Part shown: positions 1-64,000 of the stretch, in pieces
Layout: every line of letters begins with the position of its first letter
Numbering within the stretch: position 1 is the first letter of the stretch
Virus record (IMG/VR): IMGVR_UViG_3300035670_000086
Coordinates: 1 to 64,000 of that record
Reading direction: 5' to 3' (one strand)
Length of the DNA stretch: 64,000 nt
Source: a virus
Made by a program: the position numbers and the translations under genes
The notes under the pieces: generated by a model
What the model was told of the DNA's origin: nothing
Database searches by the model: none
The model's input: only the letters and a program-made list of their open reading frames with translations

Positions 1-163
1 TAAGGTTATGAAACGCATTAACAGCATCCCATTCAAAGTTTTGTTTCATAATCTCTTTGACTTTTTCCTCATGGGCATTTAAATCCATCCAATCTTTCAT
101 ATCAAACTCCCATTCATATGTAATTTGCACTTTGACTTTCTTGTTTTGGGAACTTTTGTTCAT
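1..163 (-). CDS. Hypothetical protein, 3' end outside window
   Basis: An open frame starts with ATG at 163 and runs off the left edge, giving at least 54 residues. It begins MNKSSQNKKVKVQITYEWEF and is rich in Lys, Glu and Trp. I do not recognise a family. It is separated from the next gene upstream (stop at 269) by about 105 bases that hold short repeats and a small hairpin. No Shine-Dalgarno sequence is obvious in front of the ATG. Confidence 0.6.
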   Translation of the reverse strand, partial: MNKSSQNKKVKVQITYEWEFDMKDWMDLNAHEEKVKEIMKQNFEWDAVNAFHNL

Positions 164-387
164 AATTTGCTTTGACTTTTGTTTGAAGTGTTGCTTTTTG
201 CAACAGGTATGATGCTTTTTTTAACAGGTAAGGCCAAAAACCTAACTTTGACTTTCTTTGACTTTTATTTACTTTTGAGGGTAAATATCATCCATTAACT
301 TGCAGAACTCATCGGTTTTATTCACTTTGACTTTCTCCTTTGACTCTTCTTCCGTATCAGAACTAGCTACAATTGTGCTTTGACTTT
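131..387. repeat. Cluster of six TTTGACTTT 9-mers
   Basis: The exact word TTTGACTTT occurs at 131, 171, 247, 257, 326 and 379, partly inside two genes and partly between them. The copies at 247 and 257 are in tandem with a 10-base period. More copies lie at 8646, 8712 and 8725 around a terminator and near 5451, 6813 and 10023. The function is unknown. Confidence 0.6.
164..268. other. Intergenic region with short repeats and a hairpin
   Basis: On the minus strand this gap holds two copies of ACCTGTT followed by A-rich sequence, and a hairpin TGTTGC-AAAAA-GCAACA. There is no T-run, so it is not a clear terminator. Three TTTGACTTT words fall in or at its edge. Confidence 0.4.
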
Positions 388-829
388 TATCTTCTTGCCC
401 TGCGCTTACCTTGCCATCTTCAACTCCAGCTTCATAGATTAGCAGGTTTTGTAGGCTAGTAGGATCCTTTGGTTTAGGATCTTTGACTCCAGTCTCATGG
501 AATAAAAGATCTTGGTACATTTGCTTATACTTAAGATACATTGAATGGTAGTGGTCAGATTCTTTACTTACTGTCTCTAGGTCTTTATTGAGCTTATCTA
601 CCATCTTGATAAGGTTATCAATAGACTTTTGTAGGATGTATTCTTGTGTATTGTTCATTAGATTTTTATTCACTAAAAAGGACACATTTTCTTTTGCTAG
701 ATCTTTGGCTACTTCTGGATCCCACATTACGGCAATGCTTACATCCATAATGTTTACATTATATTGTTTAGCTACCTTTTCTTTCAATAGCTCAACAATG
801 TCCTCTGTTGACATTTGGTCTTTGTTCAT
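269..829 (-). CDS. Hypothetical coiled-coil protein, member of a shuffled paralog set
   Basis: This 186-residue protein is charged, with a probable coiled coil around residues 50-110 and an acidic, Ser-rich C-terminal half. I do not recognise a family. The segment LNKDLETVSKES followed by HSMYLKYK is repeated almost exactly in the C-terminal half of the next gene upstream (837-1043), at both protein and DNA level. No good ribosome binding site precedes the ATG at 829; a second ATG lies at codon 6. Its location among small genes with early-type promoters suggests an early accessory function. Confidence 0.75.
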   Translation of the reverse strand: MNKDQMSTEDIVELLKEKVAKQYNVNIMDVSIAVMWDPEVAKDLAKENVSFLVNKNLMNNTQEYILQKSIDNLIKMVDKLNKDLETVSKESDHYHSMYLKYKQMYQDLLFHETGVKDPKPKDPTSLQNLLIYEAGVEDGKVSAGQEDKSQSTIVASSDTEEESKEKVKVNKTDEFCKLMDDIYPQK

Positions 830-836
830 TGGTTTT

Positions 837-1043
837 TTAATGTTGGCAGTCCAGATTATCGTACAGTTCCTTATACTTAAGATACATTGTATGGTAGTAG
901 TCAGCTTCTTTGCTTACCGTCTCTAAGTCTTTATTAAGGTAGTCCAAAAGAGCTTCCTTATCTTCCTTTGAATCAAAGGATACTTTTACTGTATAAACAC
1001 CTGTCCAGATATTCGCAGAATGAGTCTTAGCTTTCTTCTTCAT
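837..1043 (-). CDS. Hypothetical protein, chimera of its two neighbours
   Basis: The protein has 68 residues. Residues 1-36 (MKKKAKTHSANIWTGVYTV and on) match the N-terminus of the gene upstream (1040-1267). Residues 37-63 (LNKDLETVSKEADYYHTMYL) match an internal part of the gene downstream (269-829). The gene is therefore a mosaic of the two, probably made by recombination between repeats. Its ATG overlaps the stop of 1040-1267 as ATGA, so translation is coupled. Function unknown. Confidence 0.75.
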   Translation of the reverse strand: MKKKAKTHSANIWTGVYTVKVSFDSKEDKEALLDYLNKDLETVSKEADYYHTMYLKYKELYDNLDCQH

Positions 1044-1267
1044 TTGATTTCCCTTAGCTTGTTAGATACTTCTTCTAGTTTGGCTAGCTTTTTACCTAAG
1101 AGGTTACAGACTTCCTCTACGGACAGTCGATTTAAGATATCTTCTGGGAGTTTATTTTCGATGTAGTCCAGAAGAGCGTCCTTATCTTCCTTTGATTCAA
1201 AGGATGCAGTTACAGTATAAACACCTGTCCAGATATACGCAGCATGAGTCTTAGATTTCTTCTTCAT
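1040..1267 (-). CDS. Hypothetical small protein
   Basis: The protein has 75 residues and begins MKKKSKTHAAYIWTGVYTV. The N-terminal half is a paralog of 837-1043; the C-terminal half is helical and charged (KLAKLEEVSNKLREIK). A strong Shine-Dalgarno sequence, AGGAGGT, precedes the ATG. It is the first gene of an ATGA-coupled pair. No known family is recognised. Confidence 0.75.
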   Translation of the reverse strand: MKKKSKTHAAYIWTGVYTVTASFESKEDKDALLDYIENKLPEDILNRLSVEEVCNLLGKKLAKLEEVSNKLREIK

Positions 1268-1339
1268 TGTGACCTCCTATTGACCAGCTAAAGGTGATTG
1301 TGAATATCCACAGATCAATGGTAAAAGATGGTTTGTCTT

Positions 1340-1633
1340 TCATTGGTTTACGATTTCATTGGATTGGGTTACGATTCCCTTAGGTTGCTTTACGATTTCT
1401 TCTTTTACTGAACCAGATACCCATCCAATTGTATATCCTGCATTTGGACAACAGAGGGGTACTTTCTTTTGTGCATGAGCATATGCACGCTTAACTGATC
1501 TTTTGGTAGAATAAGACTCCATAAAACCTTTATTGCACTCTGTACACTCACCATATAAAACGAAGTTCGTTTCATCTGGCATAGCGAATCTCATAAATTC
1601 TTTATGGCTTATCTGCGGCTTACGGTTTAACAT
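1340..1633 (-). CDS. Small zinc-ribbon-like protein, paralog of 1620-1844
   Basis: The 97-residue protein contains CTEC near residue 31 and a CC pair near residue 61, followed by GYTIGW. These cysteines could bind one zinc. The core aligns with the gene just upstream (CAKC, CC and SYTIGW), so the two are tandem duplicates. The start at 1633 is preceded by GAGGAA and overlaps the upstream gene by 14 bases. Function unknown. Confidence 0.7.
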   Translation of the reverse strand: MLNRKPQISHKEFMRFAMPDETNFVLYGECTECNKGFMESYSTKRSVKRAYAHAQKKVPLCCPNAGYTIGWVSGSVKEEIVKQPKGIVTQSNEIVNQ

Positions 1634-1844
1634 CTGTGATTCCTCGTTGTTGGTTTACGATTGCCTCTTGTGCGAAATCATATGCCCATCCAATCGTATA
1701 ACTCTCGTCTATACAACAGGGCATTCCTTTGTTTAACGCACGAGTATATGCACACTTAACTCCTCTTTTGGTAGCGTAACGCCTCTCAAAGCCTTTAGAG
1801 CACTTCGCACACTTACCATACAGGATATAGAGTTTGGGTTCCAT
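1620..1844 (-). CDS. Small zinc-ribbon-like protein, paralog of 1340-1633
   Basis: The 74-residue protein begins MEPKLYILYGKCAKCSKGF and has a second cysteine pair (PCC) about 30 residues later, then SYTIGW. It shares this layout with 1340-1633. The ATG lies 3 bases after the stop of 1848-2051, and no separate ribosome binding site is clear, so it is probably translated by coupling. It is likely expressed from the early promoter upstream of 2051. Confidence 0.7.
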   Translation of the reverse strand: MEPKLYILYGKCAKCSKGFERRYATKRGVKCAYTRALNKGMPCCIDESYTIGWAYDFAQEAIVNQQRGITDVKP

Positions 1845-1847
1845 GAT

Positions 1848-2051
1848 TTAAATGCTAGTGATCTCACAGGTACAGCCATGAGATTGCCCATTCCTAAGGT
1901 TTCGCCCAATAAGAGCAACCTGCAACGGAGGATAGTCCATGAAGTCTGCTTCTCGGATCATGGAAACTACCTGATTAACTTCTTTCTCGTTAAAATCATA
2001 TCCATCGGGGACGGTGATCTTGATCGTGAAGTCTTTGTGGTTGTCGTTCAT
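1848..2051 (-). CDS. Hypothetical early protein with leaderless-type promoter
   Basis: The 67-residue protein begins MNDNHKDFTIKITVPDGYDF. It has no recognised domain. The ATG is preceded by ACCTACC and, directly before that, TATAAT, so it has no room for a Shine-Dalgarno sequence. It is the first gene of a short operon with the two zinc-ribbon-like genes downstream. Confidence 0.75.
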   Translation of the reverse strand: MNDNHKDFTIKITVPDGYDFNEKEVNQVVSMIREADFMDYPPLQVALIGRNLRNGQSHGCTCEITSI

Positions 2052-2087
2052 GGTAGGTATTATAACCGATCAGGAAGAGATAGTCAC
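2052..2087 (-). promoter_or_regulatory. Early promoter cassette, leaderless type
   Basis: On the minus strand: GTGACT (-35) at 2087-2082, a 17-bp spacer containing CCTGATCGGT, TATAAT (-10) at 2064-2059, then ACCTACC and the ATG at 2051. The expected transcription start is at or one base before the ATG. The -35 box contains the TGA stop of the preceding gene 2084-2311. Confidence 0.8.
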
Positions 2088-2311
2088 GGGTTTTTTGAGA
2101 AATTAGTTTGGCTCATCCAATACTTTGTTTCTCGACGGGCAACAGTTAAATTTTCATCCTGATTATCCAAGAGCCTCCGAAGAGTGCAGATGATAGATTT
2201 AAGTTCTTGGACATCGTTGGTTTCAATATCCTTGGGGTCATAGTACCCGTTTAAGTTAGGCTTCATGTTGTTCATGGTAGGCAGTACCCATTTTTTGTTC
2301 ATGTTGCTCAT
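2084..2311 (-). CDS. Hypothetical early protein ending inside a promoter
   Basis: The protein has 75 residues and begins MSNMNKKWVLPTMNNMKPNL. It is polar and has no recognised domain. The C-terminus SKNP and the TGA stop are encoded by the upstream part of the next promoter cassette. The ATG follows directly on TATAAT plus 7 bases, so its mRNA should be leaderless. Confidence 0.75.
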   Translation of the reverse strand: MSNMNKKWVLPTMNNMKPNLNGYYDPKDIETNDVQELKSIICTLRRLLDNQDENLTVARRETKYWMSQTNFSKNP

Positions 2312-2347
2312 GGTAGCTATTATAACCGATCAGGAGGGGATAGTCAC
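2312..2347 (-). promoter_or_regulatory. Early promoter cassette, leaderless type
   Basis: Minus strand: GTGACT at 2347-2342, 17-bp spacer, TATAAT at 2324-2319, AGCTACC, then ATG at 2311. The same spacer core CCTGATCGGT is present as in the neighbouring copies. Confidence 0.8.
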
Positions 2348-2355
2348 AGGTTTTC

Positions 2356-2703
2356 TTAGTTTTTTTTGAACAAACGCACATGATCTCTTACCCATGCGTT
2401 ATCTGATAAATGAACATTACCAGTTAGCCAAATATCATCTGTAACCCAAGCATTCCCAGAAATGCGAACATAACCAGAAATCCAAGCGTTACCATCTACC
2501 ATCCCGTTATCACAAACACAGGAGTGTTCATCCATTCGGGCAGTATCACTTACCCTAGCCTCCCCATATACACGAGCGTCAGGGCCAATATACGCAGTAT
2601 CAGCCACAGTTGCAGTATCAGCTACCCATCCTCCCCCATTGCTATGCTGGTGAGCAGGTACAGGGCCATTACCATCTTCAAAATCAAAGGTTGTGATGCT
2701 CAT
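2356..2703 (-). CDS. Left-handed beta-helix (hexapeptide-repeat-like) protein
   Basis: The protein has 115 residues. From residue 27 on it is made of short repeats of the form DTATVA-DTAYIG-PDARVYG-EARVS, which fits a left-handed parallel beta-helix as in hexapeptide-repeat proteins. No acyltransferase active-site motif is visible. Similar repeat proteins of unknown role occur in other phages. The start retains ACCTACC before the ATG, but the -10 box seems lost (ATAAAT), so it is probably read from the promoter in front of 2716-2934. Confidence 0.75.
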   Translation of the reverse strand: MSITTFDFEDGNGPVPAHQHSNGGGWVADTATVADTAYIGPDARVYGEARVSDTARMDEHSCVCDNGMVDGNAWISGYVRISGNAWVTDDIWLTGNVHLSDNAWVRDHVRLFKKN

Positions 2704-2715
2704 GGTAGGTATTTA

Positions 2716-2934
2716 TCAGGCAGATGCATCACATAAGCAGTATTTGGAATCAAGTTCGCCGCATTTACAAGACATAGCTAAGGGCAGGTAGTTGGTAGGA
2801 TATTTATCCATCCACCATTGAATTAACTTGTTCTGCTTACGCAGCATAATACGCATCTCTGCGATCTCCTTATCCTTGCTTTGCAGCTTTTCCGACATGA
2901 GATCAATCAGTAGGTTTGTTGCTTTGTCGTTCAT
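2716..2934 (-). CDS. Hypothetical early protein with C-terminal cysteine cluster
   Basis: The protein has 72 residues. The first 45 are helical and charged. The end holds CKCGELDSKYCLC, four cysteines that could bind a metal ion. No family is recognised. It has its own leaderless-type promoter. Confidence 0.7.
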   Translation of the reverse strand: MNDKATNLLIDLMSEKLQSKDKEIAEMRIMLRKQNKLIQWWMDKYPTNYLPLAMSCKCGELDSKYCLCDASA

Positions 2935-2970
2935 GGTAGGTATTATAACCGATCAGGAAGGGATAGTCAC
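2935..2970 (-). promoter_or_regulatory. Early promoter cassette, leaderless type
   Basis: Minus strand: GTGACT at 2970-2965, 17-bp spacer, TATAAT at 2947-2942, ACCTACC, then ATG at 2934. It should also serve 2356-2703. Confidence 0.8.
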
Positions 2971-2989
2971 GAGGTTTTTGAGAATTTAT

Positions 2990-3295
2990 TTAACCTCTGT
3001 TGCCATACTCTAGATCTTTTTTCATGTTCTTGGCATCTCGGATAAAATCTTCACGAGTCTCAGGGCTGTGATTAAGATTCCGAACTTCTTCCTTGAGCGA
3101 CATTACCATATCACTTAGATAATCACGGACTGCCCACTCTTCGGACAATGCACCTACCGTAGGATTACTAAGAACTTTATTGATATGATTAAGAAGATAG
3201 TTATCCTCTTCAGTATTAATCAGATGATCACGCTGTGCTTCCAGTTGCAGGATAGTGGACTCGGACAAGGGCTTGTTGTAGGTTGCGGTCTTCAT
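2990..3295 (-). CDS. Hypothetical early helical protein
   Basis: The 101-residue protein begins MKTATYNKPLSESTILQLEA and is predicted to be mostly helical and charged. No family is recognised. It is a single-gene unit with its own promoter. Confidence 0.7.
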   Translation of the reverse strand: MKTATYNKPLSESTILQLEAQRDHLINTEEDNYLLNHINKVLSNPTVGALSEEWAVRDYLSDMVMSLKEEVRNLNHSPETREDFIRDAKNMKKDLEYGNRG

Positions 3296-3331
3296 GATGC
3301 TTAGTATAACCGATCAGGAGGGTTTGGTCAC
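3296..3331 (-). promoter_or_regulatory. Early promoter cassette, leaderless type
   Basis: Minus strand: GTGACC at 3331-3326, 17-bp spacer with CCTGATCGGT, TATACT at 3308-3303, AAGCATC, then ATG at 3295. The -35 box includes the TGA stop of 3328-3582. Confidence 0.75.
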
Positions 3332-3582
3332 GGGTTTTTTGGGAATTTACTTAACTGCTTCTTTAAGTTTTCGATCTCGATAGAACGAAGATTGCAGAGA
3401 TCAGCAACCTCTACATACCTACCATGGAAATAATTAAGTTTCTCTTCAGTTTCCTTCAACTTAAGTTCCAATTCAGCGATCTCTAGTTTTCTAGATACTT
3501 CAGCATATCGTACACCCTCCTCCCATGCGTGATTCCAGACTTGGGAGTAGGTGAGTGAAAAGGTTGTTTCGTTGTTGCTCAT
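3328..3582 (-). CDS. Hypothetical early coiled-coil protein
   Basis: The 84-residue protein has a long charged helical stretch (residues 28-78) with heptad-like spacing. It ends PKNP, with the last codons and the TGA stop inside the following promoter cassette. No family is recognised. Confidence 0.7.
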   Translation of the reverse strand: MSNNETTFSLTYSQVWNHAWEEGVRYAEVSRKLEIAELELKLKETEEKLNYFHGRYVEVADLCNLRSIEIENLKKQLSKFPKNP

Positions 3583-3618
3583 GGTAGATAATATAACCGA
3601 TCAGGATGGGATTGTCAC
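3583..3618 (-). promoter_or_regulatory. Early promoter cassette, leaderless type
   Basis: Minus strand: GTGACA at 3618-3613, 17-bp spacer, TATATT at 3595-3590, ATCTACC, then ATG at 3582. Confidence 0.75.
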
Positions 3619-3633
3619 GCACTTTTTCAGAAT

Positions 3634-3867
3634 TTATTTATACCACTCTAGAACTTCATCGTTACCATTCAACCATTCCAAAGCCATCTCTTTGGCTAAG
3701 TCTTGTCCCTGAAAACCTTTAGATGCTTTATGTCTCTCACCTTCCCATCCATAAACAAAATAAGTGTTTCCGTAATCTTTAAAATGAATTACTTCCACTA
3801 CTCTAGTATCTTTGGATAGAAAGACACCATTTAAGTCTGGATCCTTAATTTTCTGCCAGTTACTCAT
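3634..3867 (-). CDS. Hypothetical small protein
   Basis: With the start at 3867 the protein has 77 residues and begins MSNWQKIKDPDLNGVFLS. I chose this ATG because it overlaps the stop of 3864-4061 as ATGA; an alternative ATG lies three codons upstream at 3876. It is Trp- and Lys-rich with no recognised domain. It is the third gene of an operon starting at 4348. Confidence 0.7.
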   Translation of the reverse strand: MSNWQKIKDPDLNGVFLSKDTRVVEVIHFKDYGNTYFVYGWEGERHKASKGFQGQDLAKEMALEWLNGNDEVLEWYK

Positions 3868-4061
3868 TTGTGGCACTCGATAAAAGCACAGGGGTGTTCG
3901 TTGTTGTAGAAGTCTTCTACATAACCAAAGAAGTCAGCAGAGGTATCGAAACTTCTGCGAAATTCTCCATTCCAAGATTCTGTTTGTTTACAGATAGGAC
4001 ACTTAGTCCAAGTATCCTCCAAACCAGAATCAAGCAGGATATATGTTGCTTTGTTATTCAT
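3864..4061 (-). CDS. Hypothetical small protein with CPIC motif
   Basis: The 65-residue protein contains KCPICKQ near residue 18 and HPC plus ECHK at the end, so a zinc site is possible. It overlaps the genes on both sides by 4 bases (ATGA type). Function unknown. Confidence 0.7.
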   Translation of the reverse strand: MNNKATYILLDSGLEDTWTKCPICKQTESWNGEFRRSFDTSADFFGYVEDFYNNEHPCAFIECHK

Positions 4062-4348
4062 TGGTGAGGTTCCGATTTGATGTTATCTCCGAGCCAAGCC
4101 TTGCCGTTTTGAATCGTCTTAGTTGCTACTTGAATGATTCTGGGGGAGTCTTGATTATCTTCGTCTTCATATTCAAGTTCAGCAAGATCGGCAACAAGGG
4201 CAATATCATTGACTCGCTGTTCGATCCAGAAATTAGTCATTTCATGGCCGAAGCCATTGTTATCATCGACGCGCAACTTAACATCGTAAGTGCCACCAAC
4301 TTGTTGTTCTAGGACGGTTAGATCACGGATCAGTTGTGAGAGTCTCAT
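4058..4348 (-). CDS. Hypothetical early protein
   Basis: The 96-residue protein begins MRLSQLIRDLTVLEQQVGGT. The N-terminal layout (short helix, then GGTYDVKLRVDD) resembles small phage proteins of unknown function that are common in T4-like genomes. It is first in a three-gene, ATGA-coupled operon with a leaderless-type promoter. Confidence 0.75.
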   Translation of the reverse strand: MRLSQLIRDLTVLEQQVGGTYDVKLRVDDNNGFGHEMTNFWIEQRVNDIALVADLAELEYEDEDNQDSPRIIQVATKTIQNGKAWLGDNIKSEPHQ

Positions 4349-4384
4349 GGTAGGTATTATAACCGATCAGGAGGGTTTGGTCAC
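4349..4384 (-). promoter_or_regulatory. Early promoter cassette, leaderless type
   Basis: Minus strand: GTGACC at 4384-4379, 17-bp spacer, TATAAT at 4361-4356, ACCTACC, then ATG at 4348. Confidence 0.8.
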
Positions 4385-4399
4385 GGGTTTTTTGAGAAA

Positions 4400-4852
4400 T
4401 TAGTTAGCCCAAATAACTTTGGGAACATTGATAGAGTTATAGTTAGCTTTTGCTTTATTGTCAGACACTTGCGTTAAAACTAACTTTGCAATTACTGCAA
4501 AGAAGACATAACCTGAGTTTGAAACATACTCAGGATGCGAGTTGATGGGATTACAGTTACCATCATTCTCTAGCATAAATTCTAAGTGCTTGTAGGGATT
4601 GTAGTTAACATTACCGCGAAACTTACAAGCAATGGAAGTATCATCTACAAGATCACCATAGATGAAAGCATGGACATTCTTCCTACGCTCAGAAAGAACT
4701 TTGTTACGACCACTCTCGGACACTTTGAACTTAGGGTTCTTAAGTAACAGATGATCCTTGTGGCTCGTAACACGCCAACCCTTGTCAGTCTTGGTTTGAA
4801 CAGACCAACACTTCTTGTGGAAGTTCCAGTAGACTCGGCATTGCTTGCTCAT
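4400..4852 (-). CDS. Hypothetical early protein
   Basis: The 150-residue protein begins MSKQCRVYWNFHKKCWSVQT, a start I have seen in phage proteins of unknown function. The body is basic and aromatic-rich. It has no recognised catalytic motif. It is the only gene behind its own promoter. Confidence 0.75.
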   Translation of the reverse strand: MSKQCRVYWNFHKKCWSVQTKTDKGWRVTSHKDHLLLKNPKFKVSESGRNKVLSERRKNVHAFIYGDLVDDTSIACKFRGNVNYNPYKHLEFMLENDGNCNPINSHPEYVSNSGYVFFAVIAKLVLTQVSDNKAKANYNSINVPKVIWAN

Positions 4853-4888
4853 GTTACCTACTATAACCGATGACTAGGCAATAGTCAC
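4853..4888 (-). promoter_or_regulatory. Early promoter cassette, leaderless type (divergent copy)
   Basis: Minus strand: GTGACT at 4888-4883, 17-bp spacer, TATAGT at 4865-4860, AGGTAAC, then ATG at 4852. Spacing is the same as in the other copies, but the spacer core differs (CCTAGTCATCGGT). Confidence 0.75.
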
Positions 4889-4895
4889 GCTTTAT

Positions 4896-4997
4896 TTATC
4901 TTTTTTTTTCAGAATCTTTGGTTGCCGTATATAAGAACCATAGCAAAATTAGTGCATACGGAATCCAAAAATAAAGTTCTACAAACTCGTAATCCAT
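4896..4997 (-). CDS. Small membrane protein (33 aa)
   Basis: A short frame begins MDYEFVELYFWIPYALIL and has one hydrophobic segment (residues 8-24), followed by TKDSEKKR. It overlaps the preceding small membrane gene by 19 bases in another frame. The ATG lies inside that gene and has no clear Shine-Dalgarno sequence, so its reality rests on composition and position. Confidence 0.45.
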   Translation of the reverse strand: MDYEFVELYFWIPYALILLWFLYTATKDSEKKR

Positions 4998-5101
4998 AGG
5001 TATGTTACCAGCCATTTAATAACTAACAAAGGTAACCCTATCACGAGGAACAATACTAAGATTGCTCTCAAAATTATTGTGGCTACCTTTGTAAGTTTCA
5101 T
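4979..5101 (-). CDS. Small membrane protein (40 aa)
   Basis: The frame begins MKLTKVATIILRAILVLFLV and is almost entirely hydrophobic to residue 36, with one transmembrane segment and a short basic N-terminus. Its ATG overlaps the stop of 5098-5313 as ATGA, which supports translation. It fills a stretch that otherwise has no gene. Function unknown. Confidence 0.6.
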   Translation of the reverse strand: MKLTKVATIILRAILVLFLVIGLPLLVIKWLVTYLWITSL

Positions 5102-5313
5102 TTGTATTGATCTCGCCAATCCCTACCAAACAAGGTAGGAACTTGCTTTGATATCGTATCCATAACTACATCGTCTGGGTAGTGCTTTAGCAATCGTCTA
5201 GCTTCTTCCCTAACTTTACGAGGAACTTTGGGTGTGACTTTCGGATTCAAGAGATGCCGAAGAAAGTCTCTTGTTGCCGTTACAGCCCCAAACCTCTCGT
5301 AGTTAAGTGTCAT
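5098..5313 (-). CDS. Hypothetical protein resembling the BPSL0761 family
   Basis: With the start at 5313 the protein has 71 residues and begins MTLNYERFGAVTATRDFLRH. The layout (Thr-Arg-Asp-Phe-Leu, then a proline-rich turn, then REEARRLLKHYP) resembles small proteins of the BPSL0761 type, whose function is not known. This ATG follows GAGGA and lies one base past the upstream stop, so it is preferred over ATGs further upstream at 5337 and 5346. Confidence 0.65.
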   Translation of the reverse strand: MTLNYERFGAVTATRDFLRHLLNPKVTPKVPRKVREEARRLLKHYPDDVVMDTISKQVPTLFGRDWRDQYK

Positions 5314-5314
5314 A

Positions 5315-5542
5315 TTAGTCCTCGAAATCTTCGCCATATCTTGCATTCCATTGATTATAATTCTCGATCCTAGCTTGCATATGTTCCATAAGCTCTAGGC
5401 AATCCATAACTACTTGATGATAGTAGTTGATTGTTGGCTCGTAGTTGGGTTTGACTTTCTCGTTTTCGATGATATGTTTGCAAGCTGCCTTTAGATTGGT
5501 AGCTGATTCTACCAGTTGCTGATACGGATCCTTCTCTTTCAT
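5315..5542 (-). CDS. Hypothetical helical protein
   Basis: The 75-residue protein begins MKEKDPYQQLVESATNLKAA and is helical and charged. A good ribosome binding site, AAGGAG, precedes the ATG and lies across the end of the upstream gene. No family is recognised. Confidence 0.7.
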   Translation of the reverse strand: MKEKDPYQQLVESATNLKAACKHIIENEKVKPNYEPTINYYHQVVMDCLELMEHMQARIENYNQWNARYGEDFED

Positions 5543-5543
5543 A

Positions 5544-5807
5544 TCAATCTCCTTCGATGGGTTGGACTACGAGATTGGGCAGACTATCTGTACAGTCGAT
5601 AGTATCCACAGCCTCTAGTTTATATTTGACTACTTGGACTGACTTGATAGTCTCAGGCTTAAACCATTTGACTTGTCGCATCATTTGCTCCAAAACCTTC
5701 TCCTTGGTGTTGGAGAAGTTCGTCATCATATATAGGTACGGAGGCTTCGAGTCGTTGAAGGTGATTTCTACTTGCCAGATTGTCTTGTTGTTGCTGTGTG
5801 CGCTCAT
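5544..5807 (-). CDS. Hypothetical early protein
   Basis: With the start at 5807 the protein has 87 residues and begins MSAHSNNKTIWQVEITFNDS. I chose this ATG because TATACT lies 7 bases upstream with a GTGACA box 17 bp further, exactly as in the other early genes. A longer frame from 5843 would start inside that promoter. Function unknown. Confidence 0.75.
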   Translation of the reverse strand: MSAHSNNKTIWQVEITFNDSKPPYLYMMTNFSNTKEKVLEQMMRQVKWFKPETIKSVQVVKYKLEAVDTIDCTDSLPNLVVQPIEGD

Positions 5808-5843
5808 GATATACAGTATAACCAGTTGGTCAGCCCTTGTCAC
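5808..5843 (-). promoter_or_regulatory. Early promoter cassette, leaderless type (divergent copy)
   Basis: Minus strand: GTGACA at 5843-5838, 17-bp spacer, TATACT at 5820-5815, GTATATC, then ATG at 5807. The end of the upstream gene lies in the spacer. Confidence 0.75.
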
Positions 5844-6102
5844 TCATTTTTTCGGGAAAATATTTAACTGCCACATAGGTTCCTACGAAAGAACCTAACG
5901 CGATACTTACAATGTACCAAGGATTTTTAGTGTATGCAAGCACTCCATATGTTAGTAGCACATACATACCTGCTGCTACTAACCCCGCTCTGAACGCATC
6001 TCTCTTTGCAACAAGAAGATAGTAGAGAGCGTACAAGTAATCAATTACAACATAGGTGAAGAACAATGCGATTGCAATCCACCAATTAAACTCACTCTCC
6101 AT
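5830..6102 (-). CDS. Small multi-pass membrane protein
   Basis: With the start at 6102 the protein has 90 residues and begins MESEFNWWIAIALFFTYVVI. Three hydrophobic segments are visible, about residues 7-30, 40-57 and 62-80, followed by a basic end (KYFPEKMSDKG). It overlaps the upstream gene by 11 bases. It should sit in the inner membrane; the role is unknown. Confidence 0.7.
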   Translation of the reverse strand: MESEFNWWIAIALFFTYVVIDYLYALYYLLVAKRDAFRAGLVAAGMYVLLTYGVLAYTKNPWYIVSIALGSFVGTYVAVKYFPEKMSDKG

Positions 6103-6430
6103 ACATATTCTCAAATTCTTCTTCGTACATAATGTTCATTTCTAACTTCCAAGCTAGGTCGTGTTCAATAGTTGCGCCTCGACTTGAACTCCAACCTTTT
6201 AACAAGAAGATAGTATCACACTCCATCATAAGTTTTATACACTCATGCATATAGTATGACCACAACCCATCCTTGCCCCAATCGTCTTGTGTAAACTTTG
6301 GGCTAGGAATTAGCATTGGGTTTTTAATCTCAGCGGTAGGATACATTCTAGATAATAGAATGTGAGCCTTCTTAAAGTTTTCTTCTGCTTTGACTTCCCC
6401 GCTAATCGGGCCTGCAATGTAAATCTTCAT
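6092..6430 (-). CDS. DUF4406-type, nucleoside deoxyribosyltransferase-like protein
   Basis: With the start at 6430 the protein has 112 residues and begins MKIYIAGPISG, the hallmark N-terminus of DUF4406 and of the nucleoside 2-deoxyribosyltransferase fold. Later WSSSRGATIEHDLA fits the conserved end of the nucleotide-binding site. The start overlaps the upstream stop as ATGA. Related phage proteins are thought to act on nucleotides, but the substrate is not known. Confidence 0.8.
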   Translation of the reverse strand: MKIYIAGPISGEVKAEENFKKAHILLSRMYPTAEIKNPMLIPSPKFTQDDWGKDGLWSYYMHECIKLMMECDTIFLLKGWSSSRGATIEHDLAWKLEMNIMYEEEFENMYGE

Positions 6431-6813
6431 TCTGGGAGTTCTCCTTGATATCCGTAATGTAGCCACTTAAAAGCTACAGACTTGTCTTTTGTGATCACTA
6501 CATTTAAAACACCATCTTTAGAGAATCGAGCATCAAACTCTTCGATGTAAAGATCGTGTCCAAGATGCTTCCATACAATCTTTTGCAGGCAAACCATGGT
6601 TCCTGCCTTTCGATCATATTCTTCGTTATCACGGCATCTTGCAAATGTAAGTAGTCCTGTGTCACCATATGACATGATTGTTACGCCACCGTAACGCTCA
6701 ATATCAAATTTACCCGCTTTGACTTCTTTTCGATTACGGATATGCTTGACTCTAAACCAGATGTCAAGGATTTCACCAGTATCTTTGTTGTAGATTTTTG
6801 CAGTTAGTCTCAT
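6427..6813 (-). CDS. Hypothetical protein
   Basis: The 128-residue protein begins MRLTAKIYNKDTGEILDIWF and looks like a mixed alpha/beta protein. The Shine-Dalgarno sequence GGAGGAAAAG precedes the ATG. It is translationally coupled to the DUF4406 gene downstream. No family is recognised. Confidence 0.7.
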   Translation of the reverse strand: MRLTAKIYNKDTGEILDIWFRVKHIRNRKEVKAGKFDIERYGGVTIMSYGDTGLLTFARCRDNEEYDRKAGTMVCLQKIVWKHLGHDLYIEEFDARFSKDGVLNVVITKDKSVAFKWLHYGYQGELPE

Positions 6814-6828
6814 TTGACTTTTCCTCCG

Positions 6829-7419
6829 TCACATCATAGTCATGTTGTAGCGAGATCTAATGTAATCTAAATAATATCTCACCTCTTCGACTTTTAACTT
6901 TGTAGCCTTACAGAGTTTAGCAACATTTACCCTGCCGTTATCTTTCATACAATCAGGGTTGCCTACGATGTTTTCTACGATCAACTTTTCTTGGGGCAGT
7001 AGTTTGACTCTGATATCTTCAAGAACATTGTCTGCAATGTTCATGTTTACAATTTTAGGGTCAACAACATCCAACAGCAGTCTTTCGTCCTGCATAGAAT
7101 AATTGTGACCATCGACTGAATAGGTAGATGTAATACCTAGTTTCTTAGTTACATCTGATCCCTTCTTACCTTTCTTGTGCCACAAGCAGGTCTTGATGTA
7201 CTTATCAAAGCCTTTGGTATCTTTGAAGTCTTCAAATTTACCATTCTTACCATTGTCCTGAGCCTCATAACCTCTGATAGCTTCTAAGGCAGAGATCCAA
7301 AGGTCTTGCACATTATCATCAGGATCACATTTTGCAACATCCCCGTTGATCTTTTTGGCAATCATATGAATAAGATTGCCATACTTTTCTTGGATAAATT
7401 GATATTGTTCTTGATTCAT
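6829..7419 (-). CDS. Putative sigma-70-like protein
   Basis: The 196-residue protein has a region-2-like part (about residues 20-90: DPDDNVQDLWISALEAIRGY, then DKYIKTCLWHKKGKKG). Its C-terminal part has two helices that could be region 4 (LPQEKLIVENIV, then KLKVEEVRYYLDYIRSRY). This is the layout of small phage sigma factors. The match is by pattern only. The gene is coupled by ATGA to the glycosylase gene upstream and is likely early, so it could direct middle transcription. Alternatively it could be another helical DNA-binding protein. Confidence 0.55.
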   Translation of the reverse strand: MNQEQYQFIQEKYGNLIHMIAKKINGDVAKCDPDDNVQDLWISALEAIRGYEAQDNGKNGKFEDFKDTKGFDKYIKTCLWHKKGKKGSDVTKKLGITSTYSVDGHNYSMQDERLLLDVVDPKIVNMNIADNVLEDIRVKLLPQEKLIVENIVGNPDCMKDNGRVNVAKLCKATKLKVEEVRYYLDYIRSRYNMTMM

Positions 7420-7832
7420 TGTACGGGCCAGAAGTATTCGATAGTTACTGCGTTTTCGGAGTCGATGCCCCAGTTAAACTGGGAGTAGTAATGAGGGTCT
7501 TTGCGAATCAGGTTAGCACGATGCGTATACCAGATACGCTGATCTTGCAGCCAAGGAGGTAGTACGAGGTTGGTTTCGTCACGCTTCTCCATGGTGTTAT
7601 TGTAGCCTCTACGAACCCACTCGTCAATACATACATTCATGTAATGAGCAAGGGCTGGAGCATATCCTTCCCACATCTTAAGTGCGGGATGACTGCGCCA
7701 GCCTTTGGTGGTCGTTCGATTAGTAAGAATATTGTGAAGTTGCATAGCCTCAACACGCTGCTTACCAAGACGGCGATAGTCTAGGCAGCGTGCGGACTCT
7801 ACAAAGTCAGCGTAGGGTAGGAAGGTCTGCAT
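7416..7832 (-). CDS. Pyrimidine dimer DNA glycosylase-like protein (MSMEG_6728 type)
   Basis: The 138-residue protein begins MQTFLPYADFVESARCLDYR and continues RLGKQRVEAMQL and GWRSHPALKMWEGY. This is the characteristic pattern of the MSMEG_6728 family, related to the T4 endonuclease V fold (Pyr_excise). By family it may act on damaged DNA, but enzymatic activity of this subgroup is not well established. It has an early-type promoter and leads a chain of ATGA-coupled genes. Confidence 0.8.
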   Translation of the reverse strand: MQTFLPYADFVESARCLDYRRLGKQRVEAMQLHNILTNRTTTKGWRSHPALKMWEGYAPALAHYMNVCIDEWVRRGYNNTMEKRDETNLVLPPWLQDQRIWYTHRANLIRKDPHYYSQFNWGIDSENAVTIEYFWPVQ

Positions 7833-7871
7833 GGTCGTGCATACTATAACCGACTACTGACACCAAGTCAC
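7833..7871 (-). promoter_or_regulatory. Early promoter, variant with longer leader
   Basis: Minus strand: GTGACT at 7871-7866, 17-bp spacer, TATAGT at 7848-7843, then ten bases before the ATG at 7832. It is the same promoter type as the cassettes at 2-6 kb, with three more bases in front of the ATG. Confidence 0.75.
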
Positions 7872-7889
7872 GCTTTTTTTAAGTTATTT

Positions 7890-8141
7890 TTAGAGGTTCT
7901 CGTCTAACAACTTAAGCACAGCCAACCAGTTCTCTTTAGTTTTAAAGTAAATCTCCATGGTTGTTGCTCCTCCCTTATCATTCATAAGATAGATGTCAAG
8001 GCCATACAAGTCTGTATCATCCTTGTAAGCATAATATCCTTTGAAATCTAACTGGTTGAATGTAAATGCTACATATCCGTCAATACATACTTTAATTCTA
8101 CCGTTGTAGATTTTGAATGAGTATTTATGTTTCTTCTGCAT
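7890..8141 (-). CDS. Hypothetical protein
   Basis: The 83-residue protein begins MQKKHKYSFKIYNGRIKVCI and is rich in aromatic residues, suggesting a small beta-rich fold. It is the first gene after the tRNA cluster and may be read from the same transcript. No family is recognised. Confidence 0.65.
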   Translation of the reverse strand: MQKKHKYSFKIYNGRIKVCIDGYVAFTFNQLDFKGYYAYKDDTDLYGLDIYLMNDKGGATTMEIYFKTKENWLAVLKLLDENL

Positions 8142-8151
8142 AATATCTTTC

Positions 8152-8226
8152 TGGTGAGCCTAGATCGACTTGCACGATCCTTTACGGATTAAAAGTCCGT
8201 TATATCGCTATCTATATTTTAGGCCC
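8152..8226 (-). tRNA. tRNA-Lys (UUU)
   Basis: The cloverleaf is complete: acceptor stem GGGCCTA/TAGGCTC, anticodon stem ACGGA/TCCGT with loop CTTTTAA, T stem GATCG/CGATC, and an encoded ACCA end. Anticodon UUU reads Lys. The T loop is TGCAAGT instead of the usual TTCAAGT. Confidence 0.88.
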
Positions 8227-8231
8227 GTGTA

Positions 8232-8305
8232 TGGAGTGAGTAAAGAGATTCGAACTCTTATCATTAGCTTGGAAGGCTAAGGTAATGCCTTTATACGATA
8301 CTCAC
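8232..8305 (-). tRNA. tRNA-Gly (UCC)
   Basis: Acceptor stem GTGAGTA/TACTCAC, anticodon stem TTAGC/GCTAA with loop CTTCCAA, T stem AAGAG/CTCTT, discriminator T and an encoded CCA. Anticodon UCC reads Gly. Confidence 0.9.
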
Positions 8306-8311
8306 AATGTT

Positions 8312-8388
8312 TGGTAACCCCACCCTGACTCGAACAGGGACTCGCAAATTTAGAAAATTTGTGCTTTATCCAGTTAAGCTATGGGGTC
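8312..8388 (-). tRNA. tRNA-Arg (UCU)
   Basis: Acceptor stem GACCCCA/TGGGGTT, D stem GCTT/AAGC, anticodon stem CAAAT/ATTTG with loop TTTCTAA, T stem CCCTG/CAGGG and an encoded ACCA. Anticodon UCU reads AGA (Arg), a codon common in AT-rich phage genes. Confidence 0.92.
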
Positions 8389-8394
8389 GTGTAT

Positions 8395-8470
8395 TGGTAG
8401 CCTAGGTGAGACTCGAACTCACACTTGACAGATTTTAAGTCTGTTGACTCTGCCATTGGTCTACTAGGCC
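8395..8470 (-). tRNA. tRNA-Leu (UAA) with short variable arm
   Basis: Acceptor stem GGCCTAG/CTAGGCT, anticodon stem ACAGA/TCTGT with loop CTTAAAA, T stem GTGAG/CTCAC and an encoded ACCA. Anticodon UAA reads UUA (Leu). The variable region is only about five bases (CAAGT), while bacterial tRNA-Leu normally has a long variable arm. Confidence 0.85.
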
Positions 8471-8486
8471 ATGTTGTGAAAGAAGT

Positions 8487-8536
8487 GGTAGGAAGTGAGT
8501 TCTGTCAGTCAGCCTTACGGTTTGACTCTTCCTACC
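8487..8536 (-). other. Structured 50-nt element inside the tRNA cluster
   Basis: On the minus strand a 9-bp stem GGTAGGAAG/CTTCCTACC encloses an inner stem AGTCA/TGACT capped by CC-GTAA-GG. It lies between two tRNAs, lacks an anticodon arm and a T arm, and has no T-run after it. The first arm with its next two bases (GGTAGGAAGAG) also forms one side of the terminator at 14383-14416. It could be a small RNA, a processing signal or a decayed tRNA. Confidence 0.45.
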
Positions 8537-8540
8537 TGAT

Positions 8541-8617
8541 TGGTGCGCTCGGATGGATTTGAACCATCGACCTTAGCTTTATAAGAACTCTGCTCTAACC
8601 AACTGAGCTACGAGCGC
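8541..8617 (-). tRNA. tRNA-Ile (UAU)
   Basis: Acceptor stem GCGCTCG/CGAGCGC, D stem GCTC/GAGC, anticodon loop CTTATAA, T stem GATGG/CCATC and an encoded ACCA. Anticodon UAU reads AUA (Ile). The anticodon stem has one mismatch at its outer end. Confidence 0.9.
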
Positions 8618-8631
8618 GTTTTCGGTCTACC

Positions 8632-8641
8632 ATAATAGCAT
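8632..8641 (-). promoter_or_regulatory. Probable promoter of the tRNA cluster
   Basis: Minus strand ATGCTATTAT is an extended -10 box (TGnTATTAT) 14 bases before the mature 5' end of tRNA-Ile. No good -35 box is seen. It lies just past a strong terminator, which supports a separate transcript. Confidence 0.5.
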
Positions 8642-8667
8642 GACCTTTGACTTTTTTTATGGTGACG

Positions 8668-8707
8668 ACAAAAAAAGACACCATTTTGTTACCGTCAACA
8701 AAATGGT
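8668..8707 (-). terminator. Rho-independent terminator
   Basis: On the minus strand an 11-bp stem ACCATTTTGTT/AACAAAATGGT with a six-base loop is followed by GTCTTTTTTT. It ends the operon containing the Clp-like ATPase and the small basic proteins. Confidence 0.85.
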
Positions 8708-8744
8708 ATCCTTTGACTTTTAGCTTTGACTTTTGTATTGTGGT

Positions 8745-9014
8745 TTAACTTCTTCTTCTAGAAGCTCTAACATTCATCGCTGTCCACCCTTCTCCCGTTC
8801 TCTCAGCAGCAGTTCCTCCTCTTCCATGTCTAGCTGCTTGTGTTGCTACTGCTATGTCTGTTGGATCGTTGGGATTTGGTTTTGTTGGAGATAAAGCAAA
8901 TCCTCTTTCTGCATGGAACTTTCTTTTAGCTGCTTTGTTTGCAGCTTTTACTTTACCTTCATTTACTGAAAGTGATTCATAAATTAACTGCGCTATTCTT
9001 TCATAATGATTCAT
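8745..9014 (-). CDS. Small basic protein with capsid-targeting-like N-terminus
   Basis: The 89-residue protein begins MNHYERIAQLIYE. This is the shared N-terminal module described for the T4 capsid-targeting sequence, with a possible gp21-type cleavage after IYE or after SVNE. The rest is basic and Ala/Arg-rich and ends NVRASRRRS, which fits DNA binding in the head. It is the last gene before the terminator. By family logic it is an internal head protein; this is inference. Confidence 0.7.
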   Translation of the reverse strand: MNHYERIAQLIYESLSVNEGKVKAANKAAKRKFHAERGFALSPTKPNPNDPTDIAVATQAARHGRGGTAAERTGEGWTAMNVRASRRRS

Positions 9015-9016
9015 AA

Positions 9017-9214
9017 TTATTTATCTCCAAAATGCAATCTAGCATGACCTTCTATATCATAAGGCTCTCCTTCGTGAGGGTCAGGAGATCCTTTTCTATG
9101 AGGAAGTTTACCTTGTTTAGCTAACTTAGCTCTTAGTCTTTTTGCTAAGTTCTTATCTAAAGGCTTCTTTTTAGCTTCCAAAAGAAGATCATGTATTCTT
9201 TGATATGTGTTCAT
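9017..9214 (-). CDS. Small basic protein with capsid-targeting-like N-terminus
   Basis: The 65-residue protein begins MNTYQRIHDLLLEAKKKP, strikingly like the T4 internal-protein targeting sequence MKTYQEFIAEA. LLE followed by Ala is a good gp21-type site. The remainder is Lys/Arg-rich up to about residue 42 and ends in an acidic/His stretch. Its ATG overlaps the stop of the small frame upstream as ATGA. Confidence 0.75.
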   Translation of the reverse strand: MNTYQRIHDLLLEAKKKPLDKNLAKRLRAKLAKQGKLPHRKGSPDPHEGEPYDIEGHARLHFGDK

Positions 9215-9303
9215 GTGGTTTCTCTAGGTGGTTTGACAAAGCTACCACCCTGTTTAAACATGAGGTTAGGCTTACCCTTTATCGCACCCAAACGAGCAGT
9301 CAT
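9211..9303 (-). CDS. Small basic frame, coupled or frameshift product
   Basis: The 30-residue frame begins MTARLGAIKGKPNLMFKQGG and ends FVKPPRETT. It overlaps the stop of 9300-9419 as ATGA and the start of 9017-9214 in the same way. It may be translated by reinitiation, or may be the C-terminal part of 9300-9419 reached by a -1 shift at GGAAAAATGA. A fused product of about 70 residues would have the usual size of this protein set. Confidence 0.5.
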   Translation of the reverse strand: MTARLGAIKGKPNLMFKQGGSFVKPPRETT

Positions 9304-9419
9304 TTTTCCATATCTTTTTTTTGTTTCAACTTAGCTCTATCTGCGGCTGCTGCTGATGCTGGATCAGCAGACCACTTCTCTTCACTTAAAAGATCATATA
9401 TTCTTTGGTAGGGGTTCAT
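9300..9419 (-). CDS. Small protein with capsid-targeting-like N-terminus
   Basis: The 39-residue frame begins MNPYQRIYDLLSEEKWSADP and continues with an Ala-rich, then Lys-rich stretch. LSE is a possible gp21-type cleavage site. The ATG overlaps the stop of the Clp-like ATPase gene (ATGA) and follows AAGGA. The next frame begins inside its stop codon. Confidence 0.65.
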   Translation of the reverse strand: MNPYQRIYDLLSEEKWSADPASAAAADRAKLKQKKDMEK

Positions 9420-10780
9420 TCCTTGACTTCCTTAGATTTAAGTTTAAAATCAATAGCGTTAGTTATGATTGGGTTTCCATCAATCACATCTATCTTATAG
9501 TATTTACTCTTGTCAGGCACTTTCCCAGAAATAATTGTTTGAGCAATCTTCTTGGCTATGTTCTTACGGATAAACCTCTTTATATTTCTTGCTCCGTACT
9601 TCTCAGAATACCCATTATCCACAATATAGTCTAGGATATCCTTGTTCTTGGTTACAGGGAGGTTCTTTAATTCCAATGCTGCTATCTCCCGTACATTCTC
9701 CTTGGTTAGAGAATTAAAGATAATTATATCGTCTATACGGTTGATAAATTCAGGTTTAAAGTGACCCTCTATTGCATCAGTTATCTTGTATCTCTGCTCA
9801 TCGAAAGTCTTATTCTTCTGTGCAAAACCTATATCCTTGTCGCGTCGAATATCCTTCATGCCCAAGTTTGATGTGAAGATAAAGATCGACTTTTTGAAAT
9901 CACAAGTATGACCTTGTGAGTCCATGATTGTGCCCTCATCCATCAAGTTCATAAGGGCATCATACATTTTATCTGAAGTCTTTTCAATCTCGTCAAAGCA
10001 GATAACCCAGCGATTACCCTCCTTTGACTTTTCATACAAAAGACTCTTTTCATTTGATCCAATATATCCGGGGGGTGATCCTGTGAGGCTTGACTTTTCG
10101 TGCTTGTCACTTAAAGTACCACAGTCTACCTTGAAGAACTTATTCCCATATCTTTGAGCTAACAGTTTTGCAAGCTCTGTCTTGCCCACACCTGTAGGCC
10201 CAACGAACAAAAGAGCAGAGTGATCAGCCATGTTAGCAGTATGAAGCTCTAGAGTCTCCATGACCACATCAATGGCTTGATCCTGCCCTATGATCTTCTT
10301 CTTGAGGAATTTTCTTGTCTTATCTAGTTCAGTAGCCAAGATCCTACCAATCTCCATATTAGAATCAACTCCTGTAGGTGCGCTAGCTTCCTCCTCCAGC
10401 AAATCTAATTTATCAAAATCTAGTTCTGACTTTAGTGTGCTGACTCTAGCTCTTATGTGGTTTAGTAGATTTAGATTTAAGCAAACATTTTCTAACTTGT
10501 AATGTGGATATAACTCGACAACTGAGTTATACAATGAAGAGATAACTACAGGCTCCTCATCAGGGCTGAGAATAGCAAGCAAGTCCGCATAATCTACAAC
10601 GAACTCTGTTAGGAGTTTATGCTGATAAGATTTGATTGAAAATTGCTTGGTCTTCTTACTGATCCCTGTAGCTATCTTATTAAATAGCTCGGTGTCCTGA
10701 TCTGTGGTTAAACACTTGATGAAGACTACCTTACGGATAGGCTCTAGTACAATTCTGTAGTTGTCGATTCCTGATGTCAT
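9416..10780 (-). CDS. ClpA/ClpB-type AAA+ ATPase (single ATPase domain)
   Basis: The 454-residue protein has an unassigned N-terminal part (1-150) and then a Clp D2-like AAA+ domain. The motifs are IIGQDQAI (about 163-170), Walker A GPTGVGKT (194-201), a pore-loop segment TGSPPGYIGS, Walker B VICFDEIEK, and the C-terminal small domain with FINRIDDIIIF. Family members use ATP to unfold or disassemble proteins. Having one ATPase domain resembles ClpX or short ClpB forms, but the motifs are of the ClpA/B D2 type. No ClpP-binding loop was recognised. It may remodel host or phage complexes; the target is unknown. Confidence 0.88.
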   Translation of the reverse strand: MTSGIDNYRIVLEPIRKVVFIKCLTTDQDTELFNKIATGISKKTKQFSIKSYQHKLLTEFVVDYADLLAILSPDEEPVVISSLYNSVVELYPHYKLENVCLNLNLLNHIRARVSTLKSELDFDKLDLLEEEASAPTGVDSNMEIGRILATELDKTRKFLKKKIIGQDQAIDVVMETLELHTANMADHSALLFVGPTGVGKTELAKLLAQRYGNKFFKVDCGTLSDKHEKSSLTGSPPGYIGSNEKSLLYEKSKEGNRWVICFDEIEKTSDKMYDALMNLMDEGTIMDSQGHTCDFKKSIFIFTSNLGMKDIRRDKDIGFAQKNKTFDEQRYKITDAIEGHFKPEFINRIDDIIIFNSLTKENVREIAALELKNLPVTKNKDILDYIVDNGYSEKYGARNIKRFIRKNIAKKIAQTIISGKVPDKSKYYKIDVIDGNPIITNAIDFKLKSKEVKE

Positions 10781-11118
10781 CAGTCTTCCTCGAAAAAGTC
10801 TACTTCTTCCTTCTTTGACTCTCCAGTTCCATCCTTAACTGTAGCATTATGGATTTCGTACTTGACTAGTAGATCCATTAGCTTTGCTACAGAAACCTTA
10901 GATGACTGAGCTAACTTGAGTGACTCAACCATCAACTTTTGTGCGTTTGTTCTAAGTTGCATATCGAGAGCTTCATCATCGGCATCCCGCTTGAACTTAG
11001 TATAAGCATCTAGTGCAAGTTTACGGTCATCCGTAGAGTCTTGCATCAACTGCTTAACAACTTTGCGAATCCTGTTAGGTTCAACAGGAGACTTCTTTAG
11101 TTTATAGTTTGTTACCAT
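10780..11118 (-). CDS. Hypothetical helical protein
   Basis: The 112-residue protein begins MVTNYKLKKSPVEPNRIRKV and is helical and charged, with an acidic end (EEVDFFEED). Its stop overlaps the start of the AAA+ gene by one base, so the two may work together. No family is recognised. Confidence 0.7.
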   Translation of the reverse strand: MVTNYKLKKSPVEPNRIRKVVKQLMQDSTDDRKLALDAYTKFKRDADDEALDMQLRTNAQKLMVESLKLAQSSKVSVAKLMDLLVKYEIHNATVKDGTGESKKEEVDFFEED

Positions 11119-11248
11119 ATCTATCTCCCATATCTTCAGCCCATAACATAAGCTGATCTTCGTATACTTTCATGCTTACACCCATAAAGCTATCAAAGGT
11201 AGTTACTTTGAAATCTACGGGAGTGTTCCAGAATGGATTATTTAGCAT
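11102..11248 (-). CDS. Hypothetical small protein
   Basis: With the start at 11248 the protein has 48 residues and begins MLNNPFWNTPVDFKVTTFDS. I prefer this start because its ATG lies at the end of the upstream gene (11-base overlap). A longer frame from 11323 would overlap that gene by 86 bases and has no ribosome binding site. Function unknown. Confidence 0.55.
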   Translation of the reverse strand: MLNNPFWNTPVDFKVTTFDSFMGVSMKVYEDQLMLWAEDMGDRYGNKL

Positions 11249-11432
11249 TCTGATCGCGTCCAAATCGTTCAAAGTTGTCTGTAAGGAATTCTCCGATGTT
11301 GCGTTCGTTTCTGATTTCTTCATTTTGTTTGTGTCTTTTTATTTGGCGTTGTTTCTTACGAGCTTCAACTGCTTTCTTTTTGTTACGAAATTTAAAACTA
11401 TCCTCATTGTTGGTTCTGAATGTTCTGCCCAT
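11238..11432 (-). CDS. Hypothetical very basic small protein
   Basis: The 64-residue protein begins MGRTFRTNNEDSFKFRNKKK and is rich in Arg, Lys and Gln through residue 45. It may bind nucleic acid. The ribosome binding site AAGGAAG precedes the ATG, which lies inside the end of the upstream gene. Confidence 0.65.
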   Translation of the reverse strand: MGRTFRTNNEDSFKFRNKKKAVEARKKQRQIKRHKQNEEIRNERNIGEFLTDNFERFGRDQNAK

Positions 11433-11679
11433 CTAAATCTTCCTTTGCGAATTGTATCTTCTCTTCTGCCTCCTTTTGTTTATTCAGCCTCCGAGTTTGA
11501 CTGTTTTGTATGTCTCGTTTTACACGACGAGCTTCTAACCATACAAGCCAATTCAATCCAAGATCCAATTCCGTATTTGAATCATACCCAAATAGTTTAA
11601 GTATGACATTTCCTGCACGGGAAATCCAGTCCAGTATGTAATAGACTCCCCACTTGAATAAATTAGTTAGAGTTTTCAT
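11404..11679 (-). CDS. Hypothetical protein, possibly membrane-associated
   Basis: With the start at 11679 the protein has 91 residues and begins MKTLTNLFKWGVYYILDWIS. The first 50 residues are amphipathic and aromatic; the rest is charged and helical. It overlaps both neighbours by short stretches. Function unknown. Confidence 0.6.
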   Translation of the reverse strand: MKTLTNLFKWGVYYILDWISRAGNVILKLFGYDSNTELDLGLNWLVWLEARRVKRDIQNSQTRRLNKQKEAEEKIQFAKEDLDGQNIQNQQ

Positions 11680-11989
11680 CTTCTCTGTCTTCAAAATCTA
11701 ATTCGATCCCATACTCTTTTATTTTATTGTGGATGACACCATCTCTTGGGAAATAGAATGCTACACACTCTTCTATGTGATCCCAGTAGATGTGACCTAG
11801 TTTAGAATCCGTCTCCGACATATCATAGACCAAGTTATATATTTTGCACATGATATCCCAGTCTTGATACTCTGGAACATTATGTTCAAATTTACTATCA
11901 CCATTAGGGCGATTCAAAAAGAATTGAAGCTGCCCCTGTGTGATGTATAACCCTGTTTCTTCTTCTATGAGTATTGGATCTCTAAACAT
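11663..11989 (-). CDS. Hypothetical acidic protein
   Basis: The 108-residue protein begins MFRDPILIEEETGLYITQGQ and ends in a very acidic tail (DFEDREDENSN). The ribosome binding site AGGAGG precedes the ATG. It is the first gene after a strong terminator, so a promoter or readthrough is needed; none is obvious. Confidence 0.65.
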   Translation of the reverse strand: MFRDPILIEEETGLYITQGQLQFFLNRPNGDSKFEHNVPEYQDWDIMCKIYNLVYDMSETDSKLGHIYWDHIEECVAFYFPRDGVIHNKIKEYGIELDFEDREDENSN

Positions 11990-12000
11990 TGTAACCTCCT

Positions 12001-12038
12001 AAAAAACGAAGGGGTCTAGATTTTAGCCTAGACCCCTT
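12001..12038 (-). terminator. Rho-independent terminator
   Basis: On the minus strand AAGGGGTCTAG pairs with CTAGACCCCTT around a short loop and is followed by CGTTTTTT. It ends transcription after 12060-12320. Confidence 0.88.
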
Positions 12039-12059
12039 TCAAAAGAGCGACTGATGGTA

Positions 12060-12320
12060 TCAGAGTGTTCCCGCTTGTTGACGAGCATTAAACGCTTGCT
12101 GACGACCTTCTTCAGTTTTTCCATACTGGATCATCTCTGCTTTGGTCATACGGAAGCGTTTGCCTGTCTTCTGGCGGTAATCCTCTACATCAGTATATAG
12201 CTGTGAGGACGATTGCATTTGAGTAGATTCTTGAGGCGACCCAAAAGCATTGTCGAAGGCTTGGTTAATCATAGTTTTTAGATCCTTTTCATTCATGGTT
12301 GTTAGCCGGATTTGGCTCAT
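12060..12320 (-). CDS. Hypothetical protein
   Basis: The 86-residue protein begins MSQIRLTTMNEKDLKTMINQ and is Gln-rich, with a helical C-terminal part (MTKAEMIQYGKTEEGRQQAF). The sequence CTATTATAA lies directly before the ATG at 12320, so this may be another leaderless start; a second ATG is at 12296. No family is recognised. Confidence 0.65.
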   Translation of the reverse strand: MSQIRLTTMNEKDLKTMINQAFDNAFGSPQESTQMQSSSQLYTDVEDYRQKTGKRFRMTKAEMIQYGKTEEGRQQAFNARQQAGTL

Positions 12321-12349
12321 TTATAATAGCATATTCCGGCTACTTAAAT

Positions 12350-13327
12350 TTAGTTATTTTCCAAGAAATCCTTAACTGCTTGCGAAGATTGGATATAAGA
12401 CATTAGCTTATCCTCTCCTTGGAACTTATTTCCTGTGGACTTTTCAGTATACCAACCACCATTCTTTTCAATCAAGCCACAGTCCAGCACCACCTGTTCT
12501 AGGCCACAGTACCGTGTAAGCCCTTGGTTGAAGTACAACTCAAACTCACACTCTTGGAATGGAGTTGTAACCTTGTTCTTGGTATTCTTAAGTTTGCCCT
12601 TGATGCCTAGCGGATTGTCCTTGCTATCACGGAGGACATCTGAAGTTTTATTTGAATGTGTGCGGATACATACACCACAATAGAACTCCAAAGACTTACC
12701 TCCACCAGAACGGGTTGTAGGATCCCCATACATGACCCCCGGCTTAGATCTTACTTGATTGATAACGATAAGTGCTACCTTGTTCTTACGCAAGATAGGA
12801 TTGATATGGCGCAAGCACTGACCAATCTCTTTGGCTCGTACAGCACCATCCATGTTATCAAACTCACCAATCTTCTTTTCTGCTTCTTTATCAGATTGGC
12901 CTGCCATAGAATCTAATCCAATGACAATAGGTGTGTCCTTATCGTGCTTACGGATTTCTTCAATTAGAATCTCCATACGGCTAAAGCACTCAGGTACAGT
13001 CTCTGGATCATCGTAGATTAGCTTCGCAGGATCTACACCCATTGACTTAGCGAAAGATGCATTGTATGAGAATTCATTGTCGTACATTGCAGTAAACCAA
13101 CCATTCTTCTGCGCTGATGCAAATGCGTGCGTCAAGAATAGAGTTTTACCCGTAGACGAGTCTCCCATAATCTCAGAGATATGACCAATAGGCCACCCTC
13201 CATTATACTTTCCAGATATGACTTTGTTCAAGGCATAGCTGCCACTATCAACATAGCCTAGATTAACTTCACGCTCAGACAGCAATCCTGCGCTGTTGAG
13301 CTTCTTGAGAATTTCCATTTGATTCAT
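12350..13327 (-). CDS. uvsX: RecA/UvsX-type recombinase
   Basis: The 325-residue protein has the RecA core: Walker A GDSSTGKT (55-62), Walker B region PIVIGLDSMAG, and ALIVINQVRSKPGVMYGDP corresponding to the L1 region. It should form filaments on single-stranded DNA and promote strand exchange in recombination-dependent replication. Length fits UvsX/RecA core proteins. The start follows AAGGAATAAATT. It overlaps the deaminase gene upstream by 53 bases in another frame. A UvsY-like gene is at 22259-22699 and a gp32-like SSB at 21468-22244. Confidence 0.92.
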   Translation of the reverse strand: MNQMEILKKLNSAGLLSEREVNLGYVDSGSYALNKVISGKYNGGWPIGHISEIMGDSSTGKTLFLTHAFASAQKNGWFTAMYDNEFSYNASFAKSMGVDPAKLIYDDPETVPECFSRMEILIEEIRKHDKDTPIVIGLDSMAGQSDKEAEKKIGEFDNMDGAVRAKEIGQCLRHINPILRKNKVALIVINQVRSKPGVMYGDPTTRSGGGKSLEFYCGVCIRTHSNKTSDVLRDSKDNPLGIKGKLKNTKNKVTTPFQECEFELYFNQGLTRYCGLEQVVLDCGLIEKNGGWYTEKSTGNKFQGEDKLMSYIQSSQAVKDFLENN

Positions 13328-13679
13328 AATTTATTCCTTGTGTATACACAAACTTCGTGATACCAAAACTCTTGAGTACCCTTTGACAATTAGCACAGGG
13401 TTTAGCAAGAAGTCCTCCTTCACGATAGATGTACGCTGTTGCACCCTCTACATCATAACCTTTTGAGAGTGCATCCTTCAATGCCTTTGTCTCTGCATGA
13501 TAGTACTGATGATATCCTACACCCATCTGGGGATCAGTACGATAAAGGTTGAATCCTCTACCAATGATCTTGCGCTTTTGTACAATCACACACCCTAACT
13601 TGTAGGGTGCATGAGACTTAAGACTTTCTTTCTTCGCAATACGAAGAAATCTGCACAGGGAATCTTGCATATCAGGCAT
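13275..13679 (-). CDS. Deoxycytidylate/cytidine deaminase-family protein
   Basis: With the start at 13679 the protein has 134 residues. The zinc site is clear: HAETKAL (H-A-E) and PCANC. It should deaminate dCMP to dUMP, feeding the ThyX step encoded at 29.3-30.1 kb, although this family also contains other deaminases. Alternative starts are at 13670 and upstream at 13751; the chosen ATG overlaps the end of the upstream gene. Its own 3' end overlaps uvsX by 53 bases. Confidence 0.85.
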   Translation of the reverse strand: MPDMQDSLCRFLRIAKKESLKSHAPYKLGCVIVQKRKIIGRGFNLYRTDPQMGVGYHQYYHAETKALKDALSKGYDVEGATAYIYREGGLLAKPCANCQRVLKSFGITKFVYTQGINYESNGNSQEAQQRRIAV

Positions 13680-13995
13680 TTTTATTTTTACGCATTTCAG
13701 CGAGACGCTTACCCTGTGCAACACGACCATCAGACGCTTCCATCTTAGCAATCATAGTATCATACTCTTGCTTGCTAGGAATGTGACCCTCAGGGGCTTC
13801 CGTCTTGTCAGACCCCGGCCTATAACGCCATAAGGGGCATACATAAGACTTACAGTTACGAGCATCTGATCGAGATCCGCCAAAGCAAGATGTACAAAAC
13901 ATCTCAATAGCAGCGGACCGACTACCTTCGTAGTCGGCCTTAAAACCATCCTTGGGGTTTTTGACTCTTACATCATTCTCTGTGCAGTTTCTCAT
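13672..13995 (-). CDS. Cysteine-rich zinc-binding-like phage protein
   Basis: With the start at 13995 the protein has 107 residues and begins MRNCTENDVRVKNPKDGFKA. The core MFCTSCFGG and NCKSYVCPLWRYRPG has four cysteines in the arrangement often seen in small phage zinc-finger-like proteins. TATAAT lies 8 bases upstream, so the mRNA is probably leaderless from this ATG; another ATG is two codons earlier. Function unknown. Confidence 0.7.
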   Translation of the reverse strand: MRNCTENDVRVKNPKDGFKADYEGSRSAAIEMFCTSCFGGSRSDARNCKSYVCPLWRYRPGSDKTEAPEGHIPSKQEYDTMIAKMEASDGRVAQGKRLAEMRKNKNA

Positions 13996-14003
13996 CGTCA
14001 TTC

Positions 14004-14033
14004 ATTATAGAACTGACAGAGGTAAAAATTCAA
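14004..14033 (-). promoter_or_regulatory. Probable promoter, leaderless type
   Basis: Minus strand: TTGAAT at 14033-14028, 18-bp spacer, TATAAT at 14009-14004, then 8 bases to the ATG at 13995. The -35 and spacer differ from the early cassettes but the tight -10-to-ATG distance is the same. Confidence 0.5.
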
Positions 14034-14350
14034 CGGTTATCCCCAGACCCTTGGATTTTATTGCGACTCATCCTGTCCTGTAGCTTTATGATGTTGTCTG
14101 AAGCTACTGTAGTCATGTCTAAATCTAGATCTGAGCAGATAGCTGCAACATACCAAAGCACATCACCTAGCTCCGATCTAATCTTTTCTTTATCTTCAGG
14201 AGAAAAGAATCCCTGCGAATCCCTCATTACCTTCTTGACTTTTCCACAAACCTCTCCTGCTTCTGATGCTAGGCCAAGGGTGGGATAAAGGATTCGATCT
14301 CTGTAAATTGCAAACTTCTTAGCTTCTTGTTGGTATTGATTAAAGTCCAT
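14030..14350 (-). CDS. mazG: MazG-like nucleotide pyrophosphohydrolase
   Basis: The 106-residue protein has the MazG metal-binding pattern: LASEAGEVCGKVKK (EAGE) followed by ELGDVLWYVA (E-x-x-D). Family members hydrolyse (d)NTPs or alarmones; in phages the role in reprogramming the host is suggested but not settled. It is a short, single-domain form. It follows a strong terminator, and only a weak -10-like sequence (TATCAT) lies before the ATG. Confidence 0.88.
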   Translation of the reverse strand: MDFNQYQQEAKKFAIYRDRILYPTLGLASEAGEVCGKVKKVMRDSQGFFSPEDKEKIRSELGDVLWYVAAICSDLDLDMTTVASDNIIKLQDRMSRNKIQGSGDNR

Positions 14351-14382
14351 GCCAACATGATAGTTCTATTAAAATAAAAAAA

Positions 14383-14416
14383 GGTAGGAAGAGCGCACGA
14401 TCCCCCTCTTCCTACC
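14383..14416 (-). terminator. Rho-independent terminator
   Basis: On the minus strand an 11-bp perfect stem GGTAGGAAGAG/CTCTTCCTACC is followed by TTTTTTTATTTT. It closes the carbohydrate cassette. The rest of the 130-base gap to 14482 shows no gene. Confidence 0.9.
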
Positions 14417-14482
14417 CTACCCTATTCAGGGTTGAACTATGACGGTCCCAAAAGTATATACTAATCTTTAAACGGTAAATTA

Positions 14483-15166
14483 TTAAAAATTAATAAAACT
14501 GGGATTAAAGTATTTCTCATATCGTTCTGGATAAATTTGCTCGTGCTTTGTTTTATCATCTAAACTTCTATTTTTATTATGCCAAATATATTCACATACA
14601 GGAATAGGAACATATGTAATTTTTGGGTTAGTTTTCATAATTAAATTGGCTGTTTCCCAATCACAACCCCTTTTAGGGAAAATAAATTTATTTTTTTTCC
14701 AAACTTCTGATTTATAAATAAATTGACCCCCATCAACCCCCCACCCTTTTCTTGGATCCCAATTTGGGGTGGACACTAATTTAGTCACAATATTCGGTGT
14801 TGGATTTTTTTGAGTAAAAGGTAAATACCTTTCAATTCTGTCACCGTAACAAATCCAAGAATCTTGAATATGTTTAAGTAAATTATCAAATTTATCTTTA
14901 AAAACGACTACATCATCATCTATGTGTGATATGTAATCACCCGTAGCATAACTCAACCCTACAGCTCTTGGTATTGAAACTGAACGCGAATTATTCTCTA
15001 TTTTAATTATTTTAATACTTAATTTACTAGGAATATCGTAAGACTCGACAGGCCCATCTTCAATAATTATAACTTCTAAATTTTCATAAGTAGAATCTGC
15101 AAGTTCTTGCAATCTACTTGTAACCCATTGACCCCCTCGATTCGTTGGTAATATGCAAGAAATCAT
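14483..15166 (-). CDS. Family 2-like glycosyltransferase
   Basis: The 227-residue protein begins MISCILPTNRGGQWVTSRLQ and has the GT-A layout: VIIIEDG near residue 35 and the metal-binding HIDDDVV near residue 80. It should transfer a sugar from a nucleotide donor; acceptor unknown. It is the last of nine cassette genes and overlaps the deacetylase gene by 4 bases. Base composition is markedly AT-rich. Confidence 0.85.
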   Translation of the reverse strand: MISCILPTNRGGQWVTSRLQELADSTYENLEVIIIEDGPVESYDIPSKLSIKIIKIENNSRSVSIPRAVGLSYATGDYISHIDDDVVVFKDKFDNLLKHIQDSWICYGDRIERYLPFTQKNPTPNIVTKLVSTPNWDPRKGWGVDGGQFIYKSEVWKKNKFIFPKRGCDWETANLIMKTNPKITYVPIPVCEYIWHNKNRSLDDKTKHEQIYPERYEKYFNPSFINF

Positions 15167-15780
15167 ATTTCATCTACAAACCCAAAAGTAGGGTTATTTT
15201 CAATTATAAATTTTTTTATTTTTGGCATAACTTGTTTTATACCATTTCCACACACATTATGAGTATGCCCGTGTGCAACTAATGTATCCTCTACTGGAGC
15301 GTCATCCTTTAGATTCCAATTATAATATACAACTTTGTTTTTGAATAAATGATCTAAGTTTCTGTAATCTTCATGATTATACAGATGAGTATAATTGAGT
15401 TCATTTAAAGCATCTATTGATTCTTGATTTATGCCCCAATGCGGACCTCTAAAAACTTTAACAAAAGGAAGTTTGGCATGATCAAAAGCAGAATGTACTA
15501 AGGATAAACTAGCAAGTGCTTGATCCTTAGTCATATATTTAAATTCTTGATTGTTGTGATAAATACCATGAACAGCCAATCTAATATTGTCAGATAGAAT
15601 AAATTTTTTTACTTTTGAAACCCATTCCACATTATTTGAGATGGGTAAATTAGACAATAATGCCGTTGTAAATAAAGATATTTTGATATCAGGAAATTCA
15701 TCTACCAATTCTTGTATTTCAGAAATACAATTTTCTGGATATCTCCAGTGAAAATCATCAAATTCTAAAATTAGCTTCAT
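15163..15780 (-). CDS. Polysaccharide deacetylase-like (NodB fold) protein
   Basis: The 205-residue protein has the motifs of the NodB family: EFDDFHWRYP near the start (catalytic and metal Asp), LAVHGIYHN (metal-binding histidines), FRGPHWG (R-x-P-like motif) and VAHGHTH. It probably removes acetyl groups from a sugar. Its place among glycosyltransferases suggests it trims the same glycan. Confidence 0.75.
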   Translation of the reverse strand: MKLILEFDDFHWRYPENCISEIQELVDEFPDIKISLFTTALLSNLPISNNVEWVSKVKKFILSDNIRLAVHGIYHNNQEFKYMTKDQALASLSLVHSAFDHAKLPFVKVFRGPHWGINQESIDALNELNYTHLYNHEDYRNLDHLFKNKVVYYNWNLKDDAPVEDTLVAHGHTHNVCGNGIKQVMPKIKKFIIENNPTFGFVDEI

Positions 15781-15781
15781 A

Positions 15782-16279
15782 TTAAGTTTTTCTAATTAAA
15801 CAGGATGTGTTTTGCGTGCCTTCGTAAATATCAATTAATTCAAAATCTTGGAACAAAATTTTCATACCATCTTTACTTACTCTCCAATAATCACCAAAAC
15901 TAGGAGGCTCTGCGTGATATGGATAAAGCCAAGGGCAATCTATAATTGCATACCCATCATTTTTTAATATTCTCTTTAATTCTTTTGGCAAATCCCAGAG
16001 ATTAGGGATATGTTCAATTACTTGAACACAAATTATTACATCCCATGAATTATCCGCAAAAGAACTTTTTGTTATATCACCAACTATATCTGGATTCCAT
16101 TTAACATCTGCATCAAATGTTGAAATTGTAAAATTTGAAAATAAAGGAGAGTACTCGCCCCCCTTCGGATCTCCTGCAATTCCAACATATAATAAGTTAC
16201 CTGTATTTTTTTTTTGATTTATTATGTGTGAAAAAAGTGTTACTGCTGATTCACATTCACTACGAGTTGTACTTTTCAT
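15782..16279 (-). CDS. SAM-dependent methyltransferase-like protein
   Basis: With the start at 16279 the protein has 165 residues. It has a class I methyltransferase layout: LLYVGIAGDPKGG (motif I), then DVIICVQVIEHIPNLW (post-motif region) and a long C-terminal strand-helix part. ATG at 16279 follows AAGG; a TTG at 16300 could extend it. The substrate is probably a sugar or glycolipid, judged by context. Confidence 0.75.
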   Translation of the reverse strand: MKSTTRSECESAVTLFSHIINQKKNTGNLLYVGIAGDPKGGEYSPLFSNFTISTFDADVKWNPDIVGDITKSSFADNSWDVIICVQVIEHIPNLWDLPKELKRILKNDGYAIIDCPWLYPYHAEPPSFGDYWRVSKDGMKILFQDFELIDIYEGTQNTSCLIRKT

Positions 16280-16293
16280 ATAGCAAAAAACCT

Positions 16294-16857
16294 TCAACAA
16301 TATATGATACCATGCAATTCAGCAGACAATCTAGTTTTTTCAATCACCTGATATTTAAGATTTTGTTTATCTAAAATATCTGTAAATTCTTTTGGATCAT
16401 CTATGGGCCAAACATGAGAAGGATTATTGATTCTAACAAATTCTTCAGTTTCTCTAATTGGTATTATAAACCAAATTTCTTTCTTAGTAGCTTTAACTAA
16501 GTAACTTATTACTCTTGGCAAATCATACATATGTTCAAGAGCATGAGAAGTAAAAACATAATCATATTTCTTTTCTCCTAATATATCGTCATGAAGATCA
16601 GCACAAAGCAGATTTAAACCTGTAGATTTACCTTTATTTACTTTCTCCTCAGTAATATCAATCCCATAAACATTTTTATGCCCAAGATTTAATAATGTTT
16701 GAACTCCCCTACCTTCCCCGCAACCGACATCTAGAATTGAATCTTCTAGATTTTTATTTGGATGAAACCAAAATGTTAAAGAGTGAACCATCTGATCACC
16801 CCATGCTGATCCATAAGACCAGTCAGATCCTTTAACTTGTAACTCTTTGTAGTCCAT
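16294..16857 (-). CDS. SAM-dependent methyltransferase
   Basis: The 187-residue protein has a clear motif I, SILDVGCGEGRG, near residue 41, and YDYVFTSHALEHMYDLP in the second half of the Rossmann fold. It should transfer a methyl group from SAM. It sits between a family 2 glycosyltransferase and the second methyltransferase. Confidence 0.88.
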   Translation of the reverse strand: MDYKELQVKGSDWSYGSAWGDQMVHSLTFWFHPNKNLEDSILDVGCGEGRGVQTLLNLGHKNVYGIDITEEKVNKGKSTGLNLLCADLHDDILGEKKYDYVFTSHALEHMYDLPRVISYLVKATKKEIWFIIPIRETEEFVRINNPSHVWPIDDPKEFTDILDKQNLKYQVIEKTRLSAELHGIIYC

Positions 16858-16877
16858 ATAACAATATCCTTTTAAAT

Positions 16878-17552
16878 TTACATTCTACCATAAAAATATT
16901 CTTTATATCGTTCTTTTTGTCCTAAAGTGGACTCTAAGTGCTCTACAATTATAGCGTTTTCTAGGTAAAACATTGGAATATTTTGTGTTTTACAATATTC
17001 GGAAAAATTAACATCTTCTCTACCACTGTTTAGTGGAGAATAATCAAAAGGCCAACAAAAAGATTTAGCTATTTTACTAGGCATGATTCTAGCAAATCCT
17101 CCTATGTGATGCACTTTTCTAAATGTATAATAAGTATCTGTATTTTTTCCGTAAATTAAAAAATGTTCTTTAGAATGAACGCCACCGGGATTGTTTATTA
17201 ATCCGACTGGGTAAGGTGAAAATATACAATTTCCTCCTGTAAGGTTGTATATTTCTTTTATATGCTTGAAATAATGTTCCCCATACGGTAAAGCGTCATC
17301 ATCTAATTTGCATATGATTTCACCAGAACATTCTTTAATTAATCTGTTATTAGCTTCACCTGCACCACAATTAGTATCCCATCTATGTAATTTTATCCAT
17401 GGTTTGTCTGGAATACCTAAATCGTTATCAGAACCCTGAATCCCGATGTGCCATTCTAAAATTTCATCATGGTGCGAATCTAAGAAATGAAACAATTTTT
17501 GTAAATAAAAATTTCTGTTCCCTAATGTTGTTGTATATACACTTATGCTCAT
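16878..17552 (-). CDS. Family 2-like glycosyltransferase
   Basis: The 224-residue protein begins MSISVYTTTLGNRNFYLQKL and contains IICKLDDDALPYG (the DxD metal site) around residue 95. The GT-A fold is likely. It overlaps the upstream gene by 4 bases (ATGA). Confidence 0.82.
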   Translation of the reverse strand: MSISVYTTTLGNRNFYLQKLFHFLDSHHDEILEWHIGIQGSDNDLGIPDKPWIKLHRWDTNCGAGEANNRLIKECSGEIICKLDDDALPYGEHYFKHIKEIYNLTGGNCIFSPYPVGLINNPGGVHSKEHFLIYGKNTDTYYTFRKVHHIGGFARIMPSKIAKSFCWPFDYSPLNSGREDVNFSEYCKTQNIPMFYLENAIIVEHLESTLGQKERYKEYFYGRM

Positions 17553-18253
17553 ATCAACTCCCAGTTTTTTATTGGAGATAACATTCCTAATTCACAGTGC
17601 GTTGAATAACCCGGAATGGGTGTGATTAGAGGTATGTTATTTTTCCATAAATCTAAACACCTTTCATGATCTCTACTGTAATTTAACCCCAGTGATGACC
17701 ATTTTATCATAATATCTTTAGCCTTTTGTAATGTTGATTTTTTTATACAAAATGTATCTGTTGTAGATGGAGTTGTTCTCCAATGAGAAAGTTTTCCTGA
17801 CAATATTTGTGCAGTCAGGTTATTGTATTGAGGTAATTCATACTTGTCTGGATGGTCATACAATGATATGTACCCATTAGGATTCATAAGCATACCTTCA
17901 AACAAAACATCAATCCAACCCTCTTTGTGAATGTAATCGTCTTCTAAGAAATAAACAATATCATCATCACCTGCGTTATCCAAAGCATATTCTATAGACA
18001 TAATAAAAGATTTAGCACCTGAGTTAGCTGCTATATTTATCACTTTATTTGCACTAGGTATTTTTGTAACAAAATGCTGGGAACTATCACCATCAAAAAG
18101 AACAATGTGTGAGATGTCTACATTTTGATATTTTTTTATAGAATCAGCTAAATTTAAATAGCATTTTTCTCTAGAAAACCAACTCGGTCTAGGTTTATTT
18201 TTTGATATTTCTGAATATGTGCAATGTCTGTTTATTATCCACAGTTTATTCAT
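17549..18253 (-). CDS. Glycosyltransferase-like protein
   Basis: The 234-residue protein begins MNKLWIINRHCTYSEISKNK. The segment DIVYFLEDDYIHKEGW (an E-D-D metal site) is typical of GT-A enzymes. It is ATGA-coupled on both sides. The acceptor is unknown. Confidence 0.75.
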   Translation of the reverse strand: MNKLWIINRHCTYSEISKNKPRPSWFSREKCYLNLADSIKKYQNVDISHIVLFDGDSSQHFVTKIPSANKVINIAANSGAKSFIMSIEYALDNAGDDDIVYFLEDDYIHKEGWIDVLFEGMLMNPNGYISLYDHPDKYELPQYNNLTAQILSGKLSHWRTTPSTTDTFCIKKSTLQKAKDIMIKWSSLGLNYSRDHERCLDLWKNNIPLITPIPGYSTHCELGMLSPIKNWELI

Positions 18254-18816
18254 TTAAATATACCCATTTGTTTGTTTATCATAATAGTCCTTTTTCCATG
18301 AAATCCGAATTGGTTTTTATACGGTAGATCTTCTACAGAAAAGTCATAGGCAACTGATATCGGTGCAAATTTAATTCCTAAATTTTCTAAGTAATCCCCA
18401 CTCATTCTGCATAAGAATTCATCTTCTGGAATTTGTAAATCTGGGTATTTCAAATTACTACAGCACTCTAAAAATTTTTTACTTCTTAGTGAGAATCCCC
18501 CATTACCAACAGTTTTATTTTTATTCCAAGGTTGTGTAAGCCAAGGTGCTCCTATATAATCATACTCAAGAAAACTGTCAGACCATGCATTTTTATTAAT
18601 GATGTAACCGTCATGTTGAATGATTAAAACATGACCATCATCAATTTCAGAATTTAAATCATGTACAATAAATTTGTTATATTCAGATAAAGTTTTGGGA
18701 TGATCAAAAAAAATAGAATTTTTAAATTTATACAAAGAATTCATTTCATTGAATATTTTTTTTGATGCTTCTTTTGTTTGACCACCATCAATACATACTA
18801 AAGTAAAATTAAACAT
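18250..18816 (-). CDS. DUF5672-type glycosyltransferase-like protein
   Basis: The 188-residue protein has the DUF5672 pattern: IIQHDGYIINKNAWSD, YDYIGAPWL, VGNGGFSLRSKKFLE, PEDEFLCR, IKFAPISVAYDFSVE and FGFHG. Proteins with this domain sit in glycan gene clusters and are thought to be glycosyltransferases. Confidence 0.85.
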   Translation of the reverse strand: MFNFTLVCIDGGQTKEASKKIFNEMNSLYKFKNSIFFDHPKTLSEYNKFIVHDLNSEIDDGHVLIIQHDGYIINKNAWSDSFLEYDYIGAPWLTQPWNKNKTVGNGGFSLRSKKFLECCSNLKYPDLQIPEDEFLCRMSGDYLENLGIKFAPISVAYDFSVEDLPYKNQFGFHGKRTIMINKQMGIFK

Positions 18817-18837
18817 ATTATTTCATTAAATAAAAAA

Positions 18838-19542
18838 TCATACATTTTTAGCATTTACCCTATCAAAAACGACAGTAGGGTAAACTCTATACTGTTCTAT
18901 GATTAGATTTTTTTTCATTCCCTCTGCTAGTGCATGACATAAATTTGCGTTACTTATAAACAAATCACTACCAGAAATACATTCTGCTAACTCTAGAATA
19001 GTAGGAGTTTTATAATATTCAACCTTGTGTCCAAAAGTATACTCAAATATTTCATGTTCTTTCTCTAATCCAACAAAGAGAGACTGATTTTTTATCATTG
19101 GTAAATTATGTTCCCAAAAACCATAATTACCGTGATACCTTACTGACCTTGATATCAAGATAGATTTATGTAATTTTTTTGGATTTTTTATACTTAACCA
19201 TGCAGAATCTCTTTCTGACAAAGGTAAATTAAACGCAGCTAGATGAGAATCTGAAAGATTATTATATTTTATATGCTTTCTAAAATTATCCAAATCATAA
19301 TCGACATCCCTTCCATCCCAAATTTTTACATCTTTAATATATTCCTGTTGTTCTAAAACAGGAATTAAAGAATCTATAGTAGATTTATTTAATTTAGTAC
19401 ATATTTTATCTGCCCACTTAACTAATTTACTAGACTTACCGCCATCTGGATCTAAAAATAAAACTCCGCCACCCAATGCTCTTATCGTGGGTAATGAAAA
19501 TATTATATCCCCTAAGTCTCCAGAATGCTTAAATGTTTTCAT
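18838..19542 (-). CDS. Family 9 (heptosyltransferase)-like glycosyltransferase
   Basis: With the start at 19542 the protein has 234 residues and begins MKTFKHSGDLGDIIFSLPTI, the usual beginning of GT9-type proteins (GDIIFSLP). Later ELAECISGSDLFISNANLCH resembles the donor-binding half. It is shorter than bacterial heptosyltransferases (about 320-350 residues). The start overlaps the upstream stop as ATGA. Confidence 0.75.
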   Translation of the reverse strand: MKTFKHSGDLGDIIFSLPTIRALGGGVLFLDPDGGKSSKLVKWADKICTKLNKSTIDSLIPVLEQQEYIKDVKIWDGRDVDYDLDNFRKHIKYNNLSDSHLAAFNLPLSERDSAWLSIKNPKKLHKSILISRSVRYHGNYGFWEHNLPMIKNQSLFVGLEKEHEIFEYTFGHKVEYYKTPTILELAECISGSDLFISNANLCHALAEGMKKNLIIEQYRVYPTVVFDRVNAKNV

Positions 19543-20786
19543 TTTGTGTTTTTCCAATCATAGAATTTCTTGTACATGGTTAGTCTATGGTGTACGACCT
19601 TGTTAAGATCAAAGTACTGTTCCGTGACTTGATTTAGGTTTTTCCCCATTTCAATCCGTAGATCACGATCTTTGATCACTTTAGCTAAGGTAGACACCCA
19701 CTCACTCTTTGGAGCATCGTGAGGAATCAAGAATCCCGTTTTGCCATTTATTATAGTTTCATCATAGCATCCAACATTAGATGCAATCAGAGGAACACAA
19801 TACCTACCTGCCTCCGCAACCTTAATCTCAGACTTGGAGTCATTAAACTCATTCATCTGCAACGGTGCTATAGCCATTTCCATGTGACTATACATTACCC
19901 CATACTGGTCTGTAGGCATCGCAGGATTGATGGTGTAATTGCGACTACCCTTTAGACCCATCATGATTATACGCTCATAGTTCTTCCATACATCTTGTTG
20001 CCAATCAGGGCCTGTGTTTGGGTCTACTGGAGGCTTACCATAGAAGTCCCAACGAACTTTTTCTTTTCCTGCTCTCTGGTTAACGAGATTAGGAACTCCT
20101 GCAAACTCTTTGACATCCTCCTCATGGTGAATGCCTCCTGCCCACCCAACTCTAACAAATCTGTCTTTTGGCACTACAGATCTTGGAGAATTCCAACAGG
20201 GTAAAGTGTAATCAATAGCATTCTTGACTACAGCCAAGATACCACTACCCATATACTCTTTAATTCTATCTTGGAACTTACGCTGAGTGACTGTAACAAT
20301 ATCACTATTGTTGTATATAAACTTAGTAAGATCGGACAACCCGTTTTCATAAACGGATTCTAGTCTGTGCCCCTTATACAACTGAGTAAGCAAGTCATCC
20401 GTATCGTAATGGAATACCTTTCCCCGTTCTTTTGCCTTGCCACATATGCGAGCGGTATACTGCCCACCATAGTTGGATATATTGTTGGTCATCACGATAT
20501 CAGACCAATCCATATCATCCCACTGCCAATCAGTAATCCAAGAGAACACTCCCTTCTTGGCAGCTTCTTCATTCAATCCCAATATGTTTTCAGTAAATCT
20601 AACTTCAACTACATTTGGGTATAGCTGTGCTAATTTGGCATATGGAACTATCGCACGATAATAAGCACAACCACCTTTGTTTGGTAGTGCAACAGCGATT
20701 CGTAGTGGTCTGTTTAATCCCGGAAATCCTTGTTGTGATTTCCAAAAATCAATTGAATAGGTATCGTTAAGTATTTCTTTGTGCAT
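19539..20786 (-). CDS. Family 4-like glycosyltransferase (GT-B)
   Basis: The 415-residue protein has a GT-B layout: PLRIAVALPNKGGCAYYRAI near the start and, in the C-terminal half, KSEIKVAEAGRYCVPLIASN and TGFLIPHD, which correspond to the donor-binding E-x7-E region. It is the first cassette gene and has a visibly higher GC content than the eight genes after it. It starts just after a terminator, so it has its own promoter or relies on readthrough. Confidence 0.85.
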   Translation of the reverse strand: MHKEILNDTYSIDFWKSQQGFPGLNRPLRIAVALPNKGGCAYYRAIVPYAKLAQLYPNVVEVRFTENILGLNEEAAKKGVFSWITDWQWDDMDWSDIVMTNNISNYGGQYTARICGKAKERGKVFHYDTDDLLTQLYKGHRLESVYENGLSDLTKFIYNNSDIVTVTQRKFQDRIKEYMGSGILAVVKNAIDYTLPCWNSPRSVVPKDRFVRVGWAGGIHHEEDVKEFAGVPNLVNQRAGKEKVRWDFYGKPPVDPNTGPDWQQDVWKNYERIIMMGLKGSRNYTINPAMPTDQYGVMYSHMEMAIAPLQMNEFNDSKSEIKVAEAGRYCVPLIASNVGCYDETIINGKTGFLIPHDAPKSEWVSTLAKVIKDRDLRIEMGKNLNQVTEQYFDLNKVVHHRLTMYKKFYDWKNTK

Positions 20787-20790
20787 AAAA

Positions 20791-20818
20791 AAAGATGAGA
20801 GGTTATTAGCCTCTCATC
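20791..20818 (-). terminator. Rho-independent terminator
   Basis: On the minus strand GATGAGAGG/CCTCTCATC forms a 9-bp stem and is followed by TTTTTTTATG. It separates the replication operon from the carbohydrate cassette. Confidence 0.88.
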
Positions 20819-20841
20819 CATAATAGTCTTTCTAACTTAAA

Positions 20842-21471
20842 TTAGCCGTTGATTTGCTGTGATTTTTGTTGAGTAATCACATCACCAGATTCTTTGGGAG
20901 CTAGTGTGACAGCCTTGCTCAAGTCAATGAGAGCTTCACGCAAGTCATCCAAGTTGGGAATCTTACCATCATGATTAGGCCCTTCAACACCGGGAATTAC
21001 ACGCTTGGCTGCTGTAACGGTGTGCTTGCGGAATCTACTAGACAGGAAGGGTAGAACCACAACAAGTAGCTGCATCCATGGTGCTGATCCCGGAATCGTA
21101 GACCCAAACACATTTGCAATCAAACTAACCACACTCGGGGATAGAATTTCTTGCGTTGCGTTTGCATCCAAGGTTACAACCATTGCGCCCGGGGTATCCT
21201 TGAGATGATCTTTTGTAGTGATTACAGGTTGAGTACCACGCTTCTCAAATTCGAGCTTAAGGGCATCACCTACATCACCACCAAGAGTCTCAATTGGAAT
21301 CACTACAGATTGTTTACTCTCTAGTGATTCGGGCGTAACATTACTTGTCTCTGTGATAACTAGAGGTGCTACAGGATCCTCGGTGTTACCCCCTCCGAAT
21401 GTAAATCCGGGACAAGAAGCTAGACCTAACGAAAGTACCACACCTAGTATAAAGTTTTTAATCATAATCAT
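20842..21471 (-). CDS. Lipoprotein with internal hydrophobic segment
   Basis: The 209-residue protein begins MIMIKNFILGVVLSLGLASC. The lipobox LASC with Cys20 indicates a lipoprotein processed by signal peptidase II. Around residues 118-150 there is a moderately hydrophobic stretch including MQLLVVVLPFL, followed by a basic segment (SSRFRKH). The ATG at 21471 overlaps the SSB stop as ATGA; the ATG at 21465 has a better ribosome binding site (AAGGA). The layout of N-terminal lipid plus later membrane segment recalls u-spanins, but the 60-residue C-terminal tail is unusual for them. Confidence 0.75.
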   Translation of the reverse strand: MIMIKNFILGVVLSLGLASCPGFTFGGGNTEDPVAPLVITETSNVTPESLESKQSVVIPIETLGGDVGDALKLEFEKRGTQPVITTKDHLKDTPGAMVVTLDANATQEILSPSVVSLIANVFGSTIPGSAPWMQLLVVVLPFLSSRFRKHTVTAAKRVIPGVEGPNHDGKIPNLDDLREALIDLSKAVTLAPKESGDVITQQKSQQING

Positions 21472-22244
21472 CCTTTTAGTTTTGATAAATAATCACCGTC
21501 ATCGTTACCTTCTGCTGGAGAAGACACAACTCTGGGTGAGAGTGAAGCAATACCAATCTCAGCAAGCAGGATGTCTGCACTCTTACGCATCTCTTCAAAG
21601 TCTTCCAACTTGACTAGTGCGTGAATATCATGGAGTGATTCCATGAAGGCAGCGATTTCCTGACCTGTTCCTGCTGGAGATGACTTGGGACGAGGGCTAG
21701 ATTGGTCGTACTTCGGGAACCCGCCATCCATTTCCTTTACGATCTTGAAATCGTATCCAGTCTTCAAGTCGGTGATATCACCGTAGTCAGGATCCATCAT
21801 CGTATTCAAGATCTTCTTAAAGACGATCTGACCGATTGAAAGAATCTTGACTTCGTTAGCAGGACGGACAGCTACATTCAAGTAGTAGCGTTCACGAGGC
21901 TTGATCAAGCGAGCAAGAGTCGCATACTGATCCTTACCATCCTTGCCAGTCTTCTTGCTGTAATCCCACAACTTATAGTAGGCATCACAAAGAGGACACT
22001 TTTCATTGTGTACCTTACGGCAATGGAAGTTCTTTACATTCTCACCCTCTCCGATGCGGTGAATCTTAGTCTCCGCATAGAACAAAGGATCGTTCTCACC
22101 CTTAGGGGGAAGAATGCGAAGAGTTGTTGTACCTTCCTCTAGCTGAACAAAGTTCTTGAGGAAGTCCTGACCGCCACCGCCCGTCTTACCTGACTGAAGG
22201 GCTTCATGCTTCTTACGAAGCGCATCTAGATCTACTTTTCCCAT
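21468..22244 (-). CDS. gp32-like single-stranded DNA-binding protein
   Basis: The 258-residue protein has a zinc-binding segment NFHCRKVHNEKCPLCDAYY (residues 72-90), which matches the His/Cys site in the core of T4 gp32. The C-terminal tail is acidic (EGNDDGDYLSKLKG), as needed for contacts with other replication proteins. It should coat single-stranded DNA at the fork and work with UvsX and the helicase. The ribosome binding site CGGAGAAAA precedes the start. Confidence 0.88.
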   Translation of the reverse strand: MGKVDLDALRKKHEALQSGKTGGGGQDFLKNFVQLEEGTTTLRILPPKGENDPLFYAETKIHRIGEGENVKNFHCRKVHNEKCPLCDAYYKLWDYSKKTGKDGKDQYATLARLIKPRERYYLNVAVRPANEVKILSIGQIVFKKILNTMMDPDYGDITDLKTGYDFKIVKEMDGGFPKYDQSSPRPKSSPAGTGQEIAAFMESLHDIHALVKLEDFEEMRKSADILLAEIGIASLSPRVVSSPAEGNDDGDYLSKLKG

Positions 22245-22258
22245 GTTAGTTTTCTCCG

Positions 22259-22699
22259 TTACTTAGCGTATAGCTTGGTTTCTGCTCTTTGGTTACTAGA
22301 CAGTTGAATTAGCATATCCTTCTTGTGGTCGAGAGCAGTCACTAGCGACTTCAAGAGGGAGTAGCGTGTTGTAAGGTTGTTATAGTCCTGTTTGAGTACA
22401 AAAATCTCAGGGTCTGCTGAAACGATTGCCTCTAGGTTTTTATCCGTGATCTTTTTATCTGCACCATCTACAGCAGCAAGGCGTACTTGTGCAGACTTTT
22501 GCTCTATTTGAATTTCTACAGCATCCATCTTCTGTTTTACAAGTACCATAGCTCCAGCATAGTACGCATAAATAGAAGATTGACGCTCCAGTTCATGATC
22601 AACTTGATGTTTGTCTATCAAAGTTAGATTATCGCATAAGCTGATGTAGAGTTCCATATCGAGCTTGTCTGCGATGTTCTGTATAATTTCAGACTTCAT
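22259..22699 (-). CDS. Putative UvsY-like recombination mediator
   Basis: The 146-residue protein is mostly helical: an N-terminal region (SIYAYYAGAMVLVKQKMDAV) of long helices, a basic middle part and ADPEIFVLKQDYNNLTTRYS, then a C-terminal helix pair (LVTALDHKKDMLIQL). This is the usual pattern of phage UvsY-like proteins, and it sits next to the SSB gene. The assignment rests on layout and context, not on a diagnostic motif. Confidence 0.6.
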   Translation of the reverse strand: MKSEIIQNIADKLDMELYISLCDNLTLIDKHQVDHELERQSSIYAYYAGAMVLVKQKMDAVEIQIEQKSAQVRLAAVDGADKKITDKNLEAIVSADPEIFVLKQDYNNLTTRYSLLKSLVTALDHKKDMLIQLSSNQRAETKLYAK

Positions 22700-23070
22700 T
22701 GCGTGTCCACTAGTAGTTTAAACAGTTTGGGGTTGAGTCTCATCAATAATAGGAGACTCCTGCTTAAATTAGTTGTTAGCTGTTCGTTGGTTGGATTAAA
22801 TTCTTTATCCTCATCAGGATCTGTGTATCCAGATATCTCCATCATCAAATGCGTCATCTCGTGGAGCAATACTTCTCTAAAGTATTCACTAGGCAATCTA
22901 TCATCGACATAGATTATGTATGAATTTAAGTTTGTAAACCCAGCACATTCGTCAGGAGAACATGGGATGTCATTAGTAAATTTTAATTGAAACTTAGCCC
23001 ACCCAGCATCCACATGGGTGATTTTAGCGTCAATTATTTGGTTCATAAGATGATCAGGCTTCCGCTTCAT
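22696..23070 (-). CDS. Putative zinc metallopeptidase (HExxH)
   Basis: The 124-residue protein contains EVLLHEMTHLMMEISG around residues 67-82, a zinc-binding HExxH helix. A third ligand could be an acidic residue in DPDEDKEFNP. Small phage proteins with this motif resemble SprT-like or wss1-like proteases, but the substrate is not known. It overlaps the helicase gene by 17 bases; an ATG at 23046 is an alternative start. Confidence 0.7.
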   Translation of the reverse strand: MKRKPDHLMNQIIDAKITHVDAGWAKFQLKFTNDIPCSPDECAGFTNLNSYIIYVDDRLPSEYFREVLLHEMTHLMMEISGYTDPDEDKEFNPTNEQLTTNLSRSLLLLMRLNPKLFKLLVDTQ

Positions 23071-24355
23071 TTTGTTCCATGACTCCTTCCGTCATTCTAA
23101 GAGTATTATAGTCCACATCTAAAGGTACGATAAAGCCCTTACGAGCGTTACGAGACTTAATGACATAAACCCTTATTCTGCCGTCTTCGTACTCTTCCTC
23201 ATTCTGGTTTAAACTAACCACGAAATCACAAGGACGAACCTTACCGTAGCTATCTGCCATTTCGGCATCTGTAATAATCTCTGCTCTACGACCAGCACGG
23301 TTTGTTTGTGTGGCCGTCCAGACTAAGATATTATGCTCTACAGCAAGTCCACGAAGCTCTTGCGCGATCCTTTCCTGTGCTTGGTATTCAGGCATACCCT
23401 CAGCAATAGGGCGTAGTAGCTCAAGATAATCAACAATGAGAACATCAGGGGTAAAGTTTTCATAGTTCTTTAGCTGATTAAGAAGTGCTCTAATGTTATT
23501 AACATTAGCACGACCTGTTGGGAATTCCTTGATTACCAACTTACCATCAGGGAATTCCTTGCAGAAGATATCCAAGCGTTCCTTAACTTCGCCTGTATAG
23601 TCCTTTAGACGGGACTGAGGCAACAAAGTCATTACAGAGTCGAACCGCTGTGCAAGACGATCCTCACTCATTTCTAGAGATACATACAAGACCTTGCGGT
23701 TCTCCATCAAAGAGGTAACTCCTTGATTCACAAGGTATAAGGACTTACCTACACCAGCAGGAGCCACAACCATACATAGCTCCTTTCGCATAGATCCACC
23801 TTCCATGTTACGATTCAGAGAGCGCAAAATAGTCTTGAAGGAGTCTCTCTTTGCAACATTATATGTGCGATCCCAACGGTCCTGTAAATCATCAAAATAA
23901 ACCTGACCGTTATCAACAGATCGAGAAATCATCAATGCCTGACGAACACGATCTTCTACCTCACCAAACTTATCTTCCTTAATCAGGGTTAACGAATCTA
24001 CAATCGCACCCTTCATTGCTTCCCGTTTGGCGAAGTTTTCAATGATATCAAGATAATATTGCTGGTGACCAATCGACTGGACATCCAATTTGTTGATAAA
24101 CTCTAGTTCATCAGCGTAATCAGATAGATCCTGCCCCTGCCGCTTAAACTTCTTGGCCTCTTCAATGATCAAATCATCAGTTGGAATTTCCTTATATTTC
24201 TCGTAATATTCAGTTACGATAGTATAAATCTGAGAATGGATCTTGGCTTCGAAGTACTCAGGCTTTACGAGGTTCACAATCTCTAGGTAGAAGTCTCGGT
24301 TAGACTTCACTAGATACAAAATGCCTCGTTGGATTGATTCTGCGAAATTATACAT
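23054..24355 (-). CDS. DnaB-like replicative helicase (gp41 type)
   Basis: The 433-residue protein has the DnaB layout. The N-terminal helical domain (1-150) is followed by a RecA-like core with Walker A APAGVGKS near residue 200, KVLYVSLEMSEDRLAQR (motif H1a region), Walker B DVLIVDYLELL, VWTATQTNRAG and RIRVYVIKSRNARKG (arginine finger region). It should form a hexamer that unwinds DNA at the fork, as T4 gp41 does. No separate primase was found in this window. Confidence 0.92.
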   Translation of the reverse strand: MYNFAESIQRGILYLVKSNRDFYLEIVNLVKPEYFEAKIHSQIYTIVTEYYEKYKEIPTDDLIIEEAKKFKRQGQDLSDYADELEFINKLDVQSIGHQQYYLDIIENFAKREAMKGAIVDSLTLIKEDKFGEVEDRVRQALMISRSVDNGQVYFDDLQDRWDRTYNVAKRDSFKTILRSLNRNMEGGSMRKELCMVVAPAGVGKSLYLVNQGVTSLMENRKVLYVSLEMSEDRLAQRFDSVMTLLPQSRLKDYTGEVKERLDIFCKEFPDGKLVIKEFPTGRANVNNIRALLNQLKNYENFTPDVLIVDYLELLRPIAEGMPEYQAQERIAQELRGLAVEHNILVWTATQTNRAGRRAEIITDAEMADSYGKVRPCDFVVSLNQNEEEYEDGRIRVYVIKSRNARKGFIVPLDVDYNTLRMTEGVMEQNEAEA

Positions 24356-24761
24356 TTTTCTTGTTCTTAACCAGTTTGTCTTTGATGTTATTGATGTTCT
24401 CCCCCACCTTATGGGTAAGGGATTGTTTTCTGCTAATCTCAGATTCGGACATTACACGCATCATGCCACTTTTTACAGCGTTTTGCGTAGGGACATATCT
24501 CCTGTACGGGCTAGGTGTGTTATCAACATTGAGTCGTTCCTTGCTATCCCGTATGGCCTCATTATAGAAGGCATTGACCTCAGTTTTTCCTAACCTGTAA
24601 GGCATTCCCTTCATGTGAAAAACTCCAGCCGAAATCATCTTCTCTGCAAGTTTTCCACATTCAGGACACTTTTTCTTTTTAGGAATATTCTTTGGTACAG
24701 ATTGATATATGTGCTCGAAAATTAGTTCACACTTGTGACAGCTAAACTCATATGTCGGCAT
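24348..24761 (-). CDS. FmdB-type zinc-ribbon protein
   Basis: With the start at 24761 the protein has 137 residues and begins MPTYEFSCHKCELIFEHIYQ, then KKCPECGKLAEKMISA. The two CxxC pairs form the small FmdB-like zinc ribbon. The C-terminal two thirds are basic and helical. The start follows GGAGC and lies at the end of the RNR gene. Its role is unknown; it may bind nucleic acid or another protein. Confidence 0.8.
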   Translation of the reverse strand: MPTYEFSCHKCELIFEHIYQSVPKNIPKKKKCPECGKLAEKMISAGVFHMKGMPYRLGKTEVNAFYNEAIRDSKERLNVDNTPSPYRRYVPTQNAVKSGMMRVMSESEISRKQSLTHKVGENINNIKDKLVKNKKNV

Positions 24762-24762
24762 A

Positions 24763-26667
24763 TCAAGCTCCGCAGTCCCCACCATTCAGAGAGCAAGCAC
24801 CACCATCAGCCATGCCTGTCTCTACTGAACGATCACCAACATACTTAGCAATGTTCTCTGGTGTCATGGGTACGGCTTCCAAAGGTTCATTACCCTTTGA
24901 TCCTGCACGATAAATGGTAAGTCCTTTTAGGTACTCAACATAATCCAAGGCTACGGTGCTAAGTTCGGCAGCTTCTGCATGCTTTGGCAAGTTAATCGTT
25001 TTGCTGATTGAAGAATCAATATACTTCTGCCAAGCAGCCTGTACAGCTAGGTGTTGTTCAGGAGTTATGTCGTATGCCCCTACGAATCCTTCGATTGACT
25101 TGCCTGAATCAAAGTACTCACGGAGTAGAGGATCAACCACGATAACTTCCTTCCACACATTTGCATCCCGGTATCTACGAATGTAAATAGGAGCAAACAT
25201 AGGCTCGATGCCACTTGACACACCCCATAGCATAGAGATAGTGCCAGTAGGGGGAATAGTAAGCATAACAGCGTTACGAATGCCATGCTCCTTGACAAGA
25301 AGTCGGATACGGGCAGGTAAAGTTCTTGCAAATCCTTCATCTAGATATTTCTTTCTATCAAATGCAGGGAAAGCACCCTTATCTCTTGCAAGATAAGCAG
25401 ACTTGATATATGCGATGTCCCGCATAGCCATCGCAATACGCTCAGTTAGTTCAATACACTTCTCACTACCATAACGGATTCCGAGTTTGATTAGCATGTA
25501 ATGATAACCAAGAACACCAAGACCAATACGGCGTGAACGATGACCTACTTCTCTGCACTCAGGAGTTGGGAAGTAATTTACTTCTAGAATATTATCTAGG
25601 AACTGAATGCCAGTGCGAACTGTGTGAGCAAACTTCTTCCAGTCAAACTCACCGTCAGTAACCATGTTAGCTAGGTTAATGTTACCTAGACAGCAGTTTC
25701 CATAGTTAGGTAGTGGAATTTCACCGCATGGGTTGGTTGAACGCATCTCCTCAAAGTAAGATACATTCGTATGACGATTAGCTAGATCTAGATTGAATAT
25801 GCCGGGATCTCCAGACTTAACTGAGTTCTCCCAAATCATATCCCAAAGCTCACGAGCCTTCAATGGCTTAATTTCAGCAGATGTAAAGTCATCTGTGAAG
25901 TGAATTTTATACTGCTCCTTAGCACGAGAAATAGCATCCTCTGCTGAGTTAGCAACTACCTCAATCGTAGCTGGAGTCGGATGTGCTTCATTTACACGAT
26001 TGACTGTATAGATCTGATACTTACGGTTTGCGAAGGTAAAGTACCAATCTTCATTATTCTTGCACGCTTCAATGAAACGATCAGTAATACCTACCGAGAT
26101 GTTAAAGTTATTCAACTCCTTCATGTCTAGCTTAACATGAAGGAACTCTAGTAGGTCAGGGTGCGTAACATTCAAGATAGCAATCAATGCTGTGCGACGA
26201 TTCTTGCCTGCACGAACATGGTTACCAATCTCGTTCAACATACGCATAACAGAGACTGAACCGGGAGCAGAGTTCTTCTGCTGCTGAATGTGGTCACCCT
26301 TGGGGCGAATATCAGAGAAATTGAACCCGATACCACCACCTGCACAAGAGATCTTGTACATATCCTGAATGGTCTTGCCAATAGACTCGACTGAATCTTG
26401 TGGGTTGATCACATAGCAGTTGAGTAAGTTTTGACGACCAGCGTTACGGCCAGAGCCATAAATGATTCTACCACCGGGAACTAGGTCGCCTGATGATAGG
26501 GCTTCGTAGAACCTTTGCTCAACTCTTTCCTTATCCTCATCACGCTCTGCACCAGCAGCAGTCTTTGCGATAACTCTCGCACGCTCGGACCAATTTTTTT
26601 CGCCGGGGTATGCATAACGCTTCTCAAATATTTCTTGACCTAATCCTGTTAACTTAGCTATTGACAT
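24763..26667 (-). CDS. nrdJ: Class II (B12-dependent) ribonucleotide reductase
   Basis: The 634-residue protein has the RNR barrel motifs: NLLNCYVINP, CAGGGIGFNFSDIRP, NPCGEIPLP (radical-site Cys, Asn and Glu), and TIPPTGTISMLWGVSSGIEP. The C-terminal CSLNGGDCGA carries the redox-active cysteine pair. The lack of a small subunit gene and the motif set point to the adenosylcobalamin-dependent class, so the phage relies on host or environmental B12. It converts ribonucleotides to deoxyribonucleotides. Confidence 0.9.
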   Translation of the reverse strand: MSIAKLTGLGQEIFEKRYAYPGEKNWSERARVIAKTAAGAERDEDKERVEQRFYEALSSGDLVPGGRIIYGSGRNAGRQNLLNCYVINPQDSVESIGKTIQDMYKISCAGGGIGFNFSDIRPKGDHIQQQKNSAPGSVSVMRMLNEIGNHVRAGKNRRTALIAILNVTHPDLLEFLHVKLDMKELNNFNISVGITDRFIEACKNNEDWYFTFANRKYQIYTVNRVNEAHPTPATIEVVANSAEDAISRAKEQYKIHFTDDFTSAEIKPLKARELWDMIWENSVKSGDPGIFNLDLANRHTNVSYFEEMRSTNPCGEIPLPNYGNCCLGNINLANMVTDGEFDWKKFAHTVRTGIQFLDNILEVNYFPTPECREVGHRSRRIGLGVLGYHYMLIKLGIRYGSEKCIELTERIAMAMRDIAYIKSAYLARDKGAFPAFDRKKYLDEGFARTLPARIRLLVKEHGIRNAVMLTIPPTGTISMLWGVSSGIEPMFAPIYIRRYRDANVWKEVIVVDPLLREYFDSGKSIEGFVGAYDITPEQHLAVQAAWQKYIDSSISKTINLPKHAEAAELSTVALDYVEYLKGLTIYRAGSKGNEPLEAVPMTPENIAKYVGDRSVETGMADGGACSLNGGDCGA

Positions 26668-28306
26668 TTTGTTTCTTCTTTACTTTCTGATTACCTATTG
26701 TAGATACACCATTCTTCTTGGTGACCGTAATTATAGTCGGGGCATCTATCAAATTTTTAAGATCATTATTGTGTGTAATTATAAATAAAGTCTTAGTTTT
26801 CTTTAGATTCTGTAGTAATATATAGAGTCCGTGGAGAGACTCCGTATCCAAACTTTCAGCAATTTCATCAAAGAAGATGATATCTGATAAGTCTTTATCT
26901 GTCAATGCTAAAAGACTTTGAAGCCCTAATAGCACTGCGATATTTATCTTTTTTACCTCGCCACCTGATAGGGAGGAGAACTTAGTTTCCTTGCCACCAA
27001 TGTATACTGTTTCTTCTAGTACCTCATTAAATTGAATTCTGTACTTGCCTGCTGTTAAATGAGTTAAGTGTTGGTTGCAGCTATCGTTAAAGTAATCAAT
27101 GATGTTTCTAATGATGTACTTAACCAACCCCTGTTCTGAAAATGCAACTTCCCAGAATCGCATTACTTCATACTTCTTGGTAGACTGCACTCTTTCACCA
27201 GCTAAAGAAGTTAATTTCTCTTCCGCTGTTTTACGATCTTTTAACAAATAATCCTTCTTGGAGTGTAATTCTTTCCAATCAGAAATTAACTTGTATTGAT
27301 TAGACCTAATAGGCAACAGAGCTTTTAAGGAGACAATGTTATTCTCCATGGATACTCTATTAGCATTTTTCTTTCCTAATTCATCATCTAAGTGTTTTAT
27401 TTTATCTTTTAAGGTCTTTAGATCTTGTTTAGATATTTCTCGTTTAGATGATACACCACAATGCTTACAAAGCACAGGCTTATCACTCTTGGCTTCATCT
27501 AGCTGCTTTTCATAAAGAATGATATCATCTTCAGATTGGCGGATGTTCTGATAAATAACCTTGAGTGCTTCTTCCTGCGTTTTAATCTTGTTCTCTACAT
27601 CTAGGATTTCTCCTAGGGAATACTTGGTAAGCATCTCTTCGGTTACTCGATTTTCAGAAAGGAACTTTACTTCCCCCTGTTCAATCTCTTTAATCGTTGA
27701 GTCTACCTTATTAACTATCGCAGTGTACTCTTTGATTAGAGCGTCTATACTTTTTATCTGCGTTGAGTATTCTGCTTTACGAGTTTTAATTAGTTCCCTC
27801 TTGTCGAACAACTCATCAAGGTTTAAGAAGTTCTTGATGATCGTGCGCTTCTCTTCGGGAGTAGCTGACACAAAATCTAGATTGTTATTCTGGCCGAACA
27901 CCATGCTAGCAAGGAAGAGCTTGTAGTTGGTATTAAGATATTGCTCAATCTTCTCTTGTGTAGCAGCAACGGACTCCTGTGTGAAGTTCTTGTCACCTAC
28001 AAAGAATTCCAAGAAGGTTGGCCGTCTTGTTCTTATGATTTTTATATTACCATTAATAAGAAGCTCTACTGTGCAGTTCTTCTTATTGGTAAAATTAATC
28101 ATGGCCTCCTCAGTAGACTTACGGACAGTCTTACCAAAGAGTCCCCAGACTACTGCTTCGATGAGTGAGCTTTTACCAGATCCATTACTCCCACCAGTAT
28201 CTTTGTTTTTACCTTCAATCAACACTAGACCAGAGTAATCATCGAACTTTAGTTCCGCATCATGGAAACTATAGAAGTTATTTATTTTTATCTTATTGAT
28301 CTTCAT
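26654..28306 (-). CDS. gp46/SbcC-like recombination nuclease subunit
   Basis: The 550-residue protein has an SMC-like ATPase head split by coiled coil: Walker A GGSNGSGKSS near residue 43, a zinc hook CKHC near residue 283, signature FSSLSGGEVKK and Walker B DIIFFDEIAESLD near the end. Together with the SbcD/gp47 subunit encoded directly upstream it should process DNA ends for recombination and replication. Confidence 0.92.
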   Translation of the reverse strand: MKINKIKINNFYSFHDAELKFDDYSGLVLIEGKNKDTGGSNGSGKSSLIEAVVWGLFGKTVRKSTEEAMINFTNKKNCTVELLINGNIKIIRTRRPTFLEFFVGDKNFTQESVAATQEKIEQYLNTNYKLFLASMVFGQNNNLDFVSATPEEKRTIIKNFLNLDELFDKRELIKTRKAEYSTQIKSIDALIKEYTAIVNKVDSTIKEIEQGEVKFLSENRVTEEMLTKYSLGEILDVENKIKTQEEALKVIYQNIRQSEDDIILYEKQLDEAKSDKPVLCKHCGVSSKREISKQDLKTLKDKIKHLDDELGKKNANRVSMENNIVSLKALLPIRSNQYKLISDWKELHSKKDYLLKDRKTAEEKLTSLAGERVQSTKKYEVMRFWEVAFSEQGLVKYIIRNIIDYFNDSCNQHLTHLTAGKYRIQFNEVLEETVYIGGKETKFSSLSGGEVKKINIAVLLGLQSLLALTDKDLSDIIFFDEIAESLDTESLHGLYILLQNLKKTKTLFIITHNNDLKNLIDAPTIITVTKKNGVSTIGNQKVKKKQNVNS

Positions 28307-29345
28307 TTAGCTCTTTGAGTCCGTTTAGTAAATCTTGTTTATCTAACGGTGTGACACTACTATCAATGTAGTCTTCTATGATAGCTTCATTTATATTAAA
28401 CAATTGCCGCTCAGGACGGTAGTAGCTAATTTCCTTCTTCACATCTACCTTGCTATCAAATCTTAAATCTACCCAATTAATTAGTGGGTAATCAGATCTG
28501 ATCTTGCTGATCAAATCAAGGTCGTTGCCCTCCTTCAAAGGATTAGCAATAACACGAACTAAGTTAAAGTTCTCTTCACTCAACTTAAGAGATGGTAGAT
28601 CTTCTAGCTTGCAAATATGATGCTTGGGGCCTCCAACAGCAGGGATGGCTTTCCAATAGTTTCTCTTATTTTTGAACTTGTAGTGAATAACATAGTTTGG
28701 CTTACCTGCTTCTTGGAATGATGTAGTGTACGGAGTACCTACAACTACCACTTTATCTTTTGCTGAGTAGTGATGAATGTGTCCAAGAAAAGTAAGGTTA
28801 TCAAAGCACTCAAGAGGAATACGGAAGTCATTATCCCCAGCACTGTTAAGGCTCCCATGGTAACCAAAGTGACCAAATACAATGGCCCTTTTATCATTAA
28901 TGCTAGCAAGGTGATTCTTAATAGTTTCTTCATTTTCGTAGTGTGGGATTAAAATGCCCAAACCTCTATCTTCAGGTTCAAGACTTATTTTCAGCGGAAA
29001 CGACATAGGTTTATCTGTGCAAACCTTAGCATACTTCGATTCAAACAATGACAATGCAGTAAGACCATCATCAGCCTTGGATACTGCATCGTGATTTCCT
29101 CTTACAATAAAAACATCAGCATGTAGCTTGCTTAGAAGAGCTTTTAATGCAAGCATAACTTTTATGCTAGGATTTCTTTTATCGAAGATGTCCCCTAGAA
29201 ATACAACCTTAGGATAATTAATAGGACATATCTCATTGAAATCTTTTACCGTTTTCTCGATAAACGCACATTGTGCATCTAGGTAACCCGGAATATCATC
29301 TCGAAGGTGCAAGTCGCCAAAGATTAACATTTGAGGATCACGCAT
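28293..29345 (-). CDS. gp47/SbcD-like recombination nuclease subunit
   Basis: With the start at 29345 the protein has 350 residues and begins MRDPQMLIFGDLHL. Metallophosphoesterase motifs are GDLHL, FLGDIFD, RGNHD, FGHFGYHG and LGHIHHY. It pairs with the SbcC/gp46 subunit, whose ATG lies in the last codons of this gene. A GTG three codons upstream is an alternative start. Confidence 0.92.
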   Translation of the reverse strand: MRDPQMLIFGDLHLRDDIPGYLDAQCAFIEKTVKDFNEICPINYPKVVFLGDIFDKRNPSIKVMLALKALLSKLHADVFIVRGNHDAVSKADDGLTALSLFESKYAKVCTDKPMSFPLKISLEPEDRGLGILIPHYENEETIKNHLASINDKRAIVFGHFGYHGSLNSAGDNDFRIPLECFDNLTFLGHIHHYSAKDKVVVVGTPYTTSFQEAGKPNYVIHYKFKNKRNYWKAIPAVGGPKHHICKLEDLPSLKLSEENFNLVRVIANPLKEGNDLDLISKIRSDYPLINWVDLRFDSKVDVKKEISYYRPERQLFNINEAIIEDYIDSSVTPLDKQDLLNGLKELNEDQ

Positions 29346-30138
29346 TTGTTTCACCCCCTAAGATAGAAGACTTAGTTATTTCCATTCTGTTTAGATCAGG
29401 ACAGACGAGGGTGTATATAGAATTTGCTGCACGCTGAATCTCGAACTGGGCATCGGGGTGTAGTCGTTGCTGCAAGAAGTGTAGTACTCCCTGCAAGCTC
29501 ACAGTCCAGTACGCCTCTGTGTAGATGTTTTGTGGAAGCATCATACGGGCGATCTCTTTGGCGATACCTGATTCAATTCTTTCCTCGTATGCTTTGTATG
29601 CAGCTTCGCACTCATTAAACATCTTAATTCTAGCTGCTGAGTGATCGAAGTCTGATCCAAGCACAACACTAGCCTGCTTATTGCCGTGAGGAGGGTTTGC
29701 ACGCATCATCATCGGGATATAGAACTCAGGCTTAAATGGAGCGTATCGACCGCTCACCTCATTCCATGAGCAGCCCTTGTCTGTATCGTACATCAAATCA
29801 AACATCTCTACAGACACAGGATTCCCATCAACTTCGTATTTTCTCCAAGTGCTGCCTACCTGATACTTTATCCATTGACGGAGTGTAAATAGGGGAGCCT
29901 TAACATGGAAGGTATAGTAGCTATGACGGAAGGGAGATGTATGCGAGTGTGCAAGAAGGAACTTGATTAAATTAATATCCTTCTCTTCCATCTCGTACCG
30001 TACTTTAGAATAACTAATGCGTGCTGCGTTTACTACTTTCAAGGCAGCATCATTTTTCATTCTATCTACGATTGAAATAAATCCAATACCATCGTTGAGA
30101 AAATAACTTCTATTAGGGTTTTCAGCCGACAATGACAT
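29338..30138 (-). CDS. thyX: Flavin-dependent thymidylate synthase
   Basis: With the start at 30138 the protein has 266 residues, and AAGGAG precedes this ATG. FRHSYYTFHVKAPLFTLRQW and SWNEVSGRY are typical ThyX segments. The usual RHR-x7-S signature is changed: RQWI is followed by KYQ and about 30 extra residues before SWNEVSGRY. It should methylate dUMP to dTMP with FAD and folate, downstream of the deaminase. Confidence 0.9.
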   Translation of the reverse strand: MSLSAENPNRSYFLNDGIGFISIVDRMKNDAALKVVNAARISYSKVRYEMEEKDINLIKFLLAHSHTSPFRHSYYTFHVKAPLFTLRQWIKYQVGSTWRKYEVDGNPVSVEMFDLMYDTDKGCSWNEVSGRYAPFKPEFYIPMMMRANPPHGNKQASVVLGSDFDHSAARIKMFNECEAAYKAYEERIESGIAKEIARMMLPQNIYTEAYWTVSLQGVLHFLQQRLHPDAQFEIQRAANSIYTLVCPDLNRMEITKSSILGGETNA

Positions 30139-31234
30139 TCTTAATCTCCTTGATATTGGCGACACCGCCACTCTTGTTAAACTTTACATCTACACCGCCA
30201 CCGAAGGAAGTTCCTACTTCTACCTCAATAGCCATAGGTACTGCACAATTAAATCCCATGACCTTACGGAGGTAGGGGTATTGTGTCATTTTATGATTCA
30301 TAATCATCAGAGCTTCGTCAATCTCGTCCTTAGGACTAACAACTTCAATCGAGTCGTGTACGCTTGCAACAACACGAGATTGCATGTTTTGTGCTTTGAA
30401 CTCTTGAGCAATATCTAGAAGTGCGAAGGTTGTGATCTCTGATGCGGAGCTTTGAATAATAAAGTTCACACCCTGACGCTCGCAGCGAGAACGGATCTTG
30501 GGGATAGGAGATCTGATATTGTCTAAATTTCTACGGCGACCGAAAATACTCTTGGCATACTTGTTCTTGTTAATGTATTCCTTGACCTCATTCATCCAAG
30601 CAAACACGCCGGGATAAACCGTTCCATAAGTATCAATGATGTCTTTAGCTTCGTCGATATCAATATTAACAGTTTTACTGAGCTTGAACTCGCTACCACC
30701 GTACACAATCAAGAACGAAACTGATTTAGCGATCTGGCGTTCTTCCTTAGTAATCTGGTCAATAGGCTTCTTCCAAATAAGCGAGGCTGTGTACTTGTGT
30801 AGGTCTTGACCAGAGAAGAACGCCTGAATTAGATTCTTGTCTTTGCACACATGAGCCAAGATTCTAAGTTCCATCGCTGAGTAGTCAGCAGCGATAAAGT
30901 AGTGATCCTTAGGAGCTACGAATAGGCTACGGATGTTCGGATCCTTAGTCCGAGGCAAAGTGTGGAACGACACACCCATATTCTCACGAGCGGAATATGC
31001 AGCACAAGACAATCGTCCTGTAACTGTGCCATCGAATCGGAAGTCGTAGTACACCTTATCATGACCGTTATATGTGACGGCTTTCCCCACGCCATCAATG
31101 TAGGTGGACTGCAACTTCTCTAGACCACGAAGCTCTTGAAGTTTGTTCAAGAAGTCGCGTGCTCGTTCTAGCTTCTCAGTAGGAGTGCTGCTGATTACAC
31201 TCTTACTGACTGCAATAGGATCAGTTCTTGCCAT
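30122..31234 (-). CDS. Family A DNA polymerase, palm and fingers part
   Basis: The 370-residue protein carries the polymerase core: GTVTGRLSC, motif A DYSAMELRILAH (Asp117), motif B RQIAKSVSFLIVYGG (166-180) and motif C VHDSIEV (Asp294). It lacks the exonuclease and most of the thumb, which are encoded by two frames further upstream. The dNMP kinase gene lies between. Its ATG overlaps the kinase stop by 14 bases. It must assemble with the other parts to make a complete polymerase. Confidence 0.92.
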   Translation of the reverse strand: MARTDPIAVSKSVISSTPTEKLERARDFLNKLQELRGLEKLQSTYIDGVGKAVTYNGHDKVYYDFRFDGTVTGRLSCAAYSARENMGVSFHTLPRTKDPNIRSLFVAPKDHYFIAADYSAMELRILAHVCKDKNLIQAFFSGQDLHKYTASLIWKKPIDQITKEERQIAKSVSFLIVYGGSEFKLSKTVNIDIDEAKDIIDTYGTVYPGVFAWMNEVKEYINKNKYAKSIFGRRRNLDNIRSPIPKIRSRCERQGVNFIIQSSASEITTFALLDIAQEFKAQNMQSRVVASVHDSIEVVSPKDEIDEALMIMNHKMTQYPYLRKVMGFNCAVPMAIEVEVGTSFGGGVDVKFNKSGGVANIKEIKNVIVG

Positions 31235-31775
31235 AGATGTAATTATAGAGCCGAACCGCTTGTTTTTCTAGCTCTTCCACCGTACCCTCATTACGGATAC
31301 GAACATCATATGGATATGAATCTAAAGATATCTCAGAGACATCTTTCTCAAACTCGGGGTTAGCTCCTCTTTCCTCGCGGATCTCATCAGATGCCTCGAT
31401 CCGAACAACTAATACTTTTCTGTGAGTGTTAGCTGCAAAGAACTTACCATTCTCTATTTCGTTTGGGTAACGAGCATCTGTGATGATTACATTATTTTGC
31501 TGGTATTCATCACTGTAGTAGATGTGATCTGCCCAAGTGTGTGGAGCTATCGCACGGACAAGGTTACCACCGAAAATTAGCCTCTCTCTATAGAGTTTTT
31601 TCTTTTCGGGATCATGTAGATCTTCTACAGGAACGCCTAGGACTTGTGCGGACAGTCTCTTCAACTCATCTGCAAATGCCATGCGGCGCAGAGAAGGATC
31701 GAGCTTAATCATAATCTTTGCAAGCTCGTCCTTCCCTGCACGCATCTTACCTGTTAATAACAATGTATACTTCAT
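31221..31775 (-). CDS. Deoxynucleoside monophosphate kinase
   Basis: The 184-residue protein begins MKYTLLLTGKMRAGKDELAK, a P-loop of the T4 gp1 dNMP kinase type. Later VIITDARYPNEIE and VVRIEASDEIREERG fit the family. It should phosphorylate dNMPs for DNA synthesis. The gene is inserted between two parts of the DNA polymerase and overlaps both neighbours by a few bases. Confidence 0.85.
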   Translation of the reverse strand: MKYTLLLTGKMRAGKDELAKIMIKLDPSLRRMAFADELKRLSAQVLGVPVEDLHDPEKKKLYRERLIFGGNLVRAIAPHTWADHIYYSDEYQQNNVIITDARYPNEIENGKFFAANTHRKVLVVRIEASDEIREERGANPEFEKDVSEISLDSYPYDVRIRNEGTVEELEKQAVRLYNYIYGKN

Positions 31776-32248
31776 CTCGACTCCAGTTCATCTTCTATCT
31801 GCTCTAACAAGATCTCTATACACTCTGAGTTTACTGATGGCTTCCCCTTCGCCGTGTTCACAGGAGGATACAGTTGAAAACTATCTTCCCGTGTGAATAG
31901 GATATCTACCAAGTCAGCCGAGGAATTCATATTGTCTTCCACAGCTACTTCTGGGATAGCCTTGATGTCCTGATGCTTACCAGTGATCTTAGCTTCAAGG
32001 TCTGCATTAAGTTTGTCTAGTGTACTTGAGTCTACTTCCAGACCATTGTACTCGATTTCAGCAAATACAGGGGTCATGGGGGCAATTAGATTCTCGTACA
32101 GGTGATGTAACTCTAACTCCTTAAGCTGATCCTCCAACAAGTGGAAGATCTTCCAAGTGAAGAATGCATCTTGTGCATTACCTTCAGCCAACTCGGTGAG
32201 AGACATCTCAGCCCAGTTCTGCTTCTTGGGATCCTTAACGGTTAACAT
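31772..32248 (-). CDS. Family A DNA polymerase, end of exonuclease domain and thumb
   Basis: The 158-residue protein begins MLTVKDPKKQNWAEMSLTEL. NAQDAFFTWKIFHLLEDQL matches the Exo III motif of the 3'-5' exonuclease. The rest (LVDILFTRE, then a region ending EQIEDELESR) looks like the start of the thumb. A perfect AAGGAG lies before the ATG, and the stop of the preceding part overlaps as TGATG. This supports a true split gene and not a sequencing error. Confidence 0.85.
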   Translation of the reverse strand: MLTVKDPKKQNWAEMSLTELAEGNAQDAFFTWKIFHLLEDQLKELELHHLYENLIAPMTPVFAEIEYNGLEVDSSTLDKLNADLEAKITGKHQDIKAIPEVAVEDNMNSSADLVDILFTREDSFQLYPPVNTAKGKPSVNSECIEILLEQIEDELESR

Positions 32249-33267
32249 CAGAACTCCTTCAGGTACTCGGGGAAGTATTGCTTAACAAGATCCATTAACG
32301 ACTTGGGTGCGTCTTCACGGATAAAGTGAGATACTAGCTTAGTGTCCCACACATTCGTAAAGGTGATTCCCTGCCCATACAAGAACTTCAGGTCGAACTT
32401 AGCGTTCTGTAGAATCTTCTTGTTGTTGGGGTTGTTGAAGATCTTGTTTAGTATAATAGCCACCTGCTTACGGTCTTCTACGGAAAACGGAGATTCTTTG
32501 TGGATGTAAGGAATGATGGCTTGCTTTAATTCTCCGTCCTGCTTGTAAGAGATAGCTATCGTCATGATGGAATCCTTCTTGAAATCCAAACCCGTAGTTT
32601 CAATGTCTACAGCAATGTTTTCCTTCTGTCCGTATAAGAAGGACAGATTTTCTAGCTGTTCTAGCGACATTATGATCTCGTAAGGCACAATCAGTTCACT
32701 ATCCTTCTTTAGGATATACTTATTGTACCCGTTACGGATATCCTGCTGGAAGAGGGTTACGAGCTTTGGCTCAATGGATACCGAGGCTGGGTGCAGGATG
32801 GGGATGACGGGGATACCATTGTAATCAAAAGTCTTGCCCCGCTTGTTAGTAATGCCAGACTTCTTAATAAGCATCTTCATGGCTAGGTTGCCACAAGTAA
32901 AGATTAGCTTTGGCTTGTACTGATCTACCGTAGCCTGTAAGTGGTTTCGGCAGATTTCCATGTTAGAGGGAGACATATCCTCCTCCTTAACATCTGGACA
33001 CTTGATTGCAGCAGCCACAGCGTACTTTTTAATTATTGGGTTAACATAACCCTTAAAGACCGCCTCCTCACCCTTGTCGGAAAGGTTGGTAATCTCAAAC
33101 CCTCCCCAACGGAGTGAGTCCATAAGGAACAAAACATCAGTCTGCTCTGCTCCAGTGTAGTCCATATGAGCATGGATAGGCTTGGGCTTGTCTAGAATAG
33201 AACATCCTTGGCAAACAGGATTGTTGCAGTTTTTTCTATTCTTATAGAGATCTAAAAGGTCTACCAT
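32248..33267 (-). CDS. UDG-like domain fused to start of polymerase exonuclease
   Basis: The 339-residue protein has a uracil-DNA glycosylase superfamily-like N-terminal half (residues 1-180). It has cysteines CNNPVCQGC near the start, then NHLQATVDQYKPKLIFTCGN and IPVIPILHPASV. From about 215 it carries the 3'-5' exonuclease motifs Exo I VDIETTGLD and Exo II NAKFDLKFL. SPO1-type phage polymerases have the same fused domain. The catalytic glycosylase motif seems changed, so activity is uncertain. It ends before Exo III, which is in the next frame. Confidence 0.85.
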   Translation of the reverse strand: MVDLLDLYKNRKNCNNPVCQGCSILDKPKPIHAHMDYTGAEQTDVLFLMDSLRWGGFEITNLSDKGEEAVFKGYVNPIIKKYAVAAAIKCPDVKEEDMSPSNMEICRNHLQATVDQYKPKLIFTCGNLAMKMLIKKSGITNKRGKTFDYNGIPVIPILHPASVSIEPKLVTLFQQDIRNGYNKYILKKDSELIVPYEIIMSLEQLENLSFLYGQKENIAVDIETTGLDFKKDSIMTIAISYKQDGELKQAIIPYIHKESPFSVEDRKQVAIILNKIFNNPNNKKILQNAKFDLKFLYGQGITFTNVWDTKLVSHFIREDAPKSLMDLVKQYFPEYLKEF

Positions 33268-33290
33268 ACTTTAGTTACCTATTATAGGTT
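33268..33290. promoter_or_regulatory. Divergent promoter region sharing a palindromic -10
   Basis: CCTATTATAGG lies between the divergent starts. On the plus strand TATTAT (33280-33285) is 5 bases from the ATG of the sigma gene. On the minus strand TATAAT (33286-33281) is 13 bases from the ATG of the UDG/exonuclease gene. No good -35 box is seen for either. Confidence 0.5.
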
Positions 33291-33698
33291 ATGAGTAAGT
33301 ATTATCTTGATAACAAGCGTTTTGAGGAGTTGATCGTATTATACCTCAAGTACGATAAGAAAAAACGGAAAAAAGGCCCAAACCCATACGAGGATGAATT
33401 GATGGCCTTGTTTGATTTACTAATATCAACTATATTAGAGTCTTTTAAATTTAATGTGGATTTGGAGGATGCCAAGCAAGAATGTTTTCTGCTGATCATA
33501 AAGAAGTTAAAAAACTTTGATCCCAATCACGGAAGTGCTTTTAACTACTTTACAACAGTCATACTTAATAACCTTAGGTTGGTCTACACTAAGGCTAAGA
33601 AGTATGATAAAAAAATTGCGGACCTTTTTGAGATCCGCAAAGATTCGTCAGTAATCGTTCTCGTCAATCCCGAAAGTCCAAAGAATTCTAGAAGGTAA
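33291..33698 (+). CDS. gp55-like late sigma factor
   Basis: The 135-residue protein matches the sigma region 2 of T4 gp55: DLEDAKQECFLLIIKKLKNF, DPNHGSAFNYFTTVILNNLR. It should guide host RNA polymerase to late promoters of the TATAAATA type. It is one of only two plus-strand genes. There is no Shine-Dalgarno sequence, and the -10-like TATTAT is 5 bases from the ATG. Its last 51 bases are antisense to the end of 33648-34010. Confidence 0.75.
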   Translation: MSKYYLDNKRFEELIVLYLKYDKKKRKKGPNPYEDELMALFDLLISTILESFKFNVDLEDAKQECFLLIIKKLKNFDPNHGSAFNYFTTVILNNLRLVYTKAKKYDKKIADLFEIRKDSSVIVLVNPESPKNSRR

Positions 33699-34010
33699 AA
33701 CTTCCTTGAATATCTTGTACTCTCTTAGTCTTTTTCTATTCTCATAGAAGTAGCAGACTGGAACTGATGTGCAGGGGATGGTCTTATCAACTTCTGTGAA
33801 AAGATCAGGAGTCTCAAAGGAATCAATCAAAAAGACTGTCGAGAACACATCATTCCCGGGCTTTTGCAATTGATCCAAGATGTAGGTACATCTGTCATCC
33901 CAAGGAGACTTAAAGAAAACAGCGAAACCGTTTTTATCTTTCTGCCCCTGTATCTGCCTGATTGATTTGAATAGATGATTTCTATTTTTTATTTCAATCA
34001 GTTCCATCAT
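33648..34010 (-). CDS. Thioredoxin-fold protein without CxxC
   Basis: The 120-residue protein has a thioredoxin-like order: GFAVFFKSPWDDRCTYILDQ near residue 28, then VFLIDSFETPDL, PCTSVPVCYFYENRKRLREY with the cis-proline position. The active site reads SPWDDRC, so the usual Cys-x-x-Cys is missing and it is probably not a redox enzyme. It may serve as a polymerase or nuclease accessory factor; this is a guess. Confidence 0.65.
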   Translation of the reverse strand: MMELIEIKNRNHLFKSIRQIQGQKDKNGFAVFFKSPWDDRCTYILDQLQKPGNDVFSTVFLIDSFETPDLFTEVDKTIPCTSVPVCYFYENRKRLREYKIFKEVLPSRILWTFGIDENDY

Positions 34011-34432
34011 AGTTTAGGTGCTTCTTCAGCAACTGTAACGGAGCCTTCGGATTGACCTTGTTGAGCTTCCACTTCGGCACGCATCTTAGCATAGCCTTCG
34101 GGATCTTCTTGACGGAACTGTTCGATCCGCTTTGCAAAATCTTGTTGCAAGGCTTCTACTCCCTTGTAAAACAAGAACTTAGCAAAATCATCATTCGATA
34201 GATGATCGGGCTTCGCCAGTTTACAGAAGTTGTTAAAACCTTCGGCCTCGTCCTTGGCAAACTTTAGTGTAATTTTCATGCGACCTTTCTTATGTCCTTC
34301 TGATTTAAACTCAATTTTTGAGGTTGAGTTATCTAATGATACTTTTATTAATCTTGAAGATTCAAACTTTTTAGCTGATTTGACGGTCAACTTATTATTT
34401 GAATCGGTTATTGGGAGTTGTTTTGTTTCCAT
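34007..34432 (-). CDS. Hypothetical protein
   Basis: With the start at 34432 the protein has 141 residues and begins METKQLPITDSNNKLTVKSA. GGGGAAAGG lies before this ATG; a longer frame from 34483 would start inside the divergent gene's leader. KGRMKITLKFAKDEAEGFNN and DFAKFLFYKGVEAL are patterns seen in phage proteins of unknown function. The end is acidic and Gln-rich. Confidence 0.7.
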   Translation of the reverse strand: METKQLPITDSNNKLTVKSAKKFESSRLIKVSLDNSTSKIEFKSEGHKKGRMKITLKFAKDEAEGFNNFCKLAKPDHLSNDDFAKFLFYKGVEALQQDFAKRIEQFRQEDPEGYAKMRAEVEAQQGQSEGSVTVAEEAPKL

Positions 34433-34450
34433 AAAAGAAAACCTTTCCCC

Positions 34451-34457
34451 TATAATA
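34451..34457. promoter_or_regulatory. Divergent promoter core CTATAATAG
   Basis: TATAAT (plus, 34451-34456) and TATTAT (minus, 34457-34452) overlap in a near-palindrome between two divergent genes. Each gene also has a good ribosome binding site here. The design is the same as at 33280-33286. Confidence 0.5.
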
Positions 34458-34477
34458 GTCAGGAAGGATAAGAAAAT

Positions 34478-35017
34478 ATGCAAGACGAATACGATCTAAG
34501 CAAACTAGTTAAGAATAAGAAGAAGCGATTGAACAGCAAGAACAAAGGCAATACTTTTCAACGAAAGATTGCACAGATCTTTAATGAACACTTACAAACT
34601 GAAGAGTTTGCTCCTACGCCGGGGTCAGGGGCATTCGCAACCACGCACAACTTACCACAGCATCTTCAGATCTATGGGGACTTAATTACCCCTAAGAACT
34701 TTAATTTTGTATTAGAATGTAAAAAAGGATACAACAAAGAAAACATAGGATCTACATTTACAGATAAGTCTTTGATACGGGATGCTTTAGCACAAGTAGA
34801 AAGAGATGCTAAGAAGTGCAATAAAATACCATTAGTAATCTTTCAACAGGATAGAAAAGATATCCTTTGTGTCATTCCTTGCACCAGTTTTCAGGATCAG
34901 TTTTTATCTAAACTAAGCTATTATGTAGTATTAAAAAAAGAGTATATAATAATAAAACTAAAAGAGTTATTAAGTATATACCCTAAGGAATCTAGTTTCT
35001 GGTTTAACTACTTCTGA
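34478..35017 (+). CDS. PD-(D/E)XK-like nuclease (Holliday junction resolvase type)
   Basis: The 179-residue protein contains NKGNTFQRKIAQIFNEHL, TPGSGAFATTHNLPQ, then YGDLITP and FVLECKKGYN. The order G-x-x-F, D, E-x-K fits the PD-(D/E)XK fold as in archaeal-type resolvases and phage nucleases. It would cut branched DNA before packaging. AGGAAGGA precedes the ATG. The 3' end overlaps the convergent gene by 10 bases. Confidence 0.75.
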   Translation: MQDEYDLSKLVKNKKKRLNSKNKGNTFQRKIAQIFNEHLQTEEFAPTPGSGAFATTHNLPQHLQIYGDLITPKNFNFVLECKKGYNKENIGSTFTDKSLIRDALAQVERDAKKCNKIPLVIFQQDRKDILCVIPCTSFQDQFLSKLSYYVVLKKEYIIIKLKELLSIYPKESSFWFNYF

Positions 35018-37710
35018 AATCTATAGATAATATCCTCTATTAGCTTTCTCTGACCATGTAAGAACTTAATTAATATTTCAGAAGAATCATTTACTTGTCT
35101 GTAATCAGGACTTTCGGTTGTGTAATGTTGTAATCCTTGTTCAGAAAAATATGATTGCATTTGTGCTGATGGCCCTAGTCTTTTTACATATAATTTAGCC
35201 ATTTTTTGTTTTTTAAAGTTACCTGCTTTATTTTTTACTCGTCTACCTTTTTTATCTAACTCATATCTATATAAAGTAAATCCACCTGATTTTCCCGGAA
35301 CAAAATCAAACTCATTTGGATTTGTAGTAACTTGATCCATATAATAATTTACCATATGGTTATGTGCAACAGATTGGGTTTTTGGTTTAGACTCTCCATA
35401 AGTTTGAATTTGTGTTATTAAATTAAAATCAGGAGCAATTGAGCAGGCTCTGAACATATCCACAAGATCTCTTGTAGCTTGAGTTTTATTTTTTTTGTAT
35501 TTATATTTTAAAGAATCTATTGTTAAATGATATCTATAATCTCCAATAATTTCTTTAATGCTATCAATACTATCTGCATCACTAATAGAATCTTGTAAAT
35601 CATTGTATTTTTCTTGATCTTCAGGGGATAAAGCATCACCCAATATTTTGCTTATATCTATTTTTCTTATTTCCCTTACTAAGTCAGTTCTTGCAGATTC
35701 TATATCTTTAGGGTTATTTTTGTATTCAGTATTATTATTCTTAGTGCTTTTTGGTGGTTTAAGTTGATCTAATGCTTTATCAATAGAATCAAAACTACTA
35801 TCTAACTTTTTCATTACCGGAGATGCTGTTTGTATTTTTTCTAAATAAGAAGTAATCATTGTTGATCCCATCTTAACATCATCTCCTTTATTTTTAATTA
35901 CTTTTACCCCAACAGCTACAGCATGTGTAATTTTTTCATTCCTTAATCGTTTACCTCCTAAATAAAATTGTTCAATAGTTTTTGGTGATAAAATCAAATC
36001 ATTTATTACTTTTTGTGGAATACCGTCTCGTATTAATGATTCTCGTAAGGTATTTTCATTATCATATAATTCAATTATATCTGGTTTTTTTCCATTTATC
36101 AATTTTTCTCCTACCCCAAATGCATCTGTAGGATGTCTTAACTCAATGTATGTTTTTTGTGTTAGTTTTAATCCTGTCAAAACTATGCTATCTATCATAT
36201 TTTTAAGATCAGTTTCTGACCACCCACCACTGTTAGCAACAGCATAAGATTTTAATTCCTCTAAATACATGTATGCTTCTTGAGATATGGCTACATTTCC
36301 TACTCCATCTCTAAGTAAAGTTTTTGTTATATCAGACAATGTATCTGAAGAAAATTGATTTTTTATGATATTTACTTTTAGTAATAATTTACTATATAAA
36401 GCCTTTTTATCTTGTTCTGTTTTTGCTGCTCTTATTTGAGCAAATATAGGGATTGTAACCTCAACAACTTTTTCAGCAAATGTTCCTATTTTGTTATTTA
36501 GTTGACTGTCTGCTTTTCCTTCACCCGCGAGTAATTTTGATAGTGAACCTTTAAAAGATGGTTTGTGTTTTTCATACTCTTTCTTTAATTCTGGATTTGA
36601 TTCCCTTTCAATTAATTGAAGGTATGTTTTTGCTAACACTGTAAGTGGGTGATTGTCTTGTAAAGCACCTAAAATTAAACCTCTGCTACTTCCTGAAGTA
36701 GGAATTATTCTAAGGTTATTTCCAGTATCATCAAATTGAAGATGGTTCAAATATATGCGATCATTTGAATCAATTGGTTTTCCATCTGAAAGACTTTTTA
36801 TAGCTCTTACAAGAGCTGATATAGATTTAGCAGCCTCTTCTCTTAAGTGTTTATCTACTTGTTGTGGTTTTTTTTCAGCAGAGGTTATTGAGAATGTTGT
36901 AGATGTATTGTCTATTTTTATAAAGTATGCAGGATGTGCTAATTTAGTAAGTATTGACTGAGGACGACCACCCCCTTTACTAATACCAATCATTAAATCA
37001 ACTATATTTCCATTATTTAAATTATTAAAAGTATCTATTAATTGTCTTATTTGTTGAATCTCTAAGTTTGTTTGGTTTTTAGATTCTTCATCTTCTATAC
37101 TCTCTGCTGCTTTTTGTTTTTCTGCTATAATTGATTCCCACAAATCTTTAAATGCACTTGAAGCAAAAATATTCATTGCAGTTGAAGTAGTATCATTTAC
37201 AATCTTAAATATATCTCTGTCATGCTCAGATTTAAATTTTTCCAATGCTAATGCTTCTATTTGTTGCTGTCTTCTAATTAAAGATTCTTGATTCATTACT
37301 TCCGCTCGTGATGCTGCTTTTTCTGCTTCTGTTCTTCCGGCTACTACTCCTTCTTGGCCTTTTGACTGATCTTGTCCCCCGGAAGATAATAACCTTACAA
37401 AATCATAATAATTTTGTGTAGCAATATTACCTCCACCTCCTATAGGCATAGCTCTACCTTTGCTACTAGGAAAACCATCAAATACAGGTTTACCTGCTGA
37501 GTTTCCTTCCTTAGCTATCCAAACAATACTGTCAGGAATTTGAGATACAGGAATTTTATTATTTGGAGAAGGTGCACCTGATGCAGCCTCGGCACTTTTT
37601 ATATATTGATCTGCTAATGCTTTAGCTTGTGGATCTAATACCACTTCTTTTTTTTCATCTATTTTATTTGCACTGTAATATGCTGATATTAATTCTTTTA
37701 AGTAATCCAT
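35008..37710 (-). CDS. Large protein of unknown function, possible internal virion protein
   Basis: The 900-residue protein begins MDYLKELISAYYSANKIDEK, which resembles the capsid-targeting modules, with IDE as a possible cleavage site at residue 19. The body is mostly helical and polar, with a basic C-terminal region (YELDKKGRRVKNKAGNFKKQ). I found no catalytic motif or known domain. Its AT content is higher than that of the neighbouring tail genes. It follows the tube gene in the late operon. By analogy with T4 Alt it could be injected; this is inference. Confidence 0.75.
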   Translation of the reverse strand: MDYLKELISAYYSANKIDEKKEVVLDPQAKALADQYIKSAEAASGAPSPNNKIPVSQIPDSIVWIAKEGNSAGKPVFDGFPSSKGRAMPIGGGGNIATQNYYDFVRLLSSGGQDQSKGQEGVVAGRTEAEKAASRAEVMNQESLIRRQQQIEALALEKFKSEHDRDIFKIVNDTTSTAMNIFASSAFKDLWESIIAEKQKAAESIEDEESKNQTNLEIQQIRQLIDTFNNLNNGNIVDLMIGISKGGGRPQSILTKLAHPAYFIKIDNTSTTFSITSAEKKPQQVDKHLREEAAKSISALVRAIKSLSDGKPIDSNDRIYLNHLQFDDTGNNLRIIPTSGSSRGLILGALQDNHPLTVLAKTYLQLIERESNPELKKEYEKHKPSFKGSLSKLLAGEGKADSQLNNKIGTFAEKVVEVTIPIFAQIRAAKTEQDKKALYSKLLLKVNIIKNQFSSDTLSDITKTLLRDGVGNVAISQEAYMYLEELKSYAVANSGGWSETDLKNMIDSIVLTGLKLTQKTYIELRHPTDAFGVGEKLINGKKPDIIELYDNENTLRESLIRDGIPQKVINDLILSPKTIEQFYLGGKRLRNEKITHAVAVGVKVIKNKGDDVKMGSTMITSYLEKIQTASPVMKKLDSSFDSIDKALDQLKPPKSTKNNNTEYKNNPKDIESARTDLVREIRKIDISKILGDALSPEDQEKYNDLQDSISDADSIDSIKEIIGDYRYHLTIDSLKYKYKKNKTQATRDLVDMFRACSIAPDFNLITQIQTYGESKPKTQSVAHNHMVNYYMDQVTTNPNEFDFVPGKSGGFTLYRYELDKKGRRVKNKAGNFKKQKMAKLYVKRLGPSAQMQSYFSEQGLQHYTTESPDYRQVNDSSEILIKFLHGQRKLIEDIIYRFQK

Positions 37711-37719
37711 ATAATGAGA

Positions 37720-37747
37720 AACCCACCCAGCCTGAACTGGATGGGTT
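37720..37747 (-). terminator. Possible terminator or processing hairpin
   Basis: On the minus strand AACCCATCCAG pairs with CTGGGTGGGTT around a short loop and is followed by TCTCATTAT. The T-run is weak, so termination may be partial. It lies between the abundant tube gene and the next gene. Confidence 0.55.
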
Positions 37748-37770
37748 ACCTTTCTGTATCTAATTATAGA

Positions 37771-38367
37771 TCAAGTATTTGTGTTGGCATTCTGAACAAT
37801 GAAATCGTAACGGAAAGTTGCTTCGATTGTATGGAACTCGTTAGTTGAGTAGTTAAACTCAGCTTGCTTCCAAGACTTAGGATACACACCGTAAAGCCGT
37901 GTGAATGACATTGGCTTACCCTTGTTATCCAACTGAACTATGTCTGCAACTGTTTTAAAGTTGCCGACTACACCACCGGGGGTAACTTGTCTACCATTTT
38001 CAAACTCTCCTGTAACTGGATTGTAAATAGTTTTTATCCAGTCAAACAATAGAGAACTCATCTTAGTTTTGTACAAGTTATCAAACTGTACAGTTAGTTC
38101 TTCTGGGCTTGCTTTGCCGGGGTAGAAGACTTTATCGTTTACACGATGGACTTCTATATCTTCTACAGTGTAACCAGTCTGGCTTACTGACTTAGCAGCC
38201 AAGGTCAAAGGACGATCAACGCCATTGGCAGCAGCAACGGGAACATTGTAGAATGTGATTTCCCATTGATATGCACGCACGGAATCGAGATCCTGTGACA
38301 CCATAGGGAGTTTCTTTCCCTGAAGGTTACGATTCTGAGATGTAACGAATAGTGGATTATATGGCAT
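37771..38367 (-). CDS. Tail tube protein (gp19-like)
   Basis: The 198-residue protein contains AYQWEITFYNVPVAAANGVD, a tail-tube-like core KVFYPGKASPEELTVQFDNL, and GVYPKSWKQAEFNYSTNEFH followed by EATFRYDFI. This is the T4 gp19 family. It stacks in hexameric rings to make the inner tail tube. It lies directly after the sheath gene, as in other T4-like phages. Confidence 0.9.
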   Translation of the reverse strand: MPYNPLFVTSQNRNLQGKKLPMVSQDLDSVRAYQWEITFYNVPVAAANGVDRPLTLAAKSVSQTGYTVEDIEVHRVNDKVFYPGKASPEELTVQFDNLYKTKMSSLLFDWIKTIYNPVTGEFENGRQVTPGGVVGNFKTVADIVQLDNKGKPMSFTRLYGVYPKSWKQAEFNYSTNEFHTIEATFRYDFIVQNANTNT

Positions 38368-38379
38368 AGTCTATACCTT

Positions 38380-40461
38380 TCAGCTTCCTAGCTTGGCTGA
38401 TTGATTAGTAACATTGATTTCGAATACAATGATTTCTGCGGTCTTGGTTGGCTTGAGTAAAATCTTGCACCAAAGTTCGTTGCGATCCACTCTAGCAGGA
38501 GTGTTAGTTGTTTCATCGCAAACCACCTTGTACTCTGTGATACCCCGTCTTCTACGAATATCGTCAAGGAGAGGATCTACCACACCAACAATATTTTCCC
38601 ATGTTATTGGGTCGTTAGGTTCAAACACAAACGATTGAGTGCTTGCGAGTAGAACTTTGCGTAGGTAGATCATTAGTCTACGAACATTGATTCTATCCAA
38701 GGCACTTGGATTACGCTGTGCTGTGCGTTGACCAAAGATTGTGATACCTCTTTGTGGGAACTCAACTACAGGGTTAATAACATTGCCACCACTGTAGAGA
38801 GAATCACGGTCCCCTTGGTTTAGTACAACATCTACATCTATCGGCTTGGTCAATCTACCTCTCTGGAATCCAGCAGGAGCAAACCAAGGATCTGCGATTG
38901 AGTCAGTGTAGCACATCTGGCGTGCGGCAAAGATGGTTGGGTCGTACCAACGGTCGATGCCATCAAAGACACTGTATACCTTTACCCAAGGCCAGAACAC
39001 TGCTGCGTAGCTGCTATTGAGAGAAGCGGTTCTTGTTTCGCTTCTTCCATTTGTCCAATCTATGGCCTCTTGAACAGAGTCAACTGATCCATAAGGAGGA
39101 GCAACTAGTGCAATAAAGTTTTGAGTTTGTTCGGCTAAGGTAACCAAAGCATTCTGTAGACTTTGGTTATTCATGCCGGGGGTCAAAGCTATTGAGATGT
39201 TTAAAGTATCATCGTCTAGAGCGTAGATACCTGTTTTTGGTGTTTGAGTAGGATCGCCAATTAGAGCTAGAGCGTTGGTATCATCATCTGTGCTTGTGCC
39301 GTTAGTACCACTTCTTAGTGAGTAAGTACCTTCGATTGGCTTAACGAACATTCTAGCTGTGGCTGTTCCTGTGCCACCTTGTCCTGTACCAGTAATTCCA
39401 GTAACACCTAGGTCACTCAAAGGATCAGTGAATGCTCCTATTGGGGTAGCAGTGAAATCGGTCAATGCTGCTCCAGAGGTCAAGTATCCAAGGATCACTT
39501 CTGATGTTGTGTTTTCTGCACCAGTGTTTATAATTTCTTCTACGAATGTATACTGGTTAACTAGATCCCCCTTGAAGGTTTCTAGTGCAGCACCATCTTC
39601 GTTTAGTTGGAAGACTACTTTTTCACCACCGAGGCTATTAATTTCAAAAGAGTTTCCGATTGTGTTGCCATCTGAATCGGTGCTCAAGTTGTAGCCAGTT
39701 CCGGGGTATAGGGTTTCTACATAGTAAGCAACGCCGTTAGCACCACTAGCGAAGGTAGTTCCTATTACAGTTAGTGATGAAGCTGCTGTGGCTGATGCTG
39801 TACCTGAGAAGTTTATGGCTTTTAGAGCGGATACACCATTGGTGAATGCCGCATCTGAATAGGCTGATACTGATAAAGATGCACCTGAACCAGCCCAAGA
39901 ACCAACAAGGTATCCAGTGGTTACATCTGAATCAGAGTAGAATATGCCAACCTTGTCATTATCTAAACTTCCACCAATTACTGTCTTTAGAGCCAAGGCT
40001 TGACCACCTGATGCGGTAGTCTCTACTTGTCCTGATGGAACAGCAAACTGCTTAGTTACTAGATACTGATTAACTCCCGTATTATCCGTTACATCTACCT
40101 TTAAATAAAGATTAGCTGATACGCCGAGTCCGCTTGCTACAAATTGAACCGCTGGGCAAGCACCGATTGGAACTAGTGCAGAAGCCTCGGCAGCAGTTTG
40201 TGTAACTCCACGGACGAAATAAATTTTATTTGTAGCTTCTAAAATTTCGATAGCCCCTTCCAAGGCTTGGCCGGGGATGGACTCACTAGGCTTACCGAAA
40301 GTATTTATTAGCTGTTGAGGAGAAGTTATTAGGGTAGCCTCATCTACGGGACCCTTGGAAGCAAATCCAACGATACCGACAATAGACGAATCTACCGTAG
40401 CTGCGTACTCGCTAATGTCCTTCTCTATTACATAAACGCCGGGAGATACAATATTAGCCAT
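38380..40461 (-). CDS. Contractile tail sheath protein (gp18-like)
   Basis: The 693-residue protein begins MANIVSPGVYVIEKDIS and has the conserved sheath C-terminal domain from about residue 480 (GRLTKPIDVDVVLNQGDRDS, RRLMIYLRKVLLASTQSFVF, FEPNDPITW). The middle part (about 120-400) is the variable, surface-exposed insertion. It forms the contracting outer tail layer. Confidence 0.95.
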   Translation of the reverse strand: MANIVSPGVYVIEKDISEYAATVDSSIVGIVGFASKGPVDEATLITSPQQLINTFGKPSESIPGQALEGAIEILEATNKIYFVRGVTQTAAEASALVPIGACPAVQFVASGLGVSANLYLKVDVTDNTGVNQYLVTKQFAVPSGQVETTASGGQALALKTVIGGSLDNDKVGIFYSDSDVTTGYLVGSWAGSGASLSVSAYSDAAFTNGVSALKAINFSGTASATAASSLTVIGTTFASGANGVAYYVETLYPGTGYNLSTDSDGNTIGNSFEINSLGGEKVVFQLNEDGAALETFKGDLVNQYTFVEEIINTGAENTTSEVILGYLTSGAALTDFTATPIGAFTDPLSDLGVTGITGTGQGGTGTATARMFVKPIEGTYSLRSGTNGTSTDDDTNALALIGDPTQTPKTGIYALDDDTLNISIALTPGMNNQSLQNALVTLAEQTQNFIALVAPPYGSVDSVQEAIDWTNGRSETRTASLNSSYAAVFWPWVKVYSVFDGIDRWYDPTIFAARQMCYTDSIADPWFAPAGFQRGRLTKPIDVDVVLNQGDRDSLYSGGNVINPVVEFPQRGITIFGQRTAQRNPSALDRINVRRLMIYLRKVLLASTQSFVFEPNDPITWENIVGVVDPLLDDIRRRRGITEYKVVCDETTNTPARVDRNELWCKILLKPTKTAEIIVFEINVTNQSAKLGS

Positions 40462-40472
40462 AAATTAAATCC

Positions 40473-40652
40473 TTATCTATAGTCAGAGACTTTAACCATT
40501 CTTCGTCTCTGTAAGTTTTTAATCATTTTACTTAAATAAGACGCTGGGACCACAACGCTCTGTCGTGGTTCTAAACGGTACATCTTGTTACCTTCTGGGG
40601 TGACTAGACATACCTGAAGTGCTTGTAGACATTCGTTTATTATCTGTTTCAT
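40473..40652 (-). CDS. Small basic protein upstream of sheath gene
   Basis: The 59-residue protein begins MKQIINECLQALQVCLVTPE and continues YRLEPRQSVVVPASYLSKMI with a basic end (NLQRRRMVKVSDYR). Its stop lies 11 bases before the sheath ATG. Short proteins of this type accompany virion genes in some T4-like phages; the role is unknown. Confidence 0.6.
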   Translation of the reverse strand: MKQIINECLQALQVCLVTPEGNKMYRLEPRQSVVVPASYLSKMIKNLQRRRMVKVSDYR

Positions 40653-40699
40653 AGCTATAAGTATTTAGTATTGGCTATAATATAATTTTAGAATAATTT

Positions 40700-43600
40700 T
40701 TAAGTATTATTACCATTTAACTTTAATGCGTATTGAATGTACGCTATCAACGGAGCAACATAGAATAAACCAGCAGGATTATTTTCTCCCATAGGAACAG
40801 TTCTTGCTTTATTTAAAGCGTAAGTCATGGATGTAAGATAATCTGCTGTTGACCACGCTGGATCTAAAACATTTGATATTGTATTATAATTAGAATTAAA
40901 CCAAGCTGATTTATTTAAAAATTCATTGGATGAAGTTAGATTAGATAAGTTATCTCCAGCAGCAATGATAGCACCTATTGCTATTGTTGAATGCCCATCC
41001 GTATTTCTTGCAAATCCAGATCTTGAAGGGAATTTGTTAAAATCACCTCCAGAGAATCCACTAGCAGGATTACCTATAGTAAAGTTACCTTTTCCGTAAA
41101 TATCTGTTCCCCTCTTCCATGCTGGATAATGCCAAGAGTTTGTATTGCATACTAAAAACTCTGGGGGAGCAGCTATAGTTTTATTTGGATCCACAGAACT
41201 TAATGGATTTCCATTAATAGTAAAACTAGTTAAAACATTACCATAAGCTCCGGGATTTCTCCCTAGTATACTAAGTAATGTTCCACCAGAGTACTGAGAC
41301 AATAATGTTGGAAGCTCAGGCATTTCAGCACAGCCAGAGAAATTATGAAATGCTGAATCTAGGAACAGTGTTCGAGCAACTGAACTACAAGCATTATTTA
41401 ATCCTGATGATATTACCGGATCAAATTCTTTAACTGATTTAACTAAGCATCGGAACAAGTAAACTTGATAATGCGATTGCATTACCGTAACCCAATAAGA
41501 ACTAGCACTATAGATGCCACCCTGCAAATATAAATTTGGTTGACCAGCCTGTGTTAATGTTGGATAATTTGAGTCTGGTGCTGGTTCCCAACTTACTTGC
41601 CCATCATTAGTACCTAAGGCATATGCTTTTCCTGACGGATTGTATAACCAATATCCTTTAGATGGATTAGTAGGTATAGAACTAAAAGTATTTCCTGCTG
41701 CCAAAATTTGTTCTATATCTTGTGGATTTGGTGATGCTCCTGTTTGTTTACTTAAATGAAGACCCCCAATTAATCCATTTTGCGGTATGTAAGAATAATT
41801 TAAAGCACTTGCTGCATATTCAAATAATACTTGATTTTGATTTCTCCAATTGTTAGAAGCTATTTGATAATACATGGCAGGACCACCGATACCAAACGCC
41901 AAGAATCTGACATTTGAAAATTGTCCTAATGCACCGTTTCCTCGACCACTTGGATTATCACGCAAAACAGAGTAAAAATTTGTTAATGAATAATTTGTAG
42001 AATATGCGTTACCTCCACCAAGATTAGTGGGAATAGATAAAACTACAGAGCTTGGATATGGATTCATTAGAATTGAATAGAATCCAGCGATAGATTCAAA
42101 TTCTTCTTTCCACATCTCATCATTAGTTAAAGTTGTGATAGCATGCATTAAAGGGAACACACGACTTGAGTGTTCTGGGGATGCTGGTCTATATCCAGCT
42201 ATATTCGTCCCATCAAAAATAGTCGCTCCATTAAAAGGCATACTAAAATAAGAATATTTACACGCATTAACAAGGTTGTAGTTTAACAATTCTCCATAAA
42301 TAATATTACCTTGAGAATTTGTTGATGGATTATCTTTTAGTTTTACAATATTGGAGAGATTAGAGTCTTCATAGGGTTCACATAGTTTTGAGTTTGATTT
42401 TTTTGATCCATAAATTTTTGGGAACAAGAATGGCTTACCATTATTTTCTATTACTCGACATCCCGGATAACCACCGTACCCCCATTCATAAATAGTTGTT
42501 GGTGTTGTGGTTGTAGATGTAATTCCATAATGAGTCATTACCTGACCAGCAGAAATAGGAACACCGGAAAAATCAAAAATACCGTAGTACCTATCTGTAA
42601 TAAAATGAGATTCTGCATTTAATAATCTCAAATAATTATTACTCAAAAACATACCTTTATACAAGTGAACAAGAGCTAATCCTCCGATATCTAGATTTCT
42701 AGACCCCATAACTGTATGAGGAGTTTTTACTCTGTACATCCAATTATATTCTGAATTATTAACATCTGTTCCTTGGTAATAAGCTGGGCTTGTTGGTGTG
42801 TATGCGTAAAAATTATGAAAATTTGTTCCTCTGGTCCCTATAGATCCATAATTACCTCCGGGATTTGCATTAGAGGGTTGTTCATATCTGCACAAACCAT
42901 ACTTAGTATTTTCTTCAAAATACTTATATAAATTATCACTAATTATGTTATATCCAGCCATACCATCAACATTAGTGAATAATTTATAAGGACCATTATC
43001 AAAATAATCACCTACTTGATTTCCAAAGTGAGTATCGTTAAAACTTTTTTGCCCAACGAAATCATCATTTATCAAAGGAGCTAAATCTTTGGTAGGACCC
43101 CACTTTGGAATTGTCCACCAAGTTCTTTTTCTATTTGGGAAGGCAACATCACCAAACTGTCCCATCTCCTTTGCATAAGAATAAGTAACATAAGAATTAT
43201 CTACTGGGAACAATCTAAATCGTCTATGGAATTTTTTTACTTTTCCAATACCGTGAATATTAAACCCTAAAACTTTTTGTTCTGCTGTTAACTCTTCATC
43301 AGTATCGCTAGGGAAATATCCTTCTTTTCCTTGAGTTCTAATAATCCATTCAGGAATACTTTCAAAGTTATTAACTAAACCATATCTATTAACATCCCCA
43401 TAGACATTACCCCAGTCTACATTTGAAAATCTTTCTAGTTCTGAAACGGCACTGACTCCAGAAGAAACTTCAAACCACAAATCAGAGTAATAGAAATTAC
43501 CTAAAACTTGATTTTCATTTTGTAGGACTGTGCCGATCCCTTTGCCTGCATCAATTCCTCTGTAATCGTAGTTGCCGTTACTAATCTTAAAGTCTAATCC

Positions 43601-45220
43601 TACAATAGGGTCATCTTTTTTTATTGTTAAATATACATGCAAGCCTAAGGCGAATGGCTTTTTCTCATCTGTAGGTGATGTAGTTGCCCAAGACTGTGGA
43701 AGCATTCTGGTGTAGAATCTATACACTCTTTTGTATGGACCGTCTTTTAAAATGCTAGAGACTGTTGCCGCTCCAGACCAAATGTTTCCTTGATATTGAT
43801 ATCCCGATAAATCTTTTACATAAAAGTATAGATTGTTTTGTATGTATGCTGGAATACTAAGCGTTGTTGCTGGTAAGGAATCGCTGGTGCTATATATGTC
43901 ATAATATTGATATGACCCTGCCGCAGAAACTATTGTTGTTGGGAATACCACTTCTACAGTTTCTGCACCTCCAGAAGCATCTCGAACAGTTTCGTGTGTT
44001 TGTGCAACAAAACCACTAGCAGAAATAGAATTAGTTCCAGCACCAGAAACTAACCATTTGTTATGAGAACCCCAAATTGAAGCGTTGAAATCACCGGAAC
44101 TCAAAGGCATAACAGTATGAATTACAGTGCTTGCTCCTAGGACTGCACCGGATGGGACTACCCAAGCAATTTGACCCAAATAATCTGATGTTGGGTCTGG
44201 AGTTCCTTTAGGGATTGATGCCTCATAATAAACTCTAGTTTGCACAGTATTATAATTTGTGCTACTAGGTTGAGCGGACACTACTAGTAATCCAGTTCCA
44301 ATTTCTGCGACTGAAATATTTCCTGATAATTGTCCATTTTGGGGGTTTATTTCAAAGGTTGTTCCTGTGGTCACAAGGCCAAAACTTCCACGCCTGAATG
44401 CGTTAGTCGGAGAAATAATTGGATTTAATGTTTCAATAGGTAATCCTAATTCTACTAACCACGGATTTGCAGCAGTTGTGCCGTAAGATAATGTAGGTAC
44501 AGGATCTGAACTTCCTCCATTCCCTCGTTGAGTTGTAGGAGCATCAATACCTGTTTCACCACTAGAAAGACTTTGCCAAGTTTCAAGTGATCCAAGATTA
44601 GTTACTTGAATTGTCCAAGTAAATTTTATAGAAAAATCTTTTGTCTTTTCAATCGGTACGAATTGTTTGTATGCTACAAGGACAGACTCTTTTGTACCTG
44701 TAGTGCCAACATTATCGGAAAATAAACCTACCTCTCGAACAGTTAAACCATTTGCTGTTTTCTTATCTATGTTTAAAGTAACAACTACAGATGAATCATT
44801 TTTAACAGTGACTTGACTATCAGCAATTGTTATAAAAGAATTTAGTTCTTTAGAGTACTGTAAATTTTTTGATGATATAAATTCTTCTAAAGCAACTAAA
44901 GAATAGTGCTCAGAAACTCTAAAAGGCAATCCTGTGCCGTAAGCTGATTTATTTAGAGGAGAATTTAGTTTAAAGAAATTATATCTAAGTTCTGAGTTAG
45001 TATCAATTTTTTGATAATCAACGACACCTGTACCTAGTTGTGCATATCTTATAGAATAAGGATTTTTAGTTTGCCGAGATCCAGACAACAACATCGAGGT
45101 TATTGTAATGCCCATTCCTCGGGTAACAATATTATTATATTCCCCAACTTTCTCTACGAAATCTCCGTAGTCCTTATAAACCTCTAGTTTGCCTTGTACA
45201 GAATTTTTTAAATAACTCAT
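40700..45220 (-). CDS. Large tail fibre/adhesin-like protein
   Basis: The 1506-residue protein has three visible parts. Residues 1-215 are a virion-attachment-like module containing LVAYKQFVPIEKTKDFSIKF; the same module ends the gene at the right edge of the window. About 240-350 looks like an Ig-like putative domain (PTLSYGTTAANPWL, GTTFEINPQNGQLSG). From about 400 on lies a long aromatic- and Gly/Asn-rich region that could bind or cleave a polysaccharide. No catalytic residues can be assigned. It probably contacts the host surface. Confidence 0.7.
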   Translation of the reverse strand: MSYLKNSVQGKLEVYKDYGDFVEKVGEYNNIVTRGMGITITSMLLSGSRQTKNPYSIRYAQLGTGVVDYQKIDTNSELRYNFFKLNSPLNKSAYGTGLPFRVSEHYSLVALEEFISSKNLQYSKELNSFITIADSQVTVKNDSSVVVTLNIDKKTANGLTVREVGLFSDNVGTTGTKESVLVAYKQFVPIEKTKDFSIKFTWTIQVTNLGSLETWQSLSSGETGIDAPTTQRGNGGSSDPVPTLSYGTTAANPWLVELGLPIETLNPIISPTNAFRRGSFGLVTTGTTFEINPQNGQLSGNISVAEIGTGLLVVSAQPSSTNYNTVQTRVYYEASIPKGTPDPTSDYLGQIAWVVPSGAVLGASTVIHTVMPLSSGDFNASIWGSHNKWLVSGAGTNSISASGFVAQTHETVRDASGGAETVEVVFPTTIVSAAGSYQYYDIYSTSDSLPATTLSIPAYIQNNLYFYVKDLSGYQYQGNIWSGAATVSSILKDGPYKRVYRFYTRMLPQSWATTSPTDEKKPFALGLHVYLTIKKDDPIVGLDFKISNGNYDYRGIDAGKGIGTVLQNENQVLGNFYYSDLWFEVSSGVSAVSELERFSNVDWGNVYGDVNRYGLVNNFESIPEWIIRTQGKEGYFPSDTDEELTAEQKVLGFNIHGIGKVKKFHRRFRLFPVDNSYVTYSYAKEMGQFGDVAFPNRKRTWWTIPKWGPTKDLAPLINDDFVGQKSFNDTHFGNQVGDYFDNGPYKLFTNVDGMAGYNIISDNLYKYFEENTKYGLCRYEQPSNANPGGNYGSIGTRGTNFHNFYAYTPTSPAYYQGTDVNNSEYNWMYRVKTPHTVMGSRNLDIGGLALVHLYKGMFLSNNYLRLLNAESHFITDRYYGIFDFSGVPISAGQVMTHYGITSTTTTPTTIYEWGYGGYPGCRVIENNGKPFLFPKIYGSKKSNSKLCEPYEDSNLSNIVKLKDNPSTNSQGNIIYGELLNYNLVNACKYSYFSMPFNGATIFDGTNIAGYRPASPEHSSRVFPLMHAITTLTNDEMWKEEFESIAGFYSILMNPYPSSVVLSIPTNLGGGNAYSTNYSLTNFYSVLRDNPSGRGNGALGQFSNVRFLAFGIGGPAMYYQIASNNWRNQNQVLFEYAASALNYSYIPQNGLIGGLHLSKQTGASPNPQDIEQILAAGNTFSSIPTNPSKGYWLYNPSGKAYALGTNDGQVSWEPAPDSNYPTLTQAGQPNLYLQGGIYSASSYWVTVMQSHYQVYLFRCLVKSVKEFDPVISSGLNNACSSVARTLFLDSAFHNFSGCAEMPELPTLLSQYSGGTLLSILGRNPGAYGNVLTSFTINGNPLSSVDPNKTIAAPPEFLVCNTNSWHYPAWKRGTDIYGKGNFTIGNPASGFSGGDFNKFPSRSGFARNTDGHSTIAIGAIIAAGDNLSNLTSSNEFLNKSAWFNSNYNTISNVLDPAWSTADYLTSMTYALNKARTVPMGENNPAGLFYVAPLIAYIQYALKLNGNNT

Positions 45221-47508
45221 GATAATTCATCCATAATTTCTATATTATAATAGAATCGTTCTATTTCCCCAGTCGAACTAAAAGTGAATTTAGGAGACGG
45301 TATATAAGTCTCTACATTAACAGTAAAGGATCTCATTAAAATTCTATCCTCTCGGTCAGAAACTGTTAAAGTAGATTCGTCAGTTTCTTCAGCTAAGGTG
45401 GCTTTCGTATTGTCCGATATTGATGTATTTAGTTCGTAGGAGGGATTAAATAGTAATTGTATTTGTTCTGTTAACTGGTCCAAGTCTGATTTATACTTAG
45501 ACAATATGGTGACCTTGTATGATATATCTACTGGCTTAGGAGATAAACTTACAACTCTTCTTGCTCTTTGGATACGGTCATCCCAAATAGACTCACTTAC
45601 CACTAATGGGAAATATTTTTGTCGATCTGTGGTTATTTTTGTTGACGGCTGCGATATTGATATTATTGGTAGGATTAAATTATCTTCCTGTATCTGTTTA
45701 GCTATCGAGCGTTCTGGGTTTGCGTAAATACATTTTACGGACTGAAGTTTATTTTCCCAATCTATTAATTTAAACTGGGAGAACACATGTCGCATGGATC
45801 TTAGAGTGTCCTTGTATGTTAAAGATATATTACTCTCCTGATCCACGGTTTCCAATAGTAACTCTCTAACTCTGTAAGACGCATCTTTAGACGGAACAAT
45901 TTCGTTTACTGTGTTGCGTTGCTTATAGTTAATTGGCTTGATACTAGTAGTTTCTGATGCTGAAAGATTATCTGTAGTTTCTGGGATGACATCTACTAAA
46001 TAATTTTCTGAGTAGAACCGCTCAATCTTGCCAGTAGAACTAAACACAAATTTCGGAGCAGGAATATAAGTTTCCACCGATATCGTGTAAGTTCTAATTA
46101 ATACCCTATCTTCACGATCTCCAACTGTAAGAGATGATTCACTTGCCTCTTCTACAAGTTTTGCTTTTGTATTGGTAGAGATACTAGTTTGTAACTCGTG
46201 TGATGGATTAAACAATAAGTTTAATTGTTCACTTAGTTGATCTAAATCACTAGCGTACTTAGCAATGAAACTTACTTTATAATTAATGTCTATCGGACGA
46301 GGAGCTAGACTAACGACTCTTGTTGCCCGTTGCTTCCGATCATCCCAAATAGATTCGCTAACCACTAATGGAAGATATTTTTGTCGAGCATTGTTTACTG
46401 TTGCTGTAGGTTGAGTAACAGATATAATCGGGAAAATTAAATTTCGCTCTTGGTCAATTTTAGCTATTGCCCGTTCTGGGTTTCCATAGAAGCAAGAAAC
46501 AAGTTGAGTCTCCTCACTAGAGTTTAAGATTTTAAACTTAGATAAAGAGGAATGTACAGCACGCAAAGTATCTTTAAATACTAGTGAAATGTTTGCTGAT
46601 TCTTTTGCAGTCTCTAATATTAGCTCTCTGACACGATAAGAAGCGTCCTTCTCTATAGACACAGTGTTGGAAGCATTCTCTCCCGTTCTAGGCATCTTTA
46701 TATATAAAGTTTCTTGTGATGCATCTACAGCGGAATCAACAGGCATTTCTTCTACAACATTAGAATCTGTATTAAATCTTTCTATTTTGCCTGTAGAGCT
46801 AAAAACAAATTTCGGACTAGGAATATAAGTTTCTACTGTGATAGTAAAAGTCTTAGTCAATACTCTATCTTCTCTGTCTGCTACCTCTAAAGCAGATTCG
46901 TTTGTCTCCTCTATTAACACGGCTTTTGTATTGTTTGCAAAGCTAGTTTGAAGTTCACAGGAAGGATTAAATAGTAAGTAGATCTGTTCTGATAACTGAT
47001 CTAAATCATTTTTGTATTTTGTAAATACTGAGATCTTGTATGAAATATCAACTGGCTTGGGAGCTAAACTAATAACTCTACTAGCTCTCTGGCGACGATC
47101 ATCCCACTTAGATTCACTAACAATCAAAGGAACATACTTACGACGATCAGGTTTCGCTACCGTGGTTGGCTGAGATACCGATATTAGTGGGAGAATGATA
47201 TTTTCTTCTTGTATAATCTTGGCTATAGAACGCTCTTGATTAGCCGTTATACACTTTACAGCCTGTAAAGACTCATCAGAATTGATAACATTCAGCCTAG
47301 AGAACAAACTTCTCATAGACCGAAGAGTATCTCTGTAGACTAGAGATATATTATTCTCAGCAGAAGATGCCTGCTCTAAATACTCCCGTATGCGATACGA
47401 TGATGATTTACCTGTGATTAGATCAGGCAATAATTGGATTTCCGTAGGCTTACCTACGATAATCGGAATTTCCTGTGGTCTAACTTGCCCAAGTAATGTT
47501 AAAAACAT
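45217..47508 (-). CDS. Triple-repeat tail-terminator-like protein
   Basis: The 763-residue protein contains three copies of a domain of about 208 residues, at about 38-245, 291-498 and 545-752. Each copy starts YRxRExLxE, contains SVSQP or similar, then KY-PL-VSES-WDDR-QRA-RVxSL, DQL-EQ--LLFNPS, DREDRVL and ETYIP-PKF-FSSTG-IERF. The order resembles tail-completion or tail-terminator proteins of myoviruses, which are single-domain and hexameric. It lies between a neck-type gene and the adhesin gene. Confidence 0.75.
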   Translation of the reverse strand: MFLTLLGQVRPQEIPIIVGKPTEIQLLPDLITGKSSSYRIREYLEQASSAENNISLVYRDTLRSMRSLFSRLNVINSDESLQAVKCITANQERSIAKIIQEENIILPLISVSQPTTVAKPDRRKYVPLIVSESKWDDRRQRASRVISLAPKPVDISYKISVFTKYKNDLDQLSEQIYLLFNPSCELQTSFANNTKAVLIEETNESALEVADREDRVLTKTFTITVETYIPSPKFVFSSTGKIERFNTDSNVVEEMPVDSAVDASQETLYIKMPRTGENASNTVSIEKDASYRVRELILETAKESANISLVFKDTLRAVHSSLSKFKILNSSEETQLVSCFYGNPERAIAKIDQERNLIFPIISVTQPTATVNNARQKYLPLVVSESIWDDRKQRATRVVSLAPRPIDINYKVSFIAKYASDLDQLSEQLNLLFNPSHELQTSISTNTKAKLVEEASESSLTVGDREDRVLIRTYTISVETYIPAPKFVFSSTGKIERFYSENYLVDVIPETTDNLSASETTSIKPINYKQRNTVNEIVPSKDASYRVRELLLETVDQESNISLTYKDTLRSMRHVFSQFKLIDWENKLQSVKCIYANPERSIAKQIQEDNLILPIISISQPSTKITTDRQKYFPLVVSESIWDDRIQRARRVVSLSPKPVDISYKVTILSKYKSDLDQLTEQIQLLFNPSYELNTSISDNTKATLAEETDESTLTVSDREDRILMRSFTVNVETYIPSPKFTFSSTGEIERFYYNIEIMDELS
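45253..47397 (-). repeat. Three tandem coding repeats of about 625 bp
   Basis: Repeat units lie at about 47397-46774, 46638-46015 and 45876-45253. They are conserved at protein level along their whole length and separated by variable linkers of 45-46 residues. The DNA has diverged, so the duplication is old. Confidence 0.8.
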
Positions 47509-47524
47509 GTATCACACCTAAACC

Positions 47525-48094
47525 TCAATCGGGTCGGCTATTTAAGACACCACCTAGTTCTTTACTAATATCTGTAAGTGGAGTGTTTTGAATATCAGGA
47601 GAATCACGAAGGATCTTAGCTGTGCAAACATAGTGATACACACCATAAGCCTCAAAGCTATCTTCCTGCACTTCAAAAATCTCGTACATCACATGCTGAA
47701 AATGTGGTTGAATCAAATCCCCCGGAATAGGAGATCTACCTATTCTACGCTCAACATATGACTTGTTGAATGTAAAAACTTGATCGCTGGTTAATTGAAT
47801 ACCAAACTGTGTTAAGTTTTCTTCTATTACTTTAGGATCATAGTGAGAGTATAAAGTAATTGGAGATCTTGCAATCGGCTTATTCTTCTGTTCCATATAG
47901 ACATCATCATACTCTTCTGATCTATGGAACTTATAGTAATTTACCTTTGATCCAGACAGTCTAATTTGTTCGTCATCAACCATATTGAAGAATCCAATAT
48001 CAGGATTCCGTTGGTCGAACAAACTAAGTTCGCTATCCACATTTGCGGATTCTACTTCTGGAATTTTAGTTGTTACTTTAAAATTCTTTTTCAT
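47525..48094 (-). CDS. Neck protein-like (gp14 position)
   Basis: The 189-residue protein contains NPDIGFFNMVDDEQIRLSGS, VYMEQKNKPIARSPITLYSH and RRIGRSPIPGDLIQPHFQHV. These patterns occur in T4-like proteins near the neck genes. The assignment to gp14 rests mainly on position after the gp13-like gene and before the tail-terminator-like gene. Confidence 0.6.
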   Translation of the reverse strand: MKKNFKVTTKIPEVESANVDSELSLFDQRNPDIGFFNMVDDEQIRLSGSKVNYYKFHRSEEYDDVYMEQKNKPIARSPITLYSHYDPKVIEENLTQFGIQLTSDQVFTFNKSYVERRIGRSPIPGDLIQPHFQHVMYEIFEVQEDSFEAYGVYHYVCTAKILRDSPDIQNTPLTDISKELGGVLNSRPD

Positions 48095-48954
48095 TAGTAT
48101 AGACTAAACCCGGGGGGTTCCTCAAATTCAGACATGAGTTGTTTATCTAGTAATTCTAATTCTTTTTCACTCTGTTGAAGTAGGGCATCTCCGTTTAATT
48201 GAGATCCGCCCCCCGGCCCGGGCAATGTTCTATACTTACCACGAACCTGACCTAAAATACCTTTGCATACAGCTAATGCGTATCTTTGAATAAAGTTTCT
48301 GTACGCTGGGTGAATTGTGCCAGAATCAATCGCACGATATTGTACAATGACAGTATCGGTAAAAGCTGGAACAGGATATAGCTGAAGATACTGGTTGTTA
48401 AGGATATCAAAGGAACCATCTTGTCCTAAGATCTTTCTCATCTGCTCCAAACTGATTTGAAGTAGATTAAACTCACCTATGCTAAAGTCGTTGAACAAAA
48501 AGTTTTGTTGGAAATACTTTAGGAAGTAATCTTGTTCTAAAGTTTGTCCCATGCCCGGAATACCTATCAAATCTTTCTTGTAAACAACATATGTTATATT
48601 ATCAATAACATAGTTTGGTAGCTCGTAAGTATTAACTCCGGGAGTAGTTTTAAATGTCATTAACTGAGCAGTACACAGGGGTGCATGAAAAGATAACTTA
48701 GTTATGGCTTCATCAATAGCTATCTTTATTTGGTAATCAGTAAGCTCTACTCTTATTGTAGGATATCCGAGTCTACCCAAAACAAAAGATTTTATTTGGT
48801 CTTCAAATTGTGTTAGTTCTACAGGATCTTGTAACCCAGTTTCGTTTAAACTAGAAGTTATAATATCCCCTTTTGGTTTTATAGAAAAAACATTATTTCC
48901 GTAAGGAATTCCAAAGCTGTTACCATAACTACCAGTTTCAGGTTTTATCTGCAT
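48094..48954 (-). CDS. Neck / head-completion protein-like (gp13 position)
   Basis: The 286-residue protein contains FVLGRLGYPTIRVELTDYQI followed by KIAIDEAITKLSFHA, and later NNQYLQLYPVPAFTDTVIVQ and RNFIQRYALAVCKGILGQVR. This layout is typical of T4-like neck or head-tail adaptor proteins. It shares a base with the start of the next gene (TAATG). Confidence 0.65.
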   Translation of the reverse strand: MQIKPETGSYGNSFGIPYGNNVFSIKPKGDIITSSLNETGLQDPVELTQFEDQIKSFVLGRLGYPTIRVELTDYQIKIAIDEAITKLSFHAPLCTAQLMTFKTTPGVNTYELPNYVIDNITYVVYKKDLIGIPGMGQTLEQDYFLKYFQQNFLFNDFSIGEFNLLQISLEQMRKILGQDGSFDILNNQYLQLYPVPAFTDTVIVQYRAIDSGTIHPAYRNFIQRYALAVCKGILGQVRGKYRTLPGPGGGSQLNGDALLQQSEKELELLDKQLMSEFEEPPGFSLY

Positions 48955-48964
48955 ATGTACACAC

Positions 48965-48978
48965 GACCCCTAGGATTA
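48965..48978 (-). promoter_or_regulatory. Possible late promoter
   Basis: Minus strand GCTATATAATCC lies after the capsid terminator and before the neck gene. It has a good -10-like core but no -35 box, as expected for gp55-type late promoters. The match to TATAAATA is imperfect. Confidence 0.3.
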
Positions 48979-48988
48979 TATAGCTAAA

Positions 48989-49026
48989 AAAGAAAGAGCC
49001 AGAGAGATTTTATTTCTCTCTGGCTC
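48989..49026 (-). terminator. Rho-independent terminator after capsid gene
   Basis: On the minus strand GAGCCAGAGAGA pairs with TCTCTCTGGCTC and is followed by TTTCTTTTTT. It ends transcription after the major capsid gene, a usual arrangement for an abundant product. Confidence 0.88.
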
Positions 49027-49052
49027 GATTGTTTACCCTAAGGTAACTCTAC

Positions 49053-50585
49053 TCACTTAGTAGCTTTTGCGAAGGGGTAGAGCATGTAGTTTGAAGCAGT
49101 ACCAACGATTCTAATTATTCTGTAGAATCTTTGAGCAGGTTGGATTGCCATCTTGCCGTAGCGGGTCAAGATACCCTTTCTTGGTTGGAAGGTTTCAGGG
49201 TCAGTTATTGTTGGTAGTGACTCGATTGGGATGTATGGGCAGTAAACGAATCCACCGTCCATAGGGCTTCCACCCTTGTAACCCATCAAAATCTCGTCTT
49301 CAGGCCAGAGTGGGTCGATGAAGAGATCGTACTTACCAGCGAACTTACCACGGTACTCAATCTTGTTAGCACCCATGTTTGTGATGCCTTCAGTCTTGGG
49401 ACCGATACCACCTTCGAGCTTGGCAGCGGATTCCATCATTGCACCAACCAATGGTGATGTGATAATCCAGTTACCGGGGCCACGATGGGTTGTCTTGTAA
49501 ATATCTTGTGATGCAAAGTTCATTACACCCAAGAGATTAGCGTAAACTTGGCCCATGTGTTGAGGAGCAAAGTTTGCAGCGCATGCGGTTAGGTCAACGA
49601 TGAAAACATTGCTGTCGACTGCTGCGCCGTAAGCATCTGTTGGCATTGTGCCTTGACCATATGTGAATGATGCTGGGGTGAACCCTGTGCCTTCTGGGCC
49701 ACTGCCACCGATAGCACCAAAGTTATTTGAATTGGAGTTATCTAGTGAAGCGTATGTCCAGTTGGGGTTGTATGTTGCACCAGTGACATTGTAAGCAATA
49801 CCACGGAGGTCTTCGATCAACTCGCGGTCGATTTCGAGTTCCAATTCCTTTGACATGAGTTCAGTCAACTCACGCTCAAGGTCAAGGTTGTGATATGCCT
49901 TGAGGTCTTGGCTGGCTTCAATTGTCCACAATGCACGCATCTTGCGTGTACGGGCAACGACAGGCTGCTGCTCAACACTGATGTTGAGTTCAGGAATACC
50001 AGAACCTGTTAATGCTTCACCTGCTGAAACTGACCAACCTAGGATTGTGTTTGTTGAAGGCCAAGCTGCGATTCTACCACCGTAAGTAGTAGTTGCCCAA
50101 CCAGTGGCAGATGCACCAGAAGTTCCGTAGAGCTTCTCTGTGCTGACACCAGTCAATGCACCAGTGTACAATCCACCAACTGTGCTACCTTGAATGGTGC
50201 TAGTTGTTAGGCCCTGATAGGTTAGGTTGTACTTGCTGTACAACTGCTGCTTAGTTGCACCGTATTGACGGGCTGAACCTAGATAGAAGATCTGTGATAC
50301 TGGACCTTCCATAGGCTGAACTGAACCGATCTTGTTGAAGATCAATTCAGGGAACACTCTACGAACGAGTGGGAAGGCGAACTTTTGGAAAGTGCCTAAA
50401 CGACCAGCAGTGGTTGCACCTGCTGATAAGTCTTCGTTAACCTGTTGGGCAACGATTGACTTCGCTTGGTTCTCTAAGAGAATAGCGGTAACTTTAGCTG
50501 TGTACTGGTCACTAATGCCTTCTAGTACTGGTGACCACTTTTCAACTAACTTATTGTGGTTGAGATTAGTTAATGTATCGGACAT
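49053..50585 (-). CDS. Major capsid protein (gp23-like)
   Basis: With the start at 50585 the protein has 510 residues and begins MSDTLTNLNHNKLVEKWSPV. LGTFQKFAFPLVRRVFPELI, MEGPVSQIFYLGSARQYG and ARTRKMRALWTIEASQDLKA are clear gp23-family segments. TGAGGAA precedes this ATG; an ATG four codons upstream overlaps the scaffold stop. The N-terminal 60 residues are expected to be removed by the prohead protease. Confidence 0.93.
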   Translation of the reverse strand: MSDTLTNLNHNKLVEKWSPVLEGISDQYTAKVTAILLENQAKSIVAQQVNEDLSAGATTAGRLGTFQKFAFPLVRRVFPELIFNKIGSVQPMEGPVSQIFYLGSARQYGATKQQLYSKYNLTYQGLTTSTIQGSTVGGLYTGALTGVSTEKLYGTSGASATGWATTTYGGRIAAWPSTNTILGWSVSAGEALTGSGIPELNISVEQQPVVARTRKMRALWTIEASQDLKAYHNLDLERELTELMSKELELEIDRELIEDLRGIAYNVTGATYNPNWTYASLDNSNSNNFGAIGGSGPEGTGFTPASFTYGQGTMPTDAYGAAVDSNVFIVDLTACAANFAPQHMGQVYANLLGVMNFASQDIYKTTHRGPGNWIITSPLVGAMMESAAKLEGGIGPKTEGITNMGANKIEYRGKFAGKYDLFIDPLWPEDEILMGYKGGSPMDGGFVYCPYIPIESLPTITDPETFQPRKGILTRYGKMAIQPAQRFYRIIRIVGTASNYMLYPFAKATK

Positions 50586-50593
50586 AATATTCC

Positions 50594-51214
50594 TCATTTG
50601 GCTTTTGGCATTAGAGCCATTACACCTTCAGTCAAGAACTGGTTGTTTACCTTAGACACTTTCTTAACTGGAGTATGTTGCATCTCGTCGGCAATAATTA
50701 CTGCCTTCTCTGATGTCTTGAATGGAAGTGAGGCTTGTTCTGTTAATTGTTCTACTTCCTCCTCAAGATGTACGGTTTGCTCTTGTAGAGCTTTGTTCTT
50801 CTTAGAAATAATCTTCACAGTACGCTCTAGTTGTTGTATTTGCGTTACTGCGTTGTTTAGTTCTTCTATGAGAACTTGGTTTTCTTCTTCGACTTGGCTC
50901 TGCTCCTTAACTACTTGAGCAACTGCACGCTGCTCATCCTTTTCGTTAAGTTCTAAAGCCATAAGAGATTTTATGCTTTCAAAGAGTTGTGCGTTGCGAT
51001 AGACATCACTCTCTTCTTGTAGTTCCCGTAAAGCGTGTTCTTTTACGGATTGAATCTCCATACGCAAGAAGCCTTTTACTTTAGCTTCTAGTAAATTAAC
51101 TCTTTGATTAACTTCTTCCTTGATTACGGTGTCTACCAATTCGGCAATTTGGTTTACTGCCTCCTCTGACAAACCTTCTGGAAGTAGTTCGGCTATTGAT
51201 TTTACTTTTGACAT
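50594..51214 (-). CDS. Head scaffold protein (gp22-like)
   Basis: The 206-residue protein is a long helical, acidic coiled coil (about residues 30-165), as expected of the scaffold core. It holds several [L/I]-x-E sites, including FLTEGVMAL near the end, that the protease could cut. It lies between the prohead protease and major capsid genes, the usual T4 order. AGGAGA precedes the ATG. Confidence 0.85.
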   Translation of the reverse strand: MSKVKSIAELLPEGLSEEAVNQIAELVDTVIKEEVNQRVNLLEAKVKGFLRMEIQSVKEHALRELQEESDVYRNAQLFESIKSLMALELNEKDEQRAVAQVVKEQSQVEEENQVLIEELNNAVTQIQQLERTVKIISKKNKALQEQTVHLEEEVEQLTEQASLPFKTSEKAVIIADEMQHTPVKKVSKVNNQFLTEGVMALMPKAK

Positions 51215-51229
51215 AAGTTCTCCTAGAGT

Positions 51230-51245
51230 CTATATTTATCTATAA
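51230..51245 (-). promoter_or_regulatory. Possible late promoter before scaffold gene
   Basis: Minus strand TATAGATAAATATAG contains GATAAATA, one base from the T4 late consensus TATAAATA, about 20 bases before the scaffold ATG. No -35 box is seen. Confidence 0.4.
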
Positions 51246-51272
51246 ATGATAAAATAAAATACTTAGATTTTT

Positions 51273-51977
51273 TTATTTTTTGTAGCGATTAACGATTTTA
51301 TCTATTTCACGAGCAAGGGATTCAGCCTTGCTTATTTCTTCTATATTTACATCCTCAATGATTTCCTGAGGCTTGTATTTTAAATCTAGCTTATTTTTAA
51401 GTAGCGTAACTAATACATTCTCTCTCAAAGCCTGTTGCTTAGTCTTCTGTTTTAATAATAGCGTAGATTCTGAGACAGATGGGAATGCTCCTCTTGTGCT
51501 TGGGTCTGCAACTAGGTCGAAGGTTACCATTTTATAATCTTCTTGAACCTCTTGCTTACCCGGAGTATCGTCACATTCCTTTAAGCTACCTAGACCACGG
51601 CTTGAGATACCGATTCTAACACCGTCTTTAATTAACTGTTGTGCAACCTTACCAGCAGGAGTATTAAGCAATTCAGCTTCTCCAATTAGTTTGTTACCAT
51701 CCCAATCTAATTTTGTAATTAAGTGTGAGACATTTGTTAATTTAACAGATGTATACTCAGGGTGATCTAGTTCACCTAGCAATCTTCTCTCTGTAATCAT
51801 AGGCATTAGTTTGCCCATCTCACGCTCTAATAACGACTTCTTGTAGCGACGATTGTTATTATTAAACTCATCGGCTCTACCGAAGATGCCTGCTACACGA
51901 ACCAAACCATTACCTGATTTAGATTCGTTGATTACTCGTACTGAGTCTGTACCAAAAAAGTCTGTTAATAGATTCAT
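51273..51977 (-). CDS. Prohead core protease (gp21-like)
   Basis: The 234-residue protein contains LLGELDHPEYTSVKLTNVSH (catalytic His region) and GVRIGISSRGLGSL (catalytic Ser region), the two hallmarks of the T4 gp21 protease family. It should cleave scaffold, capsid and internal proteins at [L/I]-x-E sites during head maturation. The run of genes just upstream encodes its likely substrates. Confidence 0.92.
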   Translation of the reverse strand: MNLLTDFFGTDSVRVINESKSGNGLVRVAGIFGRADEFNNNNRRYKKSLLEREMGKLMPMITERRLLGELDHPEYTSVKLTNVSHLITKLDWDGNKLIGEAELLNTPAGKVAQQLIKDGVRIGISSRGLGSLKECDDTPGKQEVQEDYKMVTFDLVADPSTRGAFPSVSESTLLLKQKTKQQALRENVLVTLLKNKLDLKYKPQEIIEDVNIEEISKAESLAREIDKIVNRYKK

Positions 51978-51986
51978 ATTAAATTC

Positions 51987-52265
51987 TTACCTAGATCCTG
52001 TTCTTCTTCCAGACCGTCTTCTAGCCGTCGCGTTTCCAGCTCGTGATGCTGGAGTTCCAGCAGCCACTCCGGGATGTAAGTCTGTCGATGTTGTACCACT
52101 AATTTGTCTTGATATCAATTTTTTAGTTCCTTTCCCCGGATAGTTTGTTGCATGCTTCAACATTCCGGGAGTTAATAAAGGACGAGGTTTTTTTAATTTA
52201 GGATTACCAACCTCATTAATTTGAGCTTCAACTAACAAATCATGTATTCTTTGAATGTAATTCAT
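51987..52265 (-). CDS. Internal head protein-like, capsid-targeting N-terminus
   Basis: The 92-residue protein begins MNYIQRIHDLLVEAQINE. LVE before Ala is a good gp21-type site. The rest is Pro/Arg/Gly-rich and ends RRRSGRRTGSR, so it could bind DNA. The C-terminal half resembles that of 8745-9014 in its Ala-Arg-Gly pattern. The ATG follows the upstream stop at one base distance (TAATATG). Confidence 0.75.
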   Translation of the reverse strand: MNYIQRIHDLLVEAQINEVGNPKLKKPRPLLTPGMLKHATNYPGKGTKKLISRQISGTTSTDLHPGVAAGTPASRAGNATARRRSGRRTGSR

Positions 52266-52266
52266 A

Positions 52267-52782
52267 TTAGCAATTCCACTTTCTTAATGCTTTGTTTATT
52301 CTGCTATTAGGATTCTTAGCAGTCTTTGCGGATGTTCTGCGCTTCTTCATCCCACCCATTCGAGCGCAGAATGATTTTCTTCTCTTAGCAGCCTTTGAAC
52401 CTTTTTTAAGTTTTGATGGCTTGGTGGTTACAGCAGTCTTTAATTTTGAACCGGGGTTTTCTCTACGATAGGATTCAACTCCCTTTTTATTTAGACCACC
52501 GGAAGGATTTTTTCCCTCTTTTCTTTGCCAAGCTGCTACTTCTGTTATTAGATCACCTATTCTTTCAATAGAATCTTCAACTCTTGCGGCTCTACGACCT
52601 GCACTCTCTTTCTTAGCAGCTTGTAATTTATTTAATTGAGCTTGATGTGCAACTCTTGTTGCTGATTCAGCAGGTGTGCCCTCAGCCTCTTTTCTTTGTT
52701 TATAAAGAGCTTTTGCTACTCTCGTAGCTCTTTTTATTTTTTTTTCATTTATTAAATTTACTATCTGTTCGTAGATGTTCAT
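52267..52782 (-). CDS. Internal head protein-like, capsid-targeting N-terminus
   Basis: With the start at 52782 the protein has 171 residues and begins MNIYEQIVNLINEKKIKRAT. INE is the likely cleavage site. It is very basic and ends in the module KSFCARMGGMKKRRTSAKTA, NPNSRINKALRKWNC, which I know as a short recurring element in phage proteins. The start overlaps the upstream stop as ATGA. Confidence 0.75.
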   Translation of the reverse strand: MNIYEQIVNLINEKKIKRATRVAKALYKQRKEAEGTPAESATRVAHQAQLNKLQAAKKESAGRRAARVEDSIERIGDLITEVAAWQRKEGKNPSGGLNKKGVESYRRENPGSKLKTAVTTKPSKLKKGSKAAKRRKSFCARMGGMKKRRTSAKTAKNPNSRINKALRKWNC

Positions 52783-53321
52783 TTTGATTTTGGTACGCAA
52801 TTTGGAACCTTGCGCCCACCTTTCATCTTCATTCCGATAGCTTCATAACCTTTCCAACAAGGACCTTTTTTCTCATTTAATTGAAAAGATTCTCTAATTA
52901 GTTTTGTTATGTATCCGTAATAAGTTGATTCATTTTCTCCGGGAAGCGGTGCATCACTTTTGGCAAATTTAGAGGTGTCCATTGATGTAGCCTTCTTAGC
53001 TGATTTTTTTGGTTTTGCGGCGCGTCTTTTCTTTACTTTTGGTTTAGGTTGTTTAGGAACAGGAGCAGCATCTTTTTTCTTAGCAGCTACTCTAGCTCTA
53101 ATTGCTGCTCTTCTATCATCTGCATTTAAACCTCCCTCATACTTTCCCCTCAATGGATTCCATTGTCCTGTATAGGGGTTAGCTGGTTTGGATGAAAGTA
53201 GAGTTCCCATCGCTCTACCAATTCTACCAAGAAGTTCATCTATTCTTTCTTGTTGTTCTTGAGACTCTACAATAATTTGATCGCCTGAGATTACCTCAGT
53301 TATTCTGTTGTAATAATTCAT
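52779..53321 (-). CDS. Internal head protein-like, capsid-targeting N-terminus
   Basis: The 180-residue protein begins MNYYNRITEVISGDQIIVES. IVE at residues 17-19 is a possible cleavage site, and LNE near residue 154 would release the C-terminal module GPCWKGYEAIGMKMKGGRK, a short element seen in other phage proteins. The middle is Lys/Ala/Pro-rich (PKPKVKKRRAAKPKKSAKKA). AAGGAA precedes the ATGA-coupled start. Confidence 0.75.
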   Translation of the reverse strand: MNYYNRITEVISGDQIIVESQEQQERIDELLGRIGRAMGTLLSSKPANPYTGQWNPLRGKYEGGLNADDRRAAIRARVAAKKKDAAPVPKQPKPKVKKRRAAKPKKSAKKATSMDTSKFAKSDAPLPGENESTYYGYITKLIRESFQLNEKKGPCWKGYEAIGMKMKGGRKVPNCVPKSK

Positions 53322-53704
53322 TTGTGTTCCTTGTATTTTAAAAACTTCTTGGATCTTTGCTTACCATGTTTTTTCATGGTGCGAACTGAATAACCTTTGA
53401 TTTCGCTAAATGGAGTTCCAGCAGCAAAACCTTTAGCAACTTTTTCTGATTGTTGAACGCTCTTCTTACCCCATGTAGGACGGGTAACTACATATAATCT
53501 ATCACTAGCAGTTGTGGAAAAGATTGTTCCAAAGTCTAAAACACCCAATGCTTTAGAAATTGAAGGGAATACTCTAACTCTTGATTTTCTAGCTTTTACT
53601 CGTTCTCTACTTGCGCCTTCTTTGGATGCAAATACATTCCTACCAGAACGGCTACCCTGTCCAGATTCAAATCTAGAATCAATAATTAGTTGTAATATTC
53701 TCAT
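53318..53704 (-). CDS. Basic protein in the internal-protein run
   Basis: The 128-residue protein begins MRILQLIIDSRFESGQGSRS. The N-terminus is short and hydrophobic like its neighbours, but RFE lacks the Leu/Ile of the protease site. The body is very basic and ends KKHGKQRSKKFLKYKEHK. It is ATGA-coupled on both sides. It is probably virion-packaged like its neighbours. Confidence 0.65.
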   Translation of the reverse strand: MRILQLIIDSRFESGQGSRSGRNVFASKEGASRERVKARKSRVRVFPSISKALGVLDFGTIFSTTASDRLYVVTRPTWGKKSVQQSEKVAKGFAAGTPFSEIKGYSVRTMKKHGKQRSKKFLKYKEHK

Positions 53705-53856
53705 TTCATTCCCTGTTTCTTTTTAACATCCATTACACAGCGTTCGTATTTATCTTTATCTCCTCTACCAACAGAAGCAGTGCATACCGCCCAAGGATTT
53801 ACTTTTTTACCCTTTTTAGCTTCTGTCAATAGATTAAAGATTTTTTTGTAAATCAT
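53701..53856 (-). CDS. Internal head protein-like, capsid-targeting N-terminus
   Basis: With the start at 53856 the protein has 51 residues and begins MIYKKIFNLLTEAKKGKKVN. LTE before Ala is a good gp21-type site. The mature part KVNPWAVCTASVGRGDKDKY, ERCVMDVKKKQG is a module found in other phage proteins. The start lies one base beyond the upstream stop; a longer frame from 53922 would overlap the upstream gene. Confidence 0.75.
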   Translation of the reverse strand: MIYKKIFNLLTEAKKGKKVNPWAVCTASVGRGDKDKYERCVMDVKKKQGMK

Positions 53857-53857
53857 G

Positions 53858-54259
53858 TTAGTAGGTCCAACTCTTTTTTTTCTTTTTCTTCTTTTTACCG
53901 GGGCCTGCCATGTTAACACCAATCATCCCACAAGAAGTCATCTCCTGAATCAACCCTCTAGCTTGAACTAGAACTTGTTCAAATTCAGTTATTAGTTGTT
54001 CAGGAGATTTAGTCTTAGTTCTTTCCTCTACCCTCTTAGATTCTTGTACAGGTCTAGCTACAGCCTTCTTTTTTATTCCAAAGGATCTAGCAAATATATC
54101 TGTGACCGTAGCTTCATCTACTTGAATCTTAGAGAGATCAGGACCATCAGGAGTTGGGATTGATACAGGCAATCCATTAGATGTACTTCTTTTGTACTCA
54201 TTTTTGTTTTGCTCAATGAGTGACATTGCAAAGTCACCTATAGATTTAATATTGCTCAT
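53858..54259 (-). CDS. Protein with poly-Lys tail in the internal-protein run
   Basis: The 133-residue protein begins MSNIKSIGDFAMSLIEQNKN; LIE at about residue 16 could be a protease site. It contains IQVDEATVTDIFARSFGIKK and LIQEM. It ends GPGKKKKKKKKSWTY. The poly-Lys run is encoded by a long A-tract-like stretch (TTTTTTTTCTTTTTCTTC on the plus strand), a place where length variation or slippage could occur. Confidence 0.65.
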   Translation of the reverse strand: MSNIKSIGDFAMSLIEQNKNEYKRSTSNGLPVSIPTPDGPDLSKIQVDEATVTDIFARSFGIKKKAVARPVQESKRVEERTKTKSPEQLITEFEQVLVQARGLIQEMTSCGMIGVNMAGPGKKKKKKKKSWTY

Positions 54260-54262
54260 ATG

Positions 54263-54748
54263 TTATTGTTTAATTATTTTTTTTGGCTTCTTTACTGGTG
54301 GCTGTGTTTTTTCTACTGGTAGTTTTGTAGACCCTTTTCTTCTAGCCATTTGTTCTTGGTGTTGTCTATAATCATCTCTATCCCAACCACCCGTAGTATA
54401 ATATTCATTTTCTTCCTCCATCAAAGAACGAAGAATAGGATCAGCTATAGCTAAGAAAGCCTCTTCTGAGATTAGTTCATCTTGATAAGCCTCTTTGATA
54501 AGGTTTAAAATGTTTGCTATCTCAGTAGATGCATTTACTTTTTTTCCGGCTTTTTGCTTGTGGTCATGGTCGTAACAATTGGCTGATCCCACAGGTGATT
54601 TTTGACCACCCTTTCCTTCATGATGAGTAGGGATCATTGCTTTACCTTTACCCTTACCTTTACCCTTACCTTTACCGGATTTTTTCTTAGCCGTTTTAGC
54701 TTTCTTAGCTTCGTTAATTGAAGCAAATATACGATTTAGTGAATCCAT
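54263..54748 (-). CDS. Internal head protein-like with KG repeat
   Basis: The 161-residue protein begins MDSLNRIFASINEAKKAKTA. INE before Ala is a likely cleavage site, and LIKE before Ala near residue 89 is another. Residues 25-36 are six Gly-Lys repeats. A His/Lys-rich part follows, then an acidic segment and a basic end. AAAGGTG precedes the ATG. Confidence 0.72.
   Translation of the reverse strand: MDSLNRIFASINEAKKAKTAKKKSGKGKGKGKGKGKAMIPTHHEGKGGQKSPVGSANCYDHDHKQKAGKKVNASTEIANILNLIKEAYQDELISEEAFLAIADPILRSLMEEENEYYTTGGWDRDDYRQHQEQMARRKGSTKLPVEKTQPPVKKPKKIIKQ
54641..54676. repeat. Tandem repeat encoding (Gly-Lys)6
   Basis: A short direct repeat of the type CTTTACCCTTAC on the plus strand encodes GKGKGKGKGKGK. 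It may expand or contract by slippage. Confidence 0.7.
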
Positions 54749-54760
54749 AGTTACACCTTT

Positions 54761-54801
54761 CTTGCTAACAGCAAGTTTAATAGATGTGAGTTTAGACTCA
54801 C
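54761..54801 (-). other. Two small hairpins before the internal-protein run
   Basis: GTGAGT-loop-ACTCAC (54786-54801, overlapping the stop of the acidic core gene) and CTTGCT-AAC-AGCAAG (54761-54775, just before the ribosome binding site of 54263-54748). Neither has a T-run. They may be mRNA processing or stability elements. Confidence 0.45.
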
Positions 54802-55217
54802 TTATACTTCATACCTTTTTTGCCCATTTTACCCTTTGCTTTTTTTAGCTGATGTGGCATTTTACCTTCTTCGATTTGTTCATCTTCATCGTCGAAGTCT
54901 TCTTCATCATCTTCGTCTTCTGATTCGTCTTCTTCATAGAGTTCTTCACCGTCTTCTTCTTCCTCTTCTTCATTGAGGGTAGCAGCATTAACTGCTTCGA
55001 GAACATTAGCTGTGTGCTCCATTAGGGCCTCGTCGCTAATAGCCTCGTCTAGGTGTGAAGAGCAGAGGGGGCATACATGAGCTTCCTCTTCTACTTCTTC
55101 GGTTGACTCGTCTATTTTCTGGTCTTGTGTTTTGTTAACCTTTAGACCAAAATCTGACCAAGCGGCGTTCTCAAGAATAATCTTCATTGCATCATCTGAT
55201 ATATTTAAGTGCTTCAT
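54798..55217 (-). CDS. Acidic prohead core protein (gp67-like)
   Basis: The 139-residue protein begins MKHLNISDDAMKIILENAAW. It has a CPLC motif near residue 53, then an extremely acidic region (about residues 80-117, mostly Glu and Asp) and a basic tail (KKAKGKMGKKGMKYK). T4 gp67, a prohead core component, is similarly acidic. ILE and other sites could be cut by the gp21-like protease. An exact TATAAATA late promoter precedes it. Confidence 0.65.
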   Translation of the reverse strand: MKHLNISDDAMKIILENAAWSDFGLKVNKTQDQKIDESTEEVEEEAHVCPLCSSHLDEAISDEALMEHTANVLEAVNAATLNEEEEEEDGEELYEEDESEDEDDEEDFDDEDEQIEEGKMPHQLKKAKGKMGKKGMKYK

Positions 55218-55254
55218 AATTTTAAATCCTTTGTGGGAATAAGTTCCCTATTGT

Positions 55255-55262
55255 TATTTATA
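55255..55262 (-). promoter_or_regulatory. Late promoter TATAAATA
   Basis: Minus strand TATAAATA, the T4 late consensus, lies 38 bases before the ATG of the acidic core gene. No -35 box is present. It is followed by a small hairpin GGGAA-TAAG-TTCCC. The gp55-like factor encoded at 33291 would be the matching sigma. Confidence 0.6.
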
Positions 55263-55299
55263 CTACTTTAAAACAAGTAGAATATTTTTATTAATTTTT

Positions 55300-55590
55300 T
55301 TAATTAGCAAAGACATCTGGGGATCCAATTCCTGCAATATCTCCACATTGAACTAAATCCCCTGTTCTATGGACCCCTTTATTGTTAACAAGGACAGTAG
55401 AACTTCCTGTAGCAGCGGGACCCATAACATGGGTATCGTCACCACAAGTGTGAGTTTGAGAATAATTATCCCCAATCCTGACCACAGGTTTATTATTAAC
55501 GAAGACATCTGGACTGCCTATTAAACAAAGTTTAGGCCCATAACAATGTCCTACCGAAAGATCTGTATTTGCTCTAAATATTTGGGGCAT
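55300..55590 (-). CDS. PAAR-domain spike tip protein
   Basis: The 96-residue protein begins MPQIFRANTDLSVGHCYGPK and has the PAAR pattern: SPDVFVNNKPVVRIGD, then HVMGPAATGSSTVLVNNKGV, HRTGD and IGSPDVFAN. PAAR proteins cap the beta-helical spike of contractile tails with a metal-stabilised tip. His and Cys residues for the metal site are present. It lies among baseplate genes. Confidence 0.9.
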   Translation of the reverse strand: MPQIFRANTDLSVGHCYGPKLCLIGSPDVFVNNKPVVRIGDNYSQTHTCGDDTHVMGPAATGSSTVLVNNKGVHRTGDLVQCGDIAGIGSPDVFAN

Positions 55591-58363
55591 TTCGAATATT
55601 ATTAATAATTGCTGGGCTTGTTGTATTTATTTCAACTGGAACGACCTTAGCGGCATCAGGAACACCCTGAATTGTCACTGGTCTAAATCCTAGTAATCGT
55701 GTTTCTTTACGGAATATATCGTTTCGAGTGTGTAGTAATTTAACTCCGGTCTTTTCTCCGAGTCGTAACTTATCTATCATAGTCTTAGAAATTCCTATCT
55801 TAAATGTCTTATATTGTTCTATAGTTAATCTAATGAACAAATCAGACCAAGAAACTCCCTCGTCTATGACATAGTTATTATTTATTGCACTAGCAGTTTC
55901 TACTGCGGCTCTAAATCCGTGTTTTCTTCTTGGTAAAGGCTCTTGATTTTCTTTAAACCCTAAAGATAATAATCCGGCTCTACCAGTAAATGTTCCTTGC
56001 TTTCCATTAACATTTAACTCGTCATTAACATCGGTATTTGGGTAAGTGTCTTCGATTTTAATCCAATGCTGATCCAAGCCAGTTTTATTATATCTGGGGT
56101 CTGGAGATGCTGTAAAAAGCATTCTACGCTTGTTCCATTCTATCAGCCTAGAATAGCCATTAAAGAAGTTTAAATTATATTTATTAGTGGGCAATATAAT
56201 TATAAGTTCAGGGATCTTTCTAACAAATAATTGCTCCCCTGCTTTAGTTCCAAATTGGTGTAAACTAAAATTGGTAAACTCAAATTCGTATGTGCTGCTA
56301 GATGTAAAATGACCTAAGATAGGATCATTATGATTTACAGTGAAAACCTTCCAAGGATACAATCTGTACTTAACTGCGTTTCTAATATTAGTCGCGTTAG
56401 TTTCTATTGTATATTGAACCTTTGTTTTTCTAGTAAATATGCTATCTGAATCAGGAAGATCCTCTATTGACTCCCTGTCAATTTTTAAAACATAATACTT
56501 AGATCTTTCCCCAGATAGACTATAGTTAATTTCTAAGTCATTTGCAGAGGGGGAAGTTACCGTAAACACTGTTTGCCACTTAGATCCTACATCGTGTAGC
56601 GTAGCAAATTCCACATCATTTTGTAATGTAACTGCTCGGTTAATATCACTATAAGATCCAACATAATCCAAAGAATTGTTTGTTAGTGTTACGCAAACAG
56701 AGTAATCTATTCTATCTACAGGAACAGTAATACTAGATCCAGCAGATGTTGTTACTTGGATAGTGTCGGTGTCCTGAATGTATATTGGGTAGTCCGTACC
56801 ACTAGCAGTAACTAAAATCCTACGGTTTATATCGGTAGGCAAAATGTACCATAGTTTTAGTAATTCTTTATTTTGATCAGCATAGTTATCTGGATCTAGT
56901 GATTTTACATTTTGTAAAGCGCGTACTACACCTCTAGTTTGATTTGGTGCAGTATCTATTACTACGGGTTGAGTAGTTATTCTTTGTTTTTGATCAGTTC
57001 TGATTTTTTTCAATTCGCTTTTAGAAACACCGAATTGAGATTTTAAGAGTTGTAAAGAACGAGCATTTTCGTTATTTTGTTGTACTGCTCTTTCTTTTAA
57101 ATCACTAATATAACCAACATCTATTTCATTTATCGTATTCTCTAGTAAGTGCTTCTTTATTCCTTTAGCTATTTTCGACTCAGGAATAGGTCTACCATCT
57201 GGGTAAGTTAAATTAAATAAAATATCTCGTAAATCTTTTTTAACTGATTGTTTTATGTTATTTAAAGATAAACTAGCAATATCAACATTCAAAGCACTAA
57301 GCACAGATTGAGAACTTGCTATTAAATTTTGAACTCTTATATCCCGCTGTTCTCCGAAGAAATCACTGTAGATGGAAGATCTAACAAAATTAACTACATT
57401 AGATGGTTTTGTAATAATCGTATATGTCGGATCACCAAAAGAGTATCCTGTAGGCACTCGACTGTCTAATATTCTAGGATCATACTGATACCCGGGTAAG
57501 TTATCTCCATATTGATTGGTTGGGATAGTTACCTCTTGAGTTTCAGTTTGCACAACAACAGAAGGCTCCGTTGTGACAACAGATCCCCCAGTCCCAAGAC
57601 CCCCAGTGCCTCCAGTCCCACCGCCACCACCTGTCTGAGGCTCATCTGGATTTATAATTTCTGTGCAAGTGTTAGGAATTAAGGTTAATGTAAATCCTGT
57701 ACATGGTGGATTTATAGAAGCACAATCTGCGAATTCTCCTACTCCGGGTAATGGAGGGTTTGGAGTAGTATATGTATAAACTCTAGGTAGACAATTTTTT
57801 ACTGATTTTATACATCTACAATCAGTCTCCTCTGGTACAGTCTCATCAAATTGTCCTCCCCCTATGGAGATACAAGGAACTATTGTGTTTACAGTTTCAC
57901 AGTAGTAAAAAGTAATAGATCCACCCTCACCATCTGGAGGGTTAGTATCATCAACACAATTTGCCTGACAATCAGTTATACTCGCATAAGTTAATTCCCC
58001 AGCTACGACATCGCGCTGACGAATGTATAAACATTCAAATTGTCCTGTAATTGCGTTTCGCCTACAAACTATGACTGGGAAACATTCATATTCACATTCG
58101 TCTTTTGTAGTATGTGTACTTATTGCTCCAGCGGGAACGGCATTTAAACTATATTCTTTACAAGTTCTGCTTGTTGGTCCTGCTTCAGCATCGGTGCTTT
58201 CACATACCCAAACCGTAGGAATAGGATCTACAGGATCACCTGTATTATCATCACCATCATCATCAGATTGATCTAAACTTCCTCCATCAATAGCGTCAAC
58301 AGGAATCGGTAAAAGTCCCGGATTCCCTAATTCACAAGGAAGTCTATTAAGATCAACTGTCAT
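55574..58363 (-). CDS. Baseplate/structural protein with cysteine-rich modules
   Basis: The 929-residue protein has an N-terminal Asp-rich part and then, at about residues 50-245, three to four cysteine-rich modules. Each has the form (W/Y)xC...C...DxCxxxC (WVCESTDAEAG with DECEYEC; FYYCETVN with DCRC). A Gly-rich linker (TGGGGGTGGTGGLGTGG) connects them to a large C-terminal region of 650 residues, which is likely the virion-anchoring part. Its ATG overlaps the upstream stop as ATGA. Confidence 0.7.
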   Translation of the reverse strand: MTVDLNRLPCELGNPGLLPIPVDAIDGGSLDQSDDDGDDNTGDPVDPIPTVWVCESTDAEAGPTSRTCKEYSLNAVPAGAISTHTTKDECEYECFPVIVCRRNAITGQFECLYIRQRDVVAGELTYASITDCQANCVDDTNPPDGEGGSITFYYCETVNTIVPCISIGGGQFDETVPEETDCRCIKSVKNCLPRVYTYTTPNPPLPGVGEFADCASINPPCTGFTLTLIPNTCTEIINPDEPQTGGGGGTGGTGGLGTGGSVVTTEPSVVVQTETQEVTIPTNQYGDNLPGYQYDPRILDSRVPTGYSFGDPTYTIITKPSNVVNFVRSSIYSDFFGEQRDIRVQNLIASSQSVLSALNVDIASLSLNNIKQSVKKDLRDILFNLTYPDGRPIPESKIAKGIKKHLLENTINEIDVGYISDLKERAVQQNNENARSLQLLKSQFGVSKSELKKIRTDQKQRITTQPVVIDTAPNQTRGVVRALQNVKSLDPDNYADQNKELLKLWYILPTDINRRILVTASGTDYPIYIQDTDTIQVTTSAGSSITVPVDRIDYSVCVTLTNNSLDYVGSYSDINRAVTLQNDVEFATLHDVGSKWQTVFTVTSPSANDLEINYSLSGERSKYYVLKIDRESIEDLPDSDSIFTRKTKVQYTIETNATNIRNAVKYRLYPWKVFTVNHNDPILGHFTSSSTYEFEFTNFSLHQFGTKAGEQLFVRKIPELIIILPTNKYNLNFFNGYSRLIEWNKRRMLFTASPDPRYNKTGLDQHWIKIEDTYPNTDVNDELNVNGKQGTFTGRAGLLSLGFKENQEPLPRRKHGFRAAVETASAINNNYVIDEGVSWSDLFIRLTIEQYKTFKIGISKTMIDKLRLGEKTGVKLLHTRNDIFRKETRLLGFRPVTIQGVPDAAKVVPVEINTTSPAIINNIRNAPNI

Positions 58364-60615
58364 CTGAGTTGAATAGTGGGAGTGTTATCTTGAGGTAATC
58401 TACTGCTGTACGCTTGTGATGGATATCCTACAACTTCAAAAGCTACAGTAGGATAAACACATTTTACAATTACAGGGTTTTTGTTTCTGTGTGCAGATTC
58501 ACTTATCGAATTTATAGTGTAATCTAAAACATCGTATCCATTATTGTTTGTTGGGTACGGTATTTTTGTACTAAATGTAAAGAAAGCTAATCCAGCACTA
58601 GAATTTCTATTTTTTCTAGGATTTAAATTTTGATTAATATTATCCTGACTAAAAATAGAATTCGGGTTAAACACCGTATCACTCGAAGTAGGGTTAGAAA
58701 GATTAGCTGGTGCGACACAATAAATTATAAAATGATCAGGGAATTTTTCATAATACAAACCTTGTGTGTAAGAATATAGAGAATCTCCCTCAAAACCAGT
58801 AGGTAGAGTTGTGTCTGAACCTGCTTGAACACAATTTTTATATGACAGCTTTACCTCATAATCTGCCATCCAAGGGACTTGAGTTCTATCTATATTAATT
58901 CGTTTTTTCAAAAATAACATTCCACGCAATCTATTTCTGATTTGTAAATTATAGTTATTATTTATTACTGTAGGATCAAAGAAGGAGAAATTAATTCTAT
59001 CTCCAACCCTAGTTCCGGGATCTACAAGGTTAGCTGTAGTTGTTGGTGGTTCTGAAGTCCACCAATCAGCTAAATCCCAGTCTGGTAATGCAGGAACAGT
59101 GTCATCAGTAAACACATTTTCAGTAATTCCTAAGGATGAGAGTGTGGCGTTAATTGCTCCTTCTGGACCAAAGTTTAACCCTCCCCAAATGTTCCCTCCA
59201 GCTACAGTTCTAGCAGGGTTATTACCTTGTGTGATTGTACCGTTTAGTCTAGAAATTTCTGCATCAATATAACCCTTTAATTTTGATGCTTCCGCATCTA
59301 TAGCATATTGAGTTGCTACAGGGTTAGCTAGTGAAGGTGATGGTAATGCAGCAGCTAAACCAGCACGCTCATTGTAAGTTAACTCTGCTGTTCTAAAGAA
59401 TGGACGGATATCCAAAATATCAGACTCAGTTAGAACTATATTACCTAAAGAGTTGACTGTGCCTGTTTTTCTGACAACAACATAAGCTAATGGGAGTATT
59501 GATTGACCAATTAGTTGAGCATCAGTTTCAGATAGTCTCTCAGAGATTACAGGAGCTAAGTTCATCAAATCATCCGGGCTAGGGAATGATCCATGGACAT
59601 TAATTGATGTAGCTTGGAATCCATTTGTGGTTATGGATGCATCTTTGTAATCTGCTAAAATTTGAGTGTTTCCAGCAACATCGCGTGCGGGGGAGACGGA
59701 ATATGTTGTGGGAGATATACCTACGCCTGCACCACGCACGATACCTAAAACTGGTTTAGTTATTGTTACGGGTTGACCACCAGACCACTTTTGTATTGTT
59801 GTTGATGAAACATCAACAGGTTTGCTGTAAACAAACAATAGGTCGATTCTAACTGATGCGTTAGGAATTAATTGCTTCTCGCCAGCAGCAGTTATTGTAA
59901 AGAAATCATTCTCATCAAAATTAGGTATTTGAATGGATAACTCTTCTGGAACATCGACAATTGCAGTTCTAGCTACGCCTCTAAATTGTTTTACAAACTC
60001 AGCACCTAATCTTGGTAACTCATATCCTGCACCGTATGCTTGAGTAAATGTTGCGAAGAAATCAAAATTATTCAATAAAGGCCACTTGGAAGAAGCATTT
60101 ACTAATCCTATTGATGGTAAAGAATTTTGAATGCTTGAATCACCAACCAAATCTGTATCAAATACAGGCCAAGTAAGGACTCTTTCTACAAGACCATTTA
60201 AAGAAAGAGCATTAGTTGTTGTTGCTGATTGTAGGCTAGAAACAAATGATTGAGCAAGGGTTAAACCACTAGGATTGTTATATTGCTCGAATTGACCTGC
60301 TTCCAATCCAGTTAGTAAAGAAAGTTTTTGTAACGGATTTTTGTTGTATGCATCATTAATTCTAGCAGTAAAGCGTCCGGGTTTAACCTTTACAATATTT
60401 GTATTTCCCTCTACATAAGGACGCAATTCATTAATCTCATTACGATCTATACCATCTGCTGCTGGGTTTGATGCTATTTGATCTTTGAGCCACAAACAGT
60501 TTTCTTGCAACTGTTTTAGTGGTATATTATCCACTTCCCAGTAGTAAGGATCATTCTCCTTAAAATATCTTACAGGATCAGTAAAAACATAATTAGATTC
60601 TTTAAAACCAGCCAT
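58360..60615 (-). CDS. Baseplate/tail structural protein
   Basis: The 751-residue protein begins MAGFKESNYVFTDPVRYFKE and has YYWEVDNIPLKQLQENCLWL near residue 27. A related WE-x-DN-x-P segment occurs in the next gene upstream. Marine T4-like phages have structural proteins with this N-terminal element. The rest is beta-rich with no enzymatic motif. ATGA-type overlap links it to 55574-58363. Confidence 0.7.
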   Translation of the reverse strand: MAGFKESNYVFTDPVRYFKENDPYYWEVDNIPLKQLQENCLWLKDQIASNPAADGIDRNEINELRPYVEGNTNIVKVKPGRFTARINDAYNKNPLQKLSLLTGLEAGQFEQYNNPSGLTLAQSFVSSLQSATTTNALSLNGLVERVLTWPVFDTDLVGDSSIQNSLPSIGLVNASSKWPLLNNFDFFATFTQAYGAGYELPRLGAEFVKQFRGVARTAIVDVPEELSIQIPNFDENDFFTITAAGEKQLIPNASVRIDLLFVYSKPVDVSSTTIQKWSGGQPVTITKPVLGIVRGAGVGISPTTYSVSPARDVAGNTQILADYKDASITTNGFQATSINVHGSFPSPDDLMNLAPVISERLSETDAQLIGQSILPLAYVVVRKTGTVNSLGNIVLTESDILDIRPFFRTAELTYNERAGLAAALPSPSLANPVATQYAIDAEASKLKGYIDAEISRLNGTITQGNNPARTVAGGNIWGGLNFGPEGAINATLSSLGITENVFTDDTVPALPDWDLADWWTSEPPTTTANLVDPGTRVGDRINFSFFDPTVINNNYNLQIRNRLRGMLFLKKRINIDRTQVPWMADYEVKLSYKNCVQAGSDTTLPTGFEGDSLYSYTQGLYYEKFPDHFIIYCVAPANLSNPTSSDTVFNPNSIFSQDNINQNLNPRKNRNSSAGLAFFTFSTKIPYPTNNNGYDVLDYTINSISESAHRNKNPVIVKCVYPTVAFEVVGYPSQAYSSRLPQDNTPTIQLR

Positions 60616-63600
60616 TAGTCATCTCTCCTTAGATCAAATATTTCAGCAGATTTAAATCCTTTACCGTAGCCAGCAACATTAGAATCATATCCTTGTCCAC
60701 CAGCAGTAGAGGTAGATCTATAGATGGTAACTAATGCATGCCGTCCAGACTTTGCTATTGCATTGTGTTTTGCATTAGCAAAAGAATCAGCAGCGGACTC
60801 ATCCAATCGTATTCTATTTTTGTAACTAGCATCTACCATGGCTGAAACATAGTAGAACGCAGATGTGGATATACCGCTGTAAATTGCATCAAATGCTGAT
60901 GCTCCAATTAAGTTTCCTGATGGGTTGTATCCTTGAGCCAGCATTTGATAGGGAGCACCGTAGAAAGCTGCTTGGTCTGCTCCAGTTCCGCTAACATAAC
61001 CAAGCATCTTAGCTTGTGAATGTGGTGAGAAATACAATCTAAATGGTCCGTAATTTGTACCTGCTCTAGATGAAGACACCCCATAGAAATCTAAAACACT
61101 CAAAGTGCTAGTGTCTGGAGTAGAGGATGGTGCTCCTGATGCTGGAACACCCGCACCACTTAAATAAACTGCGCTAGGGCCATAATATCCAGCCAAACTT
61201 GGATACATTCCACTAACAGATAGGTAAGCTGCTTCCAACTCAGAGTTTTGACAGATGTTCCAAATTCGCAACAGTTCACAGTTTCCAGATGATGAATCAT
61301 AGAATGCAGATGAAGTGTTGTACCATCCAGCAGCAAAGTTAACATTTAGAGCTTTTACTTTACTACCATTTTGAGCTTTAACACAAATTCCACCTTTAGA
61401 GTAGTTAGCAATATTTGTTGCGGAGTTTGCGTCTTTGTATGAAGTTAAGAAGTAACCGGGGTTTGTTTCTGTATATACATACGAGCCTATTGCTGCTGGG
61501 ACTAAGTTTGTACCAGTTAACAAGTTATCATCTTGTGGGTTGGGATAGAACTGAACATACCCACCACTAGTGTAATAAGTTGTATTGTACACATCAGAAT
61601 TATTGTAGTCTTGACTAGGTAAAACCGTTGCTCCCCATTGAGTAGCGTAATCTCCAATATCCTCCATGTTAATCACAGAGTTTTTATCTGCAACTAAGCA
61701 AGATTTAATTGCATGTAATTCTACTCTTGTATGATTCTGATTATCACTTAAATTCCAACCAGAAACATCTAATGTATTATTATCTCTCTTATGAGGTCCA
61801 AAGTTTACGACTGAGTTATCTTCAGCTAAAACATCTACAGCCCCTTGTGCAATTAAAGTATTTCCGTTGAATGTAGCCGCTGAGTTTTTAGATACATAAA
61901 CAATTGCTGCCTTTTTCTGTGCAGCTAAAGTTTGAGGTCCAACTAACATAGTGGGGCCTGTGTTAGGTGATACACCTCCTGAACCACGCAAAACAACTTT
62001 ACTGTTATCAGATATGGATAAGCATGCACCGAACAAAGGTTGGGCATACACACTAGTTGTTTGATAAGTTTTAATTTCGGGATGTATTAATTCTGCGCGT
62101 GAGCTATTCTTTATTTCTATAGCGGGTAATCTTCCCTTTGTACCACTTACATCGTAAGATCCAAAAGAATCTATGGCAAGAATATTACCTACCTTTGAAG
62201 GCATTGATGTTGCATATGGATATCTCAAAATGGAATGGTTTAGAACCATGTGTTGACCATTTCGATAGAATGTAAATTGCTTGTAAGTTTTACCTATCTG
62301 ACTGTTTTCATATGATGTAGTCACGCTAGGTCTAATTAAATCTGGATTGAAAACAATATCACAATTATTAGCTTCAAATCCGATCTCTTGATTGTTTTCT
62401 ATGGTTAGTAGTGGGAAGTTCAATTTAGAATTATTAGCAACTATACCGTTGTAATTATTAATAATTTCCAAGCCACCTTGATGGTCAAAGATAGAATTAG
62501 TTACTTCCAAACCCACTCTCTTATTGTACAAAGATTGGATCATGGTGGGGCCATCAGTCACAGAGAATGCTGTAGTTATCTTGTTGCCACCTACTATTTT
62601 GGAATTATTTAATTGAATACCTACATCATTAAATGCAAACTGAGATATTAGATCCACACCCGAATACTGCACATATGCTGTGCTTACAGGTACAAAGTTT
62701 ATTAAACTGTTTTCTGCATATAAACCAATTCCATTTGAATTCGCAGATCTATCTGAAGTTGAGGATATTTCGTAGTTTCTTGCAGCTACGATGGCTCTAC
62801 GAACATCTACATTAGAATTAATTATTTTAAATCCATGCTTCTTGCAACGCATGGACATTACATTCTCTAGAACAACATCAGAGTTTACTATATTGAATCC
62901 TGAGTCAATACTTTGTGTAATAGTTCCTGTTGTGTCTAATGACCCATCAACCAAGAATCCACGAATAAATATTGGGCCATCACAATTACTAACTTTTACA
63001 TTAGATAAGAAATTACCAAATGCTAAAACTGCAACATTAGATTGGTCTTGTATTGCTGTTCTTGCTATTGCTGCTCCTGAGATTGTATCCGTTACTGCTA
63101 CATCATATGCAGTGATAGTTGGGTCTTCAGTATTGCCATACTCTGCAATAGCGAACTTATTTGTTGCTATTGATTGATCAAATTGAGTATCTTTAAAACT
63201 TAGTATAGGTTTTTTAGTTAGTAGTGATGTTGCTCCGTAAGCGTAATTTACAACCCATGAACGGTTGTTTGAATTTAGTCTTGCATCTGTGGTAGCACTC
63301 AAAACTACTGAACTTATGGCAAGAGCAGATGCATTATGGAACATTTCCTTTATCATCAAGGAGCTTACGGATGGATCGCTACTGATGTACAATGCAGATG
63401 GGGCTGCGGCAGAACCAAATTTAGATCTTGCAAAAACTCGGTTAACTATTTCTAGACCTGCGCCCGGACAGGAATCATCTATTTTTATATTATTTAAATT
63501 AAGTTCACCTAAGTTTCCAAAACTTGCTACTTCAATTATAATCGGATAAGTAATTGGATTAGGGAGTACATTTATAACTGAACTTAAATCTCTAAAAACT

Positions 63601-63869
63601 ATACCACTAGAATCTTGTCCAACAGGGAAACCATAGTCTGAGGACACAACAAACATTTTGCCGGGAATACCGGAGAAACCATCTCTAACTGGGTAGCCTA
63701 TTCTTTCCCAGATATAAGATGTACGATCCTCAAGATCATATATTGGCATGTTATCTTCTTCCCAGTTGTAGAAAGAAGATGAATCGAACTTAGTTACAGT
63801 TGCTTGCCAGTCGTTAATTATTGCGACTGTGCCCGAGGTTAAATATAAATCTTGAGGGATGAAAGACAT
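60615..63869 (-). CDS. Large beta-helical structural protein
   Basis: The 1084-residue protein begins MSFIPQDLYLTSGTVAIIND and has FYNWEEDNMPIYDLEDRTSY near residue 33. From about 120 to 760 it shows repeated short strands with Asn and Ser turns (NSLINF, NSKIVGG, NSIFDHQGG, NSKLNFP, NSSRAEL), typical of a right-handed beta-helix. It is probably a baseplate-attached spike or fibre. AAGGATT precedes the ATG. Confidence 0.72.
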   Translation of the reverse strand: MSFIPQDLYLTSGTVAIINDWQATVTKFDSSSFYNWEEDNMPIYDLEDRTSYIWERIGYPVRDGFSGIPGKMFVVSSDYGFPVGQDSSGIVFRDLSSVINVLPNPITYPIIIEVASFGNLGELNLNNIKIDDSCPGAGLEIVNRVFARSKFGSAAAPSALYISSDPSVSSLMIKEMFHNASALAISSVVLSATTDARLNSNNRSWVVNYAYGATSLLTKKPILSFKDTQFDQSIATNKFAIAEYGNTEDPTITAYDVAVTDTISGAAIARTAIQDQSNVAVLAFGNFLSNVKVSNCDGPIFIRGFLVDGSLDTTGTITQSIDSGFNIVNSDVVLENVMSMRCKKHGFKIINSNVDVRRAIVAARNYEISSTSDRSANSNGIGLYAENSLINFVPVSTAYVQYSGVDLISQFAFNDVGIQLNNSKIVGGNKITTAFSVTDGPTMIQSLYNKRVGLEVTNSIFDHQGGLEIINNYNGIVANNSKLNFPLLTIENNQEIGFEANNCDIVFNPDLIRPSVTTSYENSQIGKTYKQFTFYRNGQHMVLNHSILRYPYATSMPSKVGNILAIDSFGSYDVSGTKGRLPAIEIKNSSRAELIHPEIKTYQTTSVYAQPLFGACLSISDNSKVVLRGSGGVSPNTGPTMLVGPQTLAAQKKAAIVYVSKNSAATFNGNTLIAQGAVDVLAEDNSVVNFGPHKRDNNTLDVSGWNLSDNQNHTRVELHAIKSCLVADKNSVINMEDIGDYATQWGATVLPSQDYNNSDVYNTTYYTSGGYVQFYPNPQDDNLLTGTNLVPAAIGSYVYTETNPGYFLTSYKDANSATNIANYSKGGICVKAQNGSKVKALNVNFAAGWYNTSSAFYDSSSGNCELLRIWNICQNSELEAAYLSVSGMYPSLAGYYGPSAVYLSGAGVPASGAPSSTPDTSTLSVLDFYGVSSSRAGTNYGPFRLYFSPHSQAKMLGYVSGTGADQAAFYGAPYQMLAQGYNPSGNLIGASAFDAIYSGISTSAFYYVSAMVDASYKNRIRLDESAADSFANAKHNAIAKSGRHALVTIYRSTSTAGGQGYDSNVAGYGKGFKSAEIFDLRRDD

Positions 63870-63878
63870 TTAAAATCC

Positions 63879-64000
63879 TTAGAATGTTATAGTCCACTTA
63901 AATACTAGTGCAAAATCAGAAGATTTTTCTATAGGTGTAAAATATTTATATGCTACAAGGATGGGGGCTGGAGTTGATAACTTTCTAATGTTATGTACAA
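63879..64000 (-). CDS. 3' end of a tail fibre-like gene (partial)
   Basis: A frame entering from the right edge ends with TAA at 63881-63879. The visible 39 residues end ILVAYKYFTPIEKSSDFALV, FKWTITF. This matches residues of about 190-215 of the 1506-residue adhesin, so the upstream gene carries the same attachment module, here as its C-terminus. Confidence 0.65.
   Translation of the reverse strand, partial: VHNIRKLSTPAPILVAYKYFTPIEKSSDFALVFKWTITF

Follow-up and report, generated by a model that had tools for sequence, protein, structure and literature searches.

Predicted leaderless promoter cassettes fused to start codons in a group of uncultivated T4-like phages

Leaderless initiation in phages has usually been seen as a curiosity, lambda cI and phiYS40 being the examples found. 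The cI mRNA of lambda is leaderless (PMC3160421), and the Thermus phage phiYS40 produces leaderless middle and late mRNAs (PMC3594737). Among cellular genes, TA-led genes have been described in Actinobacteria (PMC3160421), and in Deinococcus-Thermus a -10 motif lies adjacent to ORFs, the -10 box of Deinococcus leaderless genes being placed 6-7 bp before the ORF (PMC12340547). At the translational level, CA repeats after the start codon have been found to boost leaderless translation, leadered mRNAs being helped too (PMC9031893). Cluster K mycobacteriophages, in turn, carry start-associated sequences (SAS and ESAS) (PMC3203893). The repeats described here are very probably sigma-70-type promoters fused to start codons, which would give leaderless mRNAs, and comparison with relatives supports a real, selected leaderless promoter architecture across a group of uncultivated T4-like phages.

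The window, that is, the whole stretch of DNA that was analysed, comprises bases 1-64000 of the 99,866-bp (99.9-kb) IMG/VR virus record IMGVR_UViG_3300035670_000086 (G000). The phage is T4-like: Pfam matches comprise a Gp23 capsid, a T4-type gp20 portal, a gp18 sheath, a gp32-like SSB and a large terminase (the latter scoring close to the cut-off), and a sigma region-2 protein is also among them. No close relative and no DNA match were found among 50,697 GenBank phages, known phages giving only distant sheath and RNR matches. In the related genome G001, the cassette block is followed by about 5 kb of further genes and then by the terminase end, and several genes of this bridge have predicted leaderless promoters of another family. 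This arrangement suggests that the G000 record (ends 1 and 99866) is probably incomplete and that it probably does not show all of the leaderless genes of the phage. Regarding other features of the window, a fifth tRNA (8155-8226) is recognized by Rfam but not by ARAGORN, and at 32248-33267 and 30122-31234 one protein combines a uracil-DNA-glycosylase-like domain with a PolA 3'-5' exonuclease domain and adjoins a short, 370-aa PolA polymerase, the polymerase being apparently split.

Eight minus-strand genes are preceded by GTGACN, 17 bp, a TATAAT-like box (TATAAT, TATACT, TATATT or TATAGT), 7 bp and the ATG (Table 1). The first-pass annotation had described these eight starts with a GTGAC -35 box, exact 17-bp spacers and exact 7-bp gaps, and every element was found where it had been placed, including the spacer core CCTGATCGGT that six of the eight have in common. 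Strict matches to GTGACN-16..18-TATAAT-5..9-ATG numbered 4 in the window against 0.01 expected from shuffles. When up to 3 mismatches were allowed, all eight cassettes and a ninth were recovered, the reversed-pattern control yielding 0. As in sigma-70 promoters, the -35/-10 spacer measures 17 bp in 9/9 cassettes, with hexamers matching at 9-10 of 12 positions. All eight genes start with ATG, the codon to which the scans of relatives were limited. Two elements go beyond the original eight, namely the ninth cassette (ATG at 7832) and a decayed one before 2703 (CTGCCTGATAAATACCTACCATG) that is devoid of its -10 box, the G005 orthologue of the corresponding gene having a full cassette. Inside gene 2084-2311, CTGCCTACCATGAACAACATG (window 2275-2290) resembles the tail of another cassette and is possibly a trace of past swapping.

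Table 1. Cassettes and associated features on the minus strand of the window
Feature	Position	Strand	ATG	Gene and remarks
GTGACT-17-TATAAT-7-ATG	2049..2087	-	2051	gene 1848-2051; start kept at residue 1 in relatives
GTGACT-17-TATAAT-7-ATG	2309..2347	-	2311	gene 2084-2311
decayed cassette CCTGATAAATACCTACCATG	2701..2725	-		precedes gene 2356-2703
cassette, predicted leaderless	2932..2970	-	2934	gene 2716-2934
cassette, -10 TATACT	3293..3331	-	3295	gene 2990-3295; cassette-bearing orthologues in G001, G002
cassette, -10 TATATT	3580..3618	-	3582	gene 3328-3582
cassette	4346..4384	-	4348	gene 4058-4348; cassette-bearing orthologues in G002, G003, G005, G008
cassette, -10 TATAGT	4850..4888	-	4852	gene 4400-4852
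cassette, -10 TATACT, diverged spacer	5805..5843	-	5807	gene 5544-5807
sigma-70 region-2-like protein	6829..7419	-		weak PF04542, below curated cut-off
ninth cassette GTGACT-17-TATAGT-10-ATG	7830..7871	-	7832	pyrimidine dimer glycosylase gene 7416-7832

Regarding the genes themselves, the protein of gene 4400-4852 belongs to the mycobacteriophage L5 gp82 family PF25735. Gene 4058-4348 is followed on its 3' side by two ATGA-overlapping genes, 3864-4061 and then 3634-3867, and the G008 orthologue of gene 5544-5807 displays identical geometry with a different spacer. For the glycosylase gene 7416-7832 a leader of about 2-4 nt would be expected; in its orthologues the gap has stayed short (10-12 bp), with promoters that differ. 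In about 50 distinct contexts examined, this gene is mostly SD-led or coupled outside the phage group, and the idea that a leaderless setting is a property of the gene was therefore rejected. Gene 6829-7419 comes after it with a stop/start overlap and encodes a second sigma-70 region-2-like protein besides that of 33291, kept in relatives; its homologues in L310, L317 and L333 lie directly behind predicted leaderless cassettes, and a sigma role is proposed only tentatively. Two further genes had also been suggested to be leaderless. The gene at 13995 does have a TATAAT near its ATG (8 bp), but the spacer measures 18 bp and the -35 box has one mismatch, and this arrangement is common only to one near-identical phage. 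In three phages about 53-56% identical in the protein, TATNAT lies exactly 5 bp from the ATG of the late-type sigma gene (33291 in the window), but a good -35 box is absent. Neither gene is convincing as an additional leaderless case.

The position of the predicted RNA start is set by the gap between the -10 box and the ATG. Initiation by RNA polymerase usually takes place 7-8 bases beyond the -10 box, preferably at a purine that follows a pyrimidine. The 7-bp gap ends in C, and the A of the ATG, the eighth base past the -10 box, is the first suitable purine, which makes it the expected transcription start; a start one base earlier, with a 1-nt leader, is possible. The base at -1 is C in 36/37 cassettes versus 12/90 other genes of this phage, an arrangement that would provide the pyrimidine-A start preferred by the polymerase. 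The lack of a ribosome binding site proposed in the first-pass annotation was borne out, with an SD-like 4-mer in the -20 to -4 interval of 0/8 window cassettes. Over all cassettes such 4-mers appear in 2/37, one too near the ATG and the other overlapping the -10 box. Among the other minus-strand genes of the phage, 72/94 have an SD match of at least 4 bases, an upper estimate because the choice of starts favoured SD.

The beginning of the coding sequence is also peculiar. Codons 2-11 of the 37 cassette genes contain 6.8 CA/AC dinucleotides per 30 nt versus 4.0 in SD genes (P=6e-7), while in codons 21-30 both classes are equal. In a set of 140 genes from relatives the corresponding value is 5.8, compared with 3.6 further along these genes (P=4e-11), an enrichment due to A and not to C. 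Other candidate signatures were discarded. The first 40 nt of the mRNA are no less structured than in SD genes, and terminator-like sites between cassettes do not exceed shuffles, so isolation of each cassette by a terminator was rejected, and some mRNAs must also arise by read-through and include upstream sequence. Likewise, no claim is made for a TATAAATA-like class of late promoters, since only 3/51 upstream regions matched the search expression.

Comparison with relatives makes the case for leaderless mRNAs strong. The same cassette family, at exactly 7 bp, is present in close and middle relatives (G001, G002, G003/G005 and G008), whereas this distance is not seen in unrelated contigs whose match to the promoter part is due to chance. 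Alignments of orthologous proteins begin at the first residue even where identity is as low as 39% (39-68%), which argues that the cassette ATG is the start. Other promoter families occupy the same position. A second block in G008 has TTGACA-16-TATAAT-6-ATG, with single 17/6 and 17/7 cases, and G001 has GATAAT/TATAAT-ACATAC-ATG, TTGACC-18-GATAAT-6-ATG and TTGCAA-16-TATAAT-6. A 130.6-kb collinear T4-like relative, P3 (contig QCKN01000003.1, L239-L245), carries TTGNNN-16/17-TATAAT-6/7-ATG at both contig ends. As cassette copies inside one phage are homologous, counts overstate independence, which comes instead from the different families. Conservation of 6-7 bp over at least three of them, with C at -1, supports the earlier expectation of a start on the A of the ATG or one base before it. 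The -10-to-ATG distances of ORF starts in five related genomes peak at 6 bp (20) and 7 bp (32) against a mean of 4.9 elsewhere; given the relatedness of the copies, the Poisson value of 2e-21 is not read as a probability. A clear 6-7 bp peak is absent in T4, S-PM2 and HTVC008M, and P-SSM2 has a slight one. The P3 contig comes from a Prochlorococcus single-cell genome and was the sole good relative in a scan of cellular genomes, but Prochlorococcus is no more than a possible host: psbA is absent from the P3 contig and located elsewhere in that genome, and the contig may represent a co-sorted virion.

Orthologues also reveal what happens when a cassette is missing. The G001/G003 orthologues of 2084-2311 lack the cassette, with its promoter and the first 3 residues (MSN); their start lies three codons further on, and GGAG precedes it by 7 nt. 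The G002 orthologue of 3328-3582 has lost the cassette and overlaps the previous gene by ATGA. These two swaps indicate that the cassette and SD or coupling substitute for each other.

The same organization is found in the wider IMG/VR collection. The P3 motif TTG-N20-TATAATACACGCATG matched 66 stretches, and 45 of the 55 distinct sites mark the beginning of an ORF of 40 aa or more. These stretches contain 260 other strong promoters (those with the P3 motif left out), of which 67 lie 6 bp and 18 lie 7 bp from the ATG (85/260), and no other distance accounts for more than 8; C directly precedes the ATG in 80/85. Up to 11 further cassettes occur on single stretches of 9-15 kb. In 24 stretches there are homologues of proteins of this phage, in many cases its portal and terminase with 50-60% identity. 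Five others (L288, L308, L321, L339 and L340) have no match to its proteins, and from this the architecture may reach beyond this phage group. The five contain an identical UV-endonuclease UvdE-like gene of 348 aa behind TTGACA-17-TATAATACACGC-ATG.

Taken as promoters, the cassettes would work as follows. Host RNA polymerase would bind GTGAC/TATAAT and, at a distance of 7 or 8 bases from the -10 box, begin the RNA with the A of the ATG. The resulting mRNA would have no leader, and ribosomes would presumably initiate at its 5'-terminal AUG in the 70S-type mode, with help from the A- and CA-rich codons behind it. Every cassette would constitute a self-contained unit consisting of the stop of the previous gene, an A-rich stretch, the promoter, the ATG and sometimes the first codons. 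Small genes could thus be exchanged between relatives, being gained, lost and swapped by recombination in the repeats.

Several other explanations have to be considered. RNA might start 1-4 nt before the ATG, with ribosomes initiating near the 5' end and not at it; the most common start, 7 bases past the -10 box, would leave a 1-nt leader with a 7-bp gap, and the 7832 gene and its orthologues, with their wider gaps and different promoters, point the same way. Such very short leaders are nevertheless unlikely, since the A of the ATG is the only purine at the expected start whether a family has the 6-bp or the 7-bp gap, C precedes nearly every ATG and gaps of 8-9 bp are hardly used. Alternatively, the promoters could be real but the protein made from longer transcripts that read through, either by coupling or by leadered initiation that needs no SD, with the ATG distance being incidental. 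The lack of any excess of terminators between the genes and the stop/start coupling of some downstream genes would suit this view. A distance held at 6-7 bp over unrelated promoter families, and the presence of SD or coupling in place of a missing cassette, make it improbable.

The near identity of the copies, the conservation of the non-promoter core CCTGATCGGT and the gain and loss of cassettes among orthologues would also be expected of recombination or regulatory-protein sites spread by homology, their promoter geometry being secondary. This explanation appears very improbable in view of the families that lack CCTGATCGGT yet maintain the -35 box, the -10 box and the ATG distance, although both roles may coexist in the same repeats. 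Least credible of all is that the ATGs were mis-chosen and that translation begins further inside the genes, at codons served by SD sites: 2/37 cassette genes do contain such an in-frame start behind an SD-like site, but the other 35/37 have none, and orthologues keep their alignment from the first residue even when well diverged. Promoters fused to start codons and yielding leaderless mRNAs are thus the preferred reading.

The cassette genes are probably early, as judged from their type and content, the host-like promoters and the existence of a separate late-type sigma gene. It is possible, though tentative, that this uncultivated T4-like group keeps its takeover genes on interchangeable leaderless cassettes and switches from leaderless to SD initiation between early and late expression, so that the initiation mode would itself help to set the timing; of this proposal, the leaderless arrays across the clade are supported. 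Running a set of genes from leaderless promoters would, outside Thermus phages, be a strategy that is little known among phages. If the leaderless reading holds, a common environmental T4-like group would possess plug-in expression, in which any small gene placed behind a cassette is expressed without a 5' UTR. The cassettes would also supply naturally occurring strong leaderless promoters with which 70S initiation could be tested, offer a way to get at genes of host takeover, and provide a start-calling rule for phage genes that SD-based gene finders may miss.

Within a literature that was covered in part, leaderless phage mRNAs as such are already known from lambda cI and phiYS40, and the new element is the modular leaderless cassette array in T4-like phages. 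Like the lambda cI transcript, the mRNAs predicted here would begin at the AUG, but cI is a single gene of a temperate phage, whereas many genes are served here by one repeated cassette. The cluster K SAS resemble the cassettes as short repeats just upstream of the starts of small scattered genes, modular between phages. However, their signature GGGATAGGAGCCC contains an SD core and they are thought to be translational, while the cassettes are devoid of any AGGAG-type site and seem to be promoters that replace the SD. The TA-led genes of Actinobacteria and Deinococcus-Thermus also have a -10 box 6-7 bp before the ORF that leads to a leaderless mRNA, and the cassettes share with them the -10 placement (7 bp in 8/8, with the 6-7 bp peak in relatives), the absence of SD and the AUG start; those are cellular genes, often without a -35 box, whereas these are phage genes with strong -35 boxes and repeated spacers. 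As in phiYS40, many mRNAs of one phage would be leaderless, a prediction made here from sequence. In phiYS40, however, they belong to the middle and late classes in a Thermus host, while the cassettes of these T4-like phages place small, probably early genes under near-consensus host-type promoters.
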